Positions 1 to 42,176 of a DNA stretch of 42,176 nt are shown here, piece after piece. Where the stretch lies: positions 1 to 42,176 of the forward strand of contig JAFVMW010000030.1 of the NCBI GenBank assembly GCA_017506735.1, in the 5' to 3' direction. Source of the stretch: Oscillospiraceae bacterium. Lineage in GTDB: Bacteria; Bacillota; Clostridia; Oscillospirales; Oscillospiraceae. The position numbers and the translations under genes are program-made. Within the stretch, counting starts at the first letter, position 1. Each line of letters starts with the position of its first letter. The notes under the pieces were generated by a model. It did not search any database. It had not been told where the DNA came from and was given only the letters and a program-made list of their open reading frames with translations.

Positions 1-253
1 CATCGTAGGGGTCGGCGTCCTCGACGACCCGCTCGGCAATCTCCGATTGCCGCCTCGTAACCACACCATATTTCCCAAAATCCGCCCATCGAGGTCGGAT
101 TTTGGGTCGGGACGTCGAGGTGGTGCTCCGCGCAGCGAATCCAGAATCCCAATGACTGCCGGTGGCAATCATACCGATACAAATTCAACTCGCATGACAA
201 CTGCAAACGCACCTGCGCACGAATTGTCAGCGGCGACTCGCCGCCAAACTCCA
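1..253 (+). repeat. Mosaic palindromic intergenic repeat, copy A (truncated by window start)
   Basis: The stretch from the window start to the response-regulator gene has no convincing gene. It matches copies at 2640-2776, 2816-3085, 39382-39690 and 41862-42176. It holds short palindromes: CGGCAATC/GATTGCCG with a 3-nt loop near 32-50, and CCCAAAATCCG/CGGATTTTGGG near 75-107. Positions 121-253 match the reverse complement of 2642-2775 with only about four substitutions, so the two-component operon sits inside an inverted repeat. No transposase or target-site duplication was seen. Confidence 0.85.
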
Positions 254-267
254 ATCTGTCAATCAAT

Positions 268-942
268 TCACTTCAATCGGTACAGCACCCTTGGTCTGCC
301 GCCGGTTTCGTAGTCGATGGAGGAGCGGAGGGTGCCGGTTTCAATGAGGTAGTTCAGATAATGGCGCACCGTCACCTTGGACAGGCCGGACTCCGCGGAG
401 ATGCTCTCGCAGGTGTGGGGGCCGTCGGGATTCTCCCGGATCAGAGCCTCGATGGCACCCAGGGTTTTGGCGTTCAGACCCTTGCGCAGCTCGTGGGTGG
501 CGCTGTCGGCGGAGAAGGAGCTGTGGAGCAGCTGATCCACCACCGCCTGGTCCGCTGTGTCCCGGCTTTTTGCCAGCTGGGCCTTGCTCATATATTTGCG
601 CACCGCTTCCTGGAGCCGCTTCATCGGGAAGGGCTTGATGATGTAGTCCTCAATGCCCAGCCGCAGGGCATCCTCCACCACCGGCATTTCCGTGGCGGCG
701 GTAATCATGATCACCGCGGTCTGGATGCCTGCGCCCCGGATGGCCCTCAGCAGCTCCAGGCCGTTCATCATGGGCATATACACATCCATCACCGCCAGCT
801 CCACCGGGCTGGCCTTCAGATACTCCAGGGCGTCCCGGCCGTTGGCAAACCGGGCAGCCACACGAACGCCGTCCACCTGGGACAGATATTGCTCGTTGAG
901 CTGGGCCACCATGGGATCGTCTTCCACAATGATTACGTTCAT
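268..942 (-). CDS. CitB/DcuR-type response regulator
   Basis: A 224-residue response regulator, probably the transcription factor of a carboxylate-sensing two-component system. The receiver domain covers about residues 1-120, with acidic residues D8/D9, phosphoacceptor D53 (in AVMDVYMP) and K103 (in YIIKPF). The C-terminal region (about 150-224) is a winged-helix-like module with a helix-turn-helix (ESISAESGLSKVTVRHYLNYL), as in CitB/DcuR/MalR regulators. The ATG overlaps the stop of the upstream kinase gene by 4 nt (ATGA), so the two should be co-translated. No di- or tricarboxylate transporter is visible nearby, so the regulated target is unknown. The family call is secure; the ligand is inferred only from family resemblance. 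Confidence 0.9.
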   Translation of the reverse strand: MNVIIVEDDPMVAQLNEQYLSQVDGVRVAARFANGRDALEYLKASPVELAVMDVYMPMMNGLELLRAIRGAGIQTAVIMITAATEMPVVEDALRLGIEDYIIKPFPMKRLQEAVRKYMSKAQLAKSRDTADQAVVDQLLHSSFSADSATHELRKGLNAKTLGAIEALIRENPDGPHTCESISAESGLSKVTVRHYLNYLIETGTLRSSIDYETGGRPRVLYRLK

Positions 943-2555
943 ACCGTACCTCCTCTGGGGGTGTTGAAAATCAGGGTGAAGGTGGAACCGGCATCGGGCT
1001 CCGAGTCCACCTCGATGGTGCCGTTGTTCCGCTCGGCAATGCTCCGGACCAGGCCCATGCCCACGCCCCGGCCATGGTCGGCCTTGGTGGAGAAGCCGGA
1101 TTCAAAGATCCGGGGCAGAATGTCCTCCCGGATGCCCTCGCCGGAGTCGGACACCACGATCAGCAGGCCCGTTTCGTCCTCGGTGATCTGCAGCACCACC
1201 CGGCGCTCCGCGTCCGCGTTCTGTACATTCACCGCCTCGATGGCGTTTTCCAGCAGATTGCCCACCACCGTCACCAGCTCCTGGGTGGTCAGATACCGGC
1301 TGTGCTCCGGCAGATGGGAGTTGGCCAGCAAGGTCAGCCGGATGTCCAGCTCTCGCATATTGTTCAGCTTGCCCAGAATCAGCGCCGCCACGTTGGCATT
1401 CTGGATGAGCTGCATCACCGGAGCCAGGGTGTGGGCGTGCTCGGCGGAGATGCTGCCGATGTACTCCAGGGCATCCTCCGCCCGATCCATTTGCAGCAGA
1501 CCGGAAATGACCTGGAGCTTGTTGATAAATTCGTGGTTGTTGGCCCTAAGGGCGGATATGATGTGCCGGGTGCCGCCCAGCTGCTCCGCCTGGCGGCGCA
1601 GCTCGGACCGGTCCTTCAGAATCAGCACCTGCCGGGCCCAGCGGCTGGAATTCTTGACATAGAGGGAATTGACCAGAATGTTGGTCCGGCTGGTGGCAAG
1701 ATTCTCCCCCCGGACATCTTTCAGGCTTTCGCCGTTTTCAAGCCGGAGCAGGCTGTCCACATCCATGCCCAGCAGCAGCTCCTCCTTTTTGCCCAGGGCC
1801 GCGGCGGCGGTCTGGTTCACAAGCCGCACTCTGCCTGTGGGGTCCAGGGAAATCAGACCCTCGTCCAGGCTGTTCAGCACATCGCTCTGGGTCAGATAGG
1901 TTTTCACCAGATCCTCCGGCTTCGCGCCCCGGAGGATGTAGTTCAGATAAATGGCCAGTGCGCCGGAGAACACCAGCGTACACAGCACCAAAATGCCCAT
2001 CAGCTTGATATAGGTGGTGTTGATGCTCCGGTGGAGCTCCTCCATTCTGGACTGGGTGGTGCTGCCCATGACAAAGCCGATAACCTGGCCCTGGCCATTG
2101 GTCACGGGACAGAAAAACCGGTGCTGGAAGCCCATGGTGCCGGTGGCGTCGGAGAAATAGCTTTCACCGGCAAGGGCGCGGCCTTCGTCACCGCCCACGA
2201 ATTTTTCGCCGATCCGCGCTTTGTTGATGTGGTACACCCGGATGGAGTTTTCGTCGGCAATGGTGATCACATCCAGATCCTCCATGGCCGCCACCAGCTC
2301 GTCCAGATAGGCTGCAAGCTCCGGGTCGCAGGCATTCTGGGTCAGCGCCTCCTGCACCGCCGGACTGGTGGCGATGGTGGTGACTACCGCCCGGAGGGTG
2401 TCGTCGATTTTCTCCTGAAGGGTGGACAGGGAGTAGCGCAGGGTCAGACCCAGGGTGAAGGACAGCAGAACAAACCAGCACAGCATGATCCAGCAGGTGG
2501 TCTGTATAAAAACAGGCGCGGCGGAGCCGCCCTTGCGTCTGATGTTTCCGGCCAT
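939..2555 (-). CDS. CitA/DcuS-type membrane sensor histidine kinase
   Basis: A 538-residue sensor kinase. A first membrane helix (about residues 15-40) is followed by an extracytoplasmic PAS/Cache-like sensor (about 45-175), a second helix (about 182-208), a cytoplasmic PAS domain (about 220-315), and a Spo0B-like dimerisation box with the phosphorylated His in ANNHEF (about residue 341). The ATPase domain has the N box (NLLENAIEAV), DSGEGI and GRGVGMGL. This order is typical of citrate/fumarate/malate sensors. The start at 2555 is preferred over an in-frame ATG at 2576 because GGAGG lies 6-7 nt upstream of it. It is the first gene of the operon with the response regulator. The ligand cannot be read from the sequence. 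Confidence 0.9.
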   Translation of the reverse strand: MAGNIRRKGGSAAPVFIQTTCWIMLCWFVLLSFTLGLTLRYSLSTLQEKIDDTLRAVVTTIATSPAVQEALTQNACDPELAAYLDELVAAMEDLDVITIADENSIRVYHINKARIGEKFVGGDEGRALAGESYFSDATGTMGFQHRFFCPVTNGQGQVIGFVMGSTTQSRMEELHRSINTTYIKLMGILVLCTLVFSGALAIYLNYILRGAKPEDLVKTYLTQSDVLNSLDEGLISLDPTGRVRLVNQTAAAALGKKEELLLGMDVDSLLRLENGESLKDVRGENLATSRTNILVNSLYVKNSSRWARQVLILKDRSELRRQAEQLGGTRHIISALRANNHEFINKLQVISGLLQMDRAEDALEYIGSISAEHAHTLAPVMQLIQNANVAALILGKLNNMRELDIRLTLLANSHLPEHSRYLTTQELVTVVGNLLENAIEAVNVQNADAERRVVLQITEDETGLLIVVSDSGEGIREDILPRIFESGFSTKADHGRGVGMGLVRSIAERNNGTIEVDSEPDAGSTFTLIFNTPRGGTV

Positions 2556-2602
2556 GAATTTCCTCCCCACCGCCATACAGGCGGATGTGCATATTTATCA
2601 AT

Positions 2603-2631
2603 ATTCTACCATTATTTTCCGGCCAAAGCAA
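2603..2631 (-). promoter_or_regulatory. Promoter of the two-component operon
   Basis: On the minus strand TTGCTT (2631-2626) and TAGAAT (2608-2603) are 17 bp apart, about 50 bp before the kinase start. This is a good sigma-A match located just inside the flanking inverted repeat. Confidence 0.65.
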
Positions 2632-2639
2632 CCAGAGAA

Positions 2640-2776
2640 ATCGGAGTTTTGCGGCGAGTCGCCGCTGACAATTCGTGCGCAGGTGCGTTTGCAGTTGTCA
2701 TGCGAGTTTAATTTGTATCGGTATGATTGCCACCGGCAATCATTGGGATTTTGGATTCGCTGCGCGGAGCACCACG
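2640..2776 (-). repeat. Mosaic repeat, half copy in reverse orientation
   Basis: Reverse complement of 121-253, nearly identical. It includes the TGATTGCC/GGCAATCA palindrome and the GCGGCGA/TCGCCGC palindrome. It closes the inverted repeat around the two-component operon and is followed within about 40 bp by a forward copy. Confidence 0.85.
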
Positions 2777-2815
2777 CTCGACAACAGCAGTTCTAACAAT
2801 TGGAGTTTGTGGGGG

Positions 2816-3085
2816 AGCGTGGAATAACCCATCGTAGGGGTCGGCGTCCTCGACGACCCGCTCGGCAATCTCCGATTGCCGCCTCGTAACCACACCATAT
2901 TTCCCAAAATCCGCCCATCGAGGTCGGATTTTGGGTCGGGACGGGAAACCCGTCCCCTACAGTATCATCGAAACACCCCTACAAACTCCAATTGTCAGAG
3001 CTGCCGTTGTCGAGCGGTTTCAACTCGCCTTACAATGATCGACGCACTTGCGCACGAATCGCCCGTGGGGGCGCCCCCACAAACT
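2816..3085 (+). repeat. Mosaic repeat, forward copy with second module
   Basis: The first part (about 2816-2945) repeats the start of copy A, with the CCCAAAATCCG/CGGATTTTGGG stem-loop. The second part (about 2960-3085) is another module, with the sequence around ATTGTCAGAGCTGC and GTCGAGCGGTTT, that is also seen at 39600-39690 and in reverse at 41862-41945. No gene is supported between 2556 and 3260. Confidence 0.8.
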
Positions 3086-3090
3086 CCAAT

Positions 3091-3120
3091 TTGACATTGC
3101 CTTTTCCTTCTGCATATGGT
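3091..3120 (+). promoter_or_regulatory. Promoter of the ABC importer leader
   Basis: A consensus TTGACA (3091-3096) is followed after 18 bp by TATGGT (3115-3120). Transcription would start near 3127, just ahead of the structured leader. Confidence 0.55.
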
Positions 3121-3136
3121 ATGATGATGCCATCCA

Positions 3137-3241
3137 ACCGGAGTCTGCCGTACCGGATCTGCCGTGAAAAGGGCCTTAAAAGACTCCCCCGGAATTATTC
3201 CTGGGGAGAGTGCGCCCTTCTGACGGAAGATCCGGTTTTTT
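3137..3241 (+). promoter_or_regulatory. Structured leader with terminator, candidate riboswitch or attenuator
   Basis: The untranslated leader can fold into one long interrupted hairpin. ACCGGATC (3152-3159) pairs with GATCCGGT (3229-3236), CCGT with ACGG (3223-3226), AAGGGC (3169-3174) with GCCCTT (3214-3219), and CTCCCC (3184-3189) with GGGGAG (3203-3208). A T-run follows at 3236-3241, giving an intrinsic-terminator shape only 20 nt before the lipoprotein ATG. GGAGTC (3140-3145) could instead pair with GACTCC (3182-3187), a possible antiterminator. TCTGCCGT occurs twice (3144 and 3158). It does not match a riboswitch class I recognise; a metal or cofactor ligand is inference from the downstream importer. 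Confidence 0.6.
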
Positions 3242-3260
3242 GTTGTATGGAGGTAGGAAT

Positions 3261-4190
3261 ATGAAACGGATTGTGTGTCTTTTTCTGCTGCTCGCTCTGG
3301 TTCTGACGGGCTGCGGCGCAGAGTCCCCCAATGGGGGAGGGATTTCCTTCACCGACGATCTAGGCCGGGAGGTTCATCTGGAAAGCAGGCCCCAGCGGGT
3401 GGCCTGTCTGCTGGGCAGCTTTGCCGATGTATGGATGCTCTCCGGCGGCACGGTGATCGCCGCCCCGGATGACGCCTGGGAGGATTTCGGTCTGTCCCTG
3501 GAGGGAGCGGTGAATCTGGGCAACACCAAGCAGATGAGCCTGGAGCTGCTCCTCAGCGCCGAGCCGGACTTTATTCTTGCCAGCACCAACACCCGGCAGG
3601 ATCTGCTGTGGCTGGACACCCTGGAAGCCGCCGGGATTCCGGCCGCCTATTTCGACGTGTCGGATTTCGGGGACTATCTGGAGCTTCTGTCCCTCTGCAC
3701 CCGGCTGAACGACCGCCCCGACCTGTACGAAGCCCACGGCCTGTCCATCCAGGGCCAGATCGAGGACGCCATTGCCCGGGCCGATGCCTATATCCGCCAG
3801 GAGGGCCGGGCACCGAAGGTGCTGTTCCTCCGGGCCTCCGCCACCAGCATCCGGGCCAAAAATTCCCGGGGCAACGTGACCGGCGTAATGCTCCGGGCCC
3901 TGGGCTGTGAGAACATCGCCGATTCTGACGAAAGCCTGCTGGAAAATCTGAGCCTGGAGCATATCCTCCTTCAGGACCCGGACTGCATCTTCTTCGTCCA
4001 GTCCGGCGATGACACCGAAGGCACCCGAGCCCATCTGGAGCAGTTTTTCCGGGACAATCCTGCCTGGCAGACCCTCACCGCCGTCCGGGAGGGCCGGGTG
4101 TATGCGCTGGACAAGCGGCTGTTCAATCTGAAGCCCAACGCCCTCTGGGGCCGGGCTTACGACATTCTTGTGGAGCTGATCTGGGAATGA
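3261..4190 (+). CDS. FecB/BtuF-type substrate-binding lipoprotein
   Basis: A 309-residue lipoprotein that presents a ligand to the ABC importer encoded next. The signal peptide MKRIVCLFLLLALVLTGC ends in a lipobox with lipidated Cys18. The mature part starts with the typical FTDDLGREVHL strand followed by RPQRVACL, as in periplasmic-binding proteins for iron-siderophore, haem, cobalamin or molybdate. The start at 3261 is chosen because GGAGG lies about 7 nt upstream and the signal peptide begins there; the in-frame extension to 3210 lacks both. Its stop overlaps the permease ATG by 4 nt. The substrate cannot be assigned from sequence alone. Confidence 0.9.
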   Translation: MKRIVCLFLLLALVLTGCGAESPNGGGISFTDDLGREVHLESRPQRVACLLGSFADVWMLSGGTVIAAPDDAWEDFGLSLEGAVNLGNTKQMSLELLLSAEPDFILASTNTRQDLLWLDTLEAAGIPAAYFDVSDFGDYLELLSLCTRLNDRPDLYEAHGLSIQGQIEDAIARADAYIRQEGRAPKVLFLRASATSIRAKNSRGNVTGVMLRALGCENIADSDESLLENLSLEHILLQDPDCIFFVQSGDDTEGTRAHLEQFFRDNPAWQTLTAVREGRVYALDKRLFNLKPNALWGRAYDILVELIWE

Positions 4191-5173
4191 AACAAAGAAC
4201 CCCTCTTTTTGTGCTGGCAGGCCTTTCCTGCGTTCTGGCCTGTCTGCTGAGTCTGACCCTGGGGGCGGCAGGAATGCCCCTGTCCACCCTTGTCCAGGCC
4301 CTGGCCCGGCCGGACAGCACTCCGGGCCGGATTCTGTTTCTGGTTCGTCTGCCCCGGACCGCCGGCTGTCTGCTGGCCGGAGCGGCCCTTGCGGTTTCCG
4401 GCTGCGTGATCCAGGGGGTGCTGGCCAATCCCCTGGCCTCCCCGGGCATCATCGGTGTCAACGCCGGGGCAGGCTTTGCCGTCACGGTGTGCTGCGCCCT
4501 GGGCGCCCTGTCCGGCTGGACCATGGCCCTCTCCGCTTTCCTGGGGGCCCTGGGAGCGGCGGCGGCCATCGCCTTTTTCGGCAGCCGCACGGGAGCCTCC
4601 CGAACCACCGTGATCCTGGCAGGCGTGGCTGTCAACGCCTTTCTGGGCGGCCTGTCGGAATCCGTCACCTCCCTGTTTCCCGATGTCGCCATGCTGAGTG
4701 TGGATTTCCGGGTGGGCGGCTTCGGCTCGGTGGCGGTTTCCCGGCTGATGCCTGCCGGGCTGCTGATCCTGGCAGGGCTGGCGCTGGTCTGTTCGCTCCA
4801 CAACGAGCTGGATGTGATGAGTCTGGGCGCGGACACCGCCCGTGGCCTGGGTATGAATGTAAAAGGAATGCAGGCCCTGTTCCTGGGTCTGGCGGCGCTG
4901 CTGGCCGGAGCCAGCGTCAGCTTCGCAGGACTGCTGGGCTTCGTGGGCCTCATTGTTCCCCATAGCTGCCGGAAGGCCGTGGGCAGTGAAGCACGGCTTC
5001 TGCTGCCCCTGTCCGCCCTGACAGGAGCCGCCTTTGTGACCCTGGCGGATCTGCTGGCAAGGCTCCTTTTCGCCCCCTTTGAGCTGCCGGTGGGTGTGCT
5101 GCTGTCCGTGCTGGGCGGCCCCTTCTTCCTGTGGCTGCTCTTGACCCGGAAGGGAGGTCACGGAGATGATTGA
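4187..5173 (+). CDS. FecCD/BtuC-type ABC permease
   Basis: A 328-residue, very hydrophobic membrane protein of the FecCD/BtuC family, with about 9-10 predicted helices. It forms the membrane channel of a type II importer. Recognisable family segments are LFLVRLPRTAGCLLAGAALAVSG near the N-terminus, GVLANPLASPGIIGVNAGAG, and the C-terminal AGLLGFVGLIVPHSCRK, which couples to the ATPase. Translation is coupled to the upstream lipoprotein by an ATGA overlap and to the downstream ATPase by an 8-nt overlap. Only one permease gene is present, so the channel is presumably a homodimer. Confidence 0.92.
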   Translation: MKQRTPLFVLAGLSCVLACLLSLTLGAAGMPLSTLVQALARPDSTPGRILFLVRLPRTAGCLLAGAALAVSGCVIQGVLANPLASPGIIGVNAGAGFAVTVCCALGALSGWTMALSAFLGALGAAAAIAFFGSRTGASRTTVILAGVAVNAFLGGLSESVTSLFPDVAMLSVDFRVGGFGSVAVSRLMPAGLLILAGLALVCSLHNELDVMSLGADTARGLGMNVKGMQALFLGLAALLAGASVSFAGLLGFVGLIVPHSCRKAVGSEARLLLPLSALTGAAFVTLADLLARLLFAPFELPVGVLLSVLGGPFFLWLLLTRKGGHGDD

Positions 5174-5933
5174 ATTGCGGAACGCGACCCTGGGCTACCC
5201 CGGAAAAACCGTCCTCCGGGATGTGACCCTTTCCTTCCCGGCCGGACAGATCACCGTCCTCCTGGGCCCCAACGGCTCCGGCAAATCCACCCTGCTGAAG
5301 GCCATACTGGGCCTTTCTCAGCTCCAGGACGGCGCCATTCTTGTTCAGGGCAAACCTCTGGAAGCCTGGGATTCTGCCGCCCTGGCCCGGCAGGTGGCCT
5401 GTCTGCCCCAGAGCCGGAGGGTGCCGGACATGACGGTGGAGCGGCTGGTGCTTCACGGCCGGTTTCCCTACCTCCGCTATCCCCGGCGCTACCGCCCCCA
5501 GGACCGTGCCGCTGCCCGGCAGGCCATGGAGCAGGTGGGCATTCTGGAATACGCCGGGCAGGAACTGAAGACCCTCTCCGGCGGCACCCGTCAGAAGGCC
5601 TACATCGCCATGGCCCTGGCCCAGGATACTGCCGCGGTACTGCTGGACGAGCCAAACGCCTATCTGGATCTGGCCCATCAGCTTCAGCTCATGGCGCTGT
5701 GCCGGGACCTGGCCCGTCAGGGCAAGGCGGTGGTGGTGGTTCTCCACGATCTGAATCTGGCCCTTCAATATGCTGACCGGATCGCCCTGTTTGCCAACGG
5801 AACCCTCCTTGCCCAGGGTACCGGCCCAGAGCTTTGTGCAAGCGGCGACCTGAACCAGGCCTTCGGCGTGGAAGTCACCCCCTGGGAAACGCCCCAGGGC
5901 ACCCATTATACCTTCCGCCTCCCCCGGGAATGA
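5166..5933 (+). CDS. FecE/BtuD-type ABC ATPase
   Basis: A 255-residue cytoplasmic ATPase powering the metal-chelate importer. It has Walker A GPNGSGKST (about residues 35-43), a signature loop LSGGTRQKAYIAMALAQ, Walker B AVLLDEPNAYLDL and the switch His in VVLHDLN. The signature carries T where most members have Q or E (LSGGT), a minor variant. GGAGG lies upstream of the ATG, inside the end of the permease gene. The gene ends 7 nt before a strong hairpin terminator, closing a three-gene operon. Substrate class (siderophore, haem, cobalamin) is unresolved. Confidence 0.93.
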   Translation: MIELRNATLGYPGKTVLRDVTLSFPAGQITVLLGPNGSGKSTLLKAILGLSQLQDGAILVQGKPLEAWDSAALARQVACLPQSRRVPDMTVERLVLHGRFPYLRYPRRYRPQDRAAARQAMEQVGILEYAGQELKTLSGGTRQKAYIAMALAQDTAAVLLDEPNAYLDLAHQLQLMALCRDLARQGKAVVVVLHDLNLALQYADRIALFANGTLLAQGTGPELCASGDLNQAFGVEVTPWETPQGTHYTFRLPRE

Positions 5934-5940
5934 ATAAAAC

Positions 5941-5972
5941 TGTCCCCACCGCCGCGGTGGGGACATTGTATT
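5941..5972 (+). terminator. Intrinsic terminator of the ABC importer operon
   Basis: TGTCCCCACC (5941-5950) pairs with GGTGGGGACA (5956-5965), followed by TTGTATTTA. It lies just after the ATPase stop codon. Confidence 0.8.
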
Positions 5973-5978
5973 TATGGG

Positions 5979-6004
5979 ATAGCGGCGAGTCGCCGCTGAC
6001 AATT
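5979..6004 (+). repeat. Fragment of the mosaic repeat
   Basis: The GCGGCGAGTCGCCGC palindrome followed by TGACAATTCG is the same as at 2650-2675. Only this short core is preserved here, a probable remnant. Confidence 0.6.
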
Positions 6005-6089
6005 CGGGCCTTCGGGACCCTTAAAAATCCAACGCCATTGGGTACCGCCCGACTGGAACGTGGGATCAATGGACAACCAAATTGGCATT

Positions 6090-6779
6090 TCACAGGAATC
6101 CATACAGCACAGACAGGATCACGGAGGTCATCAATCCTGCCACCACCAGGGACAGGCTGCTCACCGCGCCCACCAGGGGGCTGATTTCCCCTGCCTTGGC
6201 CGTACCCACCACATGAGAGGCTGTACCGAAGGCCACACCCTGGGCGACCGGGTCCGTCAGACCCAGCATTTTGCAGGCCGCCTCGCCAAAGACGCTGCCC
6301 AGGATGCCCGTAACGATAATCACCGCGGTGCAGAGAGAACCCAGGCCGCCGCCCATCTGGGCCAGAGGCACGCCGATGGCGGAGGTCACACTCTTGGGCA
6401 GCAGGGTAACGGTCAGCGTCCGGGACAGTCCGAACAGCATACACAGCCCCCAGACCATCACAATACAGGCGGCAGACCCGGCGGCAACGCCGATGGCCAT
6501 GGCGCGCATACTTTTTTTCAGCTCCTGATACTGCTCATACATGGGGATGGCCAGACACACCGTGGCCGGAGTCATGAGCCAGGACACGTTTTTCATGCCT
6601 GCCTGGTAGTCCTCCAGCTCCATTCCGGAGCCGAACAGGAACAGGGCCACCAGCACCACGGCAAGCAATATGGGATTGCACAGGGCAGACTTGGTCCGCT
6701 TCTGGATGGCAGCGCCTGCCTGATAGGCAAGCAGGGTCAGCACCACCGGCAAAACCGGAATGGAGAAAAGCTCCTTCAT
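6090..6779 (-). CDS. lrgB: LrgB-family membrane protein
   Basis: A 229-residue polytopic membrane protein of the LrgB/CidB family. Family features are the conserved LLPKSVTSAIGVPLAQ segment and a C-terminal GVAFGTASHVVGTAKA stretch. LrgAB/CidAB pairs are described as holin/antiholin-like modulators of murein hydrolase export, and in some Firmicutes as overflow-metabolite (pyruvate) transporters; which applies here is unknown. Its ATG overlaps the lrgA stop by 4 nt (ATGA). No LytST-type regulator lies next to it. Confidence 0.9.
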   Translation of the reverse strand: MKELFSIPVLPVVLTLLAYQAGAAIQKRTKSALCNPILLAVVLVALFLFGSGMELEDYQAGMKNVSWLMTPATVCLAIPMYEQYQELKKSMRAMAIGVAAGSAACIVMVWGLCMLFGLSRTLTVTLLPKSVTSAIGVPLAQMGGGLGSLCTAVIIVTGILGSVFGEAACKMLGLTDPVAQGVAFGTASHVVGTAKAGEISPLVGAVSSLSLVVAGLMTSVILSVLYGFL

Positions 6780-7132
6780 TCTGTCTTGCCTCCCTTCTCA
6801 TTGATCCGCTGGGTCACAACGCCGCTGATGCCGAAGGTGACAGCGGTAGTGGACACCACGATGAGAAGGATGGGGAAAAGCTCCCCCCGGATCAGCTCCC
6901 AATGCTCCAGAATGCCCACCGTGGGGCCTACAAAGAGCAGGGGCAGCAGGGAGCGGAGAAAATCCCCGGCCTCCTTCACCTGCTCCAGCTTCACCACGCC
7001 GGTCATCAGCGCCAGAAACAGCAGCACCAGGCCATAAACCGACGCCGGAATGGAAACCGGCACCAGCCGCTGCAAGCCTTCCCCCAGCAGTGTAAAACCG
7101 AAAATGATACAAATTTGAGATATGTACTTCAT
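6776..7132 (-). CDS. lrgA: LrgA/CidA-family holin-like protein
   Basis: A 118-residue small membrane protein with about four helices. It has the LrgA/CidA layout: an N-terminal GFTLLGEGLQRLVPVSIPASVYGL segment, then LLPLLFVGPTVGIL, and a charged C-terminal tail. It is the first gene of the lrgAB operon and is expected to act with LrgB in the cytoplasmic membrane. A GGAGAAAGG Shine-Dalgarno-like sequence precedes the ATG. Confidence 0.9.
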   Translation of the reverse strand: MKYISQICIIFGFTLLGEGLQRLVPVSIPASVYGLVLLFLALMTGVVKLEQVKEAGDFLRSLLPLLFVGPTVGILEHWELIRGELFPILLIVVSTTAVTFGISGVVTQRINEKGGKTE

Positions 7133-7171
7133 AATCCAACCTTTCTCCGCCCTTGCGGAGTATTTTTCTGT

Positions 7172-7200
7172 ATTATACCGACTTTTCGCGGCAGAAGAAA
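7172..7200 (-). promoter_or_regulatory. Promoter of lrgAB
   Basis: A perfect TATAAT (7177-7172 on the minus strand) is preceded after 17 bp by a weak TTTCTT (7200-7195). The poor -35 suggests that an activator may help. Confidence 0.5.
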
Positions 7201-7229
7201 GGGCTTTTTTTACTCAGTTTCTGGCAAAA

Positions 7230-7260
7230 TCAATCCCCCCGGCCAAGCCAGGGGGATTGA
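7230..7260 (-). terminator. Terminator of the fibre locus
   Basis: TCAATCCCCC (7230-7239) pairs with GGGGGATTGA (7251-7260). On the minus strand a short T-run (ATTTTG) follows. It lies 14 nt downstream of the last gene of the 20-kb locus. Confidence 0.7.
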
Positions 7261-7274
7261 TGCGAGATAATGCG

Positions 7275-10200
7275 TCAGTTATTCAAATAGGTTTCAATCA
7301 GTGCAAGGATACCTTCGAAGGTATATTCTCCCTTGCCCACAGGGATCTTGAAGTAGGGAACATTGAATGCGGTGAACTGCTCATAGGTCAAATATTCTGC
7401 GAACTCTTCGTAAGTATACAGCCCATAGGTTTCGATATCTGCGTTCATCCGATCCCTGTCGAACTTCATATCATCGCCCACTTCGAAATAGTTGAACAGG
7501 GGGAAGTCCTGCTTTTCGAAGTCCGCAGAGAGCATCCCCTCCACGATGATGTTGTAGTGTTCAGCGGAGATGATGCCCCATGCCTCGCAATACTCCTGGG
7601 TGATGGTGTAATCCACCAGAGTAACGGTTTCATATCCATCGTTGTTCTGCCGGATGAACTCATGGCCTACAAAGCGTGCAACACTTTCCGCATCAATGGT
7701 GACAAAGCGGTTCAGCTCTGCATCAAAGAACTGATGGAGATTGACCACCTTGACAGCGGTACCATCGCTGAACTTCAGCTCAATAACAGTGTTGTTGTCA
7801 TAACCGTGATCGAAGATGATAGCAGGAGAAACAGCAGTGTACTCGCCCTTGAAGAAGTCCCAAACCAGCAGCTGATCCTCGTAGGTCAAATACTGGATTT
7901 CCTTCTGTGTGCCGTCTGCAAGGGTTACAAGGGTGTCAGAAGTGACGCAGGGACTAGTTCCGTTACTCGGTTCTTTCAGTGTGCCGTTGTTTTTGAAACT
8001 GTTGTAGTCATATTCCGAAAGATCAGAGTACTTAACTGTCTCAGTGCGATTCCAGGTGGTAGAGGCATTTTTGTCGGTGAAGACATAAGTGAGGACAATA
8101 TTTCTTGAGGTGGTGCCAGTACCAAAAGCCTTATTAGTAGATGCAAAATACAGTGTATTGTTTGCGACCACAGGCGTTATGGTCGTACCATCGGAGTGAA
8201 CTGCGCCACCTGTGATAGTCAGGGTATAGTCATCACAGGTATAGGTCCATACATTGCTGCTGATCTTACCGCTATTATACAGTGTAGACAGGTCAACAGT
8301 TTTCACCTTACCCTCAGAAGCACTCCAGTATGTAACCGATACACCCGTCAAAACGGTATAGGCAGGACGCCAATCGCCGTCCTTACTTGTCACAAGACGA
8401 ATGGCTGTTGCAGTGCCGGCATTGGTAAACTTAGGAGGATCGATACTGGTCTTGGTAGCGTAAAGAACGAAGGGCATTTCGTGCGTCACCTTTTCGCCAC
8501 TCAATTGACCGTTGCTATTGTAAACGACATCATCGGTAATGATTAATGTATATTCGCCGGTGTACAATTGATTCAACGTGATTACAGTAGACTTCTCTAC
8601 CGTATTGCCAGAAGTGTCCTTTACCGTATAGACCAAATCTTTACCATATTTCTTGATAACAAGATCATTAAAGGTAAAATTATAGTTTCCTCCGGTAATA
8701 TTATCGAGATCTGCGGTAAACGTTGTGACCCAAGCATTGTTGTAAGCCGTATTGATTGTCAAGGAACTGCTGTTAACGCCGGAATGCGACACTTGAGGTG
8801 CAATTACTCTCTGAGCACTCGGTGTATACGGTATCACGCCGTCGATTTCTGCATCATAGCGAGAATTTTCGGAGACTTGGCTGCCCGCTTTAATAGAATA
8901 GACCTGACCAGTCTTGCCGGAAATCGTAATTTCCTTCAACTGATAGGGAATATCCTTCTGATTGGTACGATCATCGGTAATATTTGCCTTAAGGGTGTTC
9001 AAATACACAATGCCCATATTGACAGTATTGGTCCCAGAAACAGTGTGTCTATACTCTTTATCGTTCAAAGCTGCGTTGATTGCGCTTTTGGCATAACTAT
9101 TGCTCACTGATGTATCGCTAGAAGTCACCCAGTTATACTGTTTGAGATCACCTTTCAGTACAAGATTAGCATTGGACTCACTTTCGTTCGTTCCTACCAA
9201 AATACCAAATCCGAGAACCTTCTTGCTCGTATCATATTTTGAAGTAGTCTGATACTGGATGGTGGTAACATTATCCAAAGTCGCAGTGTATCCATTGGAA
9301 CTCTTGATATGAATATTTGACAAGCTACCACATTCAAGAACGGTATTTTCAATGGTAACATTGCCTTCGCCAACTTGAATGTTGTTTCGAGCGCCATAAA
9401 TATAGCAGTTCGAAATAGTACTATTGCCGGACACTACAACCGCAGAGTAGCCATAGGGGTATCTGCCATCACTACCTGCTTGCATTTCAGAGGTATACAG
9501 ATAAGACTCCGGGAAAATGTCACAAATAATCTGGACGTTATCCAAAATGCCGCCGTTTTCAACAGTTACAAAGCCGTAAGAAACAGCTGCGCTTCTATAG
9601 GAACCGTCACCGGAGCAAGTGACTTTAAAGCCGTTACCGTAAACCGCAAAGCCATTGGATACAGTAAAGCCGCCGGAAATGTTATTCAGCAGAACAACAT
9701 TCTTATCTTTTGCATCCGTTTTAGCTGTGGCATTCACAGCATCCACGACTTCCAGGTAATACTGCACACCGTTGATCTGGACACCTACAACACCAGTGCC
9801 CACAAATTTCAATTCATTGCTTTCATTCTTTTCCAAACTGACATTATGACCATTATTCAGAGTAGTCACGTTAAGAGAGGAATAGCTCGCGTTTCCTGTT
9901 AGAAGCTTAGAAAGCTGGGCATATGTGATACCATTCTGATTGCCCACGCGGTAGAGGAAGCCATTGTCCTCAACGGTTACAGTGATTGTATAAGGCTCAC
10001 AGTAGTAGTAATCCGTAATGGTAATGGTAGCTTCACCGGTTCCATAAATCTTCAGCTTACCATCTTGCCATTCATCTGCACCGGCTTCGAAGTCCGCATA
10101 AATCGTATTCTGAGAATCAACAGGCGAGACAAACACTTGTACCTTATCTTCCTTTACGGGTACAGATATATCAGGTTTCTCCGCAAAGAAAGTTCCAACT

Positions 10201-12797
10201 GTATATTCAGTGCCTGCAGTAACAGTACCAGGGCTGTTTTCAGCCTTAACAAACTTCTCAACAGAATTCGCCTCGGTACGGTCAAGAATGGTTACGCCAG
10301 CAAAGGGGTTAGGAGTTCCATCATCATAAATAGGAACATGCTTCACGCCCCAGCCGTAGCCGGTGAAGAGCTGATTGAAGGGGAGATAATAGTGCTGACG
10401 GTCTTCTTTGAGAACGGTTTCTTTCACTCCATCGCCGTCAACATCAACCGTTTCCTCACCTGCATCGGCGTGGTTCCAAACCTTGCCATCTACAAAATGG
10501 TAGCAGGTGGCATTCTCGGTAGAGGCTTCACCGTTTACAACAACATAGTTATATCTACCGCTGGCAGGAACAGTGAATGCGTCTCCCTCAAGAGGGGTGA
10601 TGGTCGTACCATTTACAGCCTTAACCTGGGTCAAACGGCTAAACTGGTGGTCATGGGTATAGGATGCCAGGGAGTTGGCGACCAGCTCGCAGTAGTAGTA
10701 ATCGTTCCAATCACCGAAGTGGACGGTGCAGTTTTCTGCGTGGAACTTATCCGTTTCGGGAACGGTATAGCCCTTATCATCGGTGGTCATATTCTTGTTG
10801 GTGCCGATCATCATGCCGGAGTAGCGGTACCAGTAGTACTGATAGTTTCCGCAAACGTCATTGTACACGTCGATCTGCGCGCCAACATGGCAGTTGGTCA
10901 TGTAAACATGGCCCGCACCGCGGAACATACCAACCAGGCCGCCGCAGGCAACGTCCCAGGAACCCCACAGAGCGGTGATCTTGTTGGTGTTGTCGATGGT
11001 GATATTGGTAAAGGTCAGCTTGTAGTCATCAGGATCGTCGCTGTTGCCGCCGATGCCCACGATGCCGCCGTTGCCGGTGTTATAGACACGGGGGTTGCAG
11101 TTGGTGATGGCGATATTCTCAAAGGTGGAATTGACAGCGTAAGCCGCAACGACACCGGTGGGAGTGAATTCGCCGTCGGAGGAGAAATTGTCAACGGTCA
11201 GGTTCTTGATGATACCGCCGGTGGGGTTGCCGTCAGCATCTCTACTACCCACCACATAACCAAACAGGCCCATGGCGTCACTGTAGTAATTACCCTCATA
11301 GTTACCCTTGATCTCCCAGGTGTTGTGGTAGAAATTGGCGATGGTGTGGCCGTTGCCATCGAAGGTGCCTTCAAAGGAATAGACGGTGCTGTAGTAGTCA
11401 CCGGTTGTACCATCAGCATTCTTGTCATCCGTATAATAGTAGCCAATGGGATGGAAGATCAGGCTTTCGTTGGCATTATCCTTGTCGCCCAGGTTGATAT
11501 CAGAGATCAGCTTGACGGTTTTACCAGCGAAGCTGTCCTGGGTCTGGCCTTTCATACCGCCGACGATGGCGCCGAAGGCGGCCAGCTGGTCAGCGTTGGC
11601 GATGGTCAGTTCGGTCTTGGAAGCATCGTACCAAGTGTAATCGAACTTGCCCTTCCATTCGTTTTCCGTATCGGCCACGGTGGCGATTTCGGAGAAGGTT
11701 GCCAGGGCCATGGTTACGTCGCCGGTGGCAGGATCGTAGCTGAAATCGTTGTGGTTCACGGGAGTGGCGGCCAGGGTCATCTGGTTGGTCTGGCCATTTT
11801 CCACGTGATAGAAGGTGTAGTTGCCGATGTTCAGGCCCTGGGGCATCATCTCCTTGACTGCAATGGTCATGGGGACTGTATTGCCAGCGGCAACGCCTGC
11901 AATGTGGACATCCACGCTGCGGCTGATCTCGGTTTCGCCCAGCTGGATATTGGCTGCGCTGCTGTCCAGATCGGTGACGGTGAGGGTCAGGGCAGTAGTG
12001 CCGGGCTCCAGCAGGGTACCGGCAGGAATCTGCGCGGTCACTTTACCGTCAGCGCTGGTCAGAGTCACGTTCTGGGGCAGCAGGTTGTTCTCGTCGGGGG
12101 TGACGGGTACGGACACAGACACATCCAGGTCGTTCTCCGGGAATGTGACCTCAGGGTACTCAGCGTTCTGGTCATAGTCGTCGCCGAAGCTGTCGGTCTC
12201 ATGGGTGTACTGGCTTGCCAGCAGAACTACCCGGAAGCCGCCGCCGACGGTCCGGTTCTGGTATTCGTTTCCTGCGGATTCCTGCATCTTCAGCACGACG
12301 CAGTATTCCTCAGACGCGCCTGCAAGCACATGGCCCTGAGCGGCACCGTTGTTGCCTGCCATAAGCTGGGACAGAGTTCCGGCCTTGTGGGCATCGTCCA
12401 GCTCGTTGCGGCTGGTCAAAACGGTGTCACCGGGGTAGATGTACACGTCGATGACATCGGCCAGGTTCACCTCTTCGGTGTTCTCCTTTTCCGGCACGAT
12501 GTTCAGGCGGTACTGGAAGGCCAGATTGCCCAGATTGCTGATTTTGATATAGCGAATCTGGGTAAAGCCGGGCTCCCAGAGGCTATAGTTGAAAATTGCG
12601 CCTTTGTCCGCGTTATTCCACTGACCATTGTAGGAATCGGTCCACTCCAGGCCGGCCTTCAGGGTACCGGACTGGATGATGTTTCCCGTACTGGTCACGG
12701 AGTCGGTGAACCAGGCGAATGTGGTGCCCATGAGCATGGAAATGCACAACAGCAGGGACACAACGCTCTGGAACAGCGCCAGTTTTGTCTTTTTCAT
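7275..12797 (-). CDS. Giant TasA-like surface protein with beta-helix and C-terminal Hint domain
   Basis: A 1,840-residue secreted protein. The start at 12797 has GGGAGG upstream and gives a SipW-type signal (MLMGTTFAWFTD, residues 21-32); the longer ORF to 12950 does not. A TasA/CalY-like domain covers about 30-250, then a GLUG-like repetitive beta-helix about 390-725 (FEGTFDGNGHTI, NCNPRVYNTGNGGIVG), a DVDGDGVKE stretch, and a second beta-helix about 1070-1225. From Cys1617 (CVTSDTLVTLADG) it resembles a hedgehog/intein Hint domain, with a block-B-like His in VVNLHQFF and a block-F-like HYNIIVEG. A further 80 acidic and aromatic residues end in Asn-Asn. No C-terminal HN-C splice junction is visible, so cleavage or ester transfer is likelier than splicing. 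It is the last gene of the locus and a paralogue of the upstream giant gene. Confidence 0.85.
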   Translation of the reverse strand: MKKTKLALFQSVVSLLLCISMLMGTTFAWFTDSVTSTGNIIQSGTLKAGLEWTDSYNGQWNNADKGAIFNYSLWEPGFTQIRYIKISNLGNLAFQYRLNIVPEKENTEEVNLADVIDVYIYPGDTVLTSRNELDDAHKAGTLSQLMAGNNGAAQGHVLAGASEEYCVVLKMQESAGNEYQNRTVGGGFRVVLLASQYTHETDSFGDDYDQNAEYPEVTFPENDLDVSVSVPVTPDENNLLPQNVTLTSADGKVTAQIPAGTLLEPGTTALTLTVTDLDSSAANIQLGETEISRSVDVHIAGVAAGNTVPMTIAVKEMMPQGLNIGNYTFYHVENGQTNQMTLAATPVNHNDFSYDPATGDVTMALATFSEIATVADTENEWKGKFDYTWYDASKTELTIANADQLAAFGAIVGGMKGQTQDSFAGKTVKLISDINLGDKDNANESLIFHPIGYYYTDDKNADGTTGDYYSTVYSFEGTFDGNGHTIANFYHNTWEIKGNYEGNYYSDAMGLFGYVVGSRDADGNPTGGIIKNLTVDNFSSDGEFTPTGVVAAYAVNSTFENIAITNCNPRVYNTGNGGIVGIGGNSDDPDDYKLTFTNITIDNTNKITALWGSWDVACGGLVGMFRGAGHVYMTNCHVGAQIDVYNDVCGNYQYYWYRYSGMMIGTNKNMTTDDKGYTVPETDKFHAENCTVHFGDWNDYYYCELVANSLASYTHDHQFSRLTQVKAVNGTTITPLEGDAFTVPASGRYNYVVVNGEASTENATCYHFVDGKVWNHADAGEETVDVDGDGVKETVLKEDRQHYYLPFNQLFTGYGWGVKHVPIYDDGTPNPFAGVTILDRTEANSVEKFVKAENSPGTVTAGTEYTVGTFFAEKPDISVPVKEDKVQVFVSPVDSQNTIYADFEAGADEWQDGKLKIYGTGEATITITDYYYCEPYTITVTVEDNGFLYRVGNQNGITYAQLSKLLTGNASYSSLNVTTLNNGHNVSLEKNESNELKFVGTGVVGVQINGVQYYLEVVDAVNATAKTDAKDKNVVLLNNISGGFTVSNGFAVYGNGFKVTCSGDGSYRSAAVSYGFVTVENGGILDNVQIICDIFPESYLYTSEMQAGSDGRYPYGYSAVVVSGNSTISNCYIYGARNNIQVGEGNVTIENTVLECGSLSNIHIKSSNGYTATLDNVTTIQYQTTSKYDTSKKVLGFGILVGTNESESNANLVLKGDLKQYNWVTSSDTSVSNSYAKSAINAALNDKEYRHTVSGTNTVNMGIVYLNTLKANITDDRTNQKDIPYQLKEITISGKTGQVYSIKAGSQVSENSRYDAEIDGVIPYTPSAQRVIAPQVSHSGVNSSSLTINTAYNNAWVTTFTADLDNITGGNYNFTFNDLVIKKYGKDLVYTVKDTSGNTVEKSTVITLNQLYTGEYTLIITDDVVYNSNGQLSGEKVTHEMPFVLYATKTSIDPPKFTNAGTATAIRLVTSKDGDWRPAYTVLTGVSVTYWSASEGKVKTVDLSTLYNSGKISSNVWTYTCDDYTLTITGGAVHSDGTTITPVVANNTLYFASTNKAFGTGTTSRNIVLTYVFTDKNASTTWNRTETVKYSDLSEYDYNSFKNNGTLKEPSNGTSPCVTSDTLVTLADGTQKEIQYLTYEDQLLVWDFFKGEYTAVSPAIIFDHGYDNNTVIELKFSDGTAVKVVNLHQFFDAELNRFVTIDAESVARFVGHEFIRQNNDGYETVTLVDYTITQEYCEAWGIISAEHYNIIVEGMLSADFEKQDFPLFNYFEVGDDMKFDRDRMNADIETYGLYTYEEFAEYLTYEQFTAFNVPYFKIPVGKGEYTFEGILALIETYLNN

Positions 12798-12830
12798 ATC
12801 GCTTTCCTCCCAAAAATATTTGATCTCAGC

Positions 12831-12932
12831 GATCAAAGGGCACACCGCCGCAAGATGTGGGCATACCCTCCCCACAGGGGAGGGTCCATGCTGTGCCCTT
12901 TGATCGCCGCCCAACCCCCAAAAGGGGGTTGG
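12831..12932 (-). promoter_or_regulatory. Two-hairpin intergenic module between the giant genes
   Basis: CCAACCCCC/GGGGGTTGG (911-919/924-932 of 12,xxx) forms a tight hairpin. A second, larger one pairs GATCAAAGGGCACA (12831-12844) with TGTGCCCTTTGATC (12892-12905), enclosing ACCCTCCCC/GGGGAGGGT. The same order is found at 17788-17854 and 24197-24261. There is no direct T-run, so it is not a standard terminator. Confidence 0.65.
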
Positions 12933-12995
12933 GTGGTGCTTTAGTGACAAAATAAAAAATTGTAATCGTTACGTCACTGTCAATCACAGTATGCG

Positions 12996-15900
12996 TTAAT
13001 TAGTGTTATTGAGTCCAAGCAAATCGAGGTAGTTAATAGCTATACCAAACCACTGACCAAGATTCCACATAGAAGCACTGCTGTAATGGTAAGCATCATT
13101 GTTCTCACCAGCATTTGCACCAACAAGAAGTGTAGAAGTATCAATGCACGCAGAGTTAGGAAGCACGAAACCAGTTCCTTTGTTATTAATACTGTTGGTC
13201 ACAGGTTCCCACTCGATCTTTGCGTTCGTATTTTTGCCTTTGTTGACGGTGTCAGAGTAAGTCCAGCCGTTAGGAGTCACTCTATAGCCCGCTGTCCACT
13301 GGTAGTCATTACTCTCGTCAAAGTAGCCGGCTACGAATTTGCCATTTGTATCATAATAGCCGTGCTGAATCTCTGCATTCTTGGCAATCGCACCGCTGAC
13401 GAAGATGATATTATCGCCGTTGTCGTTGTTTGCGTAAGAAGCAAACTCTTCACGGACTTTGTTCACAAGCGCCGCCTCGTTTGCCTGATATTTTCCAGCA
13501 CAATCATCTGCTAAAGCGTCGGACTCGCCTTGCATCCAAACGAAGGAATGAATTTTGACGTTGGTGCCATGAATAGCCTCGATTTTTGCCAAGGAGTCGT
13601 GCACATAATCAATCATCAAATCGGACAGGTAGCCGCCCATATCACTGACTAAGCCTTCGTTATCATACTTACCCGCAAGCCACTGACCGTCAAGCATAGA
13701 GCCGGCTGCAGTGTACTTGATGATGTACCATACCTCATCCTTGGTCGCCTCATTGGTTGCAAGCTGGTAAGCAATACCAACTTCCGGGCCGAAGCAGGCA
13801 CCATCTACTGTGCCGCCAACACCGGGATGGTAGGGCTCGAACCCGGAGTTGTAATACAGCGACTTCCAAACACCGTTTTCACAATTGATATTGCTGTAGT
13901 TAATGAAGATGTTGGAATAGTCCGCTACAACAGCTTGGCTCTTGACAGCCTCGGTAAGGGCGGATGCACCATATGCGTTGGACTGACCTGCCAGAATGAT
14001 CACATTTGCGGTTTTCTGGGAAATATCCTCTTCTTCCTTTTCTGCGATGTTCACAGTCCACTTTGTCAGCGTCTGGATGCCATCCGCAAAAATAGAAACA
14101 AATGTAACCGTATGCTCACCACTGGAGAGATTCATAGTATTCAACGGTGCCTGGATGTAGAAAATTTTGCTGTTCTCAGTGCCAGTATTAGTATTAATAT
14201 CTGCATTGGCGTCCATGGGAAGGGAGTAAGTAAGATTGTCAGCAGTGTCCACATACACACCAAATGCGATGGGCACTCTATTGTCAGCATAACCGACATA
14301 ACCAAAGATATCAGCAAACGGTGCTGTGGTACAATTGATGGTGATCGCACCATAGGCATTGGTTTCACTGTATACAGTACTTCCACCGTTCCAACCAACA
14401 GTATAGTCAACAGTACCGGTAGCAAATTCAAGTGTTGCCGCACCAAAAACATTACCATCTACGAGATCACCGTTAATTGTGTTCTTACCAGGAGCCATAT
14501 AGAACTGTTGTCCGACAGCATTAATACCAAACTGTTCAAAGTACAATTCGTATTTGCCGCCACCGCCGCTAAGAGCCAGTTCCTTCATGCTGACCGCAAC
14601 CACCTTAAATTCGGCAGTAACAGTATCTTCGGCATAGGTATAGGTAACAACACCGTTTTTCTCACCGAAGGTGGTGAAGTCACCAGCGTTCTCCTTGAAT
14701 GTGTAGGTGAAGTCACTTACATCCAGGGTTCTTGCATTACCATCGGAGTAGACCGCAGTAACAGTAATGTCGCTAGCACTAAATGTCTCATTCTTGGAGA
14801 TATCATAGAGGTTCTTGTTGGTCTTAACGGAAAGGCCGGTAACCCTGTTTTCTACAATCTCAACCTCAAACGTCGTTGCAGTGCAGAAGTAGTAGTCGGT
14901 GATAGTAATAACCGCCGCACCCTTACCGGTGAATACAATTGTACCCTTCGTCCAATCGCTGGTGTTGGGTGTGTAAATACCGCCAGCAGTGCTGTTCGTT
15001 CCGATTTTAGGAGAAACTGTGACTACAACATTCTCGCTATTAATAGCCAGTTTGGGGTCGGCGATCATAGCGGCCTTGAAAAGCCTACCGATGGCACGGG
15101 AATTGTTAGCACGATAAGCGTCAGAGATGGTATCCTGCACCTCAAACTTCACATAGGAATTGCCCTCTTCACGGTCCAGGATGGTAACACCATCCATCTC
15201 GCCGACGCCCTTGGAGGTGACGCCCCAGCCGTAGCCGGTGACCAGGTTGTTAAACTCACGGTAGACGAGCTGCTTGTCTTCCTTCAGGACGGTTTCCTTA
15301 ACGCCGTCGCCGTTGGTGTCGACTTCTTCGCTGCCTGCATCTGCATGGTTCCAGACCTTGCCGTCCACAAAGTGGTAGCAGGTAGCATACGCTGCGCCGT
15401 CGCCGTGGACCCACTTGCCATCGCTGCCCTTTGCCTTGACCACAACGTAGTTGTAGCGGCCGGAGGTGGGGATGTCAGTGATTGCACCATCCAGGGAAGT
15501 AACTTTCATGTTTGCCACGTCAACGGAAGCGACCTGCTCCAGACGGCTCATCTGGTGGTCGTGGGTGTAGGATGCCAGGGAGTTGGCAACCAGCTCACAG
15601 TAATAGTAATCGTTCCAGTCACCGAAGTGGACGGTACAATTCTCAGCGGAAAGGTCGTCCATCTTGGGGTAGACATGGCCGTCCTGCTCCACATTTTCAC
15701 GGACAGAGCCGACCAGAATACCGGCATAGCGATAAGCATAGTACTGGTAGTTGGCGCAAACGTCGTTGTAAACATCAATCTGTGCGGCAACATGGCAGTT
15801 CTCCATGTGGATGCCTGCATTATCGATAGCATTTTCCTGGCCGCTGGTGGGATAGTACTGACCAACCAGGCCGCCGCAGGCCACGTCCCAGGAGCCCCAC

Positions 15901-17753
15901 AGAGCGGAGATCTTGTTGGTGTTGTCCACGGTGATGTTCTTGAAGGTTACAGGGGTGTTATGGGCATCCTTTGCATACCAGCCCACACAGCCGACGATAC
16001 CGCCGTTGCCAATGTTATACACACGGGGATTGCAATTGAAGATGGCGATGTTCTCAAAGGTAGCACCGCAGTCCGCATAGGCAGCAATGGTACCGGTGGT
16101 GGTGAACTCGCCGTCAGAGGAGAAGTTCTTGACGGTCAGATTCTTGACGGTACCGCCGTAGACCTTGCCGAACAGGCCCATGCCGTCACGGTAGTGGTTG
16201 GGGGTGCCGGAGTAGCCGTCATTGTAGTCGCCGAACATCTCCCAGGTGTTCTGGTAGAAGTTGGCGATGGTGTGGCCGTTGCCGTCAAAGGTACCCTCGA
16301 AGGTCTTGAATCCACTGGTAACGCTGATGCCACTCACCTTATCGTAGTTACCATTGCTATTATAGTAGCCGATGGGATAAAATACCTTGCCGTTATCAGC
16401 GATGGTATCGCCAATGTTGATGTTGGCGATCAGCTTGACGGTCTTGCCGGAGAAGCTGTCCTGGGTCTGGCCATCCATACCGCCGACAATGGCGCTGAGG
16501 CCTGCCAGCTGGTCCGCGCTGGCGATGACCAGCTCTGTCTTGGACGCATCATACCAGTCGTATACACGGTCGCCATTCCAGGGGTTATCTGTGTCCGCAA
16601 CCACGGCAACCTCGGAGAAGGTGGCCATGTAGAGAATCACATCGCCGCTGAGAGGGTCATACTTGAACTGGTTGTGGGCGGTGAAGGTCTCATTCAGACC
16701 GATCTGGGTCATTTCCTTGGTTTCAGTACCCTCCACATGATACAGCTTCAGGTTGCCGTTGTTCATGCCGATGGGAGCCGCTCCGCGGATGGTGATCTCC
16801 ATGGGCTGCGTGTTATCGGAGGCGACGCCGTCCATGTGGACATCCAGCGCACGCAGATCCTCATTCTCACCCAGGGTCACATTGCTCTCGGATTCGTCCT
16901 TCTCAGTGACTTCCAGAGTCAGCTTGCTGGTACCCTCGGACACCTGAACGCCAGCAGGAATCTGAGCGCTGACAGATACGCCCTGAATGGATGTATTCTG
17001 AGTGGTTGCGTTGTTCTCAACCTGAACGTTTGTAGAAGCGGTTTCGGAGATGTTCAGATTCGGTGCGCCGTACTCAGAATCCTTGTCGTAGTCATTGCCG
17101 AAGCTGTCTTCCTCCCAGGTGTACTGACTTGCCATCAGCACAACACGGAAGCCGCCGCCGACGCTGCGATTCTGGTATTCGTTGCCGGCAGATTCCTGCA
17201 TCTTCAGCACAATGCAGGCAGTCAGCTCGCCAGCAGGTTCGGTGGCAGTGGCCTGTGCGCCCTCAGGGAGCAGCACGCCGTGGGCCGCGCCATCATTGTC
17301 AGCCATCAGCTCGGACAGGGTGCCCACCCGATATTCATCGGTGAGCTGCTCGCGCCCGGTCAGCTGCGTGTCACCAGGGAACAGGTAGACATCAATCACA
17401 TCAGCCAGATTCACCTCTTCGGTGTTCTGCGTCTGGGGAATGATGTTCAGCCGGTACCGGAAGGCAAGGCTGCCCTCATTGGTGATTTTCACATAGCGAA
17501 CCTGGGTGTAGCCGGGCTCCCACAGGCTGTAATTGAAAATCGCGCCCTGGGACGCGTCCTGCCATTCAGGTTCACCAGCAGTGGGCATGGTGTCTGTCCA
17601 GTAGAGTTCCGCATCCAGAGTACCGGACTTGATGATATTTCCGGAGCTGGTCACAGTATCCGTGAACCAGGCGAAGGTTGTGCCCATAAGCATGGATACA
17701 CACAGAAGCAGTGATATCACGCTCTGGAGCAATGCCAGTTTGGACTTCTTCAT
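12996..17753 (-). CDS. Giant TasA-like surface protein with beta-helix and SASA-type esterase domain
   Basis: A 1,585-residue secreted protein. The signal region has AWFTD at residues 28-32. A TasA-like domain covers about 30-260, and a GLUG-like beta-helix about 400-740 closely resembles the one in the downstream giant protein. A bacterial Ig-like (Big_3-type) domain lies near 968-1055. The C-terminal domain (about 1249-1585) resembles SASA/SGNH carbohydrate esterases: AGQSNAYG with nucleophile Ser1258, FGPEVG, WMQGESD, and DAYH with likely catalytic Asp1553/His1556. It could deacetylate sialate or acetylated glycans such as mucin or plant polysaccharides; the substrate is inference. AAAGGAGG precedes the ATG. 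Hairpin modules lie on both sides. Confidence 0.87.
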   Translation of the reverse strand: MKKSKLALLQSVISLLLCVSMLMGTTFAWFTDTVTSSGNIIKSGTLDAELYWTDTMPTAGEPEWQDASQGAIFNYSLWEPGYTQVRYVKITNEGSLAFRYRLNIIPQTQNTEEVNLADVIDVYLFPGDTQLTGREQLTDEYRVGTLSELMADNDGAAHGVLLPEGAQATATEPAGELTACIVLKMQESAGNEYQNRSVGGGFRVVLMASQYTWEEDSFGNDYDKDSEYGAPNLNISETASTNVQVENNATTQNTSIQGVSVSAQIPAGVQVSEGTSKLTLEVTEKDESESNVTLGENEDLRALDVHMDGVASDNTQPMEITIRGAAPIGMNNGNLKLYHVEGTETKEMTQIGLNETFTAHNQFKYDPLSGDVILYMATFSEVAVVADTDNPWNGDRVYDWYDASKTELVIASADQLAGLSAIVGGMDGQTQDSFSGKTVKLIANINIGDTIADNGKVFYPIGYYNSNGNYDKVSGISVTSGFKTFEGTFDGNGHTIANFYQNTWEMFGDYNDGYSGTPNHYRDGMGLFGKVYGGTVKNLTVKNFSSDGEFTTTGTIAAYADCGATFENIAIFNCNPRVYNIGNGGIVGCVGWYAKDAHNTPVTFKNITVDNTNKISALWGSWDVACGGLVGQYYPTSGQENAIDNAGIHMENCHVAAQIDVYNDVCANYQYYAYRYAGILVGSVRENVEQDGHVYPKMDDLSAENCTVHFGDWNDYYYCELVANSLASYTHDHQMSRLEQVASVDVANMKVTSLDGAITDIPTSGRYNYVVVKAKGSDGKWVHGDGAAYATCYHFVDGKVWNHADAGSEEVDTNGDGVKETVLKEDKQLVYREFNNLVTGYGWGVTSKGVGEMDGVTILDREEGNSYVKFEVQDTISDAYRANNSRAIGRLFKAAMIADPKLAINSENVVVTVSPKIGTNSTAGGIYTPNTSDWTKGTIVFTGKGAAVITITDYYFCTATTFEVEIVENRVTGLSVKTNKNLYDISKNETFSASDITVTAVYSDGNARTLDVSDFTYTFKENAGDFTTFGEKNGVVTYTYAEDTVTAEFKVVAVSMKELALSGGGGKYELYFEQFGINAVGQQFYMAPGKNTINGDLVDGNVFGAATLEFATGTVDYTVGWNGGSTVYSETNAYGAITINCTTAPFADIFGYVGYADNRVPIAFGVYVDTADNLTYSLPMDANADINTNTGTENSKIFYIQAPLNTMNLSSGEHTVTFVSIFADGIQTLTKWTVNIAEKEEEDISQKTANVIILAGQSNAYGASALTEAVKSQAVVADYSNIFINYSNINCENGVWKSLYYNSGFEPYHPGVGGTVDGACFGPEVGIAYQLATNEATKDEVWYIIKYTAAGSMLDGQWLAGKYDNEGLVSDMGGYLSDLMIDYVHDSLAKIEAIHGTNVKIHSFVWMQGESDALADDCAGKYQANEAALVNKVREEFASYANNDNGDNIIFVSGAIAKNAEIQHGYYDTNGKFVAGYFDESNDYQWTAGYRVTPNGWTYSDTVNKGKNTNAKIEWEPVTNSINNKGTGFVLPNSACIDTSTLLVGANAGENNDAYHYSSASMWNLGQWFGIAINYLDLLGLNNTN

Positions 17754-17787
17754 GATTTTCCTCCTTTGTTACCGATGATCCTCTTTT

Positions 17788-17854
17788 CGGTAATCGAAGG
17801 GCATAAAGTAACATTATACTCTTCGATTACCGCCCCACCCCGAATGGGGTGGGG
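17788..17854 (-). promoter_or_regulatory. Two-hairpin intergenic module
   Basis: CGGTAATCGAAG (17788-17799) pairs with CTTCGATTACCG (17821-17832), and CCCCACCCC (17833-17841) with GGGGTGGGG (17846-17854). In the transcript the GC-rich hairpin comes first, about 20 nt after the stop of the 428-aa subunit gene. Same architecture as 12831-12932. Confidence 0.65.
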
Positions 17855-17873
17855 ACGGTTGGGAAATCAGAAA

Positions 17874-19160
17874 TTACTTGCCGAAGGTGTAGGTGTAGGT
17901 GCCGACAGTGATATAGTTGCCGGTTTCCTCGTTAACAGACTTGTAGCCGAACAGTTCCTCGCACTCTTCCTCAGTGTAGGTTTCGTACAGACGCAGTTCC
18001 ACAGTGATGGTGGTTCCGTTGTTTGCCTCATCGTTGTTGAACACGCCACAGTTGAAGACCTTAATATCTCTGCACAGCTGGACATAGTCAACGTAAGCAC
18101 CCTTGCCATACAGCAGTCTGCAGGCAGTATTGGCAGGGATGCCATCAACGCCGTCTCCGCTATCAATATCAAAGGCTTCGAAGCCAACCCAATCCATATT
18201 CCAGAAGTCATACTGACCTGCCAGACCTGCGGTTCCGGTAGTAATGGGCTTATCAAAGGTCACAACGAAATCAGCGTGCCAAGTTGCATACTCACCAGCA
18301 GCAGCTTCTTCCTCGGTTTCAGTGGTCTTGAAAACAAAGCCCTTATCAAGGCCATTCTGCACCTCACCAGTCTTGGAGAAGCTTACATAGTCATACAGAG
18401 GAATACTGACATTTTCCAGCTCCTCTTCGGGCATGACAGACACATCCGCCTTGGGAGCAGCGTCGTACTCAGCGTCCTTATCGTAGGTGTGATCGAAGGA
18501 GTCATTCTCCCAAGTGTACTGAGTAGCCAGCAGCTGGACAGCGAAGCCGCCGCCAACGGACAGGTTCTGATACTCATTGCCAGCCTCTTCCTGCATCTTC
18601 AGAACGATGCAGTATGATACTTCGCCAGTAGCAGGGTCTTCACCGGTGTAGTCATCGGTAGCTACTTCCGCAGCAGGCAGCAGGTAGCCGTAAGCGGCAC
18701 CGTCAGCATCAGCCATCAGGTCAGCCAGGGTGCCCACGGGAGTAGCCGCTGCAACAGCAGCACGATCAACTGTAGCAGTGGCATCGAACAGGTAAACGTC
18801 GATGACCTCCGCCAGATTGACCTCGCCTTCCTTAACAGCCATAGAGGGAATCACGTTCAGCTGGTACTTGAAGGACAGGTTGCCCTTGTTGACAATCTTC
18901 ACATACTTGACCTGGGTGTAGCCGGGCTCCCAGAGTTCGTAATCGAAGATTGCGCCCTCAGATGCATCGTTGTTGATGGCATCAGCGGTATCGCCGTAGT
19001 ACAACTCCGCGTCCAGGGTACCGGACTGGATAATGTTGCCGGTGCTGGTCACGGTGTCTGTAAACCACGCGAAGGTGGTACCCATCAGCATAGAGCAGCA
19101 GAGCAGCAGGGAGACCAGGCTCATGACGAATGCCTGACGGGCAGACTTTTTGTTTGTCAT
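17874..19160 (-). CDS. TasA/CalY-like fibre subunit, 428 aa
   Basis: A secreted protein with the signal region CCSMLMGTTFAWFTD (AWF at residues 31-33), followed by TSTGNIIQSGTLDAELYY, the hallmark start of TasA/camelysin-type subunits. Residues about 40-250 share WEPGYTQVKYVKI, NEYQNLSVGGGF and QYTWENDSF with both giant proteins, so this domain is the common polymerising unit. The C-terminal half (about 255-428) is not recognised and has no membrane helix. A GGAGG lies 9 nt upstream of the ATG. It would be processed by one of the two SipW-like peptidases and either form the major fibre or cap it; the role is inference. Confidence 0.85.
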   Translation of the reverse strand: MTNKKSARQAFVMSLVSLLLCCSMLMGTTFAWFTDTVTSTGNIIQSGTLDAELYYGDTADAINNDASEGAIFDYELWEPGYTQVKYVKIVNKGNLSFKYQLNVIPSMAVKEGEVNLAEVIDVYLFDATATVDRAAVAAATPVGTLADLMADADGAAYGYLLPAAEVATDDYTGEDPATGEVSYCIVLKMQEEAGNEYQNLSVGGGFAVQLLATQYTWENDSFDHTYDKDAEYDAAPKADVSVMPEEELENVSIPLYDYVSFSKTGEVQNGLDKGFVFKTTETEEEAAAGEYATWHADFVVTFDKPITTGTAGLAGQYDFWNMDWVGFEAFDIDSGDGVDGIPANTACRLLYGKGAYVDYVQLCRDIKVFNCGVFNNDEANNGTTITVELRLYETYTEEECEELFGYKSVNEETGNYITVGTYTYTFGK

Positions 19161-19241
19161 TTTGTTTTTCCTCCTTTTTATAGAAATAATTTGTCGACAA
19201 ACTATGTAATCCGTTTCTAACGGTTTACACCATAATGGGGG

Positions 19242-20075
19242 TTATTCCACAGGTTCTGTGGCTTTCTCTGTCGGCTCGGCAGGGTCTGTTACAGACGGCA
19301 CCGACTCCGCAGGCGCTTCCGAAGGCTGGGCTGGATCGCTGGCGGAAGGCGTGGACTCCGTCGGTTCCTCTGAAGGCTCAGTCGGATCACTGACAGCCGG
19401 TGTGGATTCACTGGGTTCCTCCGATGGTTCGGTCGGATCGCTGACAGCCGGTGTAGATTCACTGGGTTCCTCCGAAGGCTCGGTCGGATCACTGACAGCC
19501 GGTGTAGATTCACTGGGTTCCTCCGATGGTTCGGTCGGATCACTGACAGCCGGTGTCAGATCAGATGGGTCAAGCGGCTCCACTGTAATCACCACAGCCA
19601 GAGGCTCATCTGTCTGTACCGGACTTTCTCCCCAATTGGTAGACAGCGTCATTTCCACAGCTCCGCCGGTCACGGACAGAGGAACCACAATCGACTCATC
19701 CACCAACAGGGTTGCGGTGGTAAACGAATGGCTCTCTCCCACCGTATCCGTCAGAAGAAGCTGGCAATATCCCCGGCAGGTGCCGGTATTGTCAATGGTC
19801 AGCACATATTCACCCGGCCCCAGAGTATAAATCCCTTCCGCAGGTTCCACAGGAACTCCGTCCTGTGCCAGCTGGGCTGACACGGTGAACTCCCCTATGG
19901 AAATGGCATTATTCTGGCTGGTTATGGAATAACTGAACAGGGCCCAGGTGGTGGAGGCCAGGCCGAACATACACAGAAAAATACAGAATACTGAGGAAAA
20001 GAGCACCCGAAACAGATCCTTTTCCGTCATTTTACGATCTTCCGGAACTGTAAACAGTTCCTTCCATTTGGACAT
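19242..20075 (-). CDS. Small TasA-like protein with Pro/Ser/Glu-rich repeat tail
   Basis: A 277-residue secreted protein. Unusually, about 25 cytoplasmic residues precede the hydrophobic signal helix (about 22-46), which ends in TTWALFSYS, a variant of the SipW-type motif; QNNAISIGEF follows as in TasA-like subunits. The globular domain covers about 50-165. The tail (about 172-277) consists of 17-residue repeats of the type STPAVSDPTEPSEEPSE, encoded by a 51-bp tandem repeat. Such acidic Pro-rich tails commonly act as wall-spanning stalks. There is no sortase motif or C-terminal membrane helix. It lies 23 nt downstream of the previous subunit gene. Confidence 0.8.
   Translation of the reverse strand: MSKWKELFTVPEDRKMTEKDLFRVLFSSVFCIFLCMFGLASTTWALFSYSITSQNNAISIGEFTVSAQLAQDGVPVEPAEGIYTLGPGEYVLTIDNTGTCRGYCQLLLTDTVGESHSFTTATLLVDESIVVPLSVTGGAVEMTLSTNWGESPVQTDEPLAVVITVEPLDPSDLTPAVSDPTEPSEEPSESTPAVSDPTEPSEEPSESTPAVSDPTEPSEEPSESTPAVSDPTEPSEEPTESTPSASDPAQPSEAPAESVPSVTDPAEPTEKATEPVE
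19374..19560 (-). repeat. 51-bp tandem repeat inside the 277-aa protein gene
   Basis: The string CTGACAGCCGG recurs at 19390, 19441, 19492 and 19543, a period of 51 bp (17 codons). A more diverged unit lies to the left (about 19328-19380). Adjacent units are nearly identical, so copy number could change by slippage without frameshift. Confidence 0.9.
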
Positions 20076-20098
20076 TCTTTCCCCCCCCTTTCATTATC

Positions 20099-20764
20099 TC
20101 ACTCCAGATCCGTTCCTGCCTGCTGGGCAAATACGGTAACACCCAGCTCCACGGTTGGCACGGTGGTACCCCGATAATTGGCTTCATTACCGGTTTCTTC
20201 CGGCATCCAGACAATCAGCGCGGCATAGCGCTTGCTGCCTGTCAGCACCGTCACATCATCAACCTCAGAATACTGGTTCAGCAGTAGATCCAGCACTTCC
20301 TTGTCTGCCAGAGCCTGAGCAGCAGCCCGTTCCAGCTCCGGCTCAGAATCGGCGAAAACAACACCGAACCTCAGATGCGTAGGCAGATGGAGTCTGCCGC
20401 CGAAAACATTCACGCTGTCCACCCAGGACCGGCAGTCCACAGACAGCTTGTAGTCAAAATTCACATCGCCGTTATTTTCAATCCGCAGGTATACCACCTG
20501 GGTGTAGCCAGGCTCATACAGAGCCTCCTCAGAAAAAACGGGAGTTTCTGCCTCCACCGGAGCGTACTCGACCATGGTGTCATTCTTATAGAATACATCC
20601 AGGTCCAGAATTCCGATGAGGAAAGAGTTTCGGATGGATTCCGTACTGTCGGTGAACCAGGCAATGGTGGTACCCGCTCCCATCAGAATCCAGAGCACAA
20701 GCAAGCACAGAGACAGTGCCATCGCTTTTTGATATATAGATTTTCGTTTCATGCGACGGATCAT
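20099..20764 (-). CDS. TasA/CalY-like fibre subunit, 221 aa
   Basis: A secreted protein with a SipW-type signal ending MGAGTTIAWFTD (AWF at 35-37), then SIRNSFLIGILDLDVFY. It shares YEPGYTQVVYLRIENNGDVNF with the larger subunits, and the rest is a single beta-rich domain ending near the C-terminus. The start at 20764 has AAAGG five nt upstream; the next Met (20752) lacks a ribosome site. It lies 22 nt downstream of the anchor-protein gene and 23 nt upstream of the repeat-tail protein gene, in an evident operon. Probably a fibre component; the exact position in the fibre is unknown. Confidence 0.83.
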   Translation of the reverse strand: MIRRMKRKSIYQKAMALSLCLLVLWILMGAGTTIAWFTDSTESIRNSFLIGILDLDVFYKNDTMVEYAPVEAETPVFSEEALYEPGYTQVVYLRIENNGDVNFDYKLSVDCRSWVDSVNVFGGRLHLPTHLRFGVVFADSEPELERAAAQALADKEVLDLLLNQYSEVDDVTVLTGSKRYAALIVWMPEETGNEANYRGTTVPTVELGVTVFAQQAGTDLE

Positions 20765-20786
20765 CCCTGCCTTTCATTTTCGTTTC

Positions 20787-21431
20787 TCAGGTATTATGCT
20801 CTTGCTTCCGCCGGGGCATCAGCAGGAACAGAAGCAAGATTCCGGACAGACAGAAGGTCAGTCCGTAGGCCATCAGACCGGACTCGTCGCCGGTGTCTGG
20901 TGGTTCGGGGTCGGTGTCTTCCACCGGGTATTCTTCGATCATGAATTCCCAGTCCAGATATCCCACCAGGTTTTTGAACTGGTTGTCCAGCGTCACCGGC
21001 ACATCCAGACGGAGGATCAGCTCCAGCTCACCGCCGGAATACAGGGTTCCCAGATATACCCAGTCCGTAAGCTGGGCGGACTGATCCGCTGCCGCGTCAA
21101 AGAGTACCGTTTCTTCCGCCTCTTCCACCGACAGCCGAAGCTGGGAGAGGAATTCCACAGAATCCGGTTGGGCGCCCAGACTCCGTAGGTATACCTTGAT
21201 TTTCACCTCATTGTCCGCATCATTGCGCAGCAGGACGGTCTGCTCCAGCTGATCGCCGGGCATCACATCCTTGAACCCGGTGAACAGATCCGTGGGGGAA
21301 TAATCGCTGCCGGGTTCGAAGACAAAGGAGCCGGCGTTGCCGTCATAGATGACCTGGCCCTGGGCAAATACAGGGGTGATCAGCAGCAGCACAGCCAATA
21401 CAGCCCCGAGGAGAGAATACAAACGTCTCAT
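20787..21431 (-). CDS. Sortase-type wall-anchored protein of the fibre locus
   Basis: A 214-residue secreted protein with an ordinary signal peptide (LLGAVLAVLLLITPVFAQG) and no AWFTD motif, unlike its neighbours. The mature domain (about 25-170) has MPGDQLEQTVLLRNDADNEVKIKVYL, the strand pattern of TasA-like accessory proteins. It ends with PPDTG (residues 177-181), a hydrophobic helix and the basic tail MPRRKQ, the three-part sortase sorting signal in a variant of LPXTG. It could fix the fibre to peptidoglycan. No sortase gene is in the window. Its start overlaps the upstream subunit gene by 4 nt, so the two are translationally coupled. Confidence 0.8.
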   Translation of the reverse strand: MRRLYSLLGAVLAVLLLITPVFAQGQVIYDGNAGSFVFEPGSDYSPTDLFTGFKDVMPGDQLEQTVLLRNDADNEVKIKVYLRSLGAQPDSVEFLSQLRLSVEEAEETVLFDAAADQSAQLTDWVYLGTLYSGGELELILRLDVPVTLDNQFKNLVGYLDWEFMIEEYPVEDTDPEPPDTGDESGLMAYGLTFCLSGILLLFLLMPRRKQEHNT

Positions 21432-22006
21432 CCGGTCACCTCCCCGTCCAGAGCAGGCCAGCCCGCAGCCTCCCAGGGATGCTGAGCAGGGTTATGTTCA
21501 GACTGAACAGCCTGGGCTGTAACAGTCAACGTCAGAGTCTTGCCGATGTAATTCTGATCCACCTTGTCGCCAACAATCTCCACCTGCGTAAATACCGGAG
21601 GTGTAGATTCACCGGGCTGGAGAATCTCATTATAATAGATGCATCCGTCCTCACGGCTTGTCCAGGCGGACTCGTTCAGATTCACCCGGAATACCTCCTC
21701 CGCACTGAGTTCCTGGCTGTCGATGCCGTTGACCAGCCGGACTCGAAGGTAGAAGGGATGTCCGCAAACATTCTCAATGACTACAGTCTTGCCCACAATA
21801 TCACCCGGGATGATGTACACACCCTCCTCCGGGAAGGGAGAACCGTCAGCGGTGTACTCGTGAATCACAAGCTGAATGTCACCGGAGGTGACCACATTGG
21901 TTGCCTTGCCGATGAGGGAGTAATATGCCAGGGTATTCTGGGAAAGAAGGGTCACAAAAATCGCTGCAATTGCGATCAGCGCCAGTTTTCGCCGGGTTCC
22001 GGCCAT
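21428..22006 (-). CDS. TasA/CalY-like subunit, 192 aa
   Basis: A small secreted protein with a signal helix ending SQNTLAYYS (residues 22-30), a degenerate SipW-type motif, then ATNVVTSGDIQLVIHEY. The domain is beta-rich, with PGDIVGKTVVIENVCGHPFYLRVRL and TLTVTAQAVQSEHN, the latter shared with the 239-aa subunit (VATQAVQSEG). GGAGGG lies upstream of the ATG. The 4-nt overlap with the anchor-protein gene suggests the two products work as a pair, for example as the base of the fibre; this is inference. Confidence 0.8.
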   Translation of the reverse strand: MAGTRRKLALIAIAAIFVTLLSQNTLAYYSLIGKATNVVTSGDIQLVIHEYTADGSPFPEEGVYIIPGDIVGKTVVIENVCGHPFYLRVRLVNGIDSQELSAEEVFRVNLNESAWTSREDGCIYYNEILQPGESTPPVFTQVEIVGDKVDQNYIGKTLTLTVTAQAVQSEHNPAQHPWEAAGWPALDGEVTG

Positions 22007-22040
22007 AAATTATCCCTCCTTCTCTTAATTTTCATGGACT

Positions 22041-22134
22041 GTGGACCGGATTCCCGAACAGGAATCCGCTCCACCGGCCACGAGCCGCATAGTATTTGAA
22101 TATCCCATCAGGGATGGCGGCAAGCCGCCATCCC
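22041..22134 (-). promoter_or_regulatory. Two stem-loops between subunit genes
   Basis: GGGATGGCGG (22111-22120) pairs perfectly with CCGCCATCCC (22125-22134). GTGGA and CGGATTCC (22041-22054) pair with GGAATCCG and TCCAC (22061-22074), with one mismatch. No T-run follows, so mRNA processing or stabilisation is likelier than termination. The sequence differs from the other three modules. Confidence 0.6.
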
Positions 22135-22156
22135 GCGGGACTATTCATGGGAATGA

Positions 22157-22828
22157 TCACTCAACGAAGTCGAAAGCGTCCTCGGCATTGGATGCGGGAA
22201 CATTCTCGACCTGGACAGCGCTGGCATGGACATCGATGGTCAGAGCGTTACCCTTGGTAGCGAACAGATCATCCTGAGTCAGATTGGTGGGGATCTTCAC
22301 GTTGGTGAAGGTTGCCACGGGATCAGCATCAGGAGTCAGAACATTCTTCAGGTAGAACACATAGGTGCAGGTATCCTCGGTGAGGTCCTCAACGATATGT
22401 CCATCGCGATCTGCGGTCCAGTTTGCGTCAAAGTCATCGGCAAAGGTCAGCAGGGTCTTCAGATCCGCACCCTCGCTGATGATCTTCCATGCGGAAGCAT
22501 CCTTGAAGGTAATGGTCAGACGGATCCACTGGTCATAACGGCCGGTGTTCTCCACGTAGGGAGCCTTATCCAGCACATCACCGGGAACCACATCCTCGAA
22601 TTCAGCACCGCCTTCCTCAACACGCTCGGGGACACCATCACCATCGGTGTCCACTTCTTCGAATACATCCACGGAGAAGATGTCATCAGCATCCTCATCA
22701 TCATCGGTAACAACGAAGAACTCGTTGGTCACATTCTCCTCGTCGGAGAACCATGCCAAAGTGCTGAAGGACAGAATGGCAATCAGGCAGACAGCCAGAG
22801 CGGTCACAAACAACTTTTTCTTATTCAT
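22157..22828 (-). CDS. TasA/CalY-like subunit with acidic Ca-binding-like insert
   Basis: A 223-residue secreted protein. The signal ends FSTLAWFSDEENVTNEFF (AWF at 25-27), typical of SipW substrates. An acidic stretch (residues 41-75) contains DTDGDGVPERVEE, like the Asp-rich loops of EF-hand or thrombospondin type 3 calcium sites; binding is inferred only. The rest is a beta-sandwich-like domain (VVPGDVLDKAPYVENTGRYDQWIRLTITF) ending in HASAVQVENVPASNAEDAF, which resembles the C-terminus of the 239-aa subunit. GGAGG precedes the ATG. It lies 72 nt downstream of the 239-aa gene. Confidence 0.85.
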   Translation of the reverse strand: MNKKKLFVTALAVCLIAILSFSTLAWFSDEENVTNEFFVVTDDDEDADDIFSVDVFEEVDTDGDGVPERVEEGGAEFEDVVPGDVLDKAPYVENTGRYDQWIRLTITFKDASAWKIISEGADLKTLLTFADDFDANWTADRDGHIVEDLTEDTCTYVFYLKNVLTPDADPVATFTNVKIPTNLTQDDLFATKGNALTIDVHASAVQVENVPASNAEDAFDFVE

Positions 22829-22900
22829 GCAATATTTCCTCCTTTCTTCAAGAATCTATCTGAACATTGCCGGATTCACGGTCAATGTTAAGAATGGTTT

Positions 22901-23620
22901 TTAGCCGGCAAAATCCGGCAGTGTGGTCTGGAAGGTCGCGGACAGCGCGGAAGCGGCATCTGCAAAGCCTTCGGACTGAACAGCCTGGGTTGCGACCAGG
23001 ATATCAATGGTGGTCAGGAGTTTGCCCTCGGCATCAGCGATCTCAAAGCCGGTAAACTCATAGGCCTTGGTTTCCTCATTCCAGATACAGAACTCCAGAT
23101 TTGCGCTTTCAGTGTCGGGGTTGTCCTTCACATCCACATTGGCCTTCAGGTACACACCGTTGAGCAGAGCATCGGTGACAGCCTTGCTTGCCAGCGCATC
23201 ATTGTAGCGGAAGGTGTAGACGGTGTACTCCAGACCGCTTTCATCCACGTAGGGAGAATTGAATTCCCAGGTCCAGTTCTCACCGGCGATGTCCAGAACC
23301 AGGCAGTTATTCAGCTTGGTGGGAACCGCAATGTGAGTACGGATGTAGGCGGGATTGTTGCCGGTGTTCTCTACCGTAACAATCTTGTAGATGTAGTTTT
23401 CGTCCGCAGAGGGATTTTCCATATCCACAACAGGCATCATAACCTGTTCCTGTGTGAAGTCCGTGCCATCCTCATTGGTTTCGTGCTGGACAATCTTGAT
23501 GGAGCCGACGGTGAAGGTATTGGTAGCCTGATCCTCATCGGTGAACCATGCCAGAGATCCGCCAACCACCAGGGCCAGCAGGGCCACGGTCAGTGCCAGG
23601 GCCATAATCTTCTTTTTCAT
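22901..23620 (-). CDS. TasA/CalY-like fibre subunit, 239 aa
   Basis: A secreted protein with a signal ending VVGGSLAWFTDEDQATNTFTVGSI (AWF at 24-26), closely matching camelysin/TasA starts. The body carries ENTGNNPAYIRTHIAVP and ends with VATQAVQSEGFADAASAL, a classic TasA-like C-terminal pattern. Its ATG shares one base with the stop codon (TAATG) of the preceding signal-peptidase gene, with AAGGAGG in the peptidase coding end, so expression should be coupled to the enzyme that probably cleaves it. Of all subunits here it most resembles a canonical TasA-type major fibre protein. Confidence 0.87.
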   Translation of the reverse strand: MKKKIMALALTVALLALVVGGSLAWFTDEDQATNTFTVGSIKIVQHETNEDGTDFTQEQVMMPVVDMENPSADENYIYKIVTVENTGNNPAYIRTHIAVPTKLNNCLVLDIAGENWTWEFNSPYVDESGLEYTVYTFRYNDALASKAVTDALLNGVYLKANVDVKDNPDTESANLEFCIWNEETKAYEFTGFEIADAEGKLLTTIDILVATQAVQSEGFADAASALSATFQTTLPDFAG

Positions 23621-24129
23621 TAGGTTGTTTCCTCCTTTTTATCCTTCTTCTGTACCAGATCGGGCAGGAATGCCGCCGCAAACAGGACGGCCACTACACC
23701 GATGGCTACATACATTCCGGGGGGATGCTGGATGTAATCCGATACATAGCCCAGCAAAGGGATACTGAACTGAGGCACACCGATCAAATTGTTGAAGTGA
23801 ACCGGAGCGGCGTCCGCGGTTTCATTGGCATCGCCCTTGGTGTAGAAATGCCGGCTCTCCGAGTCGATGGCAATCACCCGGTGGGTTGCCACAACCAGAT
23901 CCTCGTTCAGTACAAAGGTAATGGGATCACCGACCTTCACTGCGTCAGGGTCCACAGCCTTCACATACAGCAGATCGCCCACAGAGTAGGTCGGCTCCAT
24001 ACTGCCGGAAATCACATTGTACACCTGGTAGCCCATGAGTCTGGAGCCCATCAGCAAAATGGCAAACACCACCAGCAGACACACCAGTGTGCTGGTGATC
24101 ATATCCCAGATTTTTGCAAACCGTTTCAT
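23620..24129 (-). CDS. sipW: SipW-like signal peptidase I
   Basis: A 169-residue membrane peptidase of the ER-type (Ser-His) class used for TasA/CalY-like substrates. It has an N-terminal membrane helix (about 10-30), catalytic Ser43 in ISGSMEPT, His83 in VVATHRVI, the conserved KGDAN segment near D100, and a C-terminal membrane helix (about 140-160). The true start is the ATG at 24129 with GGAGG nearby; the open frame continues to 24282 without support. It overlaps the next subunit gene by one base and follows a hairpin module. It is the more canonical of the two peptidases here. Confidence 0.92.
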   Translation of the reverse strand: MKRFAKIWDMITSTLVCLLVVFAILLMGSRLMGYQVYNVISGSMEPTYSVGDLLYVKAVDPDAVKVGDPITFVLNEDLVVATHRVIAIDSESRHFYTKGDANETADAAPVHFNNLIGVPQFSIPLLGYVSDYIQHPPGMYVAIGVVAVLFAAAFLPDLVQKKDKKEETT

Positions 24130-24196
24130 TTGTCTTCCTCCTTTCCGCGCCATACAGTTTCTGTAAAACTGCGGATACCGGCGCTGGTTTTCGGCC

Positions 24197-24261
24197 ATCA
24201 AAAAACACCGTGCAGCGTGGGTGTTCTTTGATCGCCGCCCACCCTCCCGGAGGAGGGTGGG
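24197..24261 (-). promoter_or_regulatory. Two-hairpin intergenic module
   Basis: CCCACCCTCC (24238-24247) pairs with GGAGGGTGGG (24252-24261). ATCAAAAAACACC (24197-24209) pairs with GGTGTTCTTTGAT (24220-24232) with one mismatch, and on the minus strand gives a terminator-like GGTGTTTTTT. Same order and linker (CGCCGCC) as the module at 12831-12932. It could attenuate read-through from the 622-aa gene into sipW. Confidence 0.65.
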
Positions 24262-24278
24262 ATGGTTTTGTGTAAAGA

Positions 24279-26147
24279 TCAAGCCTCGGGAGCAGGGGCC
24301 GCCGGAGTTTCCTCGGGCCAGACCACCTTTTCACCGTTTACAAGAATGGTGCAGGCGCGGAGCTTGTTAAAGTCCGCATCATCACCGGGATACTTGAACA
24401 GGGCGATGAAATTATCCGCAGTCACCATTTCGTCGCCGTAGGTACAGTTGTTGAAGATCACCTTGGAATCAGCAGCCACAGTATCGGCGGCACACAGGTC
24501 GAACTCCTCAAAATGGCAGTCCGTATAGGTAGTGTTTCCGTAGATGACCTGATAACCGAGATCGGAATTTCCCGTGCCCAGAGTGCAGTCGATAAACTCG
24601 AAGCTTGCGATATTGCTGAAGCTGCACCAACCGTAGATTTCGGAATCCCGAACCACAACCTTGCCCTTACCGTCGCCATTGCCGTTGATAGCATACTGGA
24701 CATAGTCGATGACCACATTGGAAATCATCAGATCACCGGACAGGGTATAATCACCACTGCTTCCGGAGCCAATGGCCCGGGTGCTGTCGGGATTGCCCAG
24801 AATGGTCAGATTCTTCACCGTGCCACGGGAAGTGGTGATAGCGCAGTCATAGATGCCGGTGATCAGGGTAGCATCCAGAACCTTGCCGTTGCCGTTCAGG
24901 CTGCCGCCGTTCATTACCATCATGGCATCAGGAGCGATGTTATCCATCATCAGCACTGTTCTGCCTTCTTCCAGAGCGTCCTCCAGATCCATTCTGGTGC
25001 TGACGTATTCCGTTCCGTAAGTAACATCAAACTGGCTGAATCCGGTTGTCTCGAAGGTCAGCAGACCAGTATCCGGGTCATAAGTAAAGTTCTGCACAGG
25101 CTGGCCTTCATGGTACAGATCCACGCTGGTCAGACCCCGGGCAATGTTCAGGGATACCGCAATGGGGGCCGTATTCTCCTCAGCAATGCCGGCAACATCC
25201 AGCTCCAAAGACAGGACGCTCTTGCCTGCGGCCACAGTGAATGCAGGCTGCTCCACTTCCTTCAGTGTCAAGGTCAGCTGCTCGGTTCCCTCCACCAGGG
25301 CAACCTCCGCAGGAACTACCACATTCACAGCGGAAATGCTGGTACCGGCAGCCTCTGCCGTCAAGGTGCAGCCATTTTCTGCATCCCAGGGAGTCTTTAC
25401 AATCAGCTCAGTAGGCGTTGCGTCATAGCCGGAACCGAAGGCATCCGTGCCGCCGGCGATCTGGCTGGCCACCAGAGTAATGGTAATGTTATCCAGCACC
25501 TCACCCTGGAGGCTGGTCTGACCTTCACCGGAGGGAATCTCACCGGCAAAGCTCTTTTCCAGATGGAGGGCAATCATATGGAAGGCTTGTCCGTCCTTCT
25601 CATGAATCTCTCCCCGGAACAGGGGCAGCTTTTCATTGATTACTTCATACAGCGTACCGACCCGTACCCATTCGCCGCTGACGGTCATCAGCTCGTAATT
25701 GGCAGGCAGGGTATCGGTGTCCGTGCCGGAGTAGGCCCATACTGTCACAGCCTGGGCGATGGCATCGTTCACCGGCTTGGCGGCCTCATCCGTTTCATCG
25801 GGCATAGAGATGGTCATGTGATAACCAAATTCCAGCTCGCCGGTGTTCACTACCTTGAATTTCTCCACAGCGGTATATCCGGGTTCCCATTTGACCTCCG
25901 GATCCAAAACCTTATACTCAGGCGTAACCTTAGCATATTCTCCGGTCACTTCACCGTTGCGGAAGGATGCGTGGTACAGCTCTACATCCAGGGTGCCCAC
26001 CACAATCTGGTTCAGAGGACTCTGGGCAGTGCTGGTGAACCACGCCATGGTTGTTCCGAAAAACATGGACACGCACAGCATCAGCGACAGCAGGCTGGTC
26101 AGATAAGTCTGCAGCAGGGCGTTTTTCTGCCCGTTTTGTTTCTTCAT
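24279..26147 (-). CDS. TasA-like surface protein with C-terminal beta-helix, 622 aa
   Basis: A secreted protein with a signal ending MFFGTTMAWFTSTAQSPLNQIVVGTLDVELYH (AWF at 35-37). The TasA-like region (about 40-260) shares WEPGYTAVEKFKVVNTGELEF and the DAFGSGYDATP segment with the larger proteins. Residues about 265-385 form one or two beta-sandwich repeats (VVPAEVALVEGTEQLTLTLKE), also present in the giant proteins. Residues about 385-590 look like a short right-handed beta-helix (GSLNGNGKVLDATLITGIYDC), a fold often used for glycan binding or lysis; no catalytic residues are assigned. A Pro/Ala-rich tail ends the protein. It lies 15 nt downstream of the first signal peptidase gene. Confidence 0.85.
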   Translation of the reverse strand: MKKQNGQKNALLQTYLTSLLSLMLCVSMFFGTTMAWFTSTAQSPLNQIVVGTLDVELYHASFRNGEVTGEYAKVTPEYKVLDPEVKWEPGYTAVEKFKVVNTGELEFGYHMTISMPDETDEAAKPVNDAIAQAVTVWAYSGTDTDTLPANYELMTVSGEWVRVGTLYEVINEKLPLFRGEIHEKDGQAFHMIALHLEKSFAGEIPSGEGQTSLQGEVLDNITITLVASQIAGGTDAFGSGYDATPTELIVKTPWDAENGCTLTAEAAGTSISAVNVVVPAEVALVEGTEQLTLTLKEVEQPAFTVAAGKSVLSLELDVAGIAEENTAPIAVSLNIARGLTSVDLYHEGQPVQNFTYDPDTGLLTFETTGFSQFDVTYGTEYVSTRMDLEDALEEGRTVLMMDNIAPDAMMVMNGGSLNGNGKVLDATLITGIYDCAITTSRGTVKNLTILGNPDSTRAIGSGSSGDYTLSGDLMISNVVIDYVQYAINGNGDGKGKVVVRDSEIYGWCSFSNIASFEFIDCTLGTGNSDLGYQVIYGNTTYTDCHFEEFDLCAADTVAADSKVIFNNCTYGDEMVTADNFIALFKYPGDDADFNKLRACTILVNGEKVVWPEETPAAPAPEA

Positions 26148-26162
26148 GGCGATTCCCTCCCG

Positions 26163-26948
26163 TCAGGAATTGTTGGTTTCGGTTTTCTTGTTTTCCGCCA
26201 CCTGGGCCCGGAGAGCCTCCAGCTCTGCCATCATAGCAGCTACATCCGGCTGCTCCGGCTGGGGCTGAGGCGGTGCCTGGGTTGTCTGAGCAGCCATCTG
26301 ATCCTTAATGGCCAGCAGCTGCTGCATCATTTCCTCGGACTGTTTGCGCTGGGCCTCAATGGCATCCTTCTCCGCCTGGAGTTCTGCCATCTGCTCGGCC
26401 TTATAGCGGCGGAAGTTCTTTACACAGTTCAGACCCTGGTTCAGAATCAGCATCAGGAAGGGCAGCAGAATGCAGACGATATATCCCTGGGTGGTTCGCA
26501 GGAACATAAAGAACGAGCCTACCTTGGGCAGTGCGAATGCATACTTGCCCTGAATGAAAGGATAAGTTACCACCCGGGCATCGTCGGTATCCGTAGTGGT
26601 ACCGTAGGTAATGAAACCGGGATTTCCGTGGGAGTCGGTGGTCAGCCGACGGATCTTATGGGTGATGGTCTGACCGTAGCTCTCCGTTTCCTGAGAGGTG
26701 AAAGCAATGATATCGCCAGGCTGCAGGGTTCTGGGATCTGTTTCCTTTACCAGGATCAAGTCACCGGCATCGAAGTCGGTGGCGCTCATGGAGTCAGACA
26801 GAACGATATACGCCTTGTAGCCAAAAATATTCCGATCATTCCGGTTAAACGTGTTAACAGAAACCACTGTAAACACCATCATCGCAACTGCTACGATCAC
26901 AAGCATCCACACCAAGATTGTGGACAAGATTTCCCATACTTTTTTCAT
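26163..26948 (-). CDS. Divergent SipW-like signal peptidase with coiled-coil tail
   Basis: A 261-residue membrane peptidase. After a membrane helix (about 8-32) come likely catalytic Ser53 in VLSDSMSATDF (SDS where most have SGS), His97 in TITHKIR, and a second helix (about 148-170). Unlike typical SipW proteins it continues with a cytoplasmic coiled coil (about 178-215, KAEQMAELQAEKDAIEAQ) and a Gln/Pro-rich tail. The start at 26948 has AGGAG 7 nt upstream; the in-frame Met two codons earlier sits too close to it, and the frame to 27047 is unsupported. It is the first gene of the fibre locus, 100 bp from the invertible segment, so it would be the first gene read when the promoter is flipped. 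Confidence 0.87.
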   Translation of the reverse strand: MKKVWEILSTILVWMLVIVAVAMMVFTVVSVNTFNRNDRNIFGYKAYIVLSDSMSATDFDAGDLILVKETDPRTLQPGDIIAFTSQETESYGQTITHKIRRLTTDSHGNPGFITYGTTTDTDDARVVTYPFIQGKYAFALPKVGSFFMFLRTTQGYIVCILLPFLMLILNQGLNCVKNFRRYKAEQMAELQAEKDAIEAQRKQSEEMMQQLLAIKDQMAAQTTQAPPQPQPEQPDVAAMMAELEALRAQVAENKKTETNNS

Positions 26949-27047
26949 TGACATACTCCTCTGTGCTTTTCTTCCGCACCGCTGGAAGCCCACCTTTGCC
27001 GCCGGACTCGCTCCAGCCCGAAAGGCAGTCTCCTTCTGGTATTGCAC

Positions 27048-27073
27048 TCCACATAATACGCATTATGTGGAAC
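27048..27073 (+). repeat. Left inverted repeat of the invertible segment
   Basis: 26 bp. Half-sites TCCACATAAT and ATTATGTGGA are separated by an asymmetric ACGC centre. Its exact reverse complement is found at 27285-27310. Each repeat is therefore itself a near-palindrome, as expected for a tyrosine-recombinase core site with two binding arms. Confidence 0.93.
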
Positions 27074-27222
27074 AAATTGATGAACAACCGATTGCGCAGC
27101 TTCCGATACAAAAAAGACAGCACGAACTTACTCCCCCTTCGCCTGAGTCACGGAGGGGAAGCAGCGCGTACTGTTTTGTTTTGAAAAACGCAAAAAAGCT
27201 GGCAAAAATCCTGAATAATCCC

Positions 27223-27251
27223 TTGATTTTCCCTATGAATGGAGCTATACT
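27223..27251 (+). promoter_or_regulatory. Strong promoter inside the invertible segment, pointing away from the fibre locus
   Basis: TTGATT (27223-27228), exactly 17 bp, TATACT (27246-27251). Three A-tracts upstream (27184, 27192, 27204) spaced about 8-12 bp apart may act as an UP element. As assembled it would transcribe antisense across the recombinase gene. Confidence 0.8.
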
Positions 27252-27284
27252 TTAGTTAGTGTATAAAAGGGATGTTGCACCCTG

Positions 27285-27310
27285 GTTCCACATAATGCGT
27301 ATTATGTGGA
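27285..27310 (-). repeat. Right inverted repeat, overlapping the recombinase stop codon
   Basis: Reverse complement of 27048-27073, perfect over 26 bp, with centre GCGT. The TAA stop of the recombinase gene (27304-27302) and its last two codons lie in the outer half-site, which is unchanged by inversion, so the protein stays intact in both states. Confidence 0.93.
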
Positions 27311-28183
27311 ACTATGAACATTTTTTGAACGTTTGCCATTTCCTGTTATTACCAAATTCAGACGTTCCAGCTGTTTTCGGTGTTCAACACCGGTACCGAT
27401 AATATAGATTCGGGTCGTTTCAATGCTGCTGTGTCCCAGAACATCGGCCAAGCGGGCGATGTCCCGATCCAGTGCATAGAAGCTCCGCGCAAATAGCTTT
27501 CGCAGATTATGGGGAAATACCTTCCGGGGATCTACCCGGGCCTTGACGCAGAGCTTTTTCATGCTTGCCCACAGATAGCTCCGATCCAAGGCCCGTCCGG
27601 TGCGGGTAACGAACAGCATCCCCCTTCTGATCCGGTGCCTTTTCCCATAGTCAAGCAGCTTCCGGCGCAGGGATGTGGGGATCAGTATGGTTCGGATCTT
27701 ATTTTTGCACCGGACGGTAACCTGCCCTGCGCGAACCGCTTCCACGGTGAAGAACCGCAGCTCGGAGATCCGTATGCCGGTGGAACAGATCGTCTGCAAT
27801 GCCAGACACAGCCTGGGCTGATCCTGCGAGGCATTCACCAGACGAAGGTATTCCTCCCGGGTCAATTCACATTCTACTGACCGGAACATCTGCCTCTGGC
27901 AGCGAAGCGCCTTTACCCGGCATTCCGGGTAGCCCAAAAAAGTCAGCAGACTGTTCACTGCCGCCAGCATGGAATTGACAGACCTCGGCGCATACCCTCT
28001 GTCTACCAGTCGCTGCTTATAACGGGTGGTCAGCTCCCTGCTTATGGACTCCGCCCCGACAAAGCTGAGGAATACTCTCGCATCCCTCATATATTTTTCG
28101 ACAGTGACCGGGCTTTTTTCCTCCCTGATCAGATAGGTCCGAAAAGCAACCAGCCTATTATCCTCCGGCAACAATTTATTCAT
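27302..28183 (-). CDS. XerC/D-like tyrosine recombinase, candidate inversion switch enzyme
   Basis: A 293-residue tyrosine recombinase. An N-terminal SAM-like core-binding domain (about 8-95, SPVTVEKYMRDARVFLSF) is followed by the catalytic domain with Arg138 (TGIRISEL), Lys162 (CKNKIRTI), His225 and Arg228 (PHNLRK), His251 (LGHSS) and nucleophile Tyr260 (TTRIYI), so all six active-site residues are present. GGGAGG lies 7 nt upstream of the ATG. Its 3' end runs into the right inverted repeat. There is no phage or transposon gene around it, so a dedicated DNA-inversion enzyme for the adjacent segment is the simplest reading. The general XerC/D role is unlikely given the linked target sites. 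Confidence 0.9.
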   Translation of the reverse strand: MNKLLPEDNRLVAFRTYLIREEKSPVTVEKYMRDARVFLSFVGAESISRELTTRYKQRLVDRGYAPRSVNSMLAAVNSLLTFLGYPECRVKALRCQRQMFRSVECELTREEYLRLVNASQDQPRLCLALQTICSTGIRISELRFFTVEAVRAGQVTVRCKNKIRTILIPTSLRRKLLDYGKRHRIRRGMLFVTRTGRALDRSYLWASMKKLCVKARVDPRKVFPHNLRKLFARSFYALDRDIARLADVLGHSSIETTRIYIIGTGVEHRKQLERLNLVITGNGKRSKNVHSST

Positions 28184-28295
28184 AGCGTATCCTCCCAGTT
28201 TTTTCTTCAGTATACTCCAGAACCCACCCCCATTCCAGAAGTTTAGTGGTGATACCGATTATTAATGAAAAACCTGAATAAACCGCACTGCAAAA

Positions 28296-28332
28296 GGCCG
28301 AAGACGGAGGGCTGTCGCCACCGTCTTCGGCC
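28296..28332. terminator. Bidirectional stem-loop upstream of the recombinase gene
   Basis: GGCCGAAGACGG (28296-28307) pairs with CCGTCTTCGGCC (28321-28332), flanked by AAAA on the left and GTTT on the right. The 28184-28472 gap has no gene: it holds this hairpin, the next terminator and presumably the recombinase promoter. It would stop antisense transcripts from the invertible promoter. Confidence 0.65.
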
Positions 28333-28405
28333 GTTTCTGACGTATTTTTATCCTCAACAAGTCATTGAAGCTATTATTCAATCCTCAGCATGAAAGCTGT
28401 CCAAT

Positions 28406-28441
28406 GAAAAAGCAGGGTGTGTCCCAAACCGGGACACACCC
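28406..28441 (-). terminator. Intrinsic terminator of the spore-protein gene
   Basis: GGGTGTGTCCC (28415-28425) pairs with GGGACACACCC (28431-28441). On the minus strand TGC and a five-T run follow. It lies about 30 nt after the stop codon. Confidence 0.85.
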
Positions 28442-28472
28442 TTGGCGCAGTCAAAACCCGCCGGTCAGAATC

Positions 28473-28697
28473 TTACTTCAGACCCTGCTCGTAGGCTTCA
28501 ACCATCTTCTTGACCATCTGGCCGCCGATGGAGCCGGCTTCGCGGCTGGTCAGGTCGCCGTTGTAGCCGTTCTTCAGGTTCACGCCAACCTCGTTGGCAG
28601 CCTGCATCTTGAACTGGTTCATACCCTCGCGGGCCTCGGGAACGTTGATGCGGTTGCTGGAAGAATTGCTGGAGTTGTTGTTGGTGTTGTTGTTCAT
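28473..28697 (-). CDS. Alpha/beta-type small acid-soluble spore protein
   Basis: A 74-residue DNA-coating protein of endospores, which saturates spore DNA and protects it from damage until degraded by the GPR protease at germination. After an Asn/Ser-rich start, residues about 20-74 carry the family core: AREGMNQFKMQAANEVGVNL (with the NEVGV protease-site region) and NGDLTSREAGSIGGQMVKKMV. AAGGAG lies 9 nt upstream of the ATG. This is the best evidence in the window that the organism forms endospores. No sporulation-sigma promoter could be assigned with confidence. Confidence 0.95.
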   Translation of the reverse strand: MNNNTNNNSSNSSSNRINVPEAREGMNQFKMQAANEVGVNLKNGYNGDLTSREAGSIGGQMVKKMVEAYEQGLK

Positions 28698-28717
28698 AAC
28701 GGTTCTCTCCTTTTTCT

Positions 28718-28743
28718 TTCGGGAAGCTCCGCCGCTTCCCGAA
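28718..28743 (-). other. Stem-loop in the spore-protein mRNA leader
   Basis: TTCGGGAAGC (28718-28727) pairs perfectly with GCTTCCCGAA (28734-28743). In the minus-strand transcript it ends a few nt before the AAGGAG ribosome site. A 5' stabilising hairpin is plausible. Confidence 0.5.
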
Positions 28744-28914
28744 GGTCACGGCTCGCTTTCCGTAGTCCTATCTTTTCCCGAATGGAACCGGATATGAATG
28801 GAGATTGCCGGAAATACTGGTATTTTTTTGACACTGCTTCAGCAAATCCTGTGCATTTTTTGGGCTATATGTAATTCGGGCTTTTTCAAACAGCTTCTCC
28901 GTCAGATCGAACGT

Positions 28915-29202
28915 TCACCCAGTCAGCAGGGCCGTCAGGGCCTGCTTCAGCACCTCCACGAAGAATTCCAGCGCCATCAGGACACAGTCAAGCATCAGCC
29001 GCAGCACCGCGGCGCACCAGGCACGGGCTTCCTCGCTGCACAGCAGCCGGACCAGAGGCTTGACAATGTTCTCCTCGAGCTCAGACGCAAGGAGCGCCCC
29101 GGAGTCTGCCTGGCCCTGGGCCAGATCGGGGGACAGCACCGCCGACAGCAATGCCAGGATCAGAATCCACCGGATGATCCAGCCAAAAATTGAAGTTCTC
29201 AT
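28915..29202 (-). CDS. Small secreted or membrane protein of unknown function
   Basis: A 95-residue protein, not recognised. The N-terminus (MRTSIFGWIIRWILILALLSAVLSPDLAQG) is a signal peptide or membrane helix with a possible cleavage after AQG. The rest is amphipathic and leucine-rich with three Cys (LLCSEEARAWCAAVLRLMLDC). The ATG at 29202 is preferred because AAAGGGTG precedes it; the longer frame to 29286 has no ribosome site. It lies upstream of the spore-protein gene on the same strand, and a sporulation role is only a guess by neighbourhood. Confidence 0.6.
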   Translation of the reverse strand: MRTSIFGWIIRWILILALLSAVLSPDLAQGQADSGALLASELEENIVKPLVRLLCSEEARAWCAAVLRLMLDCVLMALEFFVEVLKQALTALLTG

Positions 29203-29384
29203 TACGCTCACCCTTTCTGCGTCTGATTTTTGTCTCTGCTCAAATACTTGTCCGTATTCCGTTTCCGCCAACGGGTTTCGGAACAAACAATTCTTAATTG
29301 TACTTTAACACGATAATAGAGCTAAACAATCTGCTGGATAAAAATAATAATCTTATATAATTTGCTAATCTTGCTAATCATTCG

Positions 29385-29413
29385 TTGACAGGCCCCTTTT
29401 CAGTCGGTATACT
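29385..29413 (+). promoter_or_regulatory. Consensus promoter of the 492-aa protein gene
   Basis: TTGACA (29385-29390), 17 bp, TATACT (29408-29413), about 30 bp before the ATG. Confidence 0.85.
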
Positions 29414-29443
29414 GAAAGAAAACAGCCTTCGGGAGGGGATAAT

Positions 29444-30922
29444 ATGGGTTCTGATATCACATTGCGCCACATCAAGGAGAACTGGAATCCTGCCACGGAC
29501 AAGCGGGATAACCGGGCCTTTCTGCTGAGCATTCTGCCGGACTGCTATTGCGGTGCCGTATGCCAGAACAGCAGGTATGTTCTGGACCCGGACAGCCGCC
29601 ACTCCATGGGCAATTCCACCGTCCAGGGACTGATGCGCGGAAACCGGATGTCCAGAACCAGCACCTCACCCTGTCCCGGCTTTACGTCCCATTTCATCCA
29701 GGGTCTGAGCGCCAATCCCAAACTGGATTTCCGTAACAGTCCGGAGGGCCGGGAAGCGGAGCGCTACGACCATTTCCGGGACAATATGTTCCACAAAATC
29801 TTCACCGCCGTCCATTCCATGGGCACCCCCAGCTCCCTGGATCACGGAATGTTCACCAGCAATGATTTCTCCTACTTCCTGCCGGACACCCCGGAGGAGG
29901 TCATGGCCGAATTCGCCAGAGCGGAGCAGGCCATCCGTACCCTCTTCGAAACCCCCACCACCGTCAGCATCAGCTACGCGGTCTTTTTATTGATCGTATG
30001 CGCCATTGTGCAGGACCGGATCAGTGAGGTTTCCTTCCTGTATCATCCTGACAGCCTGGAACAGGTATACCGGTACGAGCATGGGGAGAAGCTCATTGAT
30101 ATCCCCAGCGCCAGACACAGACCCTTCTACGATCCCTACTACTTCGATCATACCTACCATGTGTACAAGTACCGGGAGCCCCACCGGGAGCTTTGGGACG
30201 AAGGCACTCTGCGCCTGGAGCGTCTGGACAGCGGCAGACCCCTGGCAACGCTGCGGTTTCGGGGTGCCATCATCTCGCCGGTTTCCGGAATGTCCGCCCA
30301 TGAACGGTGCTATACCGGAACTCCCATGTACTCCCCGAAGGATGAGATGATCTACATTGCCATGGCCGACGAGCTGGGCTCCTTTGCCATGGTGACCATC
30401 CCCTATCAGGTCTTTCATTACGCGCCCATGTATTTCAGAAGCGGCTTCGTCCTGGAGGGCAAGCCCACCCTTCAGGTTCCCAAGGTTCAGAAAATCGCCA
30501 TTACCGCCAAGCCGGTCCCTCCGGAGGATCTCCCCTATGTCAAGGGCCTTCTGAAGCTTGATTACGGTCAGCTCTATCTGTCTGACCGGCAGCTGGAGGA
30601 ATTCAAGGCCACCTTCGCCCATTACCACTGGATGCCGGATTTTCTGGAGAACTATGAGCCCCTGTTCCAGGCCCATCGGAAGGGCTCGGGACTGTACCAT
30701 TTCAATGACGAAGAAATTCTGTCCTGCTCCATGAGCAGACTTGAGTACAGCGACCGGATCCGGCTCCTGCTGGCGCTGAAATCCATAGACGCGCCCAACA
30801 AACGGGAGCTGTACAAGTACATTCTGTGCGAAGACCCTGCCGGCACCCACGATATCTTCAAATACGGCTCCGATACGGACGAGGATTTCCCCCTGCCGCC
30901 GGAGCATTGCCGGATTTTCTGA
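29444..30922 (+). CDS. Conserved-looking cytoplasmic protein of unknown function, 492 aa
   Basis: I do not recognise this protein. It has no signal peptide, and one hydrophobic stretch near residues 172-190 (SISYAVFLLIVCAIVQDRI) is probably buried. The sequence is rich in His, Tyr and Arg, with clusters such as FYDPYYFDHTYHVYKYREPH (about 227-246) and HYHWMPDFLENYEPLF (about 391-406). Coding quality is good: GGGAGGGG precedes the ATG, there is a near-perfect promoter, and codon use matches its neighbours. It appears monocistronic, ending before a weak GCCCTG/CAGGGC hairpin with TTT near 30939-30958. No function is proposed. Confidence 0.75.
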   Translation: MGSDITLRHIKENWNPATDKRDNRAFLLSILPDCYCGAVCQNSRYVLDPDSRHSMGNSTVQGLMRGNRMSRTSTSPCPGFTSHFIQGLSANPKLDFRNSPEGREAERYDHFRDNMFHKIFTAVHSMGTPSSLDHGMFTSNDFSYFLPDTPEEVMAEFARAEQAIRTLFETPTTVSISYAVFLLIVCAIVQDRISEVSFLYHPDSLEQVYRYEHGEKLIDIPSARHRPFYDPYYFDHTYHVYKYREPHRELWDEGTLRLERLDSGRPLATLRFRGAIISPVSGMSAHERCYTGTPMYSPKDEMIYIAMADELGSFAMVTIPYQVFHYAPMYFRSGFVLEGKPTLQVPKVQKIAITAKPVPPEDLPYVKGLLKLDYGQLYLSDRQLEEFKATFAHYHWMPDFLENYEPLFQAHRKGSGLYHFNDEEILSCSMSRLEYSDRIRLLLALKSIDAPNKRELYKYILCEDPAGTHDIFKYGSDTDEDFPLPPEHCRIF

Positions 30923-30964
30923 TGGCGAAACGACCTGGCCCTGTGACGTATCAGGGCTTTCCGG

Positions 30965-30993
30965 TTGCGCGTCAGGCGCTTCCGTGGTAAACT
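30965..30993 (+). promoter_or_regulatory. Promoter of glpK
   Basis: TTGCGC (30965-30970), 17 bp, TAAACT (30988-30993), 30 bp before the ATG. The -35 match is moderate. Confidence 0.5.
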
Positions 30994-31023
30994 GAAAAGA
31001 AAACAGCTCAGGAGGGCTTGTCT

Positions 31024-32517
31024 ATGGCAAAATACATTATGGCTCTGGATGCCGGCACCACCTCCAACCGGTGCATTCTGTTCAACGCCGCCGGTGAGGT
31101 CTGCTCCATGGCCCAGAAGGAATTTACCCAGTATTTCCCCCAGCCCGGCTGGGTGGAGCATGACGCTGGCGAGATTTTTTCCACCCAGCTGGAGGTGGCG
31201 AAGCAGGCCATGGCCAACATCGGCGCTTCTGCCGCCGACATCGCCGCCATCGGCATCACCAACCAGCGGGAAACCACCATCGTCTGGGACAAAACCACCG
31301 GTCAGCCGGTGTGCAATGCCATCGTCTGGCAGTGCCGCCGAACCAGCGGCTTCTGCGACGGGCTGAAGGCCCGGGGTCTGACGGACCCCATCCGGGAAAA
31401 GACGGGCCTGGTCATTGACGCCTATTTCTCCGGCACCAAGCTCCGGTGGATTCTCGACAACGTCCCCGGCGCAAGGGAAAAGGCGGAACAGGGTCAGCTT
31501 CTTTTCGGCACCGTGGAAACCTGGCTGATCTGGAAGCTCACCGGAGGCAAATGCCATGTGACAGACTACTCCAACGCCTCCCGGACCATGCTCTTCAACA
31601 TCAACACCCTTTCCTGGGACCCGGAGATTCTCCGCTGGCTGGACATCCCGGAGGCCATGCTTCCCCAGGCCCGGCCCAGCAGCGAATGCTACGGCCACAC
31701 CCAGAGCAAATTCTTCGGCGGCCCCATTCCCATCTCCGGCGCGGCAGGCGATCAGCAGGCGGCCTTGTTCGGTCAGACCTGCTTTGCTCCCGGTCAGGCG
31801 AAAAATACCTACGGCACCGGCTGCTTCCTGCTGATGAACACCGGCGAAGCCCCCGTATTCAGCCGGAACGGTCTGGTGACCACCATCGCCTGGGGTCTGG
31901 AGGGGAAGGTGAGCTATGCCCTGGAGGGCTCCATCTTCGTGGCCGGCGCCGCCATCCAGTGGCTCCGGGACGAGCTGAAATTCATTGATTCCTCGGCAGA
32001 CTCGGAGTACATGGCAAAGAAAGTGCCGGACACCAACGGGTGTTATGTGGTGCCTGCCTTCACCGGTCTGGGCGCGCCCCACTGGGATCAGTACGCCCGG
32101 GGCGCCATTGTGGGTCTGACCCGGGGTGTGAACAAGTACCACATCATCCGGGCCACCCTGGATTCTCTGTGTTACCAGACCCATGACGTGCTGAAGGCCA
32201 TGGAGGCCGACTCCGGCATCCGGCTCTCCGCCCTGAAGGTGGACGGCGGCGCTTCTGCCAACGACTATTTGATGCAGACCCAGGCAGACCTTGCCGCCGC
32301 TCCGGTGGAGCGGCCGGCCTGCGTGGAATCCACCGCCCTGGGCGCGGCATATCTGGCCGGTCTGGCGGTGGGCTTCTGGAAAAGCCTGGAGGACATCTCC
32401 CGCAACGCCGCCCTGGACCGGGTATTCACCCCCAACATGCCGGAGGAGCTGCGGCAGAAGCGGCTCCGGGGCTGGAACCGGGCCGTAAAATGCGCCCTGA
32501 ACTGGGCTGAGGACTGA
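31024..32517 (+). CDS. glpK: Glycerol kinase
   Basis: A 497-residue FGGY-family kinase, the usual length for GlpK, converting glycerol and ATP to glycerol-3-phosphate. Diagnostic segments are [13 protein letters not shown] (phosphate-binding, near the N-terminus), [52 protein letters not shown] and [14 protein letters not shown]. The ATG at 31024 has AGGAGG 8 nt upstream; a TTG two codons earlier lies too close to it. The lipid-kinase gene follows after 12 nt. No glycerol facilitator or GlpD is adjacent, so the kinase may feed phospholipid synthesis as much as glycerol use. Confidence 0.96.
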
Positions 32518-32529
32518 TAAGGAATTCCC

Positions 32530-33426
32530 ATGAAAAAAATGCTGTTCATTGTTAACCCTGCCGCCGGACAGCGGAAAATCCTGCGGCAACTGGCAGAGGT
32601 AATCGGCCTGTTCAATCAGGCAGGCTTTGAGGTCACGGTATATATGACCGCCCAGCCCGGCGACGGAAAGCGTCTTGCCCGGGAGCATTGTGACCGGTTT
32701 GAGCTGGTGGTCTGCGCCGGCGGCGACGGTACGCTGAATGAGGTGATCTCCGGCCTGCTGGAGGCCGGGGCCGATGTGCCTGTGGGGTATCTGCCCTGCG
32801 GCTCCACCAACGATTTCGCCGCCACCATGAAGCTCCCCACCGGCATTTTACAGGCCGCCCGGGTCATTGTGGAGGGAGAACCCCAGGCCCAGGATGTGGG
32901 TGCCTTCGGGGACCGGTATTTTACATACGTGGCCTCCTTCGGCGCTTTCACCCGAACCTCCTACACCACCCCCCAGTCGGTGAAGAATCTGCTGGGCCAT
33001 CTTGCCTACTGGCTGGAGGGCATCCAGGAGCTGGCCCAGCTCCGTCCCGTCCATGTCCGGCTGGAGCTGGAGGATGAGGTGGTGGAGGACGAGTTCCTCT
33101 TCGGCGCCATTTCCAATTCCAGAGTAGTAGGCGGCGTGCTGACCCTGAATCACCGGCAGGTGGATCTCCGGGACGGCCAATTCGAGCTGCTGCTGGTCCG
33201 GATGCCCCGGGATCGCAACGAGCTTCGGGAATGCATCCTTGCCCTCCGGGATCAGAACTACGACTGCGGCAGCATCACCTTCCGCTCTGTGTCCTGCCTC
33301 ACCGCCTATCCGGAGCCGGGGCTGAGCTGGAGTCTGGACGGAGAGCGGTGCGACTGGAAGGAATCCATCGAAATCCGGAATCTGCACCGGGCGGTGCGGA
33401 TCATCCGGCAGAAGGAGGAACTATGA
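32530..33426 (+). CDS. Diacylglycerol kinase-family lipid kinase (YegS/BmrU-like)
   Basis: A 298-residue protein of the DAGK catalytic family. The N-terminal domain begins FIVNPAAGQRK, typical of the family, with the ATP-binding GGDGTLNEV near residue 65 and PCGSTNDFA (about 95-103). The C-terminal beta-rich domain ends with the WSLDGE segment seen in this family. It probably phosphorylates diacylglycerol or another membrane lipid, recycling it for phospholipid or lipoteichoic acid synthesis. It sits in an operon between glpK and a Nudix gene, with ATGA overlap to the latter, which fits a glycerolipid theme for the first two genes. Confidence 0.9.
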   Translation: MKKMLFIVNPAAGQRKILRQLAEVIGLFNQAGFEVTVYMTAQPGDGKRLAREHCDRFELVVCAGGDGTLNEVISGLLEAGADVPVGYLPCGSTNDFAATMKLPTGILQAARVIVEGEPQAQDVGAFGDRYFTYVASFGAFTRTSYTTPQSVKNLLGHLAYWLEGIQELAQLRPVHVRLELEDEVVEDEFLFGAISNSRVVGGVLTLNHRQVDLRDGQFELLLVRMPRDRNELRECILALRDQNYDCGSITFRSVSCLTAYPEPGLSWSLDGERCDWKESIEIRNLHRAVRIIRQKEEL

Positions 33427-33893
33427 TCAATACCACACTGTGCTACATCACCCGGGGGGATCAGGTACTGATGCTCCACCGGATCAAGAAAAAGAACGAC
33501 ATCAATCAGGACAAATGGATCGGCATCGGCGGCAAATTCGAGGGGGAGGAATCCCCGGACGAATGTCTGCTCCGGGAGGCCTGGGAGGAAACAGGGCTGC
33601 GGCTTACCTCCTGGCAGTGCCGGGGCGTAGTGACCTTTCTCACCGAGAACCCGGGGGACGGGGAATTGATGTACCTGTTCACCGCCGACGGCTTCGAGGG
33701 GGAGCTGGCAGAGTGCGACGAGGGCGACCTGCAATGGGTGAACCGGGATTTTCTGGATCAGCTCCCCAAATGGGAGGGCGATCAGATCTTCCTGGACCTG
33801 CTGTGGCAGAACGCCCCCTTCTTCCTGCTCAAGCTCCGCTACCAGGGCCAAAAGCTCCAGGAAGCCGTCCTCAACGGCAAACGGATCCGGTGA
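33423..33893 (+). CDS. Nudix hydrolase (MutT/YvcI-like)
   Basis: A 156-residue Nudix enzyme. The Nudix box is complete, from GKFEGEESPDECLLREAWEE to TGL (about residues 37-59), with the metal-binding REAWEE core. The N-terminal TTLCYITRGDQVLMLHR and KNDINQDKWIGIGGK segments resemble 8-oxo-dGTP diphosphatase homologues, so nucleotide sanitation is the likeliest role. The start at 33423 overlaps the lipid-kinase stop (ATGA) and has GGAGGA just upstream; a longer frame beginning at 33231 would overlap the kinase gene by nearly 200 nt and is rejected. It closes the glpK operon; no obvious terminator follows. Confidence 0.9.
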   Translation: MINTTLCYITRGDQVLMLHRIKKKNDINQDKWIGIGGKFEGEESPDECLLREAWEETGLRLTSWQCRGVVTFLTENPGDGELMYLFTADGFEGELAECDEGDLQWVNRDFLDQLPKWEGDQIFLDLLWQNAPFFLLKLRYQGQKLQEAVLNGKRIR

Positions 33894-33956
33894 ATTGGGA
33901 TTTATCGCTGTATTGCCGGACATCCGTTCAATATTGGATTATTCTCCGTCCCCCGG

Positions 33957-33985
33957 TTGACTTTCCTTTGATTACAGGCTACACT
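33957..33985 (+). promoter_or_regulatory. Promoter of the Fe-S protein/DUF89 operon
   Basis: TTGACT (33957-33962), 17 bp, TACACT (33980-33985), 31 bp before the ATG at 34017. Confidence 0.6.
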
Positions 33986-34016
33986 GAATATATCTGACTT
34001 TCAGGAGGAATCACAT

Positions 34017-35126
34017 ATGGCATCCAAGGTTTATTTTACTGATTTCTGCACCGGCGGCAGGGAAACCCTGCCCCAGAAGCTGGCCCGTCTGTGCCTCAGC
34101 GCCGGTATGGATCAGATCGATTTCGAGGGCAAGTTCGTTGCCATCAAGATCCACTTCGGTGAGCTGGGCAACCTGGCTTTCCTGCGGCCCAATTACGCGA
34201 GGGTGGTGGTGGATCTTGTCAAGGACATGGGCGGCAAGCCCTTCCTCACCGACGCCAACACCATGTACGTTGGCTCCCGGAAGAACGCCCTTGACCATCT
34301 GGACACCGCTTATCAGAACGGCTTCTCCCCCTTCTCCACCGGCTGCCATGTGATCATCGCAGACGGTCTGAAGGGCACCGACGACGTTGCCGTCCCCGTA
34401 GAGGGCGCGGAATACTGCCCCACCGCCATGATCGGCCGGGCCGTCATGGACGCGGACATCGTCATCTCCCTGAACCACTTCAAGGGCCATGAGGAGGCCG
34501 GCTTCGGCGGCGCGCTGAAGAATCTGGGCATGGGCTGCGGCTCCAACGAGGGCAAGCGGGATATGCACTCCGACGGCCGTCCCCTCATCGATGCCGAAAA
34601 GTGCGTGGGCTGCGGCGAGTGCGCCAGAAACTGCGCCCACGACGGCCCCCAGATGCAGGACAGCGGTGTGATGAAGATCAACTGGCAGAACTGCATGGGC
34701 TGCGGCCGCTGTGTGGATGTGTGCCCCGTGAAGGCCATCTATCACGACAACCATGAGGCCACCAAGGTGCTGAACTTCAAGATCGCCGAGTACGCCAAGG
34801 CCGTTGTCCAGGGCCGGCCCAATTTCCACATCAACATGGTGCTGGATGTGAGCCCCTACTGCGACTGCCACTCCGACAACGATCTGCCCATCGTGCCCAA
34901 TGTGGGTATGTTCGCCAGCTTTGACCCGGTGGCACTGGATCTGGCCTGCGCCGAGGCAGTCAACGCCCAGCCTGTCATCCCCGGCTCCAAGCTGGACAAG
35001 TCCGAGCGCAAGGGCATCGACGACAACCTGACCGCCGACTTCCCCCACACCGACTGGCGCACCCAGATCAGCCACGGCAAGAAGATCGGTCTGGGCGAGG
35101 ACTCCTACGAGCTGATCCGGGTATGA
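34017..35126 (+). CDS. DUF362-type Fe-S protein with two 4Fe-4S clusters
   Basis: A 369-residue cytoplasmic protein. The DUF362 region flanks a bacterial ferredoxin insert: CVGCGECARNC (about 199-209) and CMGCGRCVDVCP (about 228-239), each with the CxxCxxC pattern and a distal Cys for a 4Fe-4S cluster. Other marks are VAIKIHFGELGN near residue 42 and LNHFKGHEEAGFGGALKNLGMGC (about 152-174). It resembles the uncharacterised COG2768 Fe-S proteins, and the reaction is not known. TCAGGAGG precedes the ATG. The last 4 nt overlap the DUF89 gene, so the two are translationally coupled. Confidence 0.88.
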   Translation: MASKVYFTDFCTGGRETLPQKLARLCLSAGMDQIDFEGKFVAIKIHFGELGNLAFLRPNYARVVVDLVKDMGGKPFLTDANTMYVGSRKNALDHLDTAYQNGFSPFSTGCHVIIADGLKGTDDVAVPVEGAEYCPTAMIGRAVMDADIVISLNHFKGHEEAGFGGALKNLGMGCGSNEGKRDMHSDGRPLIDAEKCVGCGECARNCAHDGPQMQDSGVMKINWQNCMGCGRCVDVCPVKAIYHDNHEATKVLNFKIAEYAKAVVQGRPNFHINMVLDVSPYCDCHSDNDLPIVPNVGMFASFDPVALDLACAEAVNAQPVIPGSKLDKSERKGIDDNLTADFPHTDWRTQISHGKKIGLGEDSYELIRV

Positions 35127-36001
35127 GATTCAACGCGGACTGCGCCCTGTGCCTGCTGCGGCGGCACATTGAAACTGCCCGGGGCGTGGGAACTGACGAG
35201 CAGGTGACGGCCTTCACCAAGGATCTGATGCGGCTTTTCGCCGACGGCCCCGAGGATATGGCCGCCCCCTGGTTCACACCGGAGATCACCCGGCTCTTTA
35301 CGGCCCATTTCGGTCTGGCCGACGACCGCTACGCCCAGGAAAAGCAGGACTCCAACCGGTATTTCCTGGAACGGCAGGACACCATCCGGGCCATGATCGA
35401 AGAAAGCGGCGACCCCCTGTACGCAGGGCTTCAGTGCGCCATTCTGGGCAATTACATCGATTTTTCCGCATTGCAGGGAGAGGTCAGCTTCAGGCAGCTG
35501 GATGAAATGCTCCCCCTGGCGAAAACCATTGACGTGGACCGGGCTGTTTTTGAGGCGCTTCGCCGGGATCTGGCGGAGGGACGGGAGCTGCTGTATCTGA
35601 CGGACAACGCAGGCGAGATCGGCTTTGACCGGCTGTTCCTGGAAACCATCCACAGGCACTTCCCTGCCCTTGCCATCACCGTCTGCGTCCGGGGCGGCCC
35701 CACCCAGAACGACGCCACGGCAGAGGACGCAGCCGTGGTGGGGATGCCCTTCCCGGTCATCGGCAACGGCACCCGGATTCCCGGCACCGTCCTGTCCATG
35801 GCAAGCGAAGAACTGAAGGAAGCCCTGTCCCGGGCCACCGTCATCATCGCCAAAGGCCAGGCCAATGTGGAAACCCTGCTGGACACCGGCCACGGATACA
35901 ATATCTATTACGCGTTCCTTGTAAAGTGCGTCCGCTTCATCCAGCGGTTTGGCAAAGAAAAGCTCACCCCCATGCTGGTGCATGAAAAGGAAGCCCGGTA
36001 A
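35123..36001 (+). CDS. DUF89/ARMT1-family protein, probable metal-dependent damage-control phosphatase
   Basis: A 292-residue protein. The N-terminus has the family CALCLLRR with two Cys, then a helical domain and the metal-binding segment YLTDNAGEIGFDRLFLETI (about 153-171), followed by VRGGPTQNDAT and AKGQANVETL, which are conserved in DUF89. Family members are Mn/Ni/Co-dependent phosphatases acting on damaged or excess sugar phosphates and related metabolites; the substrate here is unknown. It is coupled by an ATGA overlap to the DUF362 Fe-S protein gene. The pairing hints at a shared redox or metal-linked step, but that is inference. Confidence 0.87.
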   Translation: MRFNADCALCLLRRHIETARGVGTDEQVTAFTKDLMRLFADGPEDMAAPWFTPEITRLFTAHFGLADDRYAQEKQDSNRYFLERQDTIRAMIEESGDPLYAGLQCAILGNYIDFSALQGEVSFRQLDEMLPLAKTIDVDRAVFEALRRDLAEGRELLYLTDNAGEIGFDRLFLETIHRHFPALAITVCVRGGPTQNDATAEDAAVVGMPFPVIGNGTRIPGTVLSMASEELKEALSRATVIIAKGQANVETLLDTGHGYNIYYAFLVKCVRFIQRFGKEKLTPMLVHEKEAR

Positions 36002-36004
36002 ATC

Positions 36005-36046
36005 GCAAAAAATCCCCCTGCCCTTTCTCGGGCAGGGGGATATTCT
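36005..36046. terminator. Terminator between convergent operons
   Basis: ATCCCCCTGCCC (36012-36023) pairs with GGGCAGGGGGAT (36030-36041). A run of six A on its left gives a strong T-run for the minus-strand operon, and ATTCTG on the right gives weaker termination for the plus strand. Confidence 0.85.
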
Positions 36047-36049
36047 GTA

Positions 36050-38290
36050 TCACAGCTTTCTCGTCCACTGGGTGGTCAGCAGACCGGGGACGGCCCAGGT
36101 CAGCTCCACCATCAGCAGCTGGGCAGGGGTCAGCAGGTCCACGCCGCCCTCAATGAGGGACAGCACCAGCACCACAGCCATGCCGAGCACGCCGAAGAAC
36201 ATATGCATTGCAGCGCCAAACCGCATGGAACCCCGGAGGGCTCTGGCACCGGTGATGGCGAAGGCCATGCCTGCCAGCTCGTCCCGGGTGGTCAGGGCGC
36301 AGATCTGATACTGCTCCGGCTTGGGCCGCCAGGCGGCCAGCTCCTCCCGGACTTCCCCATCCGCGAAGAGAATCCGCTTGGTATTGGCATTGAACTTGGT
36401 CCGCAGGAAGCTCTCAGACAGCAGGAAATTGGAACCGGTGAGAATGGGCTGCAGCTTGCGGTAGCCGGTCAGGGTACCCAGTGCGGCACTGACGCCCTTG
36501 AGCTTGCCATAGGCCATGGCGAACACGCCGCAAAGCTCACCGTCCACCGCCACATACACGGCCTGGTTCACTCTGGCGCCGTCGGGCATATCCACGCCCA
36601 TTTCCTGCAGGAAGGACAGGCTGCCCACCAGCACCGGCTCGCCGCAGACATCGCCGCCGATGCCGCCGTTGTCGTACAGCCGGAAGTTCTCCGGCTCATA
36701 ATGGCGGCCGTAACGGCTGTCCAGCAGCTGGGTGAACAGGCTGGCAATGCCCATGCCGCTGTATTCGATCAGTGCGGTGGCGTAGGCCACGGTATCGTCC
36801 GGGTCACGCTGGGAGTAGAATTTCACGCCGTTGACCTTCACGCTGCCGCCGGGGAACAGATCAAAATCCGTCAGCGGCACCACAGCCTTGCCGGAGCAGG
36901 CCTTGGCACCGGACCAGCCGCAGATCACCGCGCCCAGCTTGTGCATCCGCCGTTCCAGCACCGCCATGGGACGGGTCATGCTGATGAAGGCGGTGGCAGG
37001 CATGGCAGCCAGCAGGGCGGCGGAGCCGATCCGCACACCGACAGAGGGGCCGTCGGACAGTCCTGCCAGCACGCCGATGCCGCTGGACAGCACCACAGCA
37101 ATCAGGGCGTACAGATTCAGGGCCTTCTCCGGGCCGGAGATCTGGTTGTAGACCTCCATGAAGTCCTCCACCTCGCCGTCCTCCACGAAGAAGCCGGGCT
37201 TGCCATCATAGCAGTCCGGGGCCTTGACCACACGGTTCAAGCGGGTGGCCTTGCGCATGGTGTCCATCTGACCCATTTCGGTGTTCCGCCGTTCGTAGGC
37301 GGCCCACTGGGCCATGGTCATCTCCAGGCAGAAGGCGGCGCAGTAGGGCACACGGATCTCCTGCAGACAGAACACGCAGTCGGCAATACAGGCGCCGAAG
37401 GTAATGACCAGCATGGTTTCCAGCGTGAATTTTCCCTTGAAAATGGCTGCCAGACCATCCAGAAGCCGTTCCGTACCCAGCACACCGGCCAGCAGCATGG
37501 CGAACAGCTCACCAAAGACCAGCAGGCGCATCCGGTTCTCCTGAACCATGTGCATTTCATACAGCACCACCGAGGCAACGCTCAGCAGCACCACCAGACA
37601 GCTTAAGAAAATAGAAATCTGCAGCTTGCCCAGGCCCTGCTCCACCAGGGCGTAATACCGGCGTTCGGGACCGGCAACCAGCTTCTTTTTCAGCTCGCCC
37701 AGCCGGGAACGGGGGCGGAATACGATGGGCTCCGGCGGCACATACTCGCCCATGGGCTCGTCATACTTGGGCTCCCAGTCCTTGGTGAAGGGCTCGGCGG
37801 GCTCGGCGGCCTCAGCGGCCTGCTCGTCGGTGACGGGGGCAAACACAGCGGTGTCCCCCAGGGACTCCTTTGCCGCCCGGGCGGCGCTTGCCACGGCACT
37901 GCCGTCCAGACGGATGGTGTCGCCGGTGACCTGGGGCGCTGCTGCTTCCTCGGGCATCCGGAAGGCACGGGTGGAGGACAGATCCTCCGGTGCCTTCTCA
38001 TAGTCGCCGGGCTTGCCGGTGAAGATTCTCACATCCTCCTCCGCCTCTTCCGGCTCCTGGGCGGCTTCGGCGGAAGGCTCCTCCGGATGAAGGATGGCCT
38101 GCCAGAAGTCAGAGGTCAGATCCTCCTCCGGCTCCGTTTTTTCTTCCCCAGGGGAAGAAGGCTCCTCCCGGGGGACCTCCGCTCCGTCAGCGGACTCCGG
38201 CTGCTCCTCCACAGGAGCCGGGTCGCCGGAGCCGAATTCCCGGAGAATGTCCTCCAGGGTAAAGTCAAACTGTTCTTTCTGTTCATCCAT
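36050..38290 (-). CDS. Degenerate P-type-ATPase-like membrane protein (pseudo-enzyme)
   Basis: A 746-residue membrane protein. Residues 1-190 are acidic and Pro-rich, probably disordered. The membrane part resembles P1B heavy-metal ATPases: helices near 225-245, 255-272, 290-330 and 392-440, then MPATAFISMTRPMAVLERRMHKLGAVICGW, which aligns with the CPC helix and the linker of those pumps. The motif is changed to MPA (430-432), and where DKTGT should follow there is VVPLTDFDLFPGG (470-482), so the phosphorylated Asp is missing. The C-terminal pair of helices (about 690-740) is kept. It is unlikely to pump by the usual cycle and may be a sensor or scaffold. It lies 12 nt downstream of rlmB. 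Confidence 0.6.
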   Translation of the reverse strand: MDEQKEQFDFTLEDILREFGSGDPAPVEEQPESADGAEVPREEPSSPGEEKTEPEEDLTSDFWQAILHPEEPSAEAAQEPEEAEEDVRIFTGKPGDYEKAPEDLSSTRAFRMPEEAAAPQVTGDTIRLDGSAVASAARAAKESLGDTAVFAPVTDEQAAEAAEPAEPFTKDWEPKYDEPMGEYVPPEPIVFRPRSRLGELKKKLVAGPERRYYALVEQGLGKLQISIFLSCLVVLLSVASVVLYEMHMVQENRMRLLVFGELFAMLLAGVLGTERLLDGLAAIFKGKFTLETMLVITFGACIADCVFCLQEIRVPYCAAFCLEMTMAQWAAYERRNTEMGQMDTMRKATRLNRVVKAPDCYDGKPGFFVEDGEVEDFMEVYNQISGPEKALNLYALIAVVLSSGIGVLAGLSDGPSVGVRIGSAALLAAMPATAFISMTRPMAVLERRMHKLGAVICGWSGAKACSGKAVVPLTDFDLFPGGSVKVNGVKFYSQRDPDDTVAYATALIEYSGMGIASLFTQLLDSRYGRHYEPENFRLYDNGGIGGDVCGEPVLVGSLSFLQEMGVDMPDGARVNQAVYVAVDGELCGVFAMAYGKLKGVSAALGTLTGYRKLQPILTGSNFLLSESFLRTKFNANTKRILFADGEVREELAAWRPKPEQYQICALTTRDELAGMAFAITGARALRGSMRFGAAMHMFFGVLGMAVVLVLSLIEGGVDLLTPAQLLMVELTWAVPGLLTTQWTRKL

Positions 38291-38302
38291 AGGTTGTTCT
38301 CC

Positions 38303-39142
38303 TTATCCCAGCCGCTGGCGGACAGCCTCGTACAGCAGGATGGACGCGGCGGCGGAGGCGTTCAGAGAGGAGATCCGGCCGGACATGGGAATATGCACCA
38401 GCATATCGCAGTTCTTCCGAACCAGCTGGCTCATGCCGTCGCCCTCGTTGCCGATGACGATGCCTGCGGCACCGGTGAGGTCGGCCTTGTACATGGGCAC
38501 AGAACCCTCGGCGGCGGTGCCATAGATCCACACGCCCTTCTCCTTCAGCTCGTTGATGGCGTTATTGATGTTGCTGACCCGGGCCACCTTCATATATTCC
38601 ACCGCACCGGCAGAGGCCTTTGCCACAGTGGCAGTCAGACCCACGCTGCGGCGCTTGGGAATGATGACGCCGTGGGCACCGGCGCACTCAGCGGTACGGA
38701 TGATGGCACCCAGATTATGGGGATCGGACAGCTCGTCACAGATCACGATCAGAGGTGCCTGGCCCCGGGAGGCGGCTTCCGCCAGAATGTCGTCGATGGT
38801 GGCGTACTCATGGGCGGCGGCCTGGGCGATGATGCCCTGGTGGGCTCGGGTGGTGGACATCAGATCCAGCTTCCGGCGGTCCACGGGAACCACAACAGCA
38901 CCGGCTTCCTTTGCCATTGCGGCCAGACGCTGAAGGCCCTTGTCGGTGTCGCCATCGGCGATAAATACCTTGTCAATGGTTCTTCCAGCCTTCAGGGCTT
39001 CGGTCAGCGCGTTTCTGCCCTCCAGGCGGCACTCGTCCTCTTCCTCCACAGGGGCAGGAGCCGGATGCTCCCGGTCCCGGCGACCCTCAAACCGACGGTC
39101 CCGGCGATTATCATTTCCCCGACGGGGATTGTTTTCTTTCAT
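38303..39142 (-). CDS. rlmB: TrmH/SpoU-family 23S rRNA 2'-O-methyltransferase (RlmB-like)
   Basis: A 279-residue SPOUT methyltransferase, probably modifying G2251 of 23S rRNA. After a highly charged Arg-rich extension (residues 1-30) comes the substrate-binding domain (LEGRNALTEALKAGRTIDKVFIADG) and the knotted catalytic domain: DPHNLGAIIRTAECAGAHGV (motif 1), IVIGNEGDGMSQLV (motif 2) and IPMSGRISSLNASAAASILLYE (motif 3). The ATG at 39142 has AGGAG about 11 nt upstream; the longer frame to 39220 would swallow the promoter. It is the first gene of a two-gene operon with the pseudo-P-type ATPase. Confidence 0.92.
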   Translation of the reverse strand: MKENNPRRGNDNRRDRRFEGRRDREHPAPAPVEEEDECRLEGRNALTEALKAGRTIDKVFIADGDTDKGLQRLAAMAKEAGAVVVPVDRRKLDLMSTTRAHQGIIAQAAAHEYATIDDILAEAASRGQAPLIVICDELSDPHNLGAIIRTAECAGAHGVIIPKRRSVGLTATVAKASAGAVEYMKVARVSNINNAINELKEKGVWIYGTAAEGSVPMYKADLTGAAGIVIGNEGDGMSQLVRKNCDMLVHIPMSGRISSLNASAAASILLYEAVRQRLG

Positions 39143-39178
39143 AACAGGGTTCACTCCTAATTTTGGATATACACTTTG

Positions 39179-39207
39179 AGTATACCAGAAATCGCCGGAT
39201 TCCACAA
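39179..39207 (-). promoter_or_regulatory. Promoter of rlmB operon
   Basis: On the minus strand TTGTGG (39207-39202), 17 bp, TATACT (39184-39179), about 37 bp before the ATG. Confidence 0.6.
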
Positions 39208-39267
39208 CCACCAATTTCATGTTTTTCCGAATTATGTAGACCGGAAAGGAAAATCAGAGTGTATCGC

Positions 39268-39366
39268 TGTCATTGGGAGGAGCGAAGCGACGTGGCAATC
39301 CCCTCCGGGATTCCGGAAACTTGCAGGGGATTGCCACGGCAGTGTGCGCACTGCCTCGCAATGACA
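39268..39366. repeat. Palindromic MITE-like intergenic element
   Basis: A 99-bp element bounded by TGTCATTG and CAATGACA. Inside, GTGGCAATCCCCT (39292-39304) is perfectly inverted at 39325-39337. It has GAGCGAAGCGAC between arms on one side and GTGTGCGCAC on the other. It has no coding capacity. It is distinct from the mosaic repeat that follows it. Confidence 0.75.
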
Positions 39367-39381
39367 TGCGTTTTTTGATGC

Positions 39382-39690
39382 GTAGGGGACGGTTTGAATC
39401 AATGTGTGATTGCCACCGGCAATCACCAGGATTCTGATTCGCAGCGGGTCGCACCACCTCGACGTCCCGACCCAAAATCCGACCTCGATGGGCGGATTTT
39501 GGGAAATATGGTGTGGTTACGAGGCGGCAATCGGAGATTGCCGAGCGGGTCGTCGAGGACGCCGACCCCTACGATGGGTTATTCCACGCTCCCATACAAA
39601 CTGCAATTGTCAGAGCTGCTGTGGTCGAGCGGTTTTTACTTGCATGGCGTTCTTTGATGCACTGACGCACGAATTGTCACCGGGCACTGC
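39382..39690 (-). repeat. Mosaic repeat, reverse copy upstream of groESL
   Basis: From 39382 to about 39601 it is the reverse complement of the end of the window (about 41945-42161), nearly identical, including both stem-loops. From about 39600 to 39690 it holds the second module in the forward sense, as at 2960-3060. The 39143-39728 gap contains only the rlmB promoter, the palindromic element and this repeat; I see no gene. Confidence 0.85.
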
Positions 39691-39728
39691 CCGGCGCAAA
39701 GAATTTACAGAATTGCCATATTTCGCTC

Positions 39729-39757
39729 TTGCAATTTGTACGTATTTGGGGTATGAT
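39729..39757 (+). promoter_or_regulatory. Promoter of groESL
   Basis: TTGCAA (39729-39734), 17 bp, TATGAT (39752-39757), immediately before the CIRCE operator. Confidence 0.85.
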
Positions 39758-39765
39758 ATCTGCGG

Positions 39766-39792
39766 TTAGCACTCAAAAGAAAAGAGTGCTAA
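39766..39792 (+). promoter_or_regulatory. CIRCE operator (HrcA binding site)
   Basis: A perfect CIRCE: TTAGCACTC (39766-39774), 9 nt, GAGTGCTAA (39784-39792). It overlaps the expected transcription start, so HrcA repression with heat-shock induction of groESL is predicted. hrcA itself is not in the window. Confidence 0.97.
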
Positions 39793-39875
39793 AACCCCGT
39801 ATTTTTGTAGATAAAGAGGAATGAGGGGCCTGTCCCCACGTTCCCAGTCTAAATATTTCGTTTGGAGGAATCATT

Positions 39876-40148
39876 ATGACACTGAAGCCCATGGCAGACA
39901 ATGTGCTGCTGAAGCAGAAGGATGCCGCTGAGACCACCGTGTCCGGCATCATCATCGCCACCGCAACCAAGGAGAAGCCCGCAATTTATGAGGTCGTGGC
40001 TGTCGGCCCCGGCACCAAGGATACCGAGATGCTGGTCAAGACCGGCGACAAGGTTGTTGTGTCCAAGCAGGTGGGCACCGACGTGACCCTGGATAAGGTG
40101 GACTACAAGTTCGTCAAGCAGGATGAGATCCTGGCAATCGTGGAGTAA
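39876..40148 (+). CDS. groES: Co-chaperonin GroES (Cpn10)
   Basis: A 90-residue co-chaperonin that caps the GroEL chamber. It starts LKPMADNVLLKQKDAAETT, keeps the mobile-loop region (TTVSGIIIATATKEKPAIYEVVAVG), and ends DYKFVKQDEILAIVE, all typical. The usual R in LxPLxDRV is N here (MADNVLLK), and the loop is slightly short, so it is a somewhat diverged but complete copy. GGAGG lies upstream. groEL follows after 18 nt. Confidence 0.96.
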   Translation: MTLKPMADNVLLKQKDAAETTVSGIIIATATKEKPAIYEVVAVGPGTKDTEMLVKTGDKVVVSKQVGTDVTLDKVDYKFVKQDEILAIVE

Positions 40149-41798
<1,650 letters not shown>

Positions 41799-41811
41799 GA
41801 AGCATTCCCAC

Positions 41812-41844
41812 AATCCGCCCCGGAATCCCCGGGGCGGATTTTTT
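41812..41844 (+). terminator. Intrinsic terminator of groESL
   Basis: AATCCGCCCCGG (41812-41823) pairs with CCGGGGCGGATT (41829-41840), and the T-run extends to 41844. Perfect 12-bp stem. Confidence 0.92.
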
Positions 41845-41861
41845 GCCGGGACGCCCCGGCA

Positions 41862-42176
41862 GGCAATGCGTGCGCGGGTGCGTCAGTATGTGTTATGCGA
41901 GTCAAAACCGCTCGAACACGGCATTGGTATTCAAATTGCAGTTTGTAGTGGAGCGTGGAATAACCCATCGTAGGGGTCGGCGTCCTCGACGACCCGTTCG
42001 GCAATCTCCGATTGCCGCCTTATACCCCCACCGCAATTTCCCAAAATCCGCCCATCGAGGTCGGATTTTGGGTCGGGACGTCGAGGTGGTGCTCCGCGCA
42101 GCGAATCAGAATCCTGGTGATTGCCGGTGGCAATCACACATTGATTCAAACCGTCCCCTACGATATCATCGAAACA
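41862..42176 (+). repeat. Mosaic repeat, forward copy downstream of groESL
   Basis: The second module in reverse (about 41862-41945), followed by the first module forward to about 42165 and the CTACGATATCATCGAAACA end also seen near 2957-2975. Together it is the mirror image of 39382-39690, so groESL lies inside an inverted repeat. No gene is visible to the window end. Confidence 0.85.

Follow-up and report, generated by a model that had tools for sequence, protein, structure and literature searches.

A Probable Promoter-Plus-Terminator Inverton Ahead of a SipW/Camelysin Locus and the Helical Phasing of Recombination Sites in Its Clostridia Family

Results

Genes and Features of the Locus

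The window, the whole stretch of DNA that was analyzed, comprises 42,176 nucleotides of an Oscillospiraceae bacterium (assembly GCA_017506735.1, contig JAFVMW010000030.1). It contains a long series of minus-strand ORFs, a short segment bounded by inverted repeats, and a tyrosine recombinase gene (Table 1). The SipW-type signal peptidase of the SipW–TasA matrix system was detected twice, using TIGR02228, together with camelysin/TasA-family substrates that carry SipW-type signals; the TIGR04088 scan covered the ORFs of the locus other than the three large ones. Neither peptidase reached the cut-off of the Bacillus SipW equivalog NF046067 (73.6 and 89.9 of 190). The SipW-type peptidases and the camelysin/TasA-family substrates point to a 20-kb SipW/camelysin (TasA-like) locus as the cargo of the switch, with a putative fibre role. 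Genes of a FecCD-type ABC transporter (binding protein, permease, and ATPase; 3210–5933) lie to the left of this surface locus.

Table 1. Positions of the switch, the recombinase gene and the cargo ORFs in the window.
Feature	Position	Strand	Evidence or detail
Large ORF, 1891 aa	7275–12950	−	Camelysin (PF12389) match below cut-off
Large ORF, 1585 aa	12996–17753	−	Camelysin-type start, PF12389 over cut-off; Ig-like and SASA esterase domains
Large ORF, 428 aa	17874–19160	−	PF12389 over cut-off
Small ORF	19242–20075	−	Weak or no match
Small ORF	20099–20764	−	TIGR04088 below cut-off
Small ORF	20787–21431	−	Weak or no match
Small ORF	21428–22006	−	PF12389 below cut-off
Small ORF, SipW-type signal	22157–22828	−	TIGR04088 over cut-off
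Camelysin/TasA-family SipW-dependent substrate	22901–23620	−	PF12389 27.0 bits; TIGR04088 38.9 bits
Second SipW-like signal peptidase	23620–24282	−	TIGR02228 98.4 bits (cut-off 51.85)
SipW-dependent substrate, 622 aa	24279–26147	−	TIGR04088 19.6 bits (cut-off 19)
SipW-like signal peptidase I, first cargo gene	26163–26948	−	TIGR02228 72 bits (cut-off 51.85)
Untranslated leader, switch to cargo	26949–27047	−	AGGAG Shine-Dalgarno ahead of the ATG at 26948
Distal recombination site (cargo side)	27048–27073	+	Core ACATAAT-ACGC-ATTATGT; 4-bp center 27058–27061
Two-way intrinsic-terminator-like hairpin behind the promoter	27103–27186	.	T-rich past the stem on both strands
Sigma-A-type promoter	27223–27251	+	TTGATT 27223–27228, 17 nt, TATACT 27246–27251; aimed at the recombinase (OFF)
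Proximal recombination site (recombinase side)	27285–27310	−	Exact reverse complement of the distal site
Tyrosine recombinase (XerA-like), presumed invertase	27302–28183	−	293 aa; 3′ end toward the switch

A preliminary description of this DNA had placed a complete tyrosine recombinase gene against the right repeat. The ORF is indeed intact and ends within that repeat, its stop codon being the TAA of ACATAAT (read as ACA-TAA; 27302–27304). The protein matched the Phage_integrase domain (E 2.9e-18) and an N-terminal SAM-like domain (E 3.2e-7). The PF00589 catalytic domain scored 66.7 bits against a gathering score of 27.1, which assigns the protein to the tyrosine recombinase superfamily, and the R, H-x-x-R, H, and Y of the motif of these enzymes are recognizable in the translation. 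Its scores lie far below the curated equivalog cut-offs for the dimer-resolution recombinases XerD (87.4 of 329.6) and XerC (85.6 of 335.15), and below the curated cut-off for XerA (121 of 220). The nearest solved sequence is the XerC-like recombinase 4a8e (E 6.6e-19). No second copy was matched in the organism's own assembly, which is 81% complete, and other relatives are at most about 62% identical to the window protein. The named relatives come mostly from Clostridia assemblies, many of them from animal guts. Five genomes (G066, G100, G108, G332, and G393) each gave 4 to 7 recombinase matches, some partial, which suggests several parallel switches in one cell.

The two 26-bp inverted repeats had been described as exact and near-palindromic, with arms TCCACATAAT and ATTATGTGGA and asymmetric 4-bp centers (ACGC and GCGT). 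All of this holds: the repeats are 100% complementary, with 211 nt between them, and inversion of the segment in silico leaves them unchanged. The sites are 239 bp apart from center to center, and the whole segment is 263 bp long. At 10.5 bp per turn, this spacing corresponds to 22.8 turns, ≈2.5 bp off a whole number. No further site within 3 mismatches of the pattern was found in the 2.31-Mb assembly (117 contigs, 81% complete), and the reversed-pattern control likewise returned 0 matches.

The promoter reported between the repeats, TTGATT-17-TATACT, was confirmed to the base, as was its direction, away from the minus-strand locus. Its −10 end lies 38 nt from the site core ahead, and its position and spacing are similar in relatives. 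With a weight matrix set by hand from the sigma-A consensus, it scored 14.3, just over the 99.9% quantile (14.2) of 1000 mononucleotide shuffles of the segment, whose maximum was 15.5. A simple consensus scan on its own made this promoter unremarkable, with 4 sites in 26850–28400 versus 1.5 expected. After inversion, the predicted start would fall near 27100, 152 nt ahead of the ATG at 26948, in agreement with the distance of about 150 nt given earlier. An orientation-independent leftward promoter had been named as evidence against a switch. No good one lies between the first cargo gene and the left site, where the best leftward score (4.7) is below the shuffle median (6.3), and we rejected a separate leftward promoter as the driver of the cargo locus. 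The predicted ON leader (26949–27100) can form an extended hairpin spanning the site, in which the TTGCAC-type flanks to the left and right of the site are paired; this could be due to chance.

Behind the promoter, the segment contains a hairpin, which the preliminary description had overlooked. Two further points absent from that description were the predicted OFF-state transcription antisense to the recombinase gene and the helical phasing seen across the family. On the minus strand, the hairpin has an MFE of −35.3 kcal/mol, compared with −19.5 ± 3.1 for shuffled sequences (z −5.1; 0 of 200 as stable). A hairpin followed by a T-run was detected both ways (−32.8 and −24.1 kcal/mol); a stricter pattern scan and a simple scan missed it. 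Across the window, no known RNA family reached its gathering score. The weak matches in 26900–27400 (at most 18.4 bits) were taken as chance, though one of them followed the hairpin.

A Conserved Cassette of Recombinase and Site Pair

We collected 43 loci with recombinase relatives from named genome contigs. Relatives were also present in 24 of 99 genomes of near relatives (E 1e-20), 109 of 394 genomes of the order, and 59 of 391 genomes of the class (both E 1e-60); each count includes the window's own genome, and the three genome sets overlap one another. The first set comprised 188 loci, 187 of them matching. After removal of 3 duplicates, 180 had the C-terminal part, 164 had at least 500 nt downstream, 150 had an inverted pair scoring at least 13, and 142 passed the site filter. 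A second set of 66 new loci, from which 6 duplicates were removed, provided 56 usable loci, with 52 passing the site filter and 194 in the combined sets.

An inverted pair with a score of at least 15 follows just past the recombinase stop codon in 144 of 164 loci, the window included. No such pair was found in 164 dinucleotide-shuffled windows or in 123 control windows that began 1 kb downstream of that codon. The other 20 first-set loci score below 15, and 4 of 56 second-set loci fail the site filter. The family consensus of the site is ACATAAT-N4-ATTATGT. The 4-bp center varies among loci, yet within a locus the two sites share it in inverted form in 193 of 194 cases, an agreement that the search itself partly imposes. 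Only one of the 194 centers is a palindrome versus 11.8 expected (p 7e-5), a deficit that the search does not impose. In tyrosine recombinases that distinguish inversion from deletion, the strand-exchange region should be non-palindromic, like these centers. The sites of the relatives are inverted and 136–417 bp apart, and in 26 of 194 loci the recombinase stop codon falls within the proximal core by a distance criterion, part of the list having been checked by eye. At three loci (L039, L013, and L027), additional or nested site copies lie beside the switch and could permit segments of two lengths.

The hairpin is also a family feature. A hairpin with a T-run at or below −12 kcal/mol was present in the promoter direction in 109 of 180 segments (36 of 180 after shuffling) and against it in 122 (29 after shuffling). 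Such an element occurs in at least one direction in 150 of 180 segments, with positions clustered behind the promoter. The stricter scan gave 39 of 180 against the promoter direction (2.2 expected) and 14 of 180 with it (1.4 expected).

The 3′ end of the recombinase gene faces the switch, and the cargo lies on the far side in the same direction, as in fim; this is an analogy of layout, and no homology of the switch is claimed. The cargo ORF is co-directional with the recombinase in 171 of 188 loci, a lower count because the window is among the 17 opposite-strand picks, the script having chosen an antisense ORF there. The cargo survey scanned 117 of the 171 same-strand ORFs, long ones and some others being omitted by hand. 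At E 0.001, these first cargo ORFs included 10 signal peptidase I (TIGR02228), 8 type IV pilin signals, 11 TetR_N, 11 Band_7_1 (with zinc-ribbon families at 5–9), and 5 LRR_5 matches. Three of the 117 match tyrosine recombinase families, so some switches may lie between two recombinase genes. Inspection of 61 other loci, many with short flanks, revealed SipW-like peptidases downstream of the switch in nine (L004, L006, L013, L023, L026, L027, L036, L046, and L058), SipW-type substrates alone at L031 and L041, and weak matches further on at L045. Given this variety of first cargo ORFs, the switch looks like a module reused ahead of a range of surface and regulatory loci (among them those of pilins, LRR proteins, and regulators).

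Orientation of the Segments

By the hand-set promoter weights, the promoter lies clearly on one strand in 180 of the 194 segments, with 126 OFF (toward the recombinase), 54 ON (toward the cargo), and 14 segments ambiguous. With relatedness ignored, the OFF excess has a binomial p of 8e-8. We compared 203 segments, with duplicates restored and 37 pairs skipped as ambiguous. Of 355 scored pairs, which share members and are not independent, 309 have alignments that match the promoter direction; the 46 pairs that contradict the promoter call are, all but a few, weak matches. Homologous segments occur on opposite strands, as represented by L121/L133 (86.6% over 202 nt), L122/L211 (90% over 180 nt), L205/L209 (79% over 247 nt), and L211/L219 (82% over 214 nt), and the strongest of these pairs span nearly the whole segment. 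On the recombinase tree, the ON/OFF labels require 44 changes, compared with 46.6 ± 2.4 for shuffled labels, showing no phylogenetic signal. From the opposite-strand homologues and this random scatter, the segments seem to invert on a time scale that is short relative to species divergence.

A promoter inverton combines inverted repeats around a short segment, an outward-reading promoter inside it, and the existence of both orientations. The first two are present in the window, the promoter as a sequence match, and the third is found in relatives. A search of related genomes for the inverted segment had been proposed. It did yield homologous segments on opposite strands, and it did not yield the window's own locus in the other orientation. 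There was little prospect of a same-species copy of opposite orientation, since each species is represented by a single genome in the collections and the named-contig search may omit very near records. The conserved cassette and the two orientations in relatives support the earlier description of a recombinase-linked promoter inverton captured OFF. Judged from the family, the window's own segment very likely flips as well.

Helical Phasing of the Site Spacing

The center-to-center spacings of the sites cluster near 221, 230, 241, 251, 262, 272, 284, and 295 bp. In the first set, at all lengths, phasing at 10.5 bp gave R 0.48 (n = 142), while the maximum of 20000 jittered sets was 0.357. The distance from the stop codon to the site, used as a control in the same set, gave R 0.05. 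For the second set, the test was specified before the data and applied to the 45 of 52 loci with spacings of 150–300 bp; the mean cosine was 0.548 (n = 45), and none of 200000 null draws was as high. When each recombinase clade of the combined set was represented by a single locus, R was 0.51–0.55 below 300 bp (130, 68, and 30 clades). The corresponding values for the first set at all lengths were 0.42–0.47 (119, 94, and 48 clades) and, at the deepest cuts of 23 and 13 clades, 0.38–0.39, each not significant alone. Strict sites gave R 0.58 (n = 107). By length bin, R was 0.58, 0.56, 0.64, and 0.52 up to 300 bp (n = 14, 43, 66, and 47) and 0.29 and 0.26 above it, where the bins hold only 13 and 11 loci. 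The best period at zero phase is 10.48 bp, which corresponds to whole turns; when the class medians are fitted by an unconstrained line, the step is 10.62 bp. The data thus do not fix the exact period independently of the phase. We kept the length contrasts between 29 sister pairs (p 0.03) as weak support for phasing and did not accept them as proof that indels have the size of a turn.

The promoter, too, is phased. Its −10 end lies mostly 26–28, 36–39, or 45–50 nt from the site core ahead, and the distances below 70 nt gave R 0.65 in the first set (125 of 130 promoters) and 0.70 in the second (49 of 50); these values exclude the remaining 5 and 1 distances (at least 70 nt). The best matches on the weaker strand, unfiltered, gave R 0.19 and 0.14. 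The 33 loci with out-of-phase lengths keep this register (R 0.61), which suggests a second constraint beyond the twist of the loop.

The autocorrelation of AAA/TTT near 10.5 bp has an amplitude of 0.10 in the segments (193 loci) and 0.064–0.072 upstream of the recombinase. Part of the 10.5-bp signal could therefore have another source, namely phased A-tracts in the segments and, more weakly, in other intergenic DNA. Because the A-tract periodicity is only moderately above that of other intergenic DNA of these loci, we do not claim that the segments stand out by their intrinsic DNA curvature.

Discussion

The 263-bp segment is very probably a promoter-plus-terminator inverton that is flipped by the adjoining tyrosine recombinase and stands here in the OFF orientation. 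Its working order would be recombinase, site, two-way terminator and promoter (in either order), site, and cargo. In the OFF state, antisense transcription from the promoter is predicted to run toward the recombinase gene from its 3′ side. The segment would invert by strand exchange at the near-palindromic sites, within their asymmetric 4-bp centers, and ON-state transcription would then start near 27100 and proceed leftward through the signal-peptidase gene and the genes that follow. The putative two-way terminator would stand between the recombinase and the 20-kb SipW/TasA-like locus and keep their transcription apart in both states. Antisense reading toward the recombinase would occur in the OFF state alone; going one step further, it may lower the recombinase and favor OFF, which would explain the OFF excess. 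The sites would be joined over a short loop (about 220–300 bp in most relatives), and such synapsis could be the reason why selection holds them on nearly one helix face. The promoter, too, would be held in register with the site ahead.

The window itself could instead preserve a decayed or frozen inverton, with a vestigial site pair and a locus now locked OFF or governed from elsewhere. A single orientation at the window locus, a −10 element that lacks the TG extension present in 90 of 130 first-set promoters, and a spacing about 2.5 bp out of phase would all be in keeping with decay. The repeats, however, are identical over 26 bp beside an intact recombinase gene, the promoter and hairpin occupy the family positions, and orientation turns over quickly among relatives, which makes a frozen switch improbable. 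Tyrosine recombinases often serve integration, and the XerA/XerD-like matches of the window protein would also suit a site pair used for attachment or excision by a mobile element or phage, with no gene switch. Such a role is difficult to reconcile with sites that are inverted rather than direct and lie 136–417 bp apart, with a one-strand promoter between them in 180 of 194 loci, with cargo of varied surface or regulatory genes, and with a window that contains no tRNA; we regard it as very improbable. As for phage origin, 8 pattern matches appeared in a viral collection; none was confirmed as a relative, and the candidate was dropped.

The phasing is a separate matter. In physical terms, it is most simply read as the meeting of two recombinase-bound sites over a short DNA loop that resists a change of twist. 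The same 10.5-bp quantisation could arise from phased A-tracts or common descent with no constraint from synapsis, an account that draws on the AAA/TTT periodicity in the segments and upstream of the recombinase and on the weakness of the sister contrasts and deepest clade cuts. Against it, the phasing persists with one locus per clade (below 300 bp) and in the second set, and only 392 of the 20503 possible pairs among the 203 segments align at E 1e-4, so segment lengths are largely independent of shared sequence. The low R of the stop-to-site control distance also argues against this origin, as does the lower R above 300 bp, which loop torsion predicts. We judge A-tracts or descent an unlikely source of the quantisation.

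The loop reading can be extended, tentatively, to a class-wide rule for Clostridia, which we consider possible rather than probable. Under such a rule, the sites would lie whole B-DNA turns apart and the promoter at a fixed rotation to the site ahead, even at out-of-phase loci. The recombinase might then meet its partner face to face over a bare, stiff loop without accessory bending proteins and contact or gate RNA polymerase, so that transcription and flipping would be coupled. Given the two-way terminator and OFF-state antisense reading, the inversion rate could be set by the switch itself through its orientation.

Promoter invertons are well known, and Jiang et al. in 2019 reportedly described Bacteroidota examples with the promoter between inverted repeats ahead of surface loci. 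Bacteroidota invertons differ from the window in having other repeat motifs and a Bacteroidota promoter motif, according to a survey of 2025 (Microbiome 2025, PMC11892184). Closer to the window is inverton group 139 of that survey. As described there, this group comprises 33 invertons, 32 of them from Clostridia, and is linked to a nearby tyrosine-type recombinase group (invertase group 35); it is read-supported in a defined gut community (PMC11892184). Like the window, these are Clostridia invertons linked to a nearby tyrosine recombinase. Group 139 may well be the present family; its motif is absent from the main text of the article. The article mentions possible terminator motifs downstream of genes in general terms only, and it contains none of the words "helical", "periodicity", or "10.5 bp" (PMC11892184). 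Among the matches listed from titles and abstract openings of the openly licensed PMC literature, we found no report of quantised inverton lengths or a phase rule.

The fimE–fimS–fimA system of E. coli resembles the window in its tyrosine recombinase near the switch, a segment that carries the operon promoter, an OFF bias (PMC9993118, PMC2784873), and a terminator inside the segment, which acts on the fimE transcript (PMC9993118). In contrast to the window, fimS has 314 bp, 9-bp repeats, a Rho-dependent terminator, two recombinases, and the helpers Fis and Lrp (PMC9993118). In the window, a single recombinase accompanies 26-bp repeats built on a near-palindromic core, and the hairpin is two-way and of the intrinsic type. 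The cwpV/RecV switch of C. difficile shares with it an XerC/XerD-family tyrosine recombinase and repeats ahead of a surface-protein gene; its 21-bp repeats are described as 195 bp apart, with an intrinsic terminator proposed, and the switch as mostly OFF in strain 630 (PMC2784873). In cwpV, however, the promoter lies outside the segment and recV is distant (PMC2784873), whereas in the window the promoter and hairpin lie inside and the recombinase adjoins.

The window locus would represent a further promoter inverton, placed ahead of a SipW/TasA-like surface system, and bet-hedging of a biofilm-matrix-like locus is its likely consequence. Together, recombinase, site pair, hairpin, and promoter form a sharp signature that can be used to locate such switches in genomes and to read their state. 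The more general point concerns the family, in which the twist of DNA has apparently been recorded by evolution in loops of a few hundred bases, with spacings that step by about 10.5 bp and a signal that is weaker above 300 bp, where loci are few. Loop torsion and recombinase–promoter geometry thereby become testable from genomes and from half-turn insertions, and a phase rule would provide a design rule for compact recombinase switches.
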